From: Lachnospiraceae bacterium
GTDB taxonomy: Bacteria; Bacillota; Clostridia; Lachnospirales; Lachnospiraceae
Direction of reading: 5' to 3'
Assembly (NCBI GenBank): GCA_024698075.1
Contig: JAILRP010000096.1
Span: forward strand, 1 to 46,411
Length of the DNA stretch: 46,411 nt
Positions 1 through 46,411 of the stretch are shown piece by piece (positions within the stretch are counted from its first letter, which is position 1; each line of letters begins with the position of its first letter). Below the pieces are notes generated by a model. The model made no database searches. It was not told the DNA's origin and was given only the letters and a program-made list of their open reading frames with translations. Position numbers and translations under genes: made by a program.

Positions 1-536
1 AGGTCAAGATCGTTGTCATAGCGTTCGCGAAGCCATCCGCGGAAAGCCGCCTGGCAGAGGCTGCAGTGGCATTCGCCGCCGTATTCGTTAGATATATGCC
101 ACATCTTGAGTGCAGGGTGCTTCCCGTAACGCTCGGCAAGCCGCCTGTTGATGTTCTGAACCTTTTCGCGGTATACGGGGGAGGTCAGGCAGTGGTTGTG
201 CCTGCCGCCGAATTCATTTCTGATCCCGTCCTCGCTCACGCGAAGCACCTCGGGATATTTGCGGGCGAGCCATGCCGGCCTTGCGCCCGAAGGTGTGGCG
301 AGGATCACCGAAATGCCATCGGACCACAGCTTATCGATTATCTCATCGAGCCATGCAAAGTCATATACGCCTTCTTCCGGCTCGATCATCGCCCAAGAAA
401 ACACGCCGAGCGTTGCGCTGTTTATGTGCGCGAGCTTCATCATCCGCACATCCTCGTCCCAGATCCTTTTGTCGTTTTTCCACTGTTCGGGATTGTAGTC
501 GCATCCGTATACTATGTGTTCTGCCTTATATTCCAT
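1..536 (-). CDS. Beta-galactosidase, GH42 family (N-terminal 178 residues, cut by window edge)
   Basis: The reading frame starts at an ATG at 536 on the minus strand and runs off the left edge. The protein opens with YGCDYNPEQW, the hallmark start of GH42 beta-galactosidases, and carries NEYGGEC, in which E151 should be the acid/base catalyst. C116, C156, C158 and C161 match the spacing of the structural zinc cysteines of this family. There is no signal peptide, so it should hydrolyse imported beta-galactosides in the cytoplasm. A GAGG ribosome site lies 6 bases before the ATG. The gene diverges from metF and has its own promoter. The nucleophile Glu and the later domains lie outside the window, so full length and specificity cannot be judged. 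Confidence 0.93.
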   Translation of the reverse strand, partial: MEYKAEHIVYGCDYNPEQWKNDKRIWDEDVRMMKLAHINSATLGVFSWAMIEPEEGVYDFAWLDEIIDKLWSDGISVILATPSGARPAWLARKYPEVLRVSEDGIRNEFGGRHNHCLTSPVYREKVQNINRRLAERYGKHPALKMWHISNEYGGECHCSLCQAAFRGWLRERYDNDLD

Positions 537-582
537 GTCATGCCTCGCATAAATGATTTTTGCCGATCTTCGGTCCAACAAA

Positions 583-611
583 AATGTATCAGAACTTGCC
601 GCGGCGGTCAA
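583..611 (-). promoter_or_regulatory. Promoter for the GH42 beta-galactosidase gene
   Basis: On the minus strand TTGACC (606-611) and TACATT (583-588) are separated by exactly 17 bases, a good sigma-A-type promoter about 45 bases ahead of the ATG at 536. It is back to back with the metF promoter in the 181-base divergent intergenic region. No sugar-repressor operator was recognised. Confidence 0.6.
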
Positions 612-635
612 TTGTTCCCGGACAGGACTTGCGGG

Positions 636-664
636 TGGATTTTATGCGGCAGATGCTTTATAAT
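636..664 (+). promoter_or_regulatory. Promoter of the metF-metH operon
   Basis: A perfect TATAAT lies at 659-664. The best -35 at 17-base spacing, TGGATT (636-641), is poor, which suggests weak basal activity or help from an activator. The leader is only about 45 bases long, too short for a SAM or cobalamin riboswitch, and none is visible between 537 and 717. Confidence 0.5.
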
Positions 665-717
665 TAAGTGTTCCCGTGGATGGGACGGCATGAAGTTTTA
701 GCAGAAGGTGGTATGAA

Positions 718-1596
718 ATGAAGATATCGGATATTTTAAAGCAGGATGGGAACAGGATGTCGTTTGAGGTGTTCCCGCCCAAGACTGATGACAAATATGA
801 CAGCGTCGAGGCTGCGACAAGGAAGATCGCAGAGCTGGGGCCCTCCTTCATGTCCGTCACATACGGCGCGGGAGGTGGCACGAGCAGGTACACGCTCAAT
901 ATAGCCAGGAGCATAGAAGAAAAGCACGGCGTCATAAGCCTTGCCCATCTGACCTGCGTGAACTCCACGAAGGAGACGGTCAGGGAGCGCATAGAGGACA
1001 TGAAGAACGCCGGGATACACAATATCATGGCACTTCGCGGCGACTTAACGCCGGAGATGGCAGCAAAGGACAGGAGCACCAGGGACTACCGCCACGCGGT
1101 CGAGCTTATCCGCGACATTAAGGAGTATGGCGGTGACTTTTGCATAGGAGCGGCCTGTTATCCCGAGGTTCACCCCGAGAGCGCGAACCAGAAGGAGGAC
1201 ATAATCCACCTTCGCGAAAAGGTTGATGCCGGCGCCGAGTTCCTGACGACGCAGATGTTCTTCGACAACAACCTGTTCTATAATTTCCTGTACAAGATAA
1301 GGGAAGCGGGCATCACCTGCCCCATCATCCCGGGCATCATGCCGATCACGAACGCGAGCCAGGTAAAGCGTGCGATAGAGCTCTCGGGCTCGTTCATGCC
1401 GCAGCGCTTCAAGAGCCTTGTGGACGCCTTCGGCGAAAATCCGCAAGCCATGTGCCAGGCCGGGATCGCATATGCGACAGACCAGATCATCGACCTTTAC
1501 GCAAACGGCATCAAGTCGGTTCACGTCTATTCGATGAACAAGCCCGACGTTGCTGCCGCGATATTTGCAAATCTTTCGGAAATACTGACAAAATGA
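718..1596 (+). CDS. metF: Methylenetetrahydrofolate reductase
   Basis: This 292-residue protein reduces 5,10-methylene-THF to 5-methyl-THF, the methyl donor for methionine synthase. The N-terminus FEVFPPK contains the conserved catalytic glutamate region, followed by TYGAGGGT and ALRGD, and FLTTQMFFD in the middle of the flavin-binding TIM barrel; length is usual for bacterial MetF. An AAGGTGG ribosome site (705-711) is 6 bases before the ATG. The stop overlaps the ATG of the next gene (ATGA at 1593-1596), so the two are translationally coupled. Being first in an operon with the MetH reactivation protein and MetH fits its role in remethylating homocysteine. Known family, clear assignment. Confidence 0.97.
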   Translation: MKISDILKQDGNRMSFEVFPPKTDDKYDSVEAATRKIAELGPSFMSVTYGAGGGTSRYTLNIARSIEEKHGVISLAHLTCVNSTKETVRERIEDMKNAGIHNIMALRGDLTPEMAAKDRSTRDYRHAVELIRDIKEYGGDFCIGAACYPEVHPESANQKEDIIHLREKVDAGAEFLTTQMFFDNNLFYNFLYKIREAGITCPIIPGIMPITNASQVKRAIELSGSFMPQRFKSLVDAFGENPQAMCQAGIAYATDQIIDLYANGIKSVHVYSMNKPDVAAAIFANLSEILTK

Positions 1597-2189
1597 CGGG
1601 ACAGGGTATCAGATCATTTGAAGAGCCCGCGATCGAGCGGCGGGAGATACTTCGCTATGCACAGTGCAGCGGCTGCACCGATGAGGCAATGCTCGGCCTG
1701 ATGGAAGAGTGCATAAGCGAGTGCAGGAGCTATGCCTCTTTTTCTTACAGGGTGTCATACGCTGTCCTTCCGCTGATATCGTGCGATACCGTTTCCGGAC
1801 AGATCGACATGCGGCACATGAGCATAACGAGCCGCGACCTTGCCCGGAACCTTGACGGCTGCGAAGGCGTGGTCGTATTTGCGGCGACTGTCGGTCCCGG
1901 TATCGACCGCCTCATCAAGAAATATACAAAGCTCGATCCGGCAAAGGCACTGTTCATGCAGGCGATCGGCGCTGAGCGCGTGGAAAGCCTGTGCAACAGC
2001 TTCTGCAGCACCTACCCGGAAAAACTGCGTCCGCGCTTTTCGCCCGGATTCGGTGACCTTCCGCTTTCGCTTCAGCCGGACGTGCTTAAGATAACGAACG
2101 CATCGAAGAATCTGGCCATCACACTCGACGCCGGATTCCTGATGTCACCGAGCAAATCGGTAACAGCTTTCAGCGGTATATGCAGGTAG
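1593..2189 (+). CDS. Stand-alone MetH reactivation-domain protein
   Basis: This 198-residue protein corresponds to the C-terminal AdoMet-binding activation domain of large methionine synthases, here as a separate gene. In the family this module rebinds AdoMet and remethylates cobalamin after it has oxidised to cob(II)alamin. Visible motifs are SPGFGDLPLSLQ and the C-terminal MSPSKSVTAFSG, the counterpart of the MxPxxSV motif of MetH activation domains. The ATG at 1593 overlaps the metF stop; longer upstream in-frame starts lie inside metF and are not needed. It sits 9 bases ahead of metH, whose product lacks this domain, so the two very probably form one functional enzyme. The reductant protein that supplies the electron is not in the window. 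Confidence 0.88.
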   Translation: MTGQGIRSFEEPAIERREILRYAQCSGCTDEAMLGLMEECISECRSYASFSYRVSYAVLPLISCDTVSGQIDMRHMSITSRDLARNLDGCEGVVVFAATVGPGIDRLIKKYTKLDPAKALFMQAIGAERVESLCNSFCSTYPEKLRPRFSPGFGDLPLSLQPDVLKITNASKNLAITLDAGFLMSPSKSVTAFSGICR

Positions 2190-2198
2190 GAGGGGCCC

Positions 2199-4700
2199 AT
2201 GGACTTCAGACAGTTTCTTAAGGATAATTTTGTCATTCTCGACGGCGGCATGGGTTCGCTCCTGCAGAAGCGCGGCCTTGCACCCGGTGAGAAGCCCGAG
2301 ATGTTCAATCTCCGTCATCCCGAGATAGTGACGGACATACAGAAGTCATATTTTGACGCAGGCTCGAACGTTGTAAACGCAAACACGTTCGGCGCCAATC
2401 CGATGAGCTTCCCGGATGAGGGGCAGCTGCGCGAGGTCATATTTGCGGCGATAAAGATATGCCGCGATGCCGCACGCCTTTCGGATGAGTCATCAGAGGA
2501 GAGCAGGAAGAGGCCGAAGTTCGTCTCTTTTGATATGGGCTCCCTCGGCCAGCTTCTGAAGCCTTACGGCCAGCTTGATTTCGAGGATGCCGTAAAGGCA
2601 TTTTCCGTGGCAGTAAAGATCGGTGCCGAGGCAGGCGCCGACCTTGTTTCCATAGAGACCATGAACGACTGCCTTGAGACAAAGGCGGCGCTTCTCGCCG
2701 TGAAGGAAACCTGTGACCTTCCGGTCATCGTCACCGATGCATTCGATGCTACGGGCAGGCTCATGACCGGCGCGAGCCCTGCGGCAATGACCGCGATGCT
2801 CGAGGGGATGGGCGCGGACGCCATAGGGACGAACTGTTCGCTCGGCCCATTGCAGCTTCGCGGCGTAATGAAGGAATTCCTTTCCTGCGCATCGGTTCCG
2901 GTGGTATTTAAACCCAACGCGGGGCTTCCGAGGGTCGAGAACGGTGAGACCGTGTTTGATGTCACCGCCGATGAATTTGCGGAAGAAGTAATAATGCAGA
3001 TGAAGGCCGGCGTCAGGGTCGTTGGGGGATGCTGCGGCACGACGCCCGAATACATTAGGAAAGTCACCGAACTTGCGAAGGCGCAGGATCTGAAGCCCGT
3101 GCCTCTTACGGACAAAGATCTCTCGGCCGTAAGTTCATATACCCATCCGGTCTATTTCGGGAAGGACCCGATACTGATCGGCGAGCGCATCAATCCCACG
3201 GGAAAGAAACGCTTCAAGCAGGCGCTCATAGAGCATGACATGGACTACATACTCGGCGAGGGCCTTCGCCAGGCGGAAGAGAAAGTCCACATATTAGACG
3301 TTAACGTCGGAATACCCGACATAGACGAGCCGGCACTTCTGACCGAAACGGTCAAAGAACTTCAGGCAGTAACGGACCTGCCGCTTCAGATCGATACATC
3401 CGACCCTGCTGCCATGGAGGCGGCACTGCGCGCTTACAACGGCAAGGCGATGATCAATTCGGTGAACGGCAAGGAAGAAGTCATGTCGGCCATATTCCCG
3501 CTCGTAAAAAAATACGGCGGCTTTGTCGTGGCACTTACGATAGATGAGCGGGGAATACCCGAAACGGCTCATGAGAGAATAGAGGTTGCGAGGCGTATAA
3601 TCGAAACTGCCGAAAGCTACGGGATCGGACGCAAGGATCTGATCTTCGATCCCCTGTGCATGACGATAAGCGCCGACACGACCGCGGCACTCACAACTCT
3701 TGAATGCGTGAGGATACTTCATGATGAGCTCGGCGTGCACGCGTCCCTCGGAATAAGCAACGTCTCCTTTGGGCTTCCGAAGAGGAACCTGGTGACATCC
3801 GGGATGTTTGCAGCAGCCCTTGAGAGGGGACTTTCCGCCGCGATCATGAACCCTTTCGCGCCGGAGATGATGTCCGCGTATTACAGCTTCAGGGCACTTC
3901 ACGACCTTGACGGCAACTGCACGGATTTCATAGGGTTTGCGGATTCGTACGACGAAAAATACGCTGTGGCAGTGCCGGCGGGGGCGAAGCCCGGCTCTTC
4001 GCCGGAAAAAACTAAAGATGCAGACGAAGCGGATATCTCGCCTCTTGCGGGCGCGATAATAAAAGGCCTCAAGGACATGTCATCGAAGATAACCGCTTCG
4101 ATGATAAAAGAGGAAGGACGCGATCCGCTCGAAATAGTTTCGGAGGAAGTCATTCCCGCGCTCAATGCGGTCGGCGAGAGTTTCGAGGCAAAGAAGACAT
4201 ATCTTCCTCAGCTGCTCATGAGCGCAGAGGCCGCAAAAGAGGCATTCGTCATAATTAAAGCGGAGCTTGAGAAGGCGAAGGCGGCCGGCGGCGGAGGTGA
4301 GTCGAAGAACTCCGGATGCCGAATCGTCATAGCGACCGTGAAAGGCGATGTCCACGACATCGGCAAGAACATAGTGAAGCTCCTTCTTGAAAACTACGGA
4401 TTTGAGGTGACTGACCTCGGCAAGGACGTCGACCCGCAGACCGTCGTCGATGAGGTCATCCGCCGGAAGGCGGACATATGCGGACTGTCCGCTCTCATGA
4501 CGACAACTGTCCCGGCGATGGAAGAGACGATAAAGCTTGTCCACGAGAAGGCGCCGTGGTGCCGTGTCATGGTCGGAGGTGCCGTCCTGACGCAGGAATA
4601 CGCCGATAAGATCGGCGCCGACGCATACTCGAAGGACGCGATGGGCTCTGTCAGGTACGCCGAAAAAGTCAGTGCGGAAAAATCACGCGGCGGCAAATAA
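2199..4700 (+). CDS. metH: Cobalamin-dependent methionine synthase lacking the activation domain
   Basis: At 833 residues this is about two thirds of a full-length MetH. Residues 1-290 form the homocysteine S-methyltransferase barrel, with the zinc cysteines C213 (GTNCSLGP) and C278-C279 (GGCCGTTP). Residues about 315-590 are the pterin-binding barrel (IGERINPTGKK; DPLCMTIS). After a linker at about 605-620 come the helical cap and the B12-binding domain, with DVHDIGKN holding the cobalt-ligating H719. The C-terminal activation domain is absent and is supplied by the gene immediately upstream. It transfers methyl from methyl-THF to homocysteine. AGGAGG lies just before the ATG. Split MetH of this kind is known in clostridia and Thermotoga. 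Confidence 0.96.
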   Translation: MDFRQFLKDNFVILDGGMGSLLQKRGLAPGEKPEMFNLRHPEIVTDIQKSYFDAGSNVVNANTFGANPMSFPDEGQLREVIFAAIKICRDAARLSDESSEESRKRPKFVSFDMGSLGQLLKPYGQLDFEDAVKAFSVAVKIGAEAGADLVSIETMNDCLETKAALLAVKETCDLPVIVTDAFDATGRLMTGASPAAMTAMLEGMGADAIGTNCSLGPLQLRGVMKEFLSCASVPVVFKPNAGLPRVENGETVFDVTADEFAEEVIMQMKAGVRVVGGCCGTTPEYIRKVTELAKAQDLKPVPLTDKDLSAVSSYTHPVYFGKDPILIGERINPTGKKRFKQALIEHDMDYILGEGLRQAEEKVHILDVNVGIPDIDEPALLTETVKELQAVTDLPLQIDTSDPAAMEAALRAYNGKAMINSVNGKEEVMSAIFPLVKKYGGFVVALTIDERGIPETAHERIEVARRIIETAESYGIGRKDLIFDPLCMTISADTTAALTTLECVRILHDELGVHASLGISNVSFGLPKRNLVTSGMFAAALERGLSAAIMNPFAPEMMSAYYSFRALHDLDGNCTDFIGFADSYDEKYAVAVPAGAKPGSSPEKTKDADEADISPLAGAIIKGLKDMSSKITASMIKEEGRDPLEIVSEEVIPALNAVGESFEAKKTYLPQLLMSAEAAKEAFVIIKAELEKAKAAGGGGESKNSGCRIVIATVKGDVHDIGKNIVKLLLENYGFEVTDLGKDVDPQTVVDEVIRRKADICGLSALMTTTVPAMEETIKLVHEKAPWCRVMVGGAVLTQEYADKIGADAYSKDAMGSVRYAEKVSAEKSRGGK

Positions 4701-4705
4701 ATGTA

Positions 4706-4734
4706 TTGATTTTTGTTCCGCTCACATTTATCAT
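4706..4734 (+). promoter_or_regulatory. Candidate promoter for the HPt gene
   Basis: TTGATT (4706-4711) and TATCAT (4729-4734) are 17 bases apart. The leader that follows contains a perfect 6-bp hairpin (GCAGGA/TCCTGC, 4753-4767) with no T-run, ending 17 bases before the ATG. Its role is unknown. The promoter would free the HPt gene from the methionine operon. Confidence 0.45.
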
Positions 4735-4784
4735 TGTTTGTAACAAAAAGCAGCAGGAAAATCCTGCGGGAAGCAGAGGTAGAA

Positions 4785-5120
4785 ATGGAAGGTTTTGATT
4801 TTCTGAACCAGGAAGTTGGGTTGGAATACTGTGCGGGTGATGAGGAGATCTACCGCGAGATACTCGAGGGATATGTCGAGGAGGACAGGAGGGCTGACCT
4901 TAAGAAATATCTTGATGCGGAGGACCTTGCCAATTACAGGGTTACCGCTCACGCGATAAAGTCAACGAGCCTTACGATCGGTGCCGAGGAGCTTTCGGCC
5001 AAGGCCAAGGCGCTTGAGTTTGCAGCGGCTGACGGGGATCTTGCATTCATAAAGGAAAACAATGATGAGCTTGTGAGCATGTATACCGACATACTTACGA
5101 AGATCCGGGATAACCTTTGA
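4785..5120 (+). CDS. Single-domain HPt histidine phosphotransfer protein
   Basis: The 111-residue protein is one HPt domain: a helical bundle with AHAIKSTSLTIGA around residue 56, where H56 is the expected phospho-accepting histidine, followed by the usual second long helix. It should shuttle phosphate between receiver domains of a multistep phosphorelay in the cytoplasm. The ATG at 4785 is preceded by an AGAGG site; an in-frame ATG farther upstream has no ribosome site and would add unrelated residues. No kinase or response regulator is adjacent. The only receiver-bearing kinase in the window is the hybrid kinase at 12191, which itself lacks an HPt domain; a link between them is inference only. 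Confidence 0.88.
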   Translation: MEGFDFLNQEVGLEYCAGDEEIYREILEGYVEEDRRADLKKYLDAEDLANYRVTAHAIKSTSLTIGAEELSAKAKALEFAAADGDLAFIKENNDELVSMYTDILTKIRDNL

Positions 5121-5144
5121 TCTTTTTTCTGTAATGTATTCACG

Positions 5145-5184
5145 GAGATTACGCATTTTTTGCGAAATGTGTAATCTCTTTTTT
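5145..5184 (+). terminator. Rho-independent terminator after the HPt gene
   Basis: A 14-bp stem (5145-5158 with 5165-5178, one G-T pair) with a 6-base loop is followed by six T residues. It separates the HPt gene from the helicase gene, whose GGAGG begins 14 bases later. Confidence 0.9.
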
Positions 5185-5209
5185 GTAACACTGTTTTGGA
5201 GGCATAAGG

Positions 5210-7783
5210 TTGGAAGATGCGATGATCCGCATATCCGTCCGTTCCCTAGTTGAATTCATAATGAGGAGCGGTGACATAGACAGCCGCCGGAAGGGCTCTT
5301 CCGGTCCCGAGGTCATGCTCGAGGGCGCGAACATACACCGCATGATCCAGCGCCGCATGGGGAAGAACTACCATGCCGAGGTCTATATGTCCTGCGATAT
5401 CAGGCACAGCGGCTTTACGATAACGGTAGACGGCAGGGCCGACGGTGTCATAGTCCCGGCCGGCAATGATGGTGCCGCAAAGATATCGGCCGAGCTCAGC
5501 CTGCCTGACGGGGAGGGACTTCCGCCTGCAGACATCGCAGGAGAGGACTATGATGCCGGGATGCCCGACCTGTCGACCCATCTGGTCATTGATGAGATCA
5601 AGACGACATACCGGGAGCTTGAGCGGCTGAAAGGCCCGGACAGCGTGCACCTTGCCCAGGCAAAATGCTACGCGTTCATGGCAGCATCCGCACTTTCTCT
5701 GCCCGATATCGGAGTCAGGATGACATACGTCAATACCGAGACGAAGGAGATCAGGTATTTTGACAGCCTGTATTCAAATGAGGAGATTACGGCGTGGTTT
5801 TCGGCCCTCATGAAAGAATATGTGCGGTGGGCGCAGTTTGAGATGTCCTGGAAAAAAATCCGCAATATGAGCATTGAGACGCTGAACTTTCCGTATGAAT
5901 ACCGCAGCGGTCAGCGTGAGCTCATGGCACAGGTATACAGATCGATAGATGAGGGCGGAAGGCTCTTCGTCATGGCCCCGACAGGCGTCGGCAAGACACT
6001 CGCGAACGTGTATCCGTCCCTTAAGGCGATGGCGGCGGGGTCCGCCGACAGGATCTTCTACCTGACCGCGAAGACCGTTACGGCATCTGCCGCAACCGGG
6101 TGCCTCATGACTCTGCGCCCCCACCTTCGGCTCAAGTCCGTCGTGATAACCGCGAAAGAGAAGATCTGCCCGCTCGAAAAATGCGAATGCAATCCGGATG
6201 ACTGTCCGTATGCGAAAGGGCATTTTGACAGGATAAACGATGCGATGTATGACCTGCTCATAAATGAGGACTCTTTTTCGAGGGAGACGGTGATCAGCTA
6301 TTCTAAGAAGCATATGGTATGCCCGTTCGAGTTTTCGCTCGACATGTCCCTGTTCTCGGACATGATCATCTGCGACTACAATTACGTGTTCGATCCGAAC
6401 GTCTATCTGCGCCGCTTCTTCGGCGACGGGTCCGGGGGCGGGAACAGCGGGCGGTTCCTGTTCCTCATAGATGAGGCACATAACCTTACCGAACGGGCCA
6501 TGAAGATGTACAGCGCACGCATCGAAAAGGAAGAGATACTTGATGTAAAGCGTCTCGTAAAGGATGTGGATGCGCGGCTCGCGCGCTCGCTCGAGAGCTG
6601 CAACAGATATCTGCTCACGGCAAAACGGGAATGCGAAAATTACAGGGTGTATGACGACTTTGAAGAGTTTGCGGCGCTTCTTCTGCGCCTTCAGGGAAGG
6701 ATAGAACAGTTCCTTGATGATAATGAGCACTTCGAGCATTCCGAGGAGCTTCTGTCATTTTATTTTGAAGTCAGGCATTTTCTCAACATATACGACGGCA
6801 TGAAAAGGGAAGACTACGTGCTTTATACGAAGCATGAGGAGGACGGCGCCTTCGCGGCACACCTGATGTGCGCGAACCCTGCGCATCCGGTAAGGCAGTG
6901 CACGGACAGGGCGGCCTTTACGGTGTTCTTTTCGGCAACGCTCCTTCCGATAGAATATTACCGGCTGATGCTAGGAGCCGATGAGGAGGATGCGGCGGTC
7001 TATGCAAAGAGCGTGTTCGATCCGGCAAAGCGCGCCCTTCTTATAGCGAAGGATGTCACGAGCAGATATTCGAGAAGGGGCGAGAGCGAATACGACAGGA
7101 TGGCGGAATACATCTCATCGGTCGTATCGGCACGGGATGGCAATTATATGGTGTTCTTCCCGTCGTTTGCGATGCTCTCTGATGTATATGAGCTTTACAT
7201 GGGGCGCTATCATGACCCTTCAAGGGAGAGGGTCGCGGTGCAGTCCCCGAACATGACCGAGAAGGAAAGGGATGAGTTCCTCGGGATGTTCAGCGACCGG
7301 ACACATGCATATGCGGACGGGGAAGGAAATGTGCTGCCGGACATAGGCCCCATGATGGAGATAGAGATAGACGACTCGATAGATGATGAGCCGGAGAGGA
7401 ATACGCTGATCGGATTCTGCGTGCTCGGAGGGATCTTCTCCGAAGGGATCGACCTGAAGAACGATGCGCTCATCGGTGCCGTAGTCGTAGGAACGGCGCT
7501 TCCGATGGTATGTACCGAGAGGGAGCTTCTGCGGCAGTGCTACAGCGAAATGGGGCTTGACGGTTTTGACTATGCATACCGCTACCCCGGGATGAACAAG
7601 GTGCTGCAGGCGGCGGGCCGTGTTATCAGGACCGAGGATGACCGCGGCGTCGTGGCGCTCCTTGATGAGAGATTTTTGGGACGCGACTACCTGCACCTCT
7701 TTCCGAGGGAATGGAAAGATTACACGGTCTGCCGCGTGGATGATGTCGGCGAGGCTCTCGAGGAGTTCTGGAGCGGGAATTAA
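5210..7783 (+). CDS. RecB-like nuclease fused to an XPD/DinG-type iron-sulphur DNA helicase
   Basis: 857 residues. The N-terminal ~215 residues carry the RecB/Cas4 nuclease pattern: GANIHRMIQ, GRADG, IDEIK and QAKCY, so all expected catalytic positions (H, D, ExK, QxxxY) are present. The rest is a superfamily 2 helicase: Walker A APTGVGKT (about 257-264), four cysteines between 320 and 333 typical of the XPD-family 4Fe-4S cluster, DEAH at 421-424, and motif VI QAAGRVIR near 800. It should unwind and cut DNA in repair; the exact substrate is unknown. The TTG at 5210 has GGAGG 7 bases upstream, whereas the next ATG (5222) sits 19 bases from it, so TTG is preferred. Similar fusions occur in clostridia and are annotated simply as ATP-dependent helicase. 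Confidence 0.9.
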   Translation: MEDAMIRISVRSLVEFIMRSGDIDSRRKGSSGPEVMLEGANIHRMIQRRMGKNYHAEVYMSCDIRHSGFTITVDGRADGVIVPAGNDGAAKISAELSLPDGEGLPPADIAGEDYDAGMPDLSTHLVIDEIKTTYRELERLKGPDSVHLAQAKCYAFMAASALSLPDIGVRMTYVNTETKEIRYFDSLYSNEEITAWFSALMKEYVRWAQFEMSWKKIRNMSIETLNFPYEYRSGQRELMAQVYRSIDEGGRLFVMAPTGVGKTLANVYPSLKAMAAGSADRIFYLTAKTVTASAATGCLMTLRPHLRLKSVVITAKEKICPLEKCECNPDDCPYAKGHFDRINDAMYDLLINEDSFSRETVISYSKKHMVCPFEFSLDMSLFSDMIICDYNYVFDPNVYLRRFFGDGSGGGNSGRFLFLIDEAHNLTERAMKMYSARIEKEEILDVKRLVKDVDARLARSLESCNRYLLTAKRECENYRVYDDFEEFAALLLRLQGRIEQFLDDNEHFEHSEELLSFYFEVRHFLNIYDGMKREDYVLYTKHEEDGAFAAHLMCANPAHPVRQCTDRAAFTVFFSATLLPIEYYRLMLGADEEDAAVYAKSVFDPAKRALLIAKDVTSRYSRRGESEYDRMAEYISSVVSARDGNYMVFFPSFAMLSDVYELYMGRYHDPSRERVAVQSPNMTEKERDEFLGMFSDRTHAYADGEGNVLPDIGPMMEIEIDDSIDDEPERNTLIGFCVLGGIFSEGIDLKNDALIGAVVVGTALPMVCTERELLRQCYSEMGLDGFDYAYRYPGMNKVLQAAGRVIRTEDDRGVVALLDERFLGRDYLHLFPREWKDYTVCRVDDVGEALEEFWSGN

Positions 7784-7822
7784 CAGACCATGACAGGGCT
7801 CGCCACAGCCCGGGAAAAATGA

Positions 7823-7828
7823 TATAAT
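7823..7828 (+). promoter_or_regulatory. -10 box ahead of the zinc-ribbon peptide gene
   Basis: TATAAT in an AT-rich patch 40 bases after the helicase stop. No convincing -35 is seen at normal spacing, so a positively controlled or weak promoter is possible. Confidence 0.4.
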
Positions 7829-7894
7829 ATAATGATGGGCCGGATAAGAGTAACAGAATGGCTTTAAAGAACGAAGAATGAAGGAGAAAAAGAT

Positions 7895-8104
7895 ATGAAC
7901 ATGGAGGGAGTAATGTTGAAAGACGAAGAACTTGAAATGGTATCAGGCGGAGCTGTGGGTGCACATTTAAGGGATGAACAGGCTGATGCACCCGTTCAGA
8001 CCAAAAAGCTCACGTGCCCGAATTGCGGTCCGAATACAGATTTTTACATTTTCTCGGGCGGCAGATGCGTGTGCAGCAAATGCAGTTTTGAACTGTTTAA
8101 GTGA
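7895..8104 (+). CDS. Small double-glycine-leader peptide with a zinc-ribbon core
   Basis: 69 residues. The first 19 ([12 protein letters not shown], ending in G18-G19) look like the double-glycine leaders cut by C39-peptidase ABC exporters in bacteriocin and pheromone systems. The remaining 50 residues hold CPNC at 41-44 and CVCSKC at 58-63, a probable zinc ribbon. An AAGGAG site is about 10 bases before the ATG. No exporter, immunity or modification gene is adjacent: the helicase lies upstream and the stop overlaps the start of nfo. Leader-like termini on small cysteine-rich proteins recur in rumen Lachnospiraceae, but I know no function for this one. It could be an exported peptide, or an intracellular zinc protein with a chance GG match. 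Confidence 0.75.
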
Positions 8105-8982
8105 TGATCATGAAGGACATATTGCTGGGATCGCACTGCAGGCTTAACAGCCCCGATATGTTCTTAGGCTCCGTGAAGGAAGCACTGTCGTATGGTGCCA
8201 ATACCTTCATGGTCTATACGGGTGCGCCGCAGAACACAAAAAGAAAAGACATCAGCGAGCTTAAGACAGACGAGGGCAGAAAGCTCATGTCGGATGAAGG
8301 GATAACGGATTTCATAGTCCATGCGCCGTACATAATAAATCTCGGCAATACCGTCAAGCCCGAGACGTATAAGCTTGCGAAAGATTTTCTCGCAGTGGAG
8401 ATCAAACGGACGGAGGCTATGGGCAGCAGCGTCCTCGTACTGCATCCGGGCTCGGCGGTCGGAGGCAGCAGGGATGAAGCGATAAAATATATCGCGGATG
8501 GACTCGACGCCGTCATGACTCCGGAAATGAAGTGCACCATAGCGCTTGAGACGATGGCGGGAAAAGGAAGCGAGATAGGGGTTAGCTTCGAGGAGATCGC
8601 TGAGATCATAAACAGGGTGAAACTTCCGGAAAAACTGAGCGTCTGTTTCGATACCTGCCATGTAAATGATGCCGGTTACGATATCGTGGATGACCTTGAC
8701 GGAGTGTTCGGCGAGTTTGACCGCATAATTGGCCTTGAGCGGATAAGCGTTTTTCATATCAATGATTCCAAAAATCCCAGGGGCGCGCACAAGGACCGCC
8801 ACGCCAACATAGGCGACGGGACCATCGGCTATGAGGCGCTCGCAAGGATTGTGTGGCATCCTGATTTTCGGCATGTGCCGAAGATACTCGAGACACCTTA
8901 CATAGCTGATGAGAAGGATCCGGATGCGAAGAGGCCGCCATATAAGGAAGAGATCGCAATGCTTCGGGAATATGGTCTGTGA
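8104..8982 (+). CDS. nfo: Deoxyribonuclease IV (AP endonuclease)
   Basis: The protein of about 292 residues is an endonuclease IV TIM barrel that cleaves DNA at abasic sites in base-excision repair. Recognisable zinc-ligand motifs in order are [53 protein letters not shown] and ILETPY, so the three-metal site appears complete. The start is uncertain: GTG 8101, ATG 8104 and ATG 8110 are in frame and none has a strong ribosome site. ATG 8104 overlaps the stop of the zinc-ribbon peptide gene, which suggests coupling. Following the nuclease-helicase and the small peptide, it may share their transcript, making a loose DNA-repair cluster. Confidence 0.95.
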
Positions 8983-8991
8983 GGCCTGCAC

Positions 8992-9019
8992 TTTACATAT
9001 CGTATGATATGTGTATAAT
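8992..9019 (+). promoter_or_regulatory. Promoter of the amino-acid symporter gene
   Basis: TTTACA (8992-8997) and a perfect TATAAT (9014-9019) are 16 bases apart. Transcription should start near 9026, only about 13 bases before the terminator-like hairpin at 9039. Confidence 0.65.
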
Positions 9020-9030
9020 ATTTCAGTGTA

Positions 9031-9070
9031 ACTGCAACGGGGCAGTAGCAGATGCTACCGCTCCTTTTTT
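9031..9070 (+). terminator. Attenuator-like terminator in the symporter leader
   Basis: A two-part stem (9039-9049 with 9054-9064, one A-C mismatch and one G-T pair, 4-base loop) is followed by six T residues at 9065-9070. It lies between a promoter and the symporter start at 9113. ACTGC (9031-9035) is complementary to GCAGT (9042-9046) inside the left arm, so an alternative stem could prevent the terminator. It could equally be just the nfo terminator with the promoter placed upstream of it. Confidence 0.6.
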
Positions 9071-9112
9071 ATAACAGGGCATGCAAATATCTTATGAGAC
9101 AGGAGAGCGACA

Positions 9113-10645
9113 ATGAGTGATTTTATGACTTCCGTAGCAGCCGTGAACGATACCGTCAATTCCTTCATATGGGTAAAGATCGGACTGGTGCTCCTTATCG
9201 GCACGGGTGTTCTGACTACGATCCTTACGGGATTTTTCCAGGTGACGCGCATCCGGCACTGGATGGGCAAGACCATAGGAAGCGTCTTAAAGCCCGCTTC
9301 ACATGTAAAGAATGAAGCAGGCAGCGTTTCGCAGTTCCAGGCGCTTTGCACGGCGCTTGCCGCAACGATAGGAACGGGAAACATTGCGGGTGTTTCCGCC
9401 GCGATATGTGTCGGCGGTCCCGGTGCGGTGTTCTGGATGTGGGTGGCAGCGTTCCTCGGAATGATGACCAACTATTCGGAGAACGTTCTCGGCATATATT
9501 ACAGGCGCAAGAACAAAGACGGAGAGTGGTCCGGAGGTGCGATGTACTATCTGAAGGACGGGCTCGGGAAGATAACGGGATATGAAAAGTTCGGAAGCGT
9601 TCTGGCGGTACTTTTTGCGCTGTTCGCGGTCATAGCATCTTTTGGGATTGGAAACATGGGCCAGATCAACAAGATCACGCTTAACCTTGAGAATGCATTC
9701 TTTGCGGGCGTAAATGCTCCGACGGTGTTCGGCGGCACGAGCCTTGTCAATCTTATCATAGGAATAGTCCTCATGCTGATCGGCGGCTTCATCATCATCG
9801 GCGGGCTCAAGAGGATAGCGGCCGTTGCTGAGCGTGTCGTTCCTTTCATGGCCCTCATCTATGTGCTCGGAGCCCTTATCATAATGTTCGTACACATTAG
9901 CTCGATAGGCAGCATGTTCGCGGCGATCTTCAGATTTGCGTTCGGGATCAAGGCGGTGGCCGGCGGTGCAGCAGGCGTTGCCGTCATGACGGTCGTACAG
10001 CAGGGATGCAAGCGCGGAGTGTTCTCGAATGAGGCAGGGCTTGGAAGCTCGGTCATGGTGCACAGCAATTCGAACGTCAAGGAGCCCGTTAAGCAGGGAC
10101 TCTGGGGAATATTCGAAGTGTTCGCGGATACGTTCATCGTCTGCACGATGACCGCGATAGTCGTTCTTTCATCGGGATACATCGATCTGTCAACGGGCCT
10201 TGTGGCGGAAGGAGTCAGCGATGCGACGCTCGTTGCGCAGGCTTTCGGCAACGTGTTCGGACGTCCGGGCCAGTGGTTCGTGGCGATCGCGGTACTTCTC
10301 TTCGCGTTCACGACGGTTCTCGGATGGTCTCACTACGGCAGCAAGGCGGTTGAGTATCTGTTCGGCATGACGGGTGTGCGCATATACCGTGTGATCTTCG
10401 TGCTCATGATGGTATCGGGCGCAGTCATGACTTCTTCGCTCGCATGGGACATCTCGGATACGTTCAACGGATTCATGATGGTCCCCAACCTTATCGGAGT
10501 TGTCGCACTGACGCCTGTGGTCGTTCGGATCACGCGCAATTACATTGCCAGAAGGATAGAAGGAAAGGATGAGGAGCCTGTCCTGTCATACTTCCCCGAA
10601 TTACAGAAAGAGGCAGCGGAAGCGGTCGCCCGCGGGGAGGAATAA
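9113..10645 (+). CDS. Alanine/glycine:sodium symporter (AGCS family)
   Basis: 510 residues with about eleven membrane helices. The family signature region is clear: LCTALAATIGTGNIAG, GGPGAVFWMW and MMTNYSENVLG near residues 85-125, then GGAMYYL. Later segments KRGVFSNEAGLGSS and the helix pair near 400-470 also match AGCS carriers, which import alanine or glycine with Na+ across the cytoplasmic membrane. AGGAGA precedes the ATG. The GH13 glycosidase gene follows after 3 bases and should be on the same message. The leader holds a promoter followed by a terminator hairpin, which suggests conditional read-through. Exact substrate among small neutral amino acids cannot be told from sequence. Confidence 0.95.
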   Translation: MSDFMTSVAAVNDTVNSFIWVKIGLVLLIGTGVLTTILTGFFQVTRIRHWMGKTIGSVLKPASHVKNEAGSVSQFQALCTALAATIGTGNIAGVSAAICVGGPGAVFWMWVAAFLGMMTNYSENVLGIYYRRKNKDGEWSGGAMYYLKDGLGKITGYEKFGSVLAVLFALFAVIASFGIGNMGQINKITLNLENAFFAGVNAPTVFGGTSLVNLIIGIVLMLIGGFIIIGGLKRIAAVAERVVPFMALIYVLGALIIMFVHISSIGSMFAAIFRFAFGIKAVAGGAAGVAVMTVVQQGCKRGVFSNEAGLGSSVMVHSNSNVKEPVKQGLWGIFEVFADTFIVCTMTAIVVLSSGYIDLSTGLVAEGVSDATLVAQAFGNVFGRPGQWFVAIAVLLFAFTTVLGWSHYGSKAVEYLFGMTGVRIYRVIFVLMMVSGAVMTSSLAWDISDTFNGFMMVPNLIGVVALTPVVVRITRNYIARRIEGKDEEPVLSYFPELQKEAAEAVARGEE

Positions 10646-10648
10646 TAC

Positions 10649-12010
10649 ATGTGGGCATATGAATCGGTTTTCTATCAGATATATCCGCTCGGATTCTGCG
10701 GCGCGCCCTATGAGAATCCCGGCGCACCGATATCGGCCGAGGAGCGAAGCCATGGCGCAAAGCCGGAACATTCCGGCGAAAATCATTCCATTCTTAAGGT
10801 CATTGAATGGATAGACCACTTAAGATCGATGAACATTGGAGCGGTATATTTTTCACCGCTGTTCGAGTCTGATACGCACGGCTACAACACGAGGGACTAC
10901 ACGCTCATCGACAGCCGCATCGGAACGAACGAGGATTTTGCGAAGGTTACGAAGGCGCTTCATGACGCAGGCATAAAGGTAGTCCTCGATGGCGTATTCA
11001 ACCATGTCGGGCGCGGCTTCTGGGCGTTCGAGGACGTCAGGAGATACAGATGGGACAGCATTTATAAGGACTGGTTCCATATCAATTTCGACGGCAATTC
11101 GAACTATAATGACGGACTGTGGTACGAGGGCTGGGAAGGCAACTATGACCTCGTGAAACTTAACCTCGGAAACGAGGCGGTAGTCACCCACATACTCGAC
11201 TGCATCAAAGGCTGGGTTGACGAGTTTGACATCGACGGGATAAGGCTCGACGTGGCATACTGCCTGTCCCCCGAATTCCTGCAGAGGCTCCGCTCTTATA
11301 CGGACGGCCTGAAGGATGGTTTTTTCCTTGTGGGCGAGTGCCTGCACGGCGACTATAACAGATGGATGGGCGATGACAAGTGCCACTCGGTCACGAACTA
11401 CGAGTGCTACAAGGGCCTTTACTCGAGCTTCAACAGCATGAACCTCTTTGAGATATGCCACTCGCTGCAGCGGCAGTTCGGCAGCGAGAACTGGTGCCTG
11501 TACCGCGGAAGGCATCTTCTGTCGTTCGTCGACAACCATGATGTCACGAGGGTGGCGAGCATCCTTTCGAACGAAAATCATCTGCCTCTCATTTATTCGC
11601 TCGCGTTCGGCATGCCCGGCATACCGTGCGTGTATTACGGAAGCGAGTGGGGAGAGCGGGCCGACAAGTCGATGGGAGATCCGGCGCTTCGCCCGTGCTT
11701 TGATGAGCCGCGGGAAAATGCGCTGACGGGGCATCTCGCGTCGCTCGCAAAGGCAAAGGCCGAAAGCCGGGCGCTCTGCTACGGTGATTTTCGCAATGTA
11801 GTCCTGACGAACAGGCAGTGCATCTTTGAGAGGAAGACGGACGGCGAGAGAGTGCTCGTGTGCATCAACGCTGATGAGAACGAGTACGTTGCCCACTTCG
11901 ATGCAGGCTGCGGCACGGCCGATGACCTCATCTCCGGCGCTAAGATCGATTTCGGCGGCGGCCTCCGCATGCCCGGATATTCATCGATGTTCCTCAAAAT
12001 GGAAAAATGA
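10649..12010 (+). CDS. GH13 alpha-amylase family glycosidase
   Basis: 453 residues, without a signal peptide, so cytoplasmic. The four GH13 regions are visible: DGVFNHVG, GIRLDVA with nucleophile D201, VGECLHG with acid/base E230, and FVDNHD with D298. The opening FYQIYPLGFCGAP resembles small neopullulanase or cyclomaltodextrinase-like enzymes rather than secreted amylases. It should cut imported alpha-glucans or maltodextrins. A GGAGG site at the end of the symporter gene serves the ATG, 3 bases after that gene's stop. The stop codon lies inside the left arm of a short dispersed palindrome (12003-12040). The enzyme's relation to an amino-acid carrier is not obvious. Confidence 0.93.
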   Translation: MWAYESVFYQIYPLGFCGAPYENPGAPISAEERSHGAKPEHSGENHSILKVIEWIDHLRSMNIGAVYFSPLFESDTHGYNTRDYTLIDSRIGTNEDFAKVTKALHDAGIKVVLDGVFNHVGRGFWAFEDVRRYRWDSIYKDWFHINFDGNSNYNDGLWYEGWEGNYDLVKLNLGNEAVVTHILDCIKGWVDEFDIDGIRLDVAYCLSPEFLQRLRSYTDGLKDGFFLVGECLHGDYNRWMGDDKCHSVTNYECYKGLYSSFNSMNLFEICHSLQRQFGSENWCLYRGRHLLSFVDNHDVTRVASILSNENHLPLIYSLAFGMPGIPCVYYGSEWGERADKSMGDPALRPCFDEPRENALTGHLASLAKAKAESRALCYGDFRNVVLTNRQCIFERKTDGERVLVCINADENEYVAHFDAGCGTADDLISGAKIDFGGGLRMPGYSSMFLKMEK

Positions 12011-12040
12011 CCCCCGGGGTCTGTCAACGGTCCATTTTCA
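12003..12040 (+). repeat. Dispersed TGGACC palindrome, copy A (inverted)
   Basis: Read on the minus strand this has AAAATGGACC followed by GTTGAC, an internal GACCCC/GGGGTC palindrome and a closing GGTCATTTT arm. It shares AAAATGGACC plus a YGAC step with copies at 12148 and 40386, is inverted relative to copy B, and contains the stop codon of the GH13 gene. Confidence 0.6.
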
Positions 12041-12088
12041 CTGAAAAGAATACACGAATCATCTTCCGCGCAGAATACGCACATAAGG

Positions 12089-12117
12089 TTGTATTTTGCG
12101 CGGTTTTCATGTATATT
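12089..12117 (+). promoter_or_regulatory. Promoter of the hybrid histidine kinase gene
   Basis: TTGTAT (12089-12094), 17 bases, TATATT (12112-12117). From the -35 through the T-run after the -10 it matches the chemoreceptor promoter at 14589 at 29 of 33 positions, including most of the spacer. Transcription would start near 12124, so coding cannot begin at the TTG that forms this -35. Confidence 0.7.
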
Positions 12118-12147
12118 TTTTGTCGGGGGCAAAGCTTTTTTTCGGGG

Positions 12148-12181
12148 AAAAATGGACCATCGACAAACCCTAGGGCCATTT
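12148..12181 (+). repeat. Dispersed TGGACC palindrome, copy B
   Basis: AAATGGACC and GGGCCATTT form the arms (one mismatch) around an internal CCCTAGGG palindrome. It lies in the 5' leader of the kinase gene, just before the start codon, where the RNA could fold into a hairpin. Confidence 0.6.
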
Positions 12182-12190
12182 ATGTATTAT

Positions 12191-14539
12191 ATGGAAAATG
12201 AGAACAGACGTGAAAATCATATGTTCGGCCGTGTGATAAAGATATGCATATATGCGTGTCTTCTGTTTACCGTGGGTATTTTTATCTACGGACAGTTTCT
12301 TGTAAAGAACGAATCGCTGTATGCGAGCGAGAGCGAGCCGTATGATGCCGTGTGGTCTTATACGGACCCTTCGGGTGTCACGAAGCAGTACAGGTATGGT
12401 GAAGGGTTCAGCGTAAAGGATGTCGATGATGTCGTGCTGACGACGAAGCTGCCGGATGAGATCCCGGACGGGAGCTGCCTGTTCCTGCTGTCGGGAAAGG
12501 ATCTGGATGCGTACATTGACGGAGAGCTCAGAAACAGCTACAGGCTGAGCTACTCGGAGTTCGGCAGGAACGTCAAGGCTATGTGGATACCGATAACCCT
12601 GCGCAGGACCGATGTCGGAAAGGAGCTGACCGTTGTCCGCCCCGGGTACTGGCTGGATGAGTTTTATCCCGGAGAAGTCTATATCGGCAACCGCCTCGGC
12701 TTTGCCATGCGCCTCATTCAGGAGAACCTGTTCATAATCTTCTTCGGATTCGCCATAATCGCGATGGGATCCGTTATCGCGGTAGTCTGTATCGTACAGT
12801 ATGCCAGGGAAAGGGCCGTATCCCCGCTCTGGTACTTAAGTCTCGGAGTTTTGGCCGGTGCGGTATGGCTGGTACTTGACAGCTATACTTACCCGCTCTT
12901 TTTTCAGAATTATTTCATCGACGGCATTACGGGATATCTCGTCATAATGCTGATCCCTTATCCGTTCATGGCTTATATTGACAGCATCATCCACCGCAGG
13001 CATCATCTGGATTATTATCTGATGAGTGTCCTGATACTGGTGGATTTTGTCACCCTGACGCTGCTTGATTTTCTCGGCATTGCCGATTTTACGGAAACAA
13101 TGCTCATAAGCAATGTCATCACTGCATTTGTGGCGGTATACTGTGTCGTCGTGATCATCTTTGACACGTTCATAAAGGGTCACAGGGAAAATACCCTGAT
13201 CGCGGTCGGCTTTTCCGGGTTTGCGCTCATGAGCATCGCCGAGGTTGTGCATGTAAACCGGCCGGTCCATACAAATGACGGGGCATTCGTTGCGGCAGGG
13301 CTTCTGGTACTTCTGATCATCGCCGTTATCCAGGAGGTTTGGCACGCCAGCAGCCTCCGCGCCGATACGCTCGAGGCGCAGAACGCAAACAGGGCCAAGT
13401 CGACGTTCCTTGCCAACATGAGCCATGAGATACGTACGCCCATAAACGCGATACTCGGAATGGATGAGCTGATACTCCGGGAGGATACGTCCGAAAAGGT
13501 AAAGGAGTATGCCGAGAACATCAAGAGCGCCGGCGGCACGCTGCTTGAGATAATAAGCGATGTGCTTGATTTTTCCAAGATCGAACAGGGCCGGATGGAC
13601 ATTGTGAACGCCGAATATGATACCCGCCAGCTGCTTTCGGGGATCATCACGATGATCAGCGTGAAGGCAGATGACAAGGGTCTCGGATTCATAAAGGACA
13701 TTTCGGCCGACATTCCTTCGAAGCTTATAGGTGATGAGAAGCGGATCCGCGAGGTCATGATAAACCTGCTCGACAATGCGGTAAAATACACTCCGAAGGG
13801 AAGTGTTACATTTACGGTCAAGTCTGAGCCTGCCGAAGATGACGGCATAAAGCTCAAGATACTTGTAAAGGATACGGGCATCGGGATCAAGGAGGAGGAC
13901 AGGGACAAGCTGTTCGAAAGGTTTGAACGTGTTGACCTCAGCAGCACCGCCTCCATAGAGGGAACGGGGCTCGGGCTTTCGATAGCATCAAACCTTGTAA
14001 GGCTCATGGGCGGCACGATCGAATGTTCAAGCGTCTACGGGTCGGGAAGCGAATTCTCCGTGATCATTCCTCAGACCGTCACGGACCGTACCCCTATAGG
14101 CGACATAACGAAAAGACAGCCTGCCAAGGCCGGCGGGGCCGAAGAAGCCGGGAGCCTTTCGGGCGTCAGGGTGCTCGTCGTTGACGACAGCAAGATGAAC
14201 CTCAAGGTTGCGGGCGGACTGCTGAAGGTCCTAGGCGCTGAGGTGACTTTATGCACCAGCGGCGCTGAAATGATCGAGGAGATCAAGGATTCGATCTACG
14301 ATGTCATCCTGCTCGACCATATGATGCCGGAAATGGACGGCATAGAGGCCCTCAAAAAGACACGCGATCTTGCGGGGAACCTCAATCCCTCAACCCCATA
14401 CATCGCCCTTACCGCCAATGCCGTTGTGGGTGCACGGGAGATGTATATCGAAAACGGATTTTCCGACTATCTCAGCAAACCCATGAAGATAGAGGAACTT
14501 GCAAAAGTCATCCGGGCAAATCTTAAAAACAGATCCTGA
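12191..14539 (+). CDS. Membrane hybrid sensor histidine kinase with C-terminal receiver
   Basis: About 782 residues from ATG 12191. A first membrane helix (about 17-35) and an extracytoplasmic region of ~150 residues are followed by about seven helices, an arrangement like 7TM diverse-intracellular-signalling receptors. The kinase core has MSHEIRTP with phospho-acceptor H412, then the ATPase N-box LLDNAVKYTP, DTGIGI and GTGLGLSI. A receiver follows with VVDDS and phospho-acceptor D709 (LLDHMMPEMDG). There is no HPt domain, so onward transfer needs a separate HPt protein such as that at 4785 (inference). Start choice is uncertain: ATGs at 12182, 12191 and 12221 are in frame and none has a clear ribosome site. 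It shares a near-copy promoter with the next gene. Confidence 0.93.
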   Translation: MENENRRENHMFGRVIKICIYACLLFTVGIFIYGQFLVKNESLYASESEPYDAVWSYTDPSGVTKQYRYGEGFSVKDVDDVVLTTKLPDEIPDGSCLFLLSGKDLDAYIDGELRNSYRLSYSEFGRNVKAMWIPITLRRTDVGKELTVVRPGYWLDEFYPGEVYIGNRLGFAMRLIQENLFIIFFGFAIIAMGSVIAVVCIVQYARERAVSPLWYLSLGVLAGAVWLVLDSYTYPLFFQNYFIDGITGYLVIMLIPYPFMAYIDSIIHRRHHLDYYLMSVLILVDFVTLTLLDFLGIADFTETMLISNVITAFVAVYCVVVIIFDTFIKGHRENTLIAVGFSGFALMSIAEVVHVNRPVHTNDGAFVAAGLLVLLIIAVIQEVWHASSLRADTLEAQNANRAKSTFLANMSHEIRTPINAILGMDELILREDTSEKVKEYAENIKSAGGTLLEIISDVLDFSKIEQGRMDIVNAEYDTRQLLSGIITMISVKADDKGLGFIKDISADIPSKLIGDEKRIREVMINLLDNAVKYTPKGSVTFTVKSEPAEDDGIKLKILVKDTGIGIKEEDRDKLFERFERVDLSSTASIEGTGLGLSIASNLVRLMGGTIECSSVYGSGSEFSVIIPQTVTDRTPIGDITKRQPAKAGGAEEAGSLSGVRVLVVDDSKMNLKVAGGLLKVLGAEVTLCTSGAEMIEEIKDSIYDVILLDHMMPEMDGIEALKKTRDLAGNLNPSTPYIALTANAVVGAREMYIENGFSDYLSKPMKIEELAKVIRANLKNRS

Positions 14540-14588
14540 AAGAGCTGCAGGAAATGCCGCAAAATATGCATCAAACTGCACAAAAAGC

Positions 14589-14617
14589 TTGTATTTTTCG
14601 TTGTTTTCATGTATAAT
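14589..14617 (+). promoter_or_regulatory. Promoter of the chemoreceptor gene
   Basis: TTGTAT (14589-14594), 17 bases, perfect TATAAT (14612-14617); the start site should be near 14624, giving a leader of about 50 bases. The box and spacer nearly copy the kinase promoter at 12089. Confidence 0.75.
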
Positions 14618-14674
14618 TTTTACATATCTGCGCTGTGAACACAGCCGGCCCGAAAGGCCGAGAAGGGACATGTT

Positions 14675-16381
14675 ATGGGTAAAAATGATGCAAAGAAGAG
14701 CGAGGAGAAGGTTTCGTTCATCCATTCGATAGCGGCCAAGATCATGCTCCTCGTGCTCGTCTGCGTTGCGGTGACTGTAACGGTCTGCACGTTCATCTTT
14801 ATCAGGAATGCCAAGAGCGAGATAACCGATGTGACGATGAGATACATCGAGTATGTTTCAAAAGCGGAGAGGGACATGCTGAACCGCAGGGCCGGAACGG
14901 CTACGACGGAATTTTATGCGAGTGCCCTCGGAAATATTTCGGTTGACGGCATAAGCGGCTCGTATGCTTACCTTGTCGCCGATGACGGAACGATGCTCTA
15001 CCATCCGACCGAGAGCAAGATCGGCTCGCCCGTTGAGAATGAGGTCGTAAAAGGCCTCGTCTCCCAGCTTCAGTCCGGAAGCATACCCGAAGACGGAGTT
15101 GCCAGATACCTTTACAAGGGCTCCTACAAGTATGCGGGATATGCGATAACGAAAGATAACCAGATACTCGTCATCTCGGCGGATGAGGATGTTGCGCTCG
15201 CCCCGATGAACAGGATCAGGAACATAGGCATCATGGTGGCAGCTGTCATGCTGCTCATCTCACTTGCCGGTGCGTATGCAATGAGCCTTCTCATCGTAAG
15301 GCCCATCAGGCAGCTCACTGACATCCTTGACAAGACGAGCAGGTTCGACTTCCGTCATAATCCCAATTCTGACGTGCTCGTGAAGCGCCATGATGAGAAC
15401 GGCGTGATGGCCAGGGCGGTTGGCGGAATGCGCAAGAGCCTGCGCAGGATGGTCGCCAGCATCGAGGAGGCATCCACGAAGATCAACGGAAACGTCGACC
15501 AGCTTGAGGATGTCACTAACGTTGTCAATTCAATGTGCACGGACAACTCGGCAACGACGCAGCAGCTTGCGGCGGGAATGCAGCAGACCGCGGCCACGAC
15601 CGAGAGCATATATGCGAACATCGGCTACATGAAGACCGGAGCCGAGGATATACAGGCGCTTTCCGAAGCAGGCGATACCCTTTCGAAGGAAGTCATGGAC
15701 AGGGCCGCCGAGCTTCGCGAAAAGACCATTGCCGCTTCAAACAAGACGAAAGAGAAATACGAATCCGTCAGGATACGTTCGGATAAGGCCATCGAGGATT
15801 CGAAAGCTGTCGAGAAGATCAATGCGCTCACCGATTCCATTATGGCGATATCTTCACAGACGTCGCTCCTCGCACTAAATGCTTCGATAGAGGCAGCCAG
15901 GGCCGGGGAAGCCGGAAGAGGCTTTGCGGTTGTCGCAACTGAGATCGGCAACCTTGCCAACCAGACATCAACGACCGTTTCCGACATCAACAATATAGTT
16001 AACGAGGTAAACGCTGCGGTTTCGAACATGTCGGGATGCCTTGCCGAGACAGGCGCTTTCCTCGAGGAGACCGTGCTTGCGGATTATGAGGAGTTTGCCC
16101 AGGTCAGCGAGCAGTATAATGATGATGCCGTCAAGTTCAAGGAGAGCATGAACGACGTCCATGAATCCATAGTCAACCTGACCGATTCCATTTCGAAGAT
16201 AAGCGATGCCATAAGCGGCATCACATCAACCGTCGGCGAATCGACAGTCGGAGTCACCGACATAGCCGAGAAGACCACCGACATGGTAACACGCACCAGC
16301 GAGACCAGCGGCCTCGTTGAAGAGAGCAAGAACTGCGTCGTCCAGCTCCAGGATATCGTCGGAGAGTTCAGGTTAACGTAA
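14675..16381 (+). CDS. Methyl-accepting chemotaxis protein with Cache-type sensor
   Basis: 568 residues. Helix 1 (about 19-41) and helix 2 (about 185-209) flank an extracytoplasmic domain of ~140 residues whose [15 protein letters not shown] core is typical of single Cache domains that bind small organic ligands. A HAMP linker follows, then the methyl-accepting signalling coil with the conserved hairpin tip beginning [15 protein letters not shown] at about 392 and GRGFAVVA. It should pass ligand binding to CheA/CheW and implies a motile cell. A GAAGGGA site precedes the ATG. No che genes are nearby. The promoter resemblance to the upstream sensor kinase suggests the two are expressed together. 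Confidence 0.95.
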
Positions 16382-16432
16382 ATGGCCGGGCAGTCCTTGA
16401 TCTTATGTCATTAATTCAGACAGGAGGTAAAT

Positions 16433-16936
16433 ATGTTCAACATTGGTGATACGGTAGTGTGCAGCAACGGTGTATGCAGGATCGAGAAGATCGGCCCTCT
16501 TGCCGGCATGGGAAAATCCGCCGCCAACCGGACATATTACACACTTCGCCCGTGCTTTGACAATGCCGCGACGATCTATGTTCCGGTGGACGGCGATGAT
16601 GATGCCCTCCGTTTTGCCCTCGGAAGGGATGAAGTTGAGAAGCTGATGGAAGAGATAGACGACCTCGACCAGATCAACATTTCCGACGAGAAGAAACGGG
16701 AGACGGAATACCGCAATGCCGTTAATTCCAAAGATCCGAGAAAACTGATACGCATCATAAAAACGATGTACTTCAGGAGAAAGGCAAGGATCGAAAGCGG
16801 GAAAAAGTCAACGGCGATAGACGAGAGGTATTTCAGGATAGCAGAGAACAGGCTTCATGAAGAGATAGCCCTCGCTCTCGGTATCGACCGCGATGAAGTA
16901 AAGGATTACATCAGGAAATTCATCGAAAAACAGTAA
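16433..16936 (+). CDS. CarD/CdnL-family transcription regulator
   Basis: The 167-residue protein begins with MFNIGDTVVCSNGVCRIEKI, the RNA-polymerase-interacting Tudor-like fold of CarD, CdnL and the TRCF N-terminus, and continues in a helical C-terminal half (KKRETEYRNAVNSKD, then a basic helical region) used by this family to contact promoter DNA. In other bacteria such proteins stabilise open promoter complexes. AGGAGG is 6 bases before the ATG. No promoter is evident in the 51 bases after the chemoreceptor gene, so it may be read from that promoter; a strong terminator follows it. Similar CarD-like paralogues of variable role are common in clostridia. Confidence 0.88.
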   Translation: MFNIGDTVVCSNGVCRIEKIGPLAGMGKSAANRTYYTLRPCFDNAATIYVPVDGDDDALRFALGRDEVEKLMEEIDDLDQINISDEKKRETEYRNAVNSKDPRKLIRIIKTMYFRRKARIESGKKSTAIDERYFRIAENRLHEEIALALGIDRDEVKDYIRKFIEKQ

Positions 16937-16947
16937 GAGCAGTCAGC

Positions 16948-16984
16948 AAAGGAGATGCGCACCGCCGCCTCTCCTTTATTTTTT
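16948..16984 (+). terminator. Rho-independent terminator after the CarD gene
   Basis: AAAGGAGA (16948-16955) pairs with TCTCCTTT (16970-16977), followed by a T-run. An ATG within its left arm (16955) is in frame with the next gene but is not a credible start. Confidence 0.8.
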
Positions 16985-16989
16985 GGTTG

Positions 16990-16998
16990 TGATATAAT
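16990..16998 (+). promoter_or_regulatory. Extended -10 promoter of a probably leaderless message
   Basis: TG-A-TATAAT gives a perfect extended -10. The -35 region is occupied by the preceding terminator and has no match. With the usual 6-8 base gap transcription would begin at about 17005, directly at the ATG at 17006. Confidence 0.65.
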
Positions 16999-17005
16999 AT
17001 ATGCT

Positions 17006-18085
17006 ATGAGAAGAACAGTCATCACATATCTGCTTTTCATACTGGCGATGTCGGGATTTGTCGCGCTGCGCATCCAAGCCGGGAAAGTCATGGCCGCTCC
17101 GGCCGTCACCGCGCCCGAGCCCGAGGAGGCTATGGAGGAGACGGCCGCCTATAAGGAGCCTCTGCCCGAAGCCGAGAGCATTCCCGTGCTGGCCCCTCCC
17201 GTGACGGATGACAGGGAATATCTGTGGCGTGGGACTGTCGAACCCGTATCGGAGTTTGACGGCCTCATCCCGAGGATAGTCTGCTGGGGCGATTCGCTTA
17301 CCGTATCTCTCGACGGACAGAGTGCATATCCGGACATACTCAGAAAGCTTTCGGGGTGTGAGGTCATAAACTACGGCGTCGAATCCGAGAACACTGCCAT
17401 GATAGCTATGCGCTCCGGCGGCCTTCGGGTCAACGTCAAGGCTACGGTGATCCCTTCGGATACGGAGCTTATACCGATCTTCCTTCGGACCGAGAATGAC
17501 GGCCACGTTTTTTTCCTCGACAATGGCGATGCCGGGATCAACCCGTGCAGCATAAACGGCATAGAGGGAGAACTGGTCAAGCTGAACGGCGCTTATTATT
17601 TCAAGCGCTCCCAAAAGGGTGAAAGGATAGCGGTGGATGACGGAACGCAGCTGAAGACTTTCGGCTTAAATGACGCCAAGCCGGATGATGTCCTCGTCAT
17701 ATTTGCCGGGACGAACGATCTGCCCGATGCAAAGAGCGCCGCAAATATAATAAGCCTGATAAGGAGCATGATAGATACGGCGGGAACCGATAAATTTATC
17801 GTAGTCGGCCTGACGTATGCCGGCGGGATCCCGGAGATCGACCGCGTCAATGAGGAAATGGGCGCCTCCTTCGGTGACCATTTTGTGGATATAAGGAAGT
17901 ACATGCTGAACTACGGACTCGAGGATGCCGGGATAAAGCCGACATCACAGGATATAGAGGACATAAACATGGGAGAGATACCGAAGTCCCTTCGAAACGA
18001 TTATGTCCACGGCAACAGCACTTACCACCGCCTGCTCGGCGAGCAGATATACAGAAGGATGCAGTACATGGGCTACTGCAGATAG
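17006..18085 (+). CDS. Exported SGNH/GDSL-family hydrolase
   Basis: 359 residues. A basic start and hydrophobic helix (about 3-25) followed by a Pro/Glu-rich linker suggest an anchored or secreted protein. SGNH blocks are WGDSLT with S97 as nucleophile, GTNDLP with N237, and D332-Y-V-H335 as the closing DxxH pair, so the catalytic set is complete. Between the first two blocks lies an insertion of about 130 residues predicted from its composition to be beta-rich. It should be an esterase or lipase-like enzyme on surface glycans or lipids; substrate unknown. No ribosome site precedes the ATG, and the promoter position implies a leaderless message. The fruK-like gene follows after 9 bases. Confidence 0.85.
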   Translation: MRRTVITYLLFILAMSGFVALRIQAGKVMAAPAVTAPEPEEAMEETAAYKEPLPEAESIPVLAPPVTDDREYLWRGTVEPVSEFDGLIPRIVCWGDSLTVSLDGQSAYPDILRKLSGCEVINYGVESENTAMIAMRSGGLRVNVKATVIPSDTELIPIFLRTENDGHVFFLDNGDAGINPCSINGIEGELVKLNGAYYFKRSQKGERIAVDDGTQLKTFGLNDAKPDDVLVIFAGTNDLPDAKSAANIISLIRSMIDTAGTDKFIVVGLTYAGGIPEIDRVNEEMGASFGDHFVDIRKYMLNYGLEDAGIKPTSQDIEDINMGEIPKSLRNDYVHGNSTYHRLLGEQIYRRMQYMGYCR

Positions 18086-18094
18086 GGGAGAAAG

Positions 18095-19006
18095 ATGATC
18101 TACACACTTACTTACAACCCGTCGATAGACTATCTTGTCACTGTCGACAGCCTTGAACTCGGAAGCCTCAACCGGATGAGGAAGGCAACATACCTTTACG
18201 GCGGAAAAGGCGTAAACGTTTCCCAGGTACTGAAGGAGCTTGGGATCGACAATACTGCTCTCGGTTTTGTTGCCGGATTTACCGGAAGGGAGATCGAGGA
18301 AGGACTTCAGAGGATCGGGATCAAGACAGGATTCGTGCATCTGCCTGAAGGACATTCGCGGATAAACATCAAATTCCATGGGATAAAGGAAACGGAAGTC
18401 AATGCACCGGGACCTTTCGTGGACGCGGTCAGCATGCGCGCGCTGCGCGACAGGATAGCTCAGATAGGCAAGGATGACATACTGATACTTGCAGGCGCCG
18501 CGACCGCCAACATGGAAAACGATACATTTGCATCGTTCATTGCGGAACTGCCTTACAGGGATACGAAAGTCATTCTCGACACGACCGGTGAGGCACTCAT
18601 AAATGCGCTGTCCTACCACCCGTTCCTGATAAAGCCGAACATCGAGGAGCTGTCTGAACTGTTCCATGAAGAATTTTCGCCGAACGACTTAAACGGCATA
18701 AAGAGCGCGGCCAGAAGCCTGCAGGATAAGGGCGCGAGAAATGTCCTGATATCGATGGGAGAGGACGGAGCCGCTCTCATTACCGAGGACGGCGAGATAT
18801 ACTCGAGGCCGGCACCCGCGGGCATGGTAGTAAACACCGTGGGAAGCGGCGATTCGATGGTTGCCGGATTTCTGGCGGGGTATCTGGAGAACGGAAACAT
18901 GGAAGACGCGCTCTGCCTCGGGGTATGCGCGGGAAGCGCAAGTGCCTTCAACGAGGGATTCGCGCGCGGTGATGAGATAATGCAGCTGTACCGTCTCGTA
19001 AGATGA
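18095..19006 (+). CDS. fruK: 1-phosphofructokinase (PfkB family)
   Basis: 303 residues of the ribokinase/PfkB fold. LYGGKGVNVSQ near residue 37 is the sugar-phosphate-binding glycine motif and VGSGDSMVAGF near 250 the ATP-site motif with catalytic base D253. The sequence fits 1-phosphofructokinase or tagatose-6-phosphate kinase, which yield fructose-1,6- or tagatose-1,6-bisphosphate; the former is more common and preferred. No fructose PTS transporter or FruR regulator is beside it, which weakens the symbol. GGGGAG precedes the ATG. The stop codon directly abuts the stop codon of lepB on the other strand, leaving no space for a terminator. Confidence 0.87.
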   Translation: MIYTLTYNPSIDYLVTVDSLELGSLNRMRKATYLYGGKGVNVSQVLKELGIDNTALGFVAGFTGREIEEGLQRIGIKTGFVHLPEGHSRINIKFHGIKETEVNAPGPFVDAVSMRALRDRIAQIGKDDILILAGAATANMENDTFASFIAELPYRDTKVILDTTGEALINALSYHPFLIKPNIEELSELFHEEFSPNDLNGIKSAARSLQDKGARNVLISMGEDGAALITEDGEIYSRPAPAGMVVNTVGSGDSMVAGFLAGYLENGNMEDALCLGVCAGSASAFNEGFARGDEIMQLYRLVR

Positions 19007-19609
19007 TCACTGTATGAATGACGGATGCCTGTAGTACCTGGCCCAGGCTTTTCCGAGGATCTTGTCCTTATAAACATACGGCCTGTTCCAGTATCTTGAG
19101 TCCATTGAATTGTTTCTGTTGTCACCCATCACGAAATATGCTCCCTCGGGAACTTCAAAGGGGCCAAAATCACCGTAGGCGGGTGAAGTGATATATGCGC
19201 TCTCGTCAAGCGGGGCAGAGGCTCCGTCGATATACACCTTGCCTTCCCTGATCTGTACGGTCTCTCCGGGAAGTCCGATGACGCGCTTGATGAATATCTC
19301 TTTTTCATTATCCGGGAACAGGAAGATTATGACATCGCCCCGTACCGGATCCTCTTTTATGTATGCGAGGCGGTTTCCGATGAGCCGGTCTCCCGTCATT
19401 ATCGTAGGCTCCATTGAAGCGGAGGGTATCCTGGCGTTCACGATAATGAACTTATCGAGTGCGAAAGCCAGTGCCGCCGATATGACGAGGACGATGACCC
19501 ATTCAAGGACCTCGCGCCCCACGTTCACTTTCTGAGCGGGTTCTGCCGCTTCTTTGTTTTTGATCTCTTCTTCTGTCCTGATATCTTCTGTGCTCATATG
19601 ATCAACCAA
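19007..19609 (-). CDS. lepB: Signal peptidase I
   Basis: 200 residues. A charged N-tail is followed by one membrane helix (about 35-51) and the catalytic domain outside the membrane. S65 in PSASMEP is the nucleophile and K108 in FIKRVIG the general base; GDNRNNSMDSR is the conserved box E. It removes signal peptides from exported proteins. On the minus strand AAAAGGA lies 7 bases from the TTG at 19609, which favours that start; the first ATG at 19597 has no good ribosome site and would shorten the protein by 4 residues. The gene stands alone, convergent with fruK and divergent from the MBOAT gene. Confidence 0.95.
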   Translation of the reverse strand: MVDHMSTEDIRTEEEIKNKEAAEPAQKVNVGREVLEWVIVLVISAALAFALDKFIIVNARIPSASMEPTIMTGDRLIGNRLAYIKEDPVRGDVIIFLFPDNEKEIFIKRVIGLPGETVQIREGKVYIDGASAPLDESAYITSPAYGDFGPFEVPEGAYFVMGDNRNNSMDSRYWNRPYVYKDKILGKAWARYYRHPSFIQ

Positions 19610-19626
19610 ATATCCTTTTCTGCCAT

Positions 19627-19640
19627 CGGGGCCAGCCCCG
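19627..19640. promoter_or_regulatory. GC-rich 14-base near-palindrome between lepB and the MBOAT gene
   Basis: CGGGGC and GCCCCG are separated by CA. It sits between the lepB start and the divergent TATAAT cluster, so it could be an operator or a leader hairpin for lepB. No regulator match was recognised. Confidence 0.3.
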
Positions 19641-19644
19641 GGAT

Positions 19645-19673
19645 TTGCAACCGCAGTTTCGATACATTATAAT
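19645..19673 (+). promoter_or_regulatory. Promoter of the MBOAT-SGNH operon
   Basis: TTGCAA (19645-19650), 17 bases, TATAAT (19668-19673), with a second overlapping TATAAT at 19673-19678. The same AT stretch also reads TATAAT on the minus strand and may serve lepB. Confidence 0.65.
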
Positions 19674-19709
19674 ATAATAGTTTGTTTGGCACAAGGAGGA
19701 AGATTGGAA

Positions 19710-21164
19710 ATGGTGTTCAATTCCATACCGTTCATAATGCTGTTTCCGCTCGCGGCCCTGATTTTTTACCTTGTCCCGGTAAAGTTCCGATATATCTGGC
19801 TGCTCCTTTTAAGCTATGCTTTTTACTTTGCCGGTGCGGGCACGTTCGTCATCCTTCTGGCGGCCTACAGCATCATCACATACATTGCGGCCCATGCTGT
19901 GTCCGTTGCGGATCAGAAAAAACTGAGGAAGGCGCTTCTGGCGCTGTTTGCCGTCATATCCGTACTTCTCCTTTTTGTGTTCAAATACCTTGACTTTACC
20001 CTTTCGCTCGTGGGAAGCCCGCTGAGGTTCAGTCTTGTCATGCCGCTCGGGATATCCTTCTTTACGTTCACGGCGGTATCGTATATCGCGGATGTGTATC
20101 ACCGGCGCATAGAGCCGGAGGCGAACATATTAAAGCTTGCCCTTTATCTTTCGTTCTTTCCGAGCATCCTGTCGGGGCCGATAAACCGGGCGGGCGACCT
20201 TATCCCTCAGTTCTCGGGGGAGAAGTTCCCGTCGCTTGAGAACATAAAGACGGGGATGCAGAAGATGCTCTGGGGATATTTCTTAAAGCTCGCGGTCGCG
20301 GGGAGGCTTGCGATAGCTGTTGATAACGTCTATTCGGATCCGGGATCTCACAGCGGATTTTCTGTCGCATTTGCCGCGGCGGCTTATCTGTTCATGCTGT
20401 ACTGCGATTTTGAGGGCTATTCCCAGATAGCGGTCGGCTGTTCTTCCATACTCGGGATAAAGCTTAAGGAAAACTTCCGCCAGCCTTTCTTCTCGCTCAG
20501 CATGTCGGAGATATGGAGAAGATGGCACGTGTCTCTGTCATCATGGTTCCGTGACTACATATATATACCGCTCGGCGGCAGCAGGCGCGGAGTTGTGAGA
20601 AAATATGTGAACATATTCATCGTCCTTGCGATAAGCGGGATATGGCACGGCGCGAACATGACTTTTGTCATATGGGGAGTGCTGAACGGCATCTTCATAA
20701 TAGCCGGACAGATGCTGCTGCCTTACAGGGAGCGTGCGACGGCGAAGCTTAAGAACAGGATATGCCGTACCGGAAAAGGGATGGTCATATTCGATGCCGT
20801 AAGGAATACGTTAAGAAGGGTGGGAGTGTATATGCTGTCCGCGCTGACTTTCGTGTTCTTTGCGAATGACAGCGTATCATCTGCCATATCGGCGGTTTCC
20901 GCCGTATTCAGACGTTTTTCGTTTTCCGATGCCGGGGACTTAACGTCTGTCGGGCTCGGGCGCTTCAACTTATGCCTGGCACTGTTCATGGCCGTTTTCG
21001 TGCTCGCCTCGGATCTTGCGGCATACAGAAGGGATACGGACACTCCGTCGCTCATAAAGCGGATTCCCGCCGTTTGGAGATGGATCATCTACTACGCACT
21101 CATAACAGCGGTCCTTTTCTCGGCAAACCTTACGGGAAGGGAATTCATATATTCAAAGATGTGA
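19710..21164 (+). CDS. MBOAT-family membrane O-acyltransferase (AlgI/DltB-like)
   Basis: 484 residues with about ten to twelve membrane helices. MPLGISFFTFTAVSYI, ILSGPINR, WRRWHVSLSSWFRDY and SGIWHGANMTF are the MBOAT blocks of AlgI, and H313 in the last is the expected catalytic histidine. Such proteins move acyl groups from a cytoplasmic donor across the membrane to a surface polymer. The ATG at 19710 is 10 bases after AGGAGG; the in-frame TTG at 19704 is too close. The next gene encodes an exported SGNH protein, the usual partner that completes transfer to polysaccharide, so the pair is a surface-glycan acylation module. The polymer is not identifiable from the window. Confidence 0.93.
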   Translation: MVFNSIPFIMLFPLAALIFYLVPVKFRYIWLLLLSYAFYFAGAGTFVILLAAYSIITYIAAHAVSVADQKKLRKALLALFAVISVLLLFVFKYLDFTLSLVGSPLRFSLVMPLGISFFTFTAVSYIADVYHRRIEPEANILKLALYLSFFPSILSGPINRAGDLIPQFSGEKFPSLENIKTGMQKMLWGYFLKLAVAGRLAIAVDNVYSDPGSHSGFSVAFAAAAYLFMLYCDFEGYSQIAVGCSSILGIKLKENFRQPFFSLSMSEIWRRWHVSLSSWFRDYIYIPLGGSRRGVVRKYVNIFIVLAISGIWHGANMTFVIWGVLNGIFIIAGQMLLPYRERATAKLKNRICRTGKGMVIFDAVRNTLRRVGVYMLSALTFVFFANDSVSSAISAVSAVFRRFSFSDAGDLTSVGLGRFNLCLALFMAVFVLASDLAAYRRDTDTPSLIKRIPAVWRWIIYYALITAVLFSANLTGREFIYSKM

Positions 21165-21171
21165 AGATCAT

Positions 21172-22155
21172 ATGAAGGTAAGAACTTTTATCGTAAAATG
21201 CATACTGGCGGCAGTCCCTCTCATGCTACTTTCCGGATACACCCTTATGTTCCCGATGTGCTACATGGATGAGGAGTATCCCGCATGGCGCCTGAAGAAG
21301 GGAGCGGCATCCGGCAGGGAATACGTATCACAGGACTTTGATACCGTGATCGTCGGCGACTCGGGTGCAATGAGCGCACTGATACCGGAACTCATCGGGG
21401 ATTCATGCATCAACATGGCGGCAGGCGGAGCGACATCCGTCGAGATGTACTTCTTCCTGTCCGAGTACCTCGAAGATCATGAAGCCCCCAAGACCGCAGT
21501 CATCATGTTCGCGCCCTTCCATTACTGGCATATCGATAATTATGAAACGAGGACACAGTATTTCAGGGCGGTCGGACTTTCCGACCTGTGCCGTCTTCAG
21601 TCCGATGCAAAAGCCTGCGGCGCACTTTCCGTCCGGCATGACGGATGGCTGACCGGTGAACTCTCGGCTAGGCTCGGCCTTCCGAACAGATATCTTCCGG
21701 CGATATATGCATCGCGGTTCGTGCTAAGGCGGGAGGAGAATGAAAAAATACTTGAAGACCTCAGGGCCGCGCACGGATGGGGCTCGTTCGGGACGCAGGA
21801 TGGCTGCTGGGATGAGTCGTATGAAACCTCGTATGAAGACATGACAATAGACGGGGACGCGAAGCTCATAACGCTATACATGCAGAAGCTGCTGCGGCTG
21901 TGCGACGATAACGGCATCCGCATCGTGCTCCTGCAGCCCGCGGTGAACGATGCGACTTTTGAAAAACTCAACGAGCACTATTACGGCTCGTACAGGAACT
22001 ACATCAAGCAGCTCTCCGCAGTGGCCGGCGATATGGTATACGAGACGGATCTTCGGGTTTATGACGGGAGGTATTTTTCCGACACGTCGCACCTGAACCG
22101 TGAAGGTGCCGAGAAGTTTACAAATGAGGTACTTTCGCTCATCAACGGAAGATGA
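21172..22155 (+). CDS. SGNH-fold partner acyltransferase of the MBOAT protein
   Basis: 327 residues, with an N-terminal membrane or signal helix (about 6-27). VGDSGAM (D63, S64) and D304-T-S-H307 near the C-terminus match the nucleophile and DxxH blocks of the AlgJ/AlgX/DltD-like group, placing the active site outside the membrane. It begins 7 bases after the MBOAT gene with only a weak ribosome site, consistent with coupled translation. The likely role is taking the acyl group delivered by the MBOAT protein and attaching it to a cell-surface polymer. The overall sequence is divergent, so specificity is open; the assignment rests on motifs and gene pairing. Confidence 0.8.
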   Translation: MKVRTFIVKCILAAVPLMLLSGYTLMFPMCYMDEEYPAWRLKKGAASGREYVSQDFDTVIVGDSGAMSALIPELIGDSCINMAAGGATSVEMYFFLSEYLEDHEAPKTAVIMFAPFHYWHIDNYETRTQYFRAVGLSDLCRLQSDAKACGALSVRHDGWLTGELSARLGLPNRYLPAIYASRFVLRREENEKILEDLRAAHGWGSFGTQDGCWDESYETSYEDMTIDGDAKLITLYMQKLLRLCDDNGIRIVLLQPAVNDATFEKLNEHYYGSYRNYIKQLSAVAGDMVYETDLRVYDGRYFSDTSHLNREGAEKFTNEVLSLINGR

Positions 22156-22179
22156 GATATGCTGTTGTATTTTTACATA

Positions 22180-22208
22180 GTGACAACCACATCATATTGT
22201 GGTATAAT
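22180..22208 (+). promoter_or_regulatory. Promoter P1 of the DUF3048 lipoprotein gene
   Basis: GTGACA (22180-22185), 17 bases, TATAAT (22203-22208). The spacer is filled by a perfect dyad, ACCACA (22186-22191) and TGTGGT (22198-22203), ideally placed for a repressor. Confidence 0.6.
22187..22202 (+). promoter_or_regulatory. Operator-like palindrome, NrdR-box-like
   Basis: The 16-base site is identical to the first NrdR-like box ahead of nrdD (27363) at 13 of 16 positions and has perfect 5-bp arms (6-bp with flanks). A weaker half-matching site starts 33 bases downstream at 22220. NrdR control of a lipoprotein gene would be unexpected, so this is tentative. Confidence 0.35.
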
Positions 22209-22222
22209 CTCTCGGTAATTGA

Positions 22223-22231
22223 TGATATAAT
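22223..22231 (+). promoter_or_regulatory. Candidate second promoter (extended -10)
   Basis: TG-A-TATAAT 48 bases before the lipoprotein start. No -35 is needed for extended -10 promoters, but use of this one is unproven. Confidence 0.4.
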
Positions 22232-22278
22232 GTGTAAGATTGCAGTCAGTTTTGCATAGTTTTAGGAGGTTTTCGGTA

Positions 22279-23409
22279 ATGAAAAAGAGGATAGTTCTTC
22301 TTCTCGCGCTTTCAGCGGCATTAGTATTTTCGGGCTGTAAGAAGGAGGAAGAGGCAGCGGCGCCTGCGGCTCCGGCTCCGCAGATAGAAGTAGTGAACAA
22401 CACGCCCGCGATCAGCATTGAAGATGAAGAGCCGGCAGAGGTCGTAGAAGATGACGGTTCGCATGAGGGCATGTACAGGAGCGAGCTGACCAATGAATGG
22501 ATAGACGAGGCTCTCAAGGACCAGAGGCCCATTGCGGCAATGGTCGACAATGAGAAGACGGCTCTTCCGCATTACGGCCTGTCAAAATATGCGGATGTCG
22601 TATATGAGATGACGAATTCACTCGCCAATGACGGGATCACGCGTCTGATGGTCCTCGTCAAGGACTGGGAGAAGATAGACCAGCTCGGCAGCATCCGAAG
22701 CACACGTCCCACGAACCTTGTAATAGCTCCCGAATGGAACGCGGTCGTCTGCCATGACGGAGGTCCGTTCTACATCGATGACTATCTTGCAAAGCCCTAT
22801 GTGGATAATTTCTCGGGAACGTTCTCGAGGATAGACAACGGCAAGTCAAGGGAGTTCACCGAGTACATATGCACGGGCGATCTTGACAAGAACTTTGACA
22901 GCAAGTCAAACGTTTCAAGGACGTACAATGAGTACTACAATGGAGGCCCTCACTATCAGTTCGTCAAGAGCGACAGCGAGATCAATGACCTTTCGGGTGC
23001 ACCTTCCGTTAAGGACTGCACGAAGATAGAGCTTCCGTTCAAGCACAACGGCTCCAAGCTTGAGTATGATCCGGCAACGTCCCGCTACATGTATTCTGAG
23101 TATGGCCAGAAGCATACGGATCCCGGAAACAATAACGAGCAGCTCGGATTCACGAACGTTCTTCTGCAGAATACGAGATATGTCAAGTTTGATGATAACG
23201 GATACATGATGTTCCACGCGATCGATTTCCAGCGTGACGGATGGTTCATCACACAGGGCAAGGCTATCCCGATAACCTGGTCAAAGGAGGATGAAGTCAC
23301 TCCCACACGTTATTACGACAAGGACGGAAACGAGATAGTCCTCAACACCGGAAAGACATATGTCGCACTTATCCCTGATGACAAGTGGGGCGGTCTGTCG
23401 GTGGAGTGA
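22279..23409 (+). CDS. DUF3048-domain lipoprotein (YerB-like)
   Basis: 376 residues. The signal peptide ends in VFSGC, so C20 should be lipidated after Lgt and signal peptidase II action. A Glu/Pro/Ala-rich linker leads to a domain containing RPIAAMVDN, YEMTNSLANDGITRLM and LGSIRSTRP, the hallmarks of DUF3048, and ends with a second subdomain (WSKEDEVTPTRYYDKDG; TYVALIPDD). Function in this family is not established. TAGGAGG precedes the ATG at 22279; the upstream in-frame ATG lacks a site and would spoil the signal peptide. It has its own promoter region and terminator, and lgt follows, a neighbour that modifies this very class of protein. Confidence 0.9.
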   Translation: MKKRIVLLLALSAALVFSGCKKEEEAAAPAAPAPQIEVVNNTPAISIEDEEPAEVVEDDGSHEGMYRSELTNEWIDEALKDQRPIAAMVDNEKTALPHYGLSKYADVVYEMTNSLANDGITRLMVLVKDWEKIDQLGSIRSTRPTNLVIAPEWNAVVCHDGGPFYIDDYLAKPYVDNFSGTFSRIDNGKSREFTEYICTGDLDKNFDSKSNVSRTYNEYYNGGPHYQFVKSDSEINDLSGAPSVKDCTKIELPFKHNGSKLEYDPATSRYMYSEYGQKHTDPGNNNEQLGFTNVLLQNTRYVKFDDNGYMMFHAIDFQRDGWFITQGKAIPITWSKEDEVTPTRYYDKDGNEIVLNTGKTYVALIPDDKWGGLSVE

Positions 23410-23426
23410 TAAGAATATGACAGGCG

Positions 23427-23455
23427 GGCGCGGGCAGAAACCCGCGCCTTTTTTT
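23427..23455 (+). terminator. Rho-independent terminator after the DUF3048 gene
   Basis: GGCGCGGG (23427-23434) pairs with CCCGCGCC (23441-23448), followed by seven T residues. Confidence 0.92.
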
Positions 23456-23490
23456 AAAAATTCGGCAGGCTTTGGCGGAAAGGATTACAA

Positions 23491-24285
23491 ATGGCAATAG
23501 ATCTGTTCAGCATAGGAAAGTTTACGGTCCACGGATACGGCCTTATGATAGGGCTCGGCTTTATAGCCGCGGTCATCGCGGGGAGCCGGCTCGCAAAGCG
23601 CAGGGGCCTTTCCGATGACCATTTCGTGACGATGGCGATGCTCGTTCTCATCATAGGATTTTTAGGGGGCAAGCTTCTTCATATCATCGTTGAATTCCGA
23701 ACGTTTCTTACCGATCCCATGTCTGTCATCGGATCGGAGGGGTTTGCGGTCTACGGCGGGATAATCACCGGGATCGCCACCATATTTGTATACTGCAGGA
23801 TCAAGAAGCTTAAGTTTCCGGAGTATATCGATCTGTTTGCGGCAAGCGTGCCGATCAATCAGGCGCTCGGAAGGCTCGGCTGCCTTCTTGCGGGATGCTG
23901 CTACGGAAGGCCGACGGACTCGCACTTTTCACTCGTGTTCCCGGAAGGCTCGATGGCACCTCCCGGAATACGCCTGATCCCGACACAGCCGATCATGGCC
24001 GCCGAGAACTTTGTCATTTTCCTTGTGGTATGCGGATACTGTGTTCTGTCTTCTCCCGGCAGGGAAGGCAAGCCTGCAAAGCTTAAATATATCGACGGCG
24101 TTCCGACGACGCTCTATCTCATACTCTATAGCGTCGGAAGGTTCATAATCGAATATTTCAGGGACGACTACCGCGGATCGGTGGGCATATTCTCCACCTC
24201 GCAGTTCATCGCCCTGTTCACGTTTGCCGCAGGCCTCGGCATGTTCATATACCTTGTGATGAATGAGCGCAGGATAAAAGATTGA
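23491..24285 (+). CDS. lgt: Prolipoprotein diacylglyceryl transferase
   Basis: 264 residues with about seven membrane helices. GYGLMIGLGFIAA at the start, FLGGKLLHI, NQALGRLGCLLAGCCYGR and GRFIIEYFRDDYRG match the clostridial branch of Lgt, which transfers diacylglycerol from phosphatidylglycerol to the lipobox cysteine of prolipoproteins. The arginine/glycine block is more cysteine-rich than in E. coli Lgt, as is usual in this branch. AAAGGA is a suitable distance from the ATG. Two likely substrates are encoded nearby (22279 and 26170). The stop overlaps the TTG start of the following hydrolase gene. Confidence 0.92.
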   Translation: MAIDLFSIGKFTVHGYGLMIGLGFIAAVIAGSRLAKRRGLSDDHFVTMAMLVLIIGFLGGKLLHIIVEFRTFLTDPMSVIGSEGFAVYGGIITGIATIFVYCRIKKLKFPEYIDLFAASVPINQALGRLGCLLAGCCYGRPTDSHFSLVFPEGSMAPPGIRLIPTQPIMAAENFVIFLVVCGYCVLSSPGREGKPAKLKYIDGVPTTLYLILYSVGRFIIEYFRDDYRGSVGIFSTSQFIALFTFAAGLGMFIYLVMNERRIKD

Positions 24286-25388
24286 AGAACAATATTGTAG
24301 GATATATAGAAAATTACGGCGGCATCCCGTTTTTGGAAAAAGCGTTCAATAAAGTGGATGCCCTCATACTGTCCCAGTTTTCCTATTTCAAGCTTGACGG
24401 CATAGTGCCTTCCGTCGGAGAAGACATGGAGCCGATATCGGTAAGGAGCATCGCAGGATGTGAAAGCGTATCGGATCTTTTTGCCGACGAGAGGTACAGA
24501 AAGCCCAACATGGAGCTTTTTGAAGCGATGGCCTCTTCGGAGCGCTTCGGGAACATAAAGCTCAGCCATTTCATCAATCTTCTGAACGACAGATGGGAAA
24601 TGCAGTTTTCCGCCGTGACCGCATATCTTACGGATGACGATGTCCATGTGGTGTTCCGCGGGACCGATGAGAACCTCATCGGCTGGAAGGAAGACTTCAA
24701 CATGGCGTTCATGACGCCTGTACCCGCGCAGGTGAAGGCGGTCGACTATCTTCACTATGCGGCGGAGAGGATTCACGGGGATTTTACCGTGGGAGGGCAT
24801 TCAAAAGGCGGAAACCTTGCCGTTTACTCTGCGATGAAATGCTCGCCGCTCGTCCGGGAAAGGATAAAGACCATATATTCGCAGGACGGTCCCGGATTTA
24901 CGAAGGAGACGTTGGCCGATGCTGATTTCGGCGCGGTGAGCAGCCGGATAGAAAAGTATGTCCCTCATTCATCGATCATCGGTATGCTGCTTCAGACCCA
25001 GGAGGATTACAAAGTCATAGAGTCGAGGAGCGTCGGCATACTGCAGCATGACCCGTTCAACTGGCTTGTCGAAGGTGATGATTTTGTCTACCGAGATGAC
25101 ATTGCAGGAAGATACTCCATATCGGACGCATCGGTAAATGAATGGGCAAAGCGTGCGGACCCGGGCGAGATGAAGCTCTTTGTCGACAGGATGTACGATG
25201 TCCTTGTCAGTGCGGGAGTCAGCGACCTGAATGATTTTAAGGGAAACTTCAAGGAGATAACGGCGAAGATCCTCGTGGCGGTGGAAAAGATGGATCCCGA
25301 TGACAAGAAGAGGATAAGGGCGGTGCTGTCTGTGTTCTTTGACAGCTTCAGGGACCGGGTAAAGGAGTCCCTGCCGTTCATAGGTTAG
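24282..25388 (+). CDS. DUF2974 (Mbeg1-like) alpha/beta hydrolase
   Basis: 368 residues. The N-terminus (ENYGGIPF, FNKVDALILSQFSYF) is the conserved DUF2974 opening, followed by VVFRGTDE and GGHSKGGNLA, a nucleophile elbow with S174, as in lipases. The C-terminal ~130 residues are helical. It probably acts on lipids or esters in the cytoplasm; the substrate is not known. Translation starts at TTG 24282, overlapping the lgt stop and 7 bases from AGGAT; homology of the first residues to the family supports this start, and the next in-frame ATG would remove essential sequence. The 3' end overlaps the convergent TraX gene by a few bases. Confidence 0.87.
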   Translation: MKNNIVGYIENYGGIPFLEKAFNKVDALILSQFSYFKLDGIVPSVGEDMEPISVRSIAGCESVSDLFADERYRKPNMELFEAMASSERFGNIKLSHFINLLNDRWEMQFSAVTAYLTDDDVHVVFRGTDENLIGWKEDFNMAFMTPVPAQVKAVDYLHYAAERIHGDFTVGGHSKGGNLAVYSAMKCSPLVRERIKTIYSQDGPGFTKETLADADFGAVSSRIEKYVPHSSIIGMLLQTQEDYKVIESRSVGILQHDPFNWLVEGDDFVYRDDIAGRYSISDASVNEWAKRADPGEMKLFVDRMYDVLVSAGVSDLNDFKGNFKEITAKILVAVEKMDPDDKKRIRAVLSVFFDSFRDRVKESLPFIG

Positions 25389-26137
25389 ATGACGAGATAT
25401 GCTATGGCATAAACTATGAGGAAGTTTAAGGGATAGAAAAGATAGAAGAAATATCTGAACCTCGGTTTTTTATCCGGATCATAGAAGTAGAGCAGGACGA
25501 AAGATGCTGACGCGTATTTTTCCCAGCATGTGGCGGCGGCGCCGGCGATGAGCTTAGCGTCCCCGAGCCTTCTCGTAAAATACAGGACGGCAGCCAGCAC
25601 CATGCACTTCCATGAGTAGTCGGTCTTCAGAAGATATGCCGCATCGGAAAAGGCGATGACGGTGCATATATATGACAGATATAAAAGGGGCACCGACATC
25701 ACTCCGCGGTTGTCGGTTATGAACTTAAGGGTTAAGAGCATAAGAAGAGCTATGACGAATGTAAGGATGACGTTCTGGTGCTTCCAGTAGAAGATCTTCC
25801 CGTAAAGGCCGAGGTCGAACGGTATCTCGGACAGCAGGGCGAGGACCGCAAGACGGATGATGTATCTTTTAACGCTCCTTGTCCGTACGAATCCTTCGAC
25901 TATGAAAAAGCAGAAGATGGGAAACGCAAGGCGCCCGATGCCGCGGCTTATCTCGTAGACGGTGTTCATCGCCTGGTATTCCTGCGGCAGCATGTCCATG
26001 GAATGTGTTATCATATATCTGTGGATCACGCCGTATCCGAAGTGGTCTATGAACATGAAAGAACATGCAATGGCTTTGAGCACATTGCATGAGAGCCTCA
26101 GCTTATCTTTGATTGAAATATCAATGCCGGAATTCAT
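25385..26137 (-). CDS. TraX-family polytopic membrane protein
   Basis: 250 residues with about seven or eight hydrophobic helices. LKAIACSFMFIDHFGY, GRLAFPIFCFFIVEGF and LLSEIPFDL are characteristic of TraX, named for the F-plasmid protein that acetylates pilin but found widely on clostridial chromosomes, where its substrate is unknown. Nothing nearby suggests conjugation. It is the only gene on this strand between lepB and the window end. The gene faces the DUF2974 gene with a 4-base overlap of ends and shares only a 32-base divergent gap with the TPR lipoprotein gene, so each promoter must lie inside the neighbouring coding region or be very compact. Confidence 0.85.
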   Translation of the reverse strand: MNSGIDISIKDKLRLSCNVLKAIACSFMFIDHFGYGVIHRYMITHSMDMLPQEYQAMNTVYEISRGIGRLAFPIFCFFIVEGFVRTRSVKRYIIRLAVLALLSEIPFDLGLYGKIFYWKHQNVILTFVIALLMLLTLKFITDNRGVMSVPLLYLSYICTVIAFSDAAYLLKTDYSWKCMVLAAVLYFTRRLGDAKLIAGAAATCWEKYASASFVLLYFYDPDKKPRFRYFFYLFYPLNFLIVYAIAYLVI

Positions 26138-26169
26138 ATCTTTTGAATTTTAGCACATTGGAAGAGATT

Positions 26170-27201
26170 ATGAAACCAAAATCGCTCATCATCATAATAT
26201 CGGCGGCCATGTTCCTTGGCGGATGCGCTTCATCAGACCGGACGGAGCCCATAACCGCGGCACTTTCCGGCGGAGACTTTGCCGGCGCCGCATCGCTTGC
26301 TGATGAGGCGTGCGCCACATTCGGAAGGGATAAGATGCTCTGCCGCCTCCGGGGGATAGCGCTCCTCGGTGAGGGGGACAGCGAAAAGGCAGAGGAGGCA
26401 TTCCTTGAGGCGCTCACATATTCGAACGGGATAGTCGAACAGACCGACATAGATATTTCCTATTACCTTGCGGTCGCCCAGTACAAGAATGATGACCTTG
26501 AAGCGGCTCATTCGACGGCGGATGCGATACTCGCCATAAGGCCGGATGATGACGGTGCTTATTATCTGCGCGGCAAGATAGGGCTTGAGATGGGAAGGAA
26601 GGACGAGGCGCTGAGCGATTTTGACCGCACGGTCGCCCTTGCCCCGAATGACTATGACAGATATGTGGGGATATATGAGGAGCTTCACGCAAGGGGATAC
26701 GATTCCGAAGCTGCCTCGTATCTTGAGAAGGCGATGACCGGAGGCAGCCGCCTGTCCGATTACAACAAGGGAGTGCTCGAGTATTATCTCGGTTCATACA
26801 CGGATGCGAGGAATGATCTTGAGAACGCCAAGAAGGGCGGAAGCAGCGAGAACCTTATCCTGTATCTCGGTAGGACATATGAGGCGCTGGGCGATGCGGG
26901 CTATGCCATGTCGCTCTACGAGGAATACATCCGTTCCGACTCTTCGGCAGGCCACGTGTACGAGCAGCTTGCAAAGTGCCGGATGGCGGGAGGCGACTAC
27001 GAGGGGGCGCTCGAGGCCATCGAGGCCGGACTGTCGCTCGGAGGCAAGGGAGCCGAGCGCGAGCTCATGTTCGACCGAGTGGTCGCATGCGAGAACCTTT
27101 ATGATTTTTCGTCCGCGAAGAAATATATGGAAGAATACGTGGCTCTTTACCCCGATGACGAGGTCGCCAGACGCGAAAATGTTTTCCTCAGCAGCAGGTA
27201 A
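26170..27201 (+). CDS. Tetratricopeptide-repeat lipoprotein
   Basis: 343 residues. The signal peptide ends in LGGC, so C19 is the likely lipid-modified residue. The rest is a run of about eight 34-residue TPR-type helical pairs (for example the segments around AYYLRGKIGLEMGRKDEALS and the later YEALGDAGYAMSLYEEYI), giving a protein-binding superhelix on the outer membrane face. Such proteins assemble surface or envelope complexes; the partner is unknown. The ATG at 26170 follows a GGAAGAG site; an in-frame ATG upstream lies in the divergent TraX gene. A terminator follows, about 60 bases after the stop. Confidence 0.87.
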   Translation: MKPKSLIIIISAAMFLGGCASSDRTEPITAALSGGDFAGAASLADEACATFGRDKMLCRLRGIALLGEGDSEKAEEAFLEALTYSNGIVEQTDIDISYYLAVAQYKNDDLEAAHSTADAILAIRPDDDGAYYLRGKIGLEMGRKDEALSDFDRTVALAPNDYDRYVGIYEELHARGYDSEAASYLEKAMTGGSRLSDYNKGVLEYYLGSYTDARNDLENAKKGGSSENLILYLGRTYEALGDAGYAMSLYEEYIRSDSSAGHVYEQLAKCRMAGGDYEGALEAIEAGLSLGGKGAERELMFDRVVACENLYDFSSAKKYMEEYVALYPDDEVARRENVFLSSR

Positions 27202-27261
27202 AAAATCTCCGGCGATTTTTGTGCATGGTTTACAATAATTTTTAATAACTCATGTTTTTTG

Positions 27262-27296
27262 ACGGATGACGGTGGGCAAAAATCATCCGTTTTTTA
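27262..27296 (+). terminator. Rho-independent terminator after the TPR lipoprotein gene
   Basis: ACGGATGA (27262-27269) pairs with TCATCCGT (27283-27290), followed by a run of T residues. Confidence 0.88.
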
Positions 27297-27362
27297 TTTT
27301 CGTTTTCGGACAAACCGTGAAGTTTGCGCGGTTTCGGGCGCCTCAATCACATAAGATCAAAA

Positions 27363-27378
27363 ACACAACATATAGTGG
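27363..27378 (+). promoter_or_regulatory. NrdR-like box 1 ahead of nrdD
   Basis: Matches the 16-base NrdR consensus ACACwATATATwGnGT at 14 positions. NrdR is the zinc/ATP-cone repressor that binds tandem boxes upstream of ribonucleotide reductase genes. Confidence 0.72.
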
Positions 27379-27380
27379 TC

Positions 27381-27398
27381 ATGTTAAAAAGTTAACAT
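27381..27398 (+). promoter_or_regulatory. Rex-like palindrome ahead of nrdD
   Basis: ATGTTAA-N4-TTAACAT is a perfect 7-bp dyad that matches the Firmicute Rex site TTGTTAAnnnnTTAACAA at 12 of 14 fixed positions; only the two outermost bases differ. Rex senses NADH/NAD+. The site overlaps the start of NrdR-like box 2. Confidence 0.6.
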
Positions 27399-27410
27399 AA
27401 GATATGGTAT
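27395..27410 (+). promoter_or_regulatory. NrdR-like box 2 ahead of nrdD
   Basis: A weaker match (12 of 16) starting exactly 32 bases after box 1, the three-helical-turn spacing known for paired NrdR boxes. It ends 7 bases before the -35. Confidence 0.6.
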
Positions 27411-27417
27411 TTTCGTG

Positions 27418-27446
27418 TTGACTATTGAAAAGGTCAATGATATACT
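27418..27446 (+). promoter_or_regulatory. Promoter of nrdD
   Basis: TTGACT (27418-27423), 17 bases, TATACT (27441-27446) with an extended TG at 27438-27439. Start expected near 27453. Confidence 0.85.
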
Positions 27447-27511
27447 TTTTTTCGGATTTCAAATCTTAAGAGGGGTCTGCAAACTGTCTTATCAGGAAGG
27501 GAGTAGTCAGA

Positions 27512-29902
27512 ATGTTCAGCGTAGTAAAACGAGACGGGGAATTAGCGGATTTCAATATCGCAAAGATCAGCGATGCGATAATGAAAGCCTTTAATGCGTG
27601 CGAAAAGCAGTATACCAATGACATGATCGATATGCTCAGCCTGCGCGTTACCGCGGATTTTCAGCCGAAGATGAAGGAGAATTCGGTACAGGTGGAGGAT
27701 ATCCAGGACAGCGTCGAGGTAGTGCTCGAGCAGGCGGGATACAATGATGTGGCAAAGGCATACATACTTTACCGCAAGCAGCGCGAGAAGATGCGCAACA
27801 TGAAGTCCACGATACTCGACTATAAGGATGTCGTGAACAGTTATGTAAAGGTTGAGGACTGGAGAGTCAAGGAGAACTCTACGGTCACATATTCGGTAGG
27901 AGGGCTCATCCTCTCCAATTCCGGTGCGGTCACCGCCAACTACTGGCTGTCCGAGATATATGATGAAGAGATCGCGGAAGCGCACAGGAATGCCGACATC
28001 CATATCCATGACCTGTCGATGCTTACCGGCTACTGCGCAGGATGGTCATTAAAGCAGCTCATCCAGGAAGGCCTCGGCGGCATCAGCGGCAAGATCACAT
28101 CCGCGCCCGCATCGCACCTGTCGGTACTGTGCAACCAGATGGTCAATTTCCTCGGCATCATGCAGAATGAGTGGGCTGGTGCGCAGGCATTTTCATCATT
28201 TGATACTTATCTTGCTCCTTTTGTAAAGGCAGACAACCTTTCCTACAGGGAGGTCAAGAAGTGCATAGAGTCTTTCGTATACGGAGTCAATACTCCGAGC
28301 CGCTGGGGAACACAGGCACCTTTCTCGAACATCACGCTTGACTGGACGGTTCCCGCAGACCTTGCCGAGCTTCCGGCACTTGTCGGCGGTAAGGAAATGG
28401 ATTTCAAGTACAAGGACTGCAAGGCCGAGATGGACATGATCAACAAGGCGTTCATCGAGACCATGATCGAAGGAGATGCAAACGGCAGGGGATTCCAGTA
28501 TCCGATCCCGACTTATTCGATCACACGTGATTTTGACTGGTCAGATACGGAGAACAACAGGCTCCTGTTTGAGATGACCAGCAAGTACGGAACACCGTAT
28601 TTCAGCAATTATATCAATTCGGACATGGAGCCGTCGGATGTGCGCAGCATGTGCTGCAGGCTCCGTCTTGACCTGCGCGAGCTTCGCAAGAAGACCGGCG
28701 GATTCTTCGGTTCGGGCGAATCGACCGGTTCGGTCGGTGTCGTCACGATCAACATGCCGAGGATCGCATATCTCGCAACCGACAAGGATGATTTCTACAG
28801 AAGGCTCAACAGGATGATGGACATCTCCGCAAGGTCTCTCAAGATCAAGCGCGGCGTCATCACACGTCTTCTTGACGAGGGACTGTATCCTTATACGAAG
28901 AGATATCTCGGAAGCTTTGACAATCACTTCTCGACGATCGGGCTCATCGGCATGAACGAGGTCGGCCTCAATGCCAACTGGCTCCGCGCCGACATGACCG
29001 ATGTAAGGACGCAGGAGTTCACGAAGGAAGTACTCAACCATATGCGCGAGAGGCTGTCCGACTATCAGGAGATGTACGGCGATCTTTACAATCTCGAGGC
29101 AACACCGGCTGAGTCAACGACATACCGTCTGGCCAAGCATGATAAAAAGCGCTGGCCGAACATCAAGACTGCGGGCCATCCCGGAGATACTCCGTATTAC
29201 ACGAACTCGTCACACCTTCCGGTTGACTATACGCCCGATATATTTGATGCCCTCGACATACAGGACGAGCTTCAGACACTTTATACGAGCGGAACGGTAT
29301 TTCATGCATTCCTCGGAGAGAAGCTTCCCGACTGGAAGGCAGCCGCATCACTCGTACATACGATCGCGGAAAATTATAAGCTTCCTTACTATACCTTAAG
29401 CCCTACTTATTCCGTCTGCCGTGAGCACGGATACCTGGCCGGCGAGGTCAAGACCTGTCCTCACTGCGGAACGGCGACCGAGGTATACTCGAGGATCACG
29501 GGCTACTACCGTCCGGTACAGAACTGGAACGACGGCAAGAGCCAGGAATACAAGAACAGGGTTGTTTATGACATAGCCAACAGCAGCATGAAACGTCCGT
29601 TGACCGCGGTAGTCAAACTGTCCGGAACCGACAGCAATTCAAAAGTTGAGGTAGAACCGGTCGAGAACGTCAGATATCTGTTCACGACCAAGACCTGCCC
29701 TAACTGCAAGCTTGCGAAGGAATACTTAAAGGACGTCAGCTACGTTCTCATCGATGCCGAGGAGAATGCCGAGCTTGCCGCGAGGTATGGTGTCATGCAG
29801 GCACCCACGCTCGTTGTCGTCTCCGGCGACAAGGTGAGGAAATATGCAAACGCCTCGAACATACGCAAGTATGCCGAGACCATGGAAATGGTAACGGTAT
29901 AG
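27512..29902 (+). CDS. nrdD: Anaerobic ribonucleoside-triphosphate reductase fused to a redoxin domain
   Basis: 796 residues. Residues 1-90 are an ATP-cone (VVKRDGELADFNIAKIS) for allosteric control. The catalytic barrel follows, with SMCCRLRLDL and TGSVGVVTINMPR; the zinc site has C636, C649 and C652, and RITGYYRP contains the glycyl-radical residue G664. From about residue 722 a glutaredoxin/thioredoxin-like domain of ~75 residues is fused, with a C729-P-N-C732 active site and a cis-proline region APTLVV. Most NrdD proteins end just after the glycyl radical. It makes dNTPs without oxygen. The activase gene nrdG is not next to it: a terminator follows and pyrF is the next gene. Control by NrdR and perhaps Rex is suggested by the upstream sites. 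Confidence 0.97.
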   Translation: MFSVVKRDGELADFNIAKISDAIMKAFNACEKQYTNDMIDMLSLRVTADFQPKMKENSVQVEDIQDSVEVVLEQAGYNDVAKAYILYRKQREKMRNMKSTILDYKDVVNSYVKVEDWRVKENSTVTYSVGGLILSNSGAVTANYWLSEIYDEEIAEAHRNADIHIHDLSMLTGYCAGWSLKQLIQEGLGGISGKITSAPASHLSVLCNQMVNFLGIMQNEWAGAQAFSSFDTYLAPFVKADNLSYREVKKCIESFVYGVNTPSRWGTQAPFSNITLDWTVPADLAELPALVGGKEMDFKYKDCKAEMDMINKAFIETMIEGDANGRGFQYPIPTYSITRDFDWSDTENNRLLFEMTSKYGTPYFSNYINSDMEPSDVRSMCCRLRLDLRELRKKTGGFFGSGESTGSVGVVTINMPRIAYLATDKDDFYRRLNRMMDISARSLKIKRGVITRLLDEGLYPYTKRYLGSFDNHFSTIGLIGMNEVGLNANWLRADMTDVRTQEFTKEVLNHMRERLSDYQEMYGDLYNLEATPAESTTYRLAKHDKKRWPNIKTAGHPGDTPYYTNSSHLPVDYTPDIFDALDIQDELQTLYTSGTVFHAFLGEKLPDWKAAASLVHTIAENYKLPYYTLSPTYSVCREHGYLAGEVKTCPHCGTATEVYSRITGYYRPVQNWNDGKSQEYKNRVVYDIANSSMKRPLTAVVKLSGTDSNSKVEVEPVENVRYLFTTKTCPNCKLAKEYLKDVSYVLIDAEENAELAARYGVMQAPTLVVVSGDKVRKYANASNIRKYAETMEMVTV

Positions 29903-29917
29903 AAAATGTACCCATTG

Positions 29918-29947
29918 ATCCTGCCCAGATGCTGGGCAGGATTTTTT
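29918..29947 (+). terminator. Rho-independent terminator after nrdD
   Basis: A perfect 10-bp stem (29918-29927 with 29933-29942), 5-base loop and a T-run. It ends shortly before the pyrF ribosome site, so pyrF needs read-through or a promoter not recognised here. Confidence 0.93.
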
Positions 29948-29964
29948 AAAGACAGGAGAAGAAT

Positions 29965-30894
29965 ATGATATCACGCCTTGTAGACGCCATCAGAAAAAAA
30001 GACGCCCCGATAGTTGCCGGACTCGACCCGATGCTCTCATATATCCCGAAGCATCTAATCGAAAAGGCGGTAAAGGAACGCGGGGAGACTTTTGAGGCCG
30101 CGGCCGCTGCGGTACTTGAATACAACCGCGCGATAATCGACAGCATATGCGACTTAGTCCCGGCGGTAAAGCCGCAGATAGCCATGTACGAGCAGTTCGG
30201 GATCCCGGGCCTTGAGGCTTTCATGAAGACGGTAGAATATGCTCATTCCAAAGATCTTATCGTGATAGGCGACGTAAAGCGCGGGGACATCGGCTCCACA
30301 AGCGAGGCTTATGCGAATGCCCACATAGGAAACGTCACGGTAGGGAGCACGTCGCTTCCCGTATTTGACGAGGATTTCTGCACGGTCAACCCTTATCTCG
30401 GATCGGACGGCATCAAGCCTTTCATAGAGGCCTGCAATAAAAATGACAAGGGCATATTCGTGCTCGTCAAGACGAGCAATCCGTCAAGCGGGGAGTTCCA
30501 GGACAGGGTGCTGCACGATGAGGATTCCACGCTCTACGAGGCGGTCGGGTTCAAGGTGAGCGAATGGGCGTCCATGTCAATGGACGGATCATACAGCAAC
30601 ATAGGTGCCGTTGTCGGTGCCACATATCCGAAGATGGGCGAGATACTCCGCCGCATAATGCCGAAGTCATACATACTCGTTCCCGGATACGGCGCGCAGG
30701 GAGGGACCGGCGCAGACCTTGTGCCGTTCTTTGACAGCGACGGGCTCGGTGCGATAGTCAACAGCTCACGCGGGATCATCGCCGCATACAGGAAGGAGAA
30801 ATATTCGAAGTACGGGGAGGAAGGCTTTGCGGATGCCGCAAGGGCAGCCGTCCTCGACATGAAGGAAGACATACGCGTGAACGTGTTCAAGTAA
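29965..30894 (+). CDS. pyrF: Orotidine 5'-phosphate decarboxylase (long, type 2)
   Basis: 309 residues, the longer PyrF subfamily common in clostridia and actinobacteria. VAGLDPML near the start binds the phosphate, VIGDVKRGDIGST contains the catalytic D103 and K105, and VPGYGAQGG binds the nucleotide phosphate near the C-terminus. It converts OMP to UMP, the last step of pyrimidine synthesis. AGGAGA lies before the ATG. No own promoter was recognised between the nrdD terminator and the start. pyrE, which makes its substrate, follows after a hairpin-containing 79-base gap. Confidence 0.95.
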   Translation: MISRLVDAIRKKDAPIVAGLDPMLSYIPKHLIEKAVKERGETFEAAAAAVLEYNRAIIDSICDLVPAVKPQIAMYEQFGIPGLEAFMKTVEYAHSKDLIVIGDVKRGDIGSTSEAYANAHIGNVTVGSTSLPVFDEDFCTVNPYLGSDGIKPFIEACNKNDKGIFVLVKTSNPSSGEFQDRVLHDEDSTLYEAVGFKVSEWASMSMDGSYSNIGAVVGATYPKMGEILRRIMPKSYILVPGYGAQGGTGADLVPFFDSDGLGAIVNSSRGIIAAYRKEKYSKYGEEGFADAARAAVLDMKEDIRVNVFK

Positions 30895-30908
30895 TGCGAA
30901 GTTTATAA

Positions 30909-30939
30909 GGGCAGAGGATGGCGGCATATGCCACTGCCC
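30909..30939 (+). other. Hairpin in the pyrF-pyrE gap
   Basis: GGGCAG (30909-30914) pairs with CTGCCC (30934-30939) and TGGC (30919-30922) with GCCA (30930-30933), with a 4-base bulge. There is no T-run, so it is not a terminator; an mRNA processing or stability element is possible. Confidence 0.5.
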
Positions 30940-30973
30940 GCCGGAATACAGGAGCATGGGAGGAATGTGCGCC

Positions 30974-31648
30974 ATGGAGCGTTACAAGGAAGAATTCATA
31001 GAGTTCATGGTTGAATCGGACGTTTTAAAGTTCGGCGATTTTACGTTAAAGAGCGGCAGAAAGTCGCCTTTTTTCATGAATGCGGGAGCATATGTGACCG
31101 GTAGCAGCCTAAAGCGGCTCGGCGAGTATTATGCCAGGGCGATCCACGAAAACTTCGGGGATGATTTTGACATACTGTTCGGACCTGCATATAAGGGGAT
31201 TCCCCTTGCGGTGACGGCCGCAATAGCGTATTCCGAACTATATGGGCGCGATGTGAAGTACAGCTGCAACCGCAAGGAAGCCAAGGACCACGGCGATGCC
31301 GGGATACTTCTCGGAAGCCCGATAAAGGACGGCGACAGGATCGTCATGATCGAGGACGTAACGACCTCGGGCAAGTCGATAGAAGAGACATATCCGATCA
31401 TCAGCGCACAGGGCGATGCGAAGATCGTGGGGCTCATGGTGTCCTTAAACCGCATGGAGGTAGGACTTTCAGGGAAAGCGGCGGCGCTTGACGAGATAAA
31501 GGAAAAGTACGGTTTTGACGCATCCGCCATTGTGACAATGGCCGAGGTGACCGAGTACCTTTACGGCCGAAAGGTCGGCGGAAGGGTGGTCATAGATGAT
31601 GACATCAAAAAAGCGATAGACGAATACTACAGCAGGTACGGAGCATAG
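30974..31648 (+). CDS. pyrE: Orotate phosphoribosyltransferase
   Basis: 224 residues from ATG 30974. FTLKSGRKSPFFMNAG at the start and the PRPP-binding loop RIVMIEDVTTSGKS near residue 125 identify OPRT, which joins orotate to PRPP to give OMP for PyrF. Three in-frame ATGs occur (30956, 30965, 30974); only the last lies at a proper distance (9 bases) from the GGGAGGA ribosome site, as the other two overlap or touch it. The stop codon is immediately followed by the ATG of a small membrane protein gene, implying co-transcription. Confidence 0.95.
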   Translation: MERYKEEFIEFMVESDVLKFGDFTLKSGRKSPFFMNAGAYVTGSSLKRLGEYYARAIHENFGDDFDILFGPAYKGIPLAVTAAIAYSELYGRDVKYSCNRKEAKDHGDAGILLGSPIKDGDRIVMIEDVTTSGKSIEETYPIISAQGDAKIVGLMVSLNRMEVGLSGKAAALDEIKEKYGFDASAIVTMAEVTEYLYGRKVGGRVVIDDDIKKAIDEYYSRYGA

Positions 31649-31987
31649 ATGGGAAGGCCGGTAAAGATCCGCAAGAAGAAGAGCTTCATGTTCACGACCA
31701 GGCATTATTCCTTCCTGAGCATCATGGGGATAGTGGCAGGCGTCATGAGCGGTGCCGCAACGGCCGCATCGTTCGCGGCAAGCTACGCCGCTTACGGAAA
31801 GGTCGGAGCGGGCTTTGGCGGGATAGGGATGTTCTCGCTGCTCCTCAGCATCGTCGGCGTCATATGCGGTACGCTCAGCACCGGCGAGCGCGATATTTAC
31901 ATAGCCCCCGCCATTGCCGCCATCGTGATGAACGGCATCCTGATACTCGGATGGGTGGCCCTGATACTCATATCCGTATTTGCATGA
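31649..31987 (+). CDS. Small conserved membrane protein
   Basis: 112 residues with a basic N-terminus (RPVKIRKKK) and three predicted membrane helices (about 22-45, 55-74 and 82-110), rich in Ala and Gly. I recognise no catalytic motif; it resembles small uncharacterised membrane proteins frequent in Lachnospiraceae. It begins directly at the pyrE stop and is followed after 15 bases by the aminopeptidase-like gene, so it is in the same transcription unit. A basic inner tail predicts the N-terminus in the cytoplasm. Function unknown. Confidence 0.75.
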   Translation: MGRPVKIRKKKSFMFTTRHYSFLSIMGIVAGVMSGAATAASFAASYAAYGKVGAGFGGIGMFSLLLSIVGVICGTLSTGERDIYIAPAIAAIVMNGILILGWVALILISVFA

Positions 31988-32002
31988 AGGAGGATTGAAG
32001 AG

Positions 32003-34120
32003 GTGGACACTGCTTCGATGGAACTGATAGACGAGCGATATGCGCTCGCGATGGACAGGATTAAAGAAGCGGCTTCGGAGGAGGCATTCGGACAGCCCCT
32101 GCAGCCGTTTTTTGGTGTATGCACCGACTTACTGATACTGCTCGCGGCAATACTTGAGCGCGCACTGTCCGGCGGCATATCGTCTGTTTCAAAAGAGGAG
32201 CTTGCGGCCGAAAATCACAGGCTTTACGCGGACATACTCCCGGAAAACTACGGGAAGAGTTTTGCGGATCCCGACTATATCGTCCCGCTTTTTGAGAAAG
32301 CGGGAATACCGGATGCGGAAGAGATGGCCCACCTGCTCTCGTTCCTGTACACTGAGCTGAGGGGGCTTATCGGCTATGCATATGAGGGCCGGAAGGAGAT
32401 CTTCACGATCTTCGCCGAGCTTTTCATACAGATACATACGATGTTCACCCTTGCGGCGGATGAGGACTGCCTTCCTTCCGCCGAATCCGTAAGGTCCGCC
32501 ATATACTGGTTCGAGAGCGACTGCTGCGACATAATTACGCCGTGCAGGATAGGGGATACGGTAGATCCTTCAAATGATTTTCTTCGGAGAATAGTCTGCA
32601 GCGAGGATCTTGATGACGACAGGTACCTGTACCTGTCGGGCGAATATGTGACCGATGATGAGATAAGGTGCGCACATTTCCTCCGCTCGCTGCCCGATGA
32701 AGAGATACAGCTGATGGCCGATACGTTCACCGAAGGCTACAGGATCGGGTTCGTCAAGGCCGGCAAGCCGATCGATGAGAAGAAGAGCGCCAATATCAGG
32801 TACTGCCTCGGATTTGAGCGCGTCGTCCGCGCCGCCGTGGCAAATTTTGAAAAGATGGGGCTTCAAAGCGTGATTTACAGGGCGGGCTCTCTTTCCCTTA
32901 CCAAGTCATCAAAGGGGCGCATAGGATTTTACGGCGCCATCCCGAACAGGCAGTATGACTACGACCACAAGGATGACGAGGCGCTGTACTTCGATGCTCC
33001 CTTTGTCACGAGAAAGCTTGAAGTGCTCGAGGGCGCATACCTTGAGCGGAGATCATTTGCGAACACACATGCCGGGCCCGCCGTCATGGAGGTTTTCGGA
33101 GAGGAGCCTTTTTCGCCGAAGGCTAAAGAGACGGCGGTCCGGCATAGCGAAAGGACGCAGAAGCTTTCCGTCGACTACAGCGCAAAGGCATCGGAGATCG
33201 TCAACAGATACATAATCGGCGAGGAGCGGAGCTTTACGATAATCGCGTTCCCGACACCGGCGATAGGAGCGGACTACGAGGACATATTTGCCGATACGGT
33301 GAAGCTCAACACGCTTCCCTACAAAAAGTACGAAGACATACAGCAGCACATCATCGATGCGCTCGATACGGCCGACTATGTTGAGATAAAGGGAAAGGGA
33401 GAGAACGTTACGGACATTCGCGTGGCACTCCGTCCGCTCTTTGATCCCGCGGCAGAGACGAAGTTTGAAAACTGCGTTTCCGATGTGAACATCCCCGTCG
33501 GTGAAGTGTTCACGTCCCCTGTGCTTTCCGGTACGGAAGGCGTTCTGAACGTGACAAGGGTTTACTTAAACGGGCTGCTTTATGAAGATCTGAAGCTGAC
33601 TTTCGCCGAAGGCATGATAAGTGATTATTCATGTTCTAATTATGATGACATGGACAAGGGCAGGAAATATATAAAGGACAACGTTCTTTTCGGGCACGTC
33701 AGCCTGCCCATCGGCGAGTTCGCGATAGGCACGAACACGACTGCCTACAGGATGGGACGGGACTACGGCATAGAAAGGCTCCTGCCGATACTCATCGCCG
33801 AGAAGACCGGCCCGCATTTTGCGGTGGGCGATACGTGCTACAGCCATGAGGAGGACGTAAAGGTATACAATCCCGACAGCAAGGAGATAATAGCAAAGGA
33901 AAACGAAGTGTCCGCAAAGAGGAAGACCGACGCGGGCTCTGCGTACTTCCAGTGCCACACCGACATCACGATACCGTATGATGAGCTGGCGTACATACGC
34001 GCCGTCCCAAAGGGCGGTGAGCCCATATATATCATAAAGGACGGGATGTTCGCACTTTCCGGGACCGAGGAGCTCAACGGGCCGCTCATAGATATGAAGA
34101 ACCTGCAGGAACCTCATTGA
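32003..34120 (+). CDS. M29-like aminopeptidase with a long N-terminal extension
   Basis: 705 residues. The C-terminal half has the metal-ligand pattern of thermophilic (M29) aminopeptidases: E501 in VGEVFTSP, E572 in IGEFAIGTNT, H605 in GPHFAVGD, and H652-T-D654. The usual M29 enzyme is about 410 residues; here about 300 extra helical residues precede it, and they have no motif I know. It should trim N-terminal residues from peptides in the cytoplasm. The GTG at 32003 has AAGGAGG 9 bases upstream and is preferred over ATG 32018. Spacing between ligands is somewhat longer than in classical M29, so activity should be tested. It shares an operon with pyrE rather than with peptide genes. Confidence 0.8.
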   Translation: MDTASMELIDERYALAMDRIKEAASEEAFGQPLQPFFGVCTDLLILLAAILERALSGGISSVSKEELAAENHRLYADILPENYGKSFADPDYIVPLFEKAGIPDAEEMAHLLSFLYTELRGLIGYAYEGRKEIFTIFAELFIQIHTMFTLAADEDCLPSAESVRSAIYWFESDCCDIITPCRIGDTVDPSNDFLRRIVCSEDLDDDRYLYLSGEYVTDDEIRCAHFLRSLPDEEIQLMADTFTEGYRIGFVKAGKPIDEKKSANIRYCLGFERVVRAAVANFEKMGLQSVIYRAGSLSLTKSSKGRIGFYGAIPNRQYDYDHKDDEALYFDAPFVTRKLEVLEGAYLERRSFANTHAGPAVMEVFGEEPFSPKAKETAVRHSERTQKLSVDYSAKASEIVNRYIIGEERSFTIIAFPTPAIGADYEDIFADTVKLNTLPYKKYEDIQQHIIDALDTADYVEIKGKGENVTDIRVALRPLFDPAAETKFENCVSDVNIPVGEVFTSPVLSGTEGVLNVTRVYLNGLLYEDLKLTFAEGMISDYSCSNYDDMDKGRKYIKDNVLFGHVSLPIGEFAIGTNTTAYRMGRDYGIERLLPILIAEKTGPHFAVGDTCYSHEEDVKVYNPDSKEIIAKENEVSAKRKTDAGSAYFQCHTDITIPYDELAYIRAVPKGGEPIYIIKDGMFALSGTEELNGPLIDMKNLQEPH

Positions 34121-34192
34121 AAGAGGCCTGCCGCAGTGTTACTATTGTAGGGAATGGTTGATCTTATCAATATACTATACCAGGAGGGAAAT

Positions 34193-34699
34193 ATGGCAGC
34201 AGTCAGTATTGTTATGGGCTCGGATTCGGATATGCCGGTCATGAGCAAAGCGGCCGAGGTGCTTGACATTCTCGGTATAAGCTATGACATGAGGATCATA
34301 TCGGCACACAGGGAGCCGGATGTGTTTTTTGAGTATGCGAAGAGCGCGAAGGAGAAGGGGACGAAAGTCATCATCGCCGGGGCGGGCATGGCAGCCCATC
34401 TTCCGGGAATGTGCGCGGCGATCTTTCCGCTTCCCGTGATCGGAATCCCGATGCACACGACATCGCTCGGAGGGCGCGACAGCCTTTATTCCATAGTGCA
34501 GATGCCGTCCGGCATACCGGTCGCAACGGTCGCGATAAACGGCGGGACCAATGCCGGTCTTCTTGCGGCACGGATGCTCGCGATAGGCGATGACGCCCTG
34601 CTTGAAAAGCTCGAGAAGTATTCTGAGGACATGAAGGACGCGGTGGTCAGAAAAGATGAGAAACTTGCCAAGTGCGGCTGGCAGAATTACGGGATCTGA
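34193..34699 (+). CDS. purE: N5-carboxyaminoimidazole ribonucleotide mutase
   Basis: 168 residues, class I PurE. VMGSDSDMPVM, ISAHREPD and AGAGMAAHLPGM are the CAIR-binding motifs, the first two holding the catalytic Ser, Asp and His. It interconverts N5-CAIR and CAIR in purine synthesis. AGGAGG precedes the ATG at 34193; an earlier in-frame ATG lacks a site. A TATACT lies at 34171 but no well-spaced -35, so the promoter is unclear, and no PurR box or guanine riboswitch was recognised. purM follows after 69 bases that contain overlapping weak hairpins and a short T-run (to about 34753), perhaps a partial terminator. Confidence 0.96.
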   Translation: MAAVSIVMGSDSDMPVMSKAAEVLDILGISYDMRIISAHREPDVFFEYAKSAKEKGTKVIIAGAGMAAHLPGMCAAIFPLPVIGIPMHTTSLGGRDSLYSIVQMPSGIPVATVAINGGTNAGLLAARMLAIGDDALLEKLEKYSEDMKDAVVRKDEKLAKCGWQNYGI

Positions 34700-34768
34700 T
34701 CCGGAATATTTGGAAGTCCGGCATATCCTGCCGGGAACGGATATCGTTTTTATAAGGAGAGATACTTT

Positions 34769-35794
34769 ATGGACTACAAAAAAGCAGGTGTTGACATTGA
34801 AGCGGGATACAGGTCCGTCGAGCTCATAAAGGAATGCGTTGCATCGACCCGCCGCCCCGAGGTCATAGGAGGCCTTGGAGGATTTGCCGGGGCATTCTCG
34901 ATGGAAAAGTACAGGAGCATGGAAGATCCGGTGCTCGTTTCGGGGACCGACGGCTGCGGGACCAAGGTCAAGCTCGCGTTCCTTATGGATAAGCATGACA
35001 CGATAGGCATAGATGCGGTCGCAATGTGCGTCAACGACATAATCTGCGGAGGAGCGGAACCGCTCTTCTTCCTTGATTACATAGCCTGCGGCAAAAATCA
35101 TCCCGAAAAGATCGCTTCCATCGTAAAGGGTGTGGCGGAAGGATGCCGGCAGGCAGGCTGTTCCCTCGTCGGCGGTGAGACCGCGGAACATCCGGGCCTC
35201 ATGCCCGAGGATGAATACGACCTCGCGGGATTTGCGGTAGGGATTGTTGACAGGAAGAAGATAATAGACGGAAGCACGCTTCGCGCGGGGGATGTGCTCA
35301 TCGGCCTCGCATCGTCGGGAGTCCACTCAAACGGATTTTCGCTCGTGCGTAAGATATTCGAGATGACGCCGGAGAGCCTTGACACATATTATGATGAGCT
35401 TTCGGGAAAGCTCGGCGACGTGCTCCTTGCACCCACGAGGATATACGTAAAGGCACTTCAGGCCGCGATGGCAGCCGGCATAGACATCAAGGCGGTAAGC
35501 CATATAACCGGCGGCGGATTTTACGAGAACGTCCCAAGGATGCTGTCTGACGGAACACATGCAAGGATCCGCAGGGATTCCTATGACATACCGCCGATCT
35601 TTTCACTTATGAAGGAGAAGGGCGGCCTTGAAGAGAAGATGATGTACAATACGTTCAACATGGGCATCGGCATGGTCATAGCGGTTCCGGCAGAGGATGC
35701 GGACAGGGCCATGGCATGCTTTGAGGCAGCGGGCGAGAAGCCGTATATCATAGGTGACATCACATCGGGTGAAAAAGGAGTGACGTTATGCTGA
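34769..35794 (+). CDS. purM: Phosphoribosylformylglycinamidine cyclo-ligase (AIR synthetase)
   Basis: 341 residues. [19 protein letters not shown] and GGETAEHPG are the signature motifs of the PurM/ThiL ATP-binding fold, and [20 protein letters not shown] is unmistakable for AIR synthetase. It closes the imidazole ring using ATP. AAGGAGA precedes the ATG at suitable distance. The stop overlaps the purN start by seven bases, giving a tightly coupled purM-purN-purD run. purE, purM, purN and purD are present here; purF, purC, purL, purB and purH must be elsewhere. Confidence 0.97.
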
Positions 35795-36387
35795 AGATCG
35801 CGGTGTTAGTCAGCGGAGGCGGCACAAACCTGCAGGCAATAATCGACAGCGCCGAGGCCGGAAAGCTTCCGGGCGTGTCGATAGACTGCGTCATATCGAA
35901 CAAAGCCGGCGCCTATGCGCTCGAGCGTGCGAAGGAACACGGCATACATTCGGAGTGCATAAGCCCGAAGGATTTTGCCGACATGGATGCATACGGCTCG
36001 TACATGGCTGACTTTCTCGCAAAGAGGGATATAGGGCTCGTTGTGCTTGCCGGATTTCTCGTTGTCCTGCCGCCCGTGTTCATAAGGGCATTCGCCGGCA
36101 GGGTGATCAACATCCATCCGTCGCTCATACCTTCGTTCTGCGGGGACGGATTTTACGGCCTCAAGGTCCACGAGGCGGCACTTGCGCGCGGGGTGAAAGT
36201 CACGGGCGCGACGGTCCACTATGTGGACGAGGGTACCGACACCGGCCCGATAATACTTCAGAAAGCAGTCGAGGTCGAAGAGGGGGATACGCCGGAGACC
36301 TTACAGAAGCGCGTGATGGAGCAGGCTGAATGGATAATACTGCCGAAGGCGATCGAAATGATAGCCGCAGGCAGACAGGATATTTAA
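35788..36387 (+). CDS. purN: Phosphoribosylglycinamide formyltransferase
   Basis: 199 residues, folate-dependent GAR transformylase. [13 protein letters not shown] binds the phosphate of [14 protein letters not shown] carries the catalytic Asn and His, and [14 protein letters not shown] the catalytic Asp. It adds a formyl group from 10-formyl-THF, linking purine synthesis to the folate pool that MetF also draws on. Translation starts within the end of purM. The gap to purD is 21 bases and holds the purD ribosome site. Confidence 0.96.
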
Positions 36388-36408
36388 GTAAACACACAGG
36401 AGGCAGAC

Positions 36409-37677
36409 ATGAACATACTCATAGTTGGCGGAGGCGGCAGGGAACATGCCATAGCGGCCGCAGTTGCAAAGTCGCCGAAGGCGGAGAAGATTTACTGTGC
36501 ACCCGGGAATGCGGGTACGGCAGCGATAGCCGAGAACGTTCCGATAGGAGTGATGGAATTTGATGCCCTCGCCGATCTTGCCGTGGAGAAGAAGATAGAC
36601 CTTGCGATAATAGGGCCGGACGACCCGCTTGTAGGCGGGATCGTGGATGTATTCGAGGATAGGGGGATCAGGACTTTCGGGCCAAGGGCCAATGCCGCCA
36701 TACTCGAGGGCAGCAAGGCATTTTCCAAAAATCTTATGAAGAAGTACGGCATCCCCACGGCCGCATACGAGAATTTCGACGATCCGGCCAAGGCGCTCGA
36801 ATACCTTGAGACCGCTAAGATGCCGATAGTCCTTAAAGCTGACGGGCTCGCGCTCGGAAAAGGGGTGCTGATCTGCAATACCCTCGAAGAGGCAAAAGCG
36901 GGCATCAATACGCTGATGGTCGACAAGAAGTTCGGAAACAGCGGAAATACCGTTGTCATCGAAGAATTTATGACCGGACGCGAGGTTTCGGTGCTCTCGT
37001 TCGTTGACGGCAGGACGGTAAAGACGATGTCGAGCGCACAGGACCACAAGCGCGCAAAGGATAACGACGAGGGGCTCAACACCGGAGGCATGGGGAATTT
37101 TTCCCCGAGTCCTTTCTATACAAAGGAGATCGATGATTTTTGCCAAAAGAACATTTTCCGGCCCACGGTCGATGCCATGGCCGCGGAGGGAAGGCCTTTT
37201 AAGGGAGTGATTTTCTTCGGGCTCATGCTGACCGATGACGGGCCGAAGGTGCTCGAATACAATGCCAGGTTCGGGGATCCCGAGGCGCAGGTTGTGCTGT
37301 GCAGGCTCGAGAACGACATAATAGATGTAATGTCTGCCTGCATCGACGGAAAGCTTGACGAAACGGACCTTAAGTTTTCCGACAAGGCCGCGGTGTGCGT
37401 TGTGCTCGCGAGCGACGGCTATCCCGAGCATTACGAGAAAGGATTTGAGATAAAGGGGCTAGAGGCATTCGACGGCAAGGATGACTATTTCTGCTACCAT
37501 GCCGGAACGAAGCTTTCTGACGGCAAGGTGGTCACAAACGGCGGAAGGGTGCTCGGCGTCACTGCACTCGGTGACAATATTGCCGAGGCAAGGGCCAAGG
37601 CTTATGAAGCGACCGAATGGATCAGCTTCGCCAATAAGTACATGAGAACAGATATCGCGAAGAGTGCGGTAAAGTAA
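36409..37677 (+). CDS. purD: Phosphoribosylamine-glycine ligase (GAR synthetase)
   Basis: 422 residues with the PurD layout: N-terminal GGGGREHAIA, then the ATP-grasp core (VLKADGLALGKGV; SVLSFVDG) and the family signature NTGGMGNFSP, and FNARFGDPE-type metal ligands (here YNARFGDPEAQ). It joins phosphoribosylamine and glycine using ATP. AGGAGG lies before the ATG. It is the last gene of the purE-M-N-D cluster; no clear terminator follows, only the promoter and dyads of the autolysin gene. Confidence 0.97.
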   Translation: MNILIVGGGGREHAIAAAVAKSPKAEKIYCAPGNAGTAAIAENVPIGVMEFDALADLAVEKKIDLAIIGPDDPLVGGIVDVFEDRGIRTFGPRANAAILEGSKAFSKNLMKKYGIPTAAYENFDDPAKALEYLETAKMPIVLKADGLALGKGVLICNTLEEAKAGINTLMVDKKFGNSGNTVVIEEFMTGREVSVLSFVDGRTVKTMSSAQDHKRAKDNDEGLNTGGMGNFSPSPFYTKEIDDFCQKNIFRPTVDAMAAEGRPFKGVIFFGLMLTDDGPKVLEYNARFGDPEAQVVLCRLENDIIDVMSACIDGKLDETDLKFSDKAAVCVVLASDGYPEHYEKGFEIKGLEAFDGKDDYFCYHAGTKLSDGKVVTNGGRVLGVTALGDNIAEARAKAYEATEWISFANKYMRTDIAKSAVK

Positions 37678-37686
37678 TTACTGTAA

Positions 37687-37712
37687 AGTTTTAGTTGACA
37701 TAAATTAAAACT
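37687..37712 (+). promoter_or_regulatory. Inverted repeat bracketing the autolysin -35 box
   Basis: AGTTTTA (37687-37693) and TAAAACT (37706-37712) are perfect 7-bp arms around the TTGACA at 37695-37700. Its position over the promoter suits an operator. No known regulator was matched. Confidence 0.45.
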
Positions 37713-37723
37713 GAATGTATTAT
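37695..37723 (+). promoter_or_regulatory. Promoter of the autolysin gene
   Basis: Consensus TTGACA (37695-37700), 17 bases, TATTAT (37718-37723); start near 37730. Confidence 0.8.
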
Positions 37724-37767
37724 TGTCTTAGAGTTTCTTCAATTGACCCGGGGAGTCGATTGAGATG

Positions 37768-37787
37768 ATTAAGACAGGGGTCTTAAT
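37768..37787 (+). other. Perfect hairpin in the autolysin leader
   Basis: ATTAAGAC and GTCTTAAT form a perfect 8-bp stem with a 4-base loop. It begins 3 bases after an upstream in-frame ATG (37765) and ends 25 bases before the preferred ATG at 37813, so it could hide or expose one of the two starts. Confidence 0.5.
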
Positions 37788-37812
37788 ATACTTAAAGGGG
37801 AATAGGTATATT

Positions 37813-40350
37813 ATGAAACGTCGTATCGCTATGGGGATGGCCGCCGCAATCCTTTTATCTTCAGGTATTGCGGCCGCGTTCCCGGTACAGGTCCATAGTA
37901 TGACCGTATCATCCGGAACGGTCAAAGCCAAGAGTGGCTTCGTAAGGGCAGCCGCCTCTACCTCATCGGCCGTTTCTTTCTGCGTCTCTTCGGGCAACGA
38001 AGTGGCGATCCTCGGAGAGGAGAAAGGCAAGGACGGGAACACATGGCTCAAGATAGCCGTTGGGACTTCCGTCGGATACATCCGCTCCGATCTTGTTTCC
38101 AAGACCAAAAAACAGGTAAAAGTAAGTGATTCCCTCGTTAAGAACGCGAAGGCATCTTCGAGTGCACCGGCACCGGCAGCAACCCCCGCGGCTTCCACGG
38201 CGGCCTCGCTCGCTACTGCAGGCGGCCAGATCACGGGAAAGGCCGGAATGGTCAGCGGCACTTCCGTAAGGATGCGCAAGAATGCCACGCAGAGTTCCGG
38301 CGTCGTAACGTATCTGAACCTCGGGGATCTTGTCAGCATACTTGCCGAAGGAAAGGCGAGCGACGGACAGATATGGTACCAGGTTAGGAAGGGTGACCAG
38401 ACGGGATTTGTAAGGAGCGACCTTATCAGAAAATCAGAGACCGTAGAGAAGAAAGCAGACGATGCCCAGACTTCCGAAAACAAGCCGGAAGGAACCGAAC
38501 AGGGCGATACGGAAAAAAAGACAGAGACTGCGGACGCATCAGGCACGGTCAGGACGATAGAGCCGGGAGCCGGCATTGTGAAAGGCAATAATGTCAGGAT
38601 AAGGAGCAGCGCGAGCACGGCCGGTGACATAGTCGGGACGGTAAATACGGGCATAGGGCTTAAGCTCCTCGGAGTTGAAAAGGCAGCCGACAGGGAATGG
38701 GTCAAGATCGAGGCGACCCTGGACGGCAAAGAGGTAAGCGGTTATATAGCAAGGGATTACGTCACAGTGACCAAGGAAGTCAAAGAGGTCATGCAGACGA
38801 CAAGGACAATAATAGGAAGCGATGCTGCCGCATCGCCTCCCGAGGAGAAGGAGAAGGTGGTGTCGGACACGGGTCCGGCTTCCGACTCTTCATCCGCATC
38901 GATAAAAGGTGTGGGGGTGAGGATCAGGCAGGCACCGGTTGACGGCGGCATCGTCTGCCAGCTCTCAACGGGACATCCACTCACCATTACAAAAGAAACA
39001 TCCGGAAGCGACAACTACACCTGGTACCAGGTGTCTTTTTCGTATTTGGGAAGCGAAAGGACCGGCTATGTCAGGTCTGACCTGACGGTGCGCGCCGAAG
39101 GCGAGATAGGGGAGGCACCGGTGGGGTCCGAGGATTTTGAGGAGTCGATAGAAAGCCTCCCGGACAGCTATAAGAACTCTCTTAGGACAATACATTCCAA
39201 GCATCCTAACTGGAAGTTCGAGGCGGTGGACACAGGGCTCGAATGGGCGGATGCCCTTAAGGCGGAGTGTTCCGTCGGCAAGAACCTCGTATCCAAGAAT
39301 TCGATCGCATCATGGAAGTCGACCGCACCGCAGGCATACAACCAGTCGACGAACCAGTGGTATACTTTCGACGGCGGCAGCTGGGCATCAGCATCGCCGG
39401 AGCTTATCGCATATTACATGGATCCGAGGAACTTCCTGAATGAGAGCGGCATATATATGTTCGAGAAGCTTGACTATTCAGCCACGCAGACCACGGGAAG
39501 CGTTTCGAAGATGCTGACCGGAACGTTCATGAGCGGAGAAGTGAGCGATTCCGACGGAAGCGTGTTCAGCTATGCGGAGAAGTTCAGGCAGGTGGGAGAA
39601 GAGACCGGAGTCAGTCCGTATCTTCTTGCCGGAAGGGCGCTCCAGGAACAGGGAGTTGCCGGAAACAGCAAGAGCATCGCCGGAAACGTGCCGGGATACG
39701 AGGGCTACTTTAACTTCTTCAATATCGGAGCATATGCGTACAGCGGACGAAGCGCGACGCTCAACGGACTCATCTATGCGAAGGGTTCGGATGAGGAATA
39801 CGGCCGTCCGTGGAACACAAGGGCCAAGTCGATATACGGCGGAGGCAAGTACCTGTCCGAGAAATTCGTGTCAAAAGGACAGAACACACTTTATTTCCAG
39901 AAATTTAATGTTGTCAACAGGGAAAATACGTTATACTCTCATCAGTATATGTCGAACATCCAGGCAGCCTCATCCGAGAGCTCGAGACTGCAGCTCGCGT
40001 ATCTCGGAGATGATGAGGAGCTGACTTTCAGGATACCGTTCTATCACGGCATGCCAAGCGGACAGTGCGCTAAGCCCGTATCGGATTCGAACCCGAACAC
40101 ATACCTTGCGTCGCTGTCTGTCAGCGGAGGAGAGCTTTCTCCCGCATTCTCGGGCGTGACCGACAGATACACGGTGACGGTGAGCCCGGACCAGGAGACC
40201 GTTGAGATCAAGGCAGCGGCGGTAAGCCCGTCGTCTTCGGTCGGAGGGACCGGAGTATATCCGATAAATCCGGGCACGAACACGCTGTATGTCGGGTGTA
40301 AGGCACAGAACGGCGCGATAAAGGCGTACACCATAACGGTGTACAGATAG
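37813..40350 (+). CDS. Secreted SH3-repeat endo-beta-N-acetylglucosaminidase (autolysin)
   Basis: 845 residues from ATG 37813. A signal peptide (RRIAMGMAAAILLSSG, cut near AAAFPVQVHS) is followed by four bacterial SH3 repeats for wall binding (about 35-100, 145-205, 255-315 and 360-425), separated by Ser/Ala/Lys- and Glu-rich linkers. The catalytic domain lies at about 455-700; E612 in ALQEQG is the probable acid of a LytD-like glucosaminidase. The C-terminal ~80 residues (LASLSVSGGELSPAF) form a cadherin-like beta-sandwich. It should cut peptidoglycan glycan strands during growth or separation. An in-frame ATG at 37765 with a GGGAG site is a real alternative but would put 16 residues ahead of the signal peptide. 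Confidence 0.9.
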   Translation: MKRRIAMGMAAAILLSSGIAAAFPVQVHSMTVSSGTVKAKSGFVRAAASTSSAVSFCVSSGNEVAILGEEKGKDGNTWLKIAVGTSVGYIRSDLVSKTKKQVKVSDSLVKNAKASSSAPAPAATPAASTAASLATAGGQITGKAGMVSGTSVRMRKNATQSSGVVTYLNLGDLVSILAEGKASDGQIWYQVRKGDQTGFVRSDLIRKSETVEKKADDAQTSENKPEGTEQGDTEKKTETADASGTVRTIEPGAGIVKGNNVRIRSSASTAGDIVGTVNTGIGLKLLGVEKAADREWVKIEATLDGKEVSGYIARDYVTVTKEVKEVMQTTRTIIGSDAAASPPEEKEKVVSDTGPASDSSSASIKGVGVRIRQAPVDGGIVCQLSTGHPLTITKETSGSDNYTWYQVSFSYLGSERTGYVRSDLTVRAEGEIGEAPVGSEDFEESIESLPDSYKNSLRTIHSKHPNWKFEAVDTGLEWADALKAECSVGKNLVSKNSIASWKSTAPQAYNQSTNQWYTFDGGSWASASPELIAYYMDPRNFLNESGIYMFEKLDYSATQTTGSVSKMLTGTFMSGEVSDSDGSVFSYAEKFRQVGEETGVSPYLLAGRALQEQGVAGNSKSIAGNVPGYEGYFNFFNIGAYAYSGRSATLNGLIYAKGSDEEYGRPWNTRAKSIYGGGKYLSEKFVSKGQNTLYFQKFNVVNRENTLYSHQYMSNIQAASSESSRLQLAYLGDDEELTFRIPFYHGMPSGQCAKPVSDSNPNTYLASLSVSGGELSPAFSGVTDRYTVTVSPDQETVEIKAAAVSPSSSVGGTGVYPINPGTNTLYVGCKAQNGAIKAYTITVYR

Positions 40351-40385
40351 AAGATAGTACGGACAGAAGATAATTCAGTCAAAAA

Positions 40386-40414
40386 TGGACCACTGACTCC
40401 GTCCCCATGGTCCA
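40386..40414 (+). repeat. Dispersed TGGACC palindrome, copy C
   Basis: TGGACCA (40386-40392) and TGGTCCA (40408-40414) are perfect 7-bp arms around 15 bases. Preceded by AAAAA and containing the CTGAC step, it matches the left part of copies A and B near 12.0-12.2 kb. It ends just before the ribosome site of the next gene. Confidence 0.6.
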
Positions 40415-40433
40415 CCCAGGAAGGAAGAAGATC

Positions 40434-42311
40434 ATGAAGCATTTATTTAAGACAGTTACGATGGCAGTGCTCTTTGCGGCGGCCTTTGCCTGCCCGGTAT
40501 TTGCGGATACGCTCAATGTATCGGCGGACAAGGACAGCTGCGAAGTGGGTGAGACCATAACGGTAACGGTGGACGCTGAAGGATTTGAGGGCGCGGCGCC
40601 CCCCGATATATCGGTTGAATTTTCATCCGCAAGGCTGAACTTTGAGGACTGCACCGCAGAGTACGGCGGAGGCGGCGGAGGTCTTGTGACTTTCAAGGAT
40701 ACGAAGGCTGACATCACGTTCACGACGCTTTCCGGCGGAAATGCCGAGATAAGCGTAACGGCCAGCGGTGAGGATTCCACGGAGTCCGCATCGGTGACGG
40801 TCAGCGTTAACGGCGAGGATACCGCGGCGGATTCGGAAGGCGCAGACCTTACCGACACGGGTGTTTCGGAAGGAACTATTGATGCCGGCGACGGCAGGAC
40901 GATACAGACGGTGTTCGCCGAGGAATTCATGCCGGTCCTGTTCCACAAGGAGACCACGGATTACAACGGACAGACCGTCGAGTGCGCAAAGTTTGACATG
41001 GGAGATCTTTCGCTCCTTTATACTACCGATGCGCAGGGCTCCGACGGAAGGTTCATGATATATGACGGAACATCGCTCAACGAATTCAGGATGATACAGG
41101 GGATCGAAAACCGTTTCATCATCGTTCTTCCGGACTGCGAGGGCGGCATTCCCGAGGGCTACACGAAAGCCGTCCTTGAATGGGCGGGACAGACACTTAC
41201 CGCTTTCATGGAAACATCCGTTGCATCCGGGACAGCGGAGGAGATAAACGGGATGAACCCCTCCGATTTCTTCCTCGTTTATGCGATGAGCTCCGAGGGC
41301 AACAAGGGATGGTACAGATATGACAAGAACGAGGGAACATACCAGAGGTTCTTTGTGACCGATGCGGCCGCAGAGTCTGAGGGAGAAGGCGAAGGCGAGT
41401 CCGATGAGGATCAGGGAGCCGGATTCCTTGACGAATACATTCCGAGAAACGTTCAGCAGATACTGCTTTTAGGGCTCGCAGGCCTTACGCTCATCTTCAT
41501 CATAACCGTGATAATCCTGGCGGTAAGGCTCCGTGAATATGCCGAGGACCTTGATGCCATGTATGACGGTTACTACGGCGACGAAGAAGATGAGGAAGAC
41601 GAAGGGGAAGAGGAGGATGACAGACCGGCACCGAGACAGCATAAGCCCGGAGCCGTAACGGCAGCCTCCCTCGTCGGAAGGTCGATGTCGGATGCAGCCG
41701 AAGATGAGGATGACGAGGAAGAGGACGAAGACGACGAAGAAGACGGGGAAGATGAGGAAGAAGATATAAGGGAAGAAGCCGAAGAAGAAGAGGCAGAGCC
41801 CGAAGACGACGAAGAAGACGCCGGCGAAGAAGAAGAGGCCGAAGAAGAGGAAGCCGACGAAGACATAGAATACGAAAAGTATTACAGATCTCTTTCGAGA
41901 AAAGAGAGAAAAGAGCTTGAGAGGGAAGAAAAGTGGCGCGCCAAGGAAGAAAAGAAGGCAGCAAAGCGCCGCGCTCAGGGCTACGAGGAAGCCACTCCGA
42001 TGGACTGGAGCACCTTTGAACGCGACCGTTCGGATGCACCCAAGGAAAAGCCGAAGGCACTTCCTCCCCGCAAGAAGACCGTAAGGCCGGAGGATATAGA
42101 AGACAAGCCTAAGGTACTTCATGAGGAAGACCAGAGGGAGCGTCAGAGACGGCTCTTTGAGCAGCAGCAGCGCATCGAGGAACAGCGCAGGATAGAGAAC
42201 GAGAGGCTCGAGGCGGAAAGGCTCCGCGAGCAGCAACAGTACATAGCTTCAAAGGCGGAAGATAACGACCTCGATGAGGATTTCCAGTTCGAATTCCTGA
42301 ATCTTGACTGA
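40434..42311 (+). CDS. Single-pass membrane protein with Ig-like outer domain and highly acidic cytoplasmic tail
   Basis: 625 residues. A signal peptide (to about 25, FACPVFADT) leads to an immunoglobulin- or cohesin-like beta domain (about 25-125, with VGETITVTVDAEGFEG), a further extracellular region to about 340, and one membrane helix (about 342-366). Inside the cell is a stretch of nearly pure Glu/Asp (about 380-480), then a charged coiled-coil rich in Arg, Glu and Gln to the end. I know no function for this layout. The ATG at 40434 follows AGGAAGGAAG; an upstream in-frame ATG lies in the palindrome. Placed between an autolysin and clpC, it may couple wall growth to an intracellular partner, which is speculation. 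Confidence 0.88.
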   Translation: MKHLFKTVTMAVLFAAAFACPVFADTLNVSADKDSCEVGETITVTVDAEGFEGAAPPDISVEFSSARLNFEDCTAEYGGGGGGLVTFKDTKADITFTTLSGGNAEISVTASGEDSTESASVTVSVNGEDTAADSEGADLTDTGVSEGTIDAGDGRTIQTVFAEEFMPVLFHKETTDYNGQTVECAKFDMGDLSLLYTTDAQGSDGRFMIYDGTSLNEFRMIQGIENRFIIVLPDCEGGIPEGYTKAVLEWAGQTLTAFMETSVASGTAEEINGMNPSDFFLVYAMSSEGNKGWYRYDKNEGTYQRFFVTDAAAESEGEGEGESDEDQGAGFLDEYIPRNVQQILLLGLAGLTLIFIITVIILAVRLREYAEDLDAMYDGYYGDEEDEEDEGEEEDDRPAPRQHKPGAVTAASLVGRSMSDAAEDEDDEEEDEDDEEDGEDEEEDIREEAEEEEAEPEDDEEDAGEEEEAEEEEADEDIEYEKYYRSLSRKERKELEREEKWRAKEEKKAAKRRAQGYEEATPMDWSTFERDRSDAPKEKPKALPPRKKTVRPEDIEDKPKVLHEEDQRERQRRLFEQQQRIEEQRRIENERLEAERLREQQQYIASKAEDNDLDEDFQFEFLNLD

Positions 42312-42323
42312 CGGAGGCAGTAA

Positions 42324-44753
42324 ATGGCACGAAAATATACACAGAAGGCATGGCAGGTCCTGACGCTCGCAAAGCAGCTGTCCGACGGATTCAAGCACGG
42401 CTATATCGGGAGCGAGCATCTGCTCCTGGCCCTTTGCATGGAGAAAGGCGGCGCGGCCGCTATGGTCCTTGCCGCAAATGACATAGACGAGGAGAAGATT
42501 GTAAAGCTCATCGACGAGCAGATCGCTCTTCCCGGACACGTTGCCAAGAAGGAGCGGGAAGGCTTCACGCCGAAGGTCGAGTCGATACTTGACCTTGCAC
42601 AGGAACTTGCGGAATCGTTTGATTCCGATGAGATAGGAACGGAGCATATCCTGCTCGCGATCATTTCCGATGCGGACAATCTGGCACTCCGCCTCATAAA
42701 CACGCTGTCGGTGAACCCGCAGAAGCTTTTTGCGGACACGCTCGTTGCGATGGGCGAGAACCTTGAGGATTACAAGGAGCAGATCAAGGCGACGGTACGG
42801 CATGCCGGCGGAGCACAGGGCATGATGATAGAGCAGTACAGCCGCGACCTTACGGCGCTTGCCGCGGACGGAAAGCTCGATCCGGTAGTGGGAAGGGATA
42901 CCGAGATTACGAGGATGATCCAGACGCTTTCGAGAAGGACCAAGAACAATCCCTGCCTCATCGGCGAGCCGGGTGTCGGCAAGACCGCGATAGTCGAGGG
43001 ACTGGCGGAGCGAATAGCTGCCGGGGCGGTGCCCGATACGATAGCGGGCAAGAGGCTCCTGACTCTCGACCTGTCGGCAATGGTAGCCGGAAGCAAATAC
43101 AGGGGTGAGTTCGAGGAGAGGATAAAGCGTGTCATAAGCGAGGTCATCTCTGAAGGCAACATCCTGCTGTTCATGGATGAGGTGCACACGCTCATCGGAG
43201 CGGGCGGAGCGGAGGGCTCGATAGATGCGAGCAATATCCTGAAGCCCTCGCTCGCGCGCGGAGAGGTCCAGCTCATCGGCGCCACAACATATGACGAATA
43301 CAGGAAGCACATCGAGAAGGATGCCGCGCTCGAGAGGAGATTCCAGCCGATCTATGTGGAAGAGCCTTCCGAAGAAGATACGATAGCGATACTTCACGGC
43401 ATTGCGCCGTCTTATGAAAAGCATCACGGCGTTGTCTATGATGATGACGCACTGTCTGCCGCGGCAAAACTGTCCGCACGCTACATAAACGACAGGTTTC
43501 TTCCGGATAAGGCCATTGACCTCATAGACGAGGCGGCCTCAAAGGTCCGCCTTAAGGGGCTTGGCGATCCGAAAGAAGTGAGCACGCTCAAAGATAAGCT
43601 CCGTGCAATAGAGAAAGAGGAAGAGGAGTGCCTCAAGAACAACGATATTGAGGGATTTTCGGCCAAGAAGAAGGAGGCCGAAAAGATCGTGCGCCAGATC
43701 GACAGAAAGTCATCGGGCAAAAAAGGCAATGGCACGGTTCATGTTACGAAAGAGGATATCGAGAGCATTGTCGCGTCCCTGACCAGGATACCGGTCGAAA
43801 GGCTTTCCGAATCCGAAACGGCAAGACTCTTAAAGCTTGAGGGAGAACTTGCCAAGTCGGTCATAGGGCAGTCTGAGGCCGTGAGCGCCGTCGCACGTGC
43901 GATAAAGCGCGGGCGTGTCGGGCTTAAAGAGGCCGACAGGCCGATAGGCTCGTTCCTGTTCTTGGGACCTACGGGCGTCGGCAAGACCGAACTGTCAAAG
44001 ACGCTCGCGCGGGTGCTGTTTGGGACGGAGAACGCCCTTATCCGCGTCGATATGTCGGAATACATGGAAAAGCATACGGTCTCGAAGATGATAGGCTCAC
44101 CTCCCGGATACGTCGGCTTTGAAGAGGGTGGACAGCTGTCAGAGAAAGTCAGGCGGAATCCTTATTCGGTCGTTTTGTTCGACGAGATCGAAAAGGCCCA
44201 TCCGGATGTTTTCAACATACTCCTGCAGGTGCTTGACGACGGCCACATCACCGATTCGAACGGACGGAAGGTCAGCTTCAAGAATACGATAATCATCATG
44301 ACGAGCAATGCCGGGGCTAACAGGATAATAGACCCGAAAAAGCTCGGATTCATAACTCAGACCGATGAGAAGAGCGACCACGACCGCATGAAGTCAGGCG
44401 TCATGGAGGAAGTCAAGAATACGTTCAAGCCCGAATTCATCAACCGTATCGATGAGATCGTCGTGTTCCGCACGCTCAATGATGACGACCTCAAGAAGAT
44501 CGTGACGCTGCAGACGAGGGAGCTTGCGGAACGTGCATTCGAGTCTAAGGGCATAAAGCTCAGGATAACCGATTCCGCGAAAAAACTCGTGGCCGCGAAG
44601 GGAACCGACAGGAAATTCGGTGCAAGACCGATCAGAAGGGCGGTCCAGACCATGCTCGAAGATCCGCTCGCACTCGAGCTTCTCGAAGGCAGGTTCAAGG
44701 AGGGCGATGTGGTCACCATACGCGCCAAAGGCGATAAGATCGTTTTCGGATGA
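42324..44753 (+). CDS. clpC: ClpC-type AAA+ chaperone ATPase
   Basis: 809 residues. Two N-terminal Clp repeats (about 1-145) precede AAA-1 with Walker A GEPGVGKT (K220) and LFMDEVHTLIGAGGAEG, a coiled middle domain (about 400-475) and AAA-2 with GPTGVGKT (K554) and the C-terminal sensor region GARPIRRAVQ. It unfolds proteins for ClpP and needs adaptors of the MecA/McsB type in Firmicutes. The usual ctsR-mcsA-mcsB genes do not precede it: the acidic-tail membrane protein gene ends 12 bases upstream, so the two share a message. No CtsR heptad repeat was found before it. A terminator is not obvious after it. Confidence 0.96.
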   Translation: MARKYTQKAWQVLTLAKQLSDGFKHGYIGSEHLLLALCMEKGGAAAMVLAANDIDEEKIVKLIDEQIALPGHVAKKEREGFTPKVESILDLAQELAESFDSDEIGTEHILLAIISDADNLALRLINTLSVNPQKLFADTLVAMGENLEDYKEQIKATVRHAGGAQGMMIEQYSRDLTALAADGKLDPVVGRDTEITRMIQTLSRRTKNNPCLIGEPGVGKTAIVEGLAERIAAGAVPDTIAGKRLLTLDLSAMVAGSKYRGEFEERIKRVISEVISEGNILLFMDEVHTLIGAGGAEGSIDASNILKPSLARGEVQLIGATTYDEYRKHIEKDAALERRFQPIYVEEPSEEDTIAILHGIAPSYEKHHGVVYDDDALSAAAKLSARYINDRFLPDKAIDLIDEAASKVRLKGLGDPKEVSTLKDKLRAIEKEEEECLKNNDIEGFSAKKKEAEKIVRQIDRKSSGKKGNGTVHVTKEDIESIVASLTRIPVERLSESETARLLKLEGELAKSVIGQSEAVSAVARAIKRGRVGLKEADRPIGSFLFLGPTGVGKTELSKTLARVLFGTENALIRVDMSEYMEKHTVSKMIGSPPGYVGFEEGGQLSEKVRRNPYSVVLFDEIEKAHPDVFNILLQVLDDGHITDSNGRKVSFKNTIIIMTSNAGANRIIDPKKLGFITQTDEKSDHDRMKSGVMEEVKNTFKPEFINRIDEIVVFRTLNDDDLKKIVTLQTRELAERAFESKGIKLRITDSAKKLVAAKGTDRKFGARPIRRAVQTMLEDPLALELLEGRFKEGDVVTIRAKGDKIVFG

Positions 44754-44759
44754 AAAATA

Positions 44760-44788
44760 TGGATAAATGATGAGAATTAGCATATAAT
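44760..44788 (+). promoter_or_regulatory. Candidate promoter ahead of the small protein-radA pair
   Basis: TGGATA (44760-44765), 17 bases, perfect TATAAT (44783-44788), just after the clpC stop. Confidence 0.5.
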
Positions 44789-44825
44789 AAGTATAGTATT
44801 TCACGCAGGTGAGAGGAGGAAGGCA

Positions 44826-45233
44826 ATGGCTGCAGTTACTGAACTGATCCGTAAGGATGATGCCGGCATCAGCTTCGGCAATCACACGCTCGATGCAAAG
44901 GCGAAAGTCGAGGATTTTGATGTTGACGGCAATCTTTACAAAGTCAAGACATTCAGGGAGCTCACTAAGCTCGAACGGGACGGGATGTTCGTATATGAGT
45001 CCGAGCCCGGGACGAGCGTCAATGATTTCAAGGTCATGCCCAACGGCGTGTCCTTCACGGTCTGCGGCGACAAGGACGCGATGATAACGGTCGGACTCAA
45101 GGAAGACTCGGAATACAGCGTCAGTGTTGCAGGCAGGGATATGGGGAGAATGAGGACCAACCTTGGCGGGAAGCTCAGCCTTTCAGTCGAGCTTGAAGGA
45201 AAAGGGGAAATAAGCGTAAAGGTTGTAGAATAG
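44826..45233 (+). CDS. Small beta-rich conserved protein of unknown function
   Basis: 135 residues, soluble, with alternating hydrophobic residues typical of beta structure (FDVDGNLYKVKTF, ESEPGTSVNDF, NLGGKLSLSVEL). Similar proteins of this length in Lachnospiraceae carry the label endosialidase, but I see no sialidase Asp boxes and no catalytic residues, and the label is probably an error spread by annotation. GGAGGAAG precedes the ATG. It ends 3 bases before radA and should be co-transcribed with it. A structural or regulatory role, perhaps as a small beta-sandwich, is all that can be said. Confidence 0.8.
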   Translation: MAAVTELIRKDDAGISFGNHTLDAKAKVEDFDVDGNLYKVKTFRELTKLERDGMFVYESEPGTSVNDFKVMPNGVSFTVCGDKDAMITVGLKEDSEYSVSVAGRDMGRMRTNLGGKLSLSVELEGKGEISVKVVE

Positions 45234-45236
45234 TCA

Positions 45237-46411
45237 ATGGCGAAAAGCAGACCTTCCACTTCGTTCTTCTGCAGCGAATGCGGATATGAATCATCCAAAT
45301 GGATGGGACAGTGTCCGGGATGCAGGTCATGGAACACATTCGTGGAAGAGCCGGCGGGCAAGAGCGCGCGATCGGGCAGGTCAGTCAGGTCAGCCGACTC
45401 TCCGGAGCCGACAAGCGTTTCGGCTGTATCGCTTGAAGCGGCGGAACGGTTCAAAACGGGGATGACTGAGCTTGACAGGGTTTTGGGAGGCGGTATAGTA
45501 CCGGGCTCCCTTGTTTTAGTTGGAGGAGACCCCGGGATCGGAAAATCAACCCTTCTCCTGCAGGTGTGCCAAAATCTTGCCGCGCAGGGACGGAAGGTTC
45601 TGTACATCTCCGGAGAGGAATCGCTCGCCCAGATCAAGATGAGAGCCATGAGGATCGGCGAATTTGCCCCGGAGATGCTGCTCCTGTGCGAGACAGATCT
45701 TTCCGCCATAGAAGAAGTCATCAGGAAGCATAAGCCGTCGGCCGTCGTGATAGACAGCATTCAGACCATGTACTCATCTGACATCTCATCCGCGCCCGGC
45801 AGCGTCTCACAGGTCAGGGAGGCCACCAATTCGCTCATGATGATCGCCAAGAGCTTATGCGTCAGCGTTTTCATCGTGGGGCATGTCACAAAGGAGGGGA
45901 CCGTTGCGGGACCCCGTGTGCTCGAGCATATGGTCGATACCGTGCTCTATTTCGAAGGCGACCGCTTTGCATCATACAGGATACTCCGTGCGGTCAAGAA
46001 CAGGTTCGGCTCCACGAACGAGATAGGCGTTTTCGAGATGCTGTCATCGGGACTTTCCGAGGTCGGCAACCCTTCGCAGTACATGCTGAACGGACGTCCG
46101 GAGGATGCATCGGGATCGTGCGTCGTATGCGCGATGGAAGGGACACGTCCGCTCCTTGTCGAGATACAGGCGCTCGTATGCCGCTCCGGATTCGGGATAC
46201 CGCGCCGGCAGGCGACAGGCACGGACATAAACCGCGTAAATCTTCTGATGGCGGTGCTTGAAAAAAGGGTAGGCCTTAAACTGGCGGAGTGCGACGCATA
46301 CATAAATGTCGCAGGCGGGATGAGGATGAACGAACCCGCGATAGACCTCGGCATCGCACTTTCAGTGGCATCGAGCTTTGGGAATAAAGTCATACCGGCC
46401 GACACCGCGGC
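45237..46411 (+). CDS. radA: DNA repair protein RadA (partial, cut by window edge)
   Basis: 391 complete codons are visible of a protein usually about 450 long. The N-terminal zinc finger has C12, C15, C26 and C29 (FCSECGYESS, QCPGC). A RecA-like ATPase follows with Walker A GGDPGIGKST (K103), and the RadA-specific KNRFG motif at 254-258, then the start of the Lon-like C-terminal domain. RadA promotes branch migration during recombinational repair. The ATG at 45237 lies 3 bases after the preceding stop with only a weak ribosome site, consistent with translational coupling. The frame is open to the right edge of the window. Confidence 0.96.
   Translation, partial: MAKSRPSTSFFCSECGYESSKWMGQCPGCRSWNTFVEEPAGKSARSGRSVRSADSPEPTSVSAVSLEAAERFKTGMTELDRVLGGGIVPGSLVLVGGDPGIGKSTLLLQVCQNLAAQGRKVLYISGEESLAQIKMRAMRIGEFAPEMLLLCETDLSAIEEVIRKHKPSAVVIDSIQTMYSSDISSAPGSVSQVREATNSLMMIAKSLCVSVFIVGHVTKEGTVAGPRVLEHMVDTVLYFEGDRFASYRILRAVKNRFGSTNEIGVFEMLSSGLSEVGNPSQYMLNGRPEDASGSCVVCAMEGTRPLLVEIQALVCRSGFGIPRRQATGTDINRVNLLMAVLEKRVGLKLAECDAYINVAGGMRMNEPAIDLGIALSVASSFGNKVIPADTA

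Follow-up and report, generated by a model that had tools for sequence, protein, structure and literature searches.

Is the nrdD gene of an uncultured Lachnospiraceae controlled by one repressor or by two? The window analysed here, a 46,411-nt stretch of contig JAILRP010000096.1 (assembly GCA_024698075.1), contains upstream of nrdD a pair of NrdR boxes with a Rex-like palindrome between them. On the basis of the sequence, the initial annotation had proposed that, if both act, NrdR and Rex would compete at one overlapping site, with deoxynucleotide supply set by both the dNTP/ATP level and the NADH/NAD+ ratio. Dual repression would tie DNA-precursor synthesis in this anaerobe directly to the fermentation redox state and the dNTP pool, and the locus would then offer a clean case of an operator evolving from sequence that flanks another. 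With NrdR as the sole repressor, the locus would be one more well-kept NrdR promoter, of use chiefly as a caution that sequence beside an NrdR box can mimic half a Rex site.

The host genome (G000) consists of 2,489,061 bases in 105 contigs and is 94.3% complete. It contains a single nrdR gene, on another contig than nrdD, and a single rex gene; the absence of either regulator, which the initial annotation had named as grounds for rejecting its proposal, is thereby excluded. The encoded NrdD shares 96% identity with its counterpart on contig RUG12067.

Organization of the nrdD control region

The region is made up of the following features, from the first NrdR box to the end of the gene:

27363..27378, + strand: NrdR box 1, ACACAACATATAGTGG, matching the consensus ACACWATATMTWGTGT at 14 of 16 bases and present in all 13 close promoters
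27379..27394, no strand: 16-base spacer between the NrdR boxes, giving a box offset of 32
27381..27398, no strand: Rex-like dyad ATGTTAA-AAAG-TTAACAT, matching the Rex consensus TTGTTAANNNNTTAACAA at 12 of 14 bases
27395..27410, + strand: NrdR box 2, ACATAAGATATGGTAT, matching at 12 of 16 bases, or 13 of 16 when read on the other strand
27418..27446, + strand: sigma-70-type promoter, TTGACT-17-TATACT with TG before the -10 element; TTGAC is kept in 13 of 13 aligned promoters
27495..27503, + strand: probable ribosome binding site GGAAGGGAG, judged by sequence, with the start codon 8 bases on
27512..29902, + strand: nrdD, class III ribonucleotide reductase of 796 aa, with ATP-cone, NRDD and C-terminal glutaredoxin/thioredoxin-like domains

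The two 7-bp arms of the dyad are perfectly complementary, and bases 27395-27398 belong both to its right arm and to box 2. The TTGACT of the promoter begins 7 bases past box 2. On recount, the coordinates, match counts, overlap and distances of the initial annotation proved exact to the base. The left end of box 2 reads ACAT, not ACAC, in all 13 close promoters, and the GGAAGGGAGTAG of the probable ribosome binding site shows no change across the 13 aligned promoters. As for RNA elements, a scan of 26900-28200 gave no terminator-like site, and 27100-27600 had no Rfam match at E values up to 1.

To gauge chance expectation, we used 310-nt Markov promoters of the same base make-up (n = 20,000). 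A single NrdR site of at least 14/16 arose with P = 0.0005, and a pair with a summed score of at least 26 at offset 31 or 32 arose in none of the 20,000, while a Rex match of at least 12/14 had P = 0.009. These rates place the NrdR pair far beyond chance and the Rex match moderately so. A bare 7-bp dyad arose with P = 0.043 when the gap was 4 bases and with P = 0.24 for any gap of 0-8 bases, and thus the perfect dyad by itself is weak evidence.

The NrdR box pair is widely conserved

The accessible text of PMC9110341 describes the dATP/ATP-loaded NrdR tetramer as binding a box pair separated by some three helix turns, and that of PMC12051234 reports good binding to pairs with 14-17 bp spacers and also to pairs with 24-27 bp spacers. 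As far as these sources describe the box pairs of ribonucleotide reductase promoters, the nrdD region shares with them the two 16-bp boxes, the 16-base spacer spanning about three helix turns, the position upstream of a ribonucleotide reductase gene and the presence of nrdR in the genome. It differs from them in that box 2 has T for the first conserved C and that, in a few species here, the spacer holds a Rex-like dyad.

Within the window, the nrdD pair ranks first with a sum of 27 (either strand allowed), the runner-up reaching 23. Conservation upstream of nrdD in relatives, by which the initial annotation proposed to judge its sites, holds for NrdR at both ranges examined. The pair is present in all 13 close promoters (the host's own and those of 12 relatives), at offset 32 in ten and at offset 31 in three. 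For the family, 229 nrdD promoters were read (sets of 119 and 30 promoters, plus 80 stretches), and 204 were kept after 25 near-copies, including those of the sister species G006 and G022, had been dropped. With a pair defined by a sum of at least 25 of 32 at an offset of 30-33, it precedes 157 of these 204 distinct Lachnospiraceae nrdD genes, leaving 47 without a pair at this threshold, and it occurs in 0 of 1020 Markov controls. A TTGAC starts 6-8 bases past box 2 in 101 of the 157 paired promoters and elsewhere in 21; the remaining 35 have none within 60 bases.

Together, the nrdR gene, the known box spacing and the conservation of the pair, both close and family-wide, strongly support this half of the initial proposal, and nrdD is almost certainly under NrdR control. 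Judged by its sequence, the NrdR half is an ordinary promoter of a known kind, widely kept.

A candidate Rex site in the spacer

For the dyad, a Rex matrix was built from ten distinct forms of the thl-crt-hbd promoter site in the genus, with the nrdD sites excluded. Across 30 genus promoters, the thl-crt-hbd site matches the Rex consensus at 12 or more of 14 bases in 27, at 11 or more in 29 and at 8 in one. The nrdD dyad scores 16.4 bits by this matrix, a value attained in 4 of 5000 Markov promoters; the next site in the window has 10.2 bits, and the thl sites range from 18.3 to 23.7. Three places in the host genome lie within two mismatches of the Rex consensus, namely nrdD and the promoters of thl-crt-hbd and of a NuoE/NuoF-type operon, the latter two being usual classes of Rex target (NuoE was assigned by Pfam, and the other genes of both operons were named by eye from their translations). 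The only perfect matches to WTGWYAANNNNTTAACAW in the genome are those at nrdD and thl; relaxing the search to one mismatch gives 6 places, against 3 control matches. The dyad ranks first in the window by matrix and is one of two perfect genome matches to this pattern.

Two further measures were tried and set aside. Counting consensus matches alone (at most two mismatches) was dropped as evidence, with 3 places against 2 in the reversed control for the host genome and 594 against 505 for 37 genus genomes. A permuted-motif enrichment, in which a count of 7 of 168 at 12 bits or more was matched by none of 300 permutations, was overstated: the right arm was not fixed and species copies were included.

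The Rex-like dyad is kept in few species

Whereas the NrdR pair is present in all 13 close promoters, the Rex site is strong in 4 of them (the host's own, G006, G001 and G008), and weak in G020 and G022 (10.6 bits); the remaining 7 have no in-register site, none exceeding 2.4 bits. Within the close group, the conservation sought for both sites is thus complete for NrdR and partial for Rex. The four carriers do not form a clade in the 13-row nrdD tree, where 3 changes are required and one change suffices in none of 200 bootstrap trees, though 5 of the 10 inner branches lack resolution. The carrier count refers to this 13-row tree, as a 15-row tree sets the carriers against G020 and G022 only.

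One possible explanation is that NrdR alone controls nrdD and the dyad is fortuitous, its right arm being what usually flanks box 2 and its left arm having arisen by chance in a few related species. TTRACA lies over the border of spacer and box 2 in 20 of the 157 paired promoters, including 9 from outside the genus; a left arm lifts the score to 10 in only 4 of these 20, the other 16 having the right arm without the left. As TTRACA commonly flanks NrdR box 2, the right arm of the dyad does not count as independent evidence for Rex. At this base make-up, the probability of a left arm of at least 6/7 is 0.004 per fixed position, which is not negligible across many species, and the scattered occurrence of the strong site in close relatives fits the same explanation. 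The left arms of G001 and G008 retain 5 of 7 bases, no better than the sequence around them. The 16-base spacer is identical in G000 and G006, as are 97 of 111 upstream bases and 45 of 48 leader bases in a gapped alignment; similarity is lower in the spacer between -35 and -10 (10 of 17) and in the 50-base stretch preceding box 1, where 26 of 41 aligned bases agree. Because most of the intergenic region is conserved too, the identity of the spacer is weak evidence. An argument from changed flanks around a conserved site, in which about half of the flanking bases differed between G000 and G006 in an ungapped comparison, was dropped, as the gapped alignment shows most of the region to be conserved.

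However, a fortuitous dyad does not readily account for a matrix score far above that of the remainder of the window, nor for the letter changes in G001 and G008. Their left arms have two altered letters each, yet score 16.5 and 13.7 bits (centre-masked matrix); among the 189 possible double changes, 2 score as high for G001 and 24 for G008. Nor is the narrow spread peculiar to nrdD. Among 16 close orthologs of the NuoE-type operon, the Rex-like site reaches 12/14 or more in only two, G000 and G006, the same species that share the nrdD spacer, and Rex regulons are described as highly variable in the accessible text of PMC8457756. In view of these parallels, and of that in PMC8593685 discussed below, the narrow species spread alone would not refute a Rex site. 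Control by NrdR alone is a serious possibility, at somewhat less than even odds.

Another explanation, which we consider improbable, is that the AGTTR before ACATAAGATAT extends the NrdR site to compensate for a poorly matching left half of box 2, or belongs to the site of another protein, the left arm being incidental: AGTT, A or G and ACATAAGATAT are indeed constant in the 13 close promoters even where the left arm is missing, and TTRACA crosses the spacer/box 2 border in promoters outside the genus, but this accounts for the right half only and leaves to chance both the left-arm match to the Rex matrix and its kept score.

Across the family, spacers reaching at least 12 bits occur in 6 of the 157 paired promoters and in four lineages, which are the host's own group (three after removal of near-copies), L067, L070 and L242. 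The expected number is 0.24 when the whole spacer is shuffled, 0.36 when only its left part is shuffled and 0.91 when the left part is borrowed from another promoter, suggesting a surplus of Rex-like spacers that is present but small. The NrdR pair itself is weak in L070 and L242 (sums of 26 and 25).

Comparison with known Rex operators

Compared with the clostridial Rex operators TTGTTAANNNNTTAACAA, as presented in the accessible parts of PMC8457756, the nrdD dyad contains the complete inner TGTTAA-N4-TTAACA, a rex gene is present, and the other matches in the host genome sit at usual Rex targets. In contrast, the outermost bases of the dyad are A and T rather than T and A, the target is nrdD, and the site lies upstream of the -35 element. 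The Rex sites of the thl and NuoE-type promoters are placed differently, either across the promoter or at or past the -10 element.

A closer parallel in position is srrAB of Staphylococcus aureus, for which the accessible text of PMC8593685 puts Rex sites some 20 bp ahead of the -35 element, one of them over the site of another regulator, with incomplete conservation in sister species. The nrdD site resembles these in its position before -35, in the overlap with a regulator and in its incomplete conservation. It differs in that the partner at srrAB is the activator SrrA, and in that Rex binding is reported for that promoter, whereas at nrdD it is predicted from the sequence. The accessible parts of PMC8593685, PMC12051234, PMC8457756, PMC4289295, PMC3616900, PMC3828012 and PMC9110341 do not name nrdD as a Rex target; an earlier prediction of the link is possible.

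In the NuoE/NuoF-type operon, the Rex-like site TTGTTAAAAATTTCACAT lies across the promoter (L153, 1924-1941; G000:C77:22923-22940).

A possible dual control of nrdD

The reading we favour, with a probability of about 0.45, is that of a standard NrdR-repressed nrdD promoter which, in the host species and a few near relatives, would carry a Rex operator inside its spacer. Upon a rise in dATP, NrdR tetramers loaded with dATP/ATP would occupy both boxes and repress transcription, following the mechanism in the accessible text of PMC9110341. At low NADH/NAD+, Rex would bind 27381-27398, 19 bases upstream of the -35 element, and add to or replace this repression. Full joint occupancy by NrdR and Rex is probably impossible because the two sites share 27395-27398.

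Of the dual NrdR/Rex control proposed initially, the NrdR part is strongly supported. The Rex part is plausible given the rex gene, the matrix score and its retention in G001 and G008, but just 4 of the 13 close promoters have the strong site, and one half of the dyad amounts to box 2 flank. That a Rex operator works at nrdD in the host species stands a little short of an even chance. Competition between NrdR and Rex in vivo is doubtful, and the evidence does not reach as far as the claim that both signals set dNTP supply at one overlapping site. It is tempting to speculate that a Rex operator was grafted into the NrdR spacer when a left arm was gained opposite the TTRACA flank, so that the repressors would compete and dNTP supply would answer to both dATP/ATP and NADH/NAD+, although we regard this full scenario as rather unlikely. 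Other Lachnospiraceae, namely L067, L070 and perhaps L242, may have acquired similar grafts independently. The Rex-like dyads upstream of nrdD in L067 and L070, which lie in or across the NrdR spacer, are apparently apart from the group of the window.

Genes around nrdD and further NrdR-like pairs

The C-terminal glutaredoxin/thioredoxin-like domain of NrdD contains a CPNC motif and is encoded at 29572-29899. The activase gene nrdG is absent directly after nrdD (window 29903-31648); this interval holds genes for an orotidine-5'-phosphate decarboxylase and then a phosphoribosyltransferase.

The host genome encodes a second class III reductase (L147, G000:C70:36000-39200), which belongs to the other NrdD subtype and is followed by a radical-SAM activase-like frame. 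In the promoter of this second gene, the NrdR-like pair is weak, with a sum of 25 at offset 32, and a Rex-like site is absent (2.7 bits). A further pair lies at the start of contig C44 (L148, 57-103; G000:C44), where a perfect NrdR box at 88 has a partner 31 bases before it, with a sum of 28.
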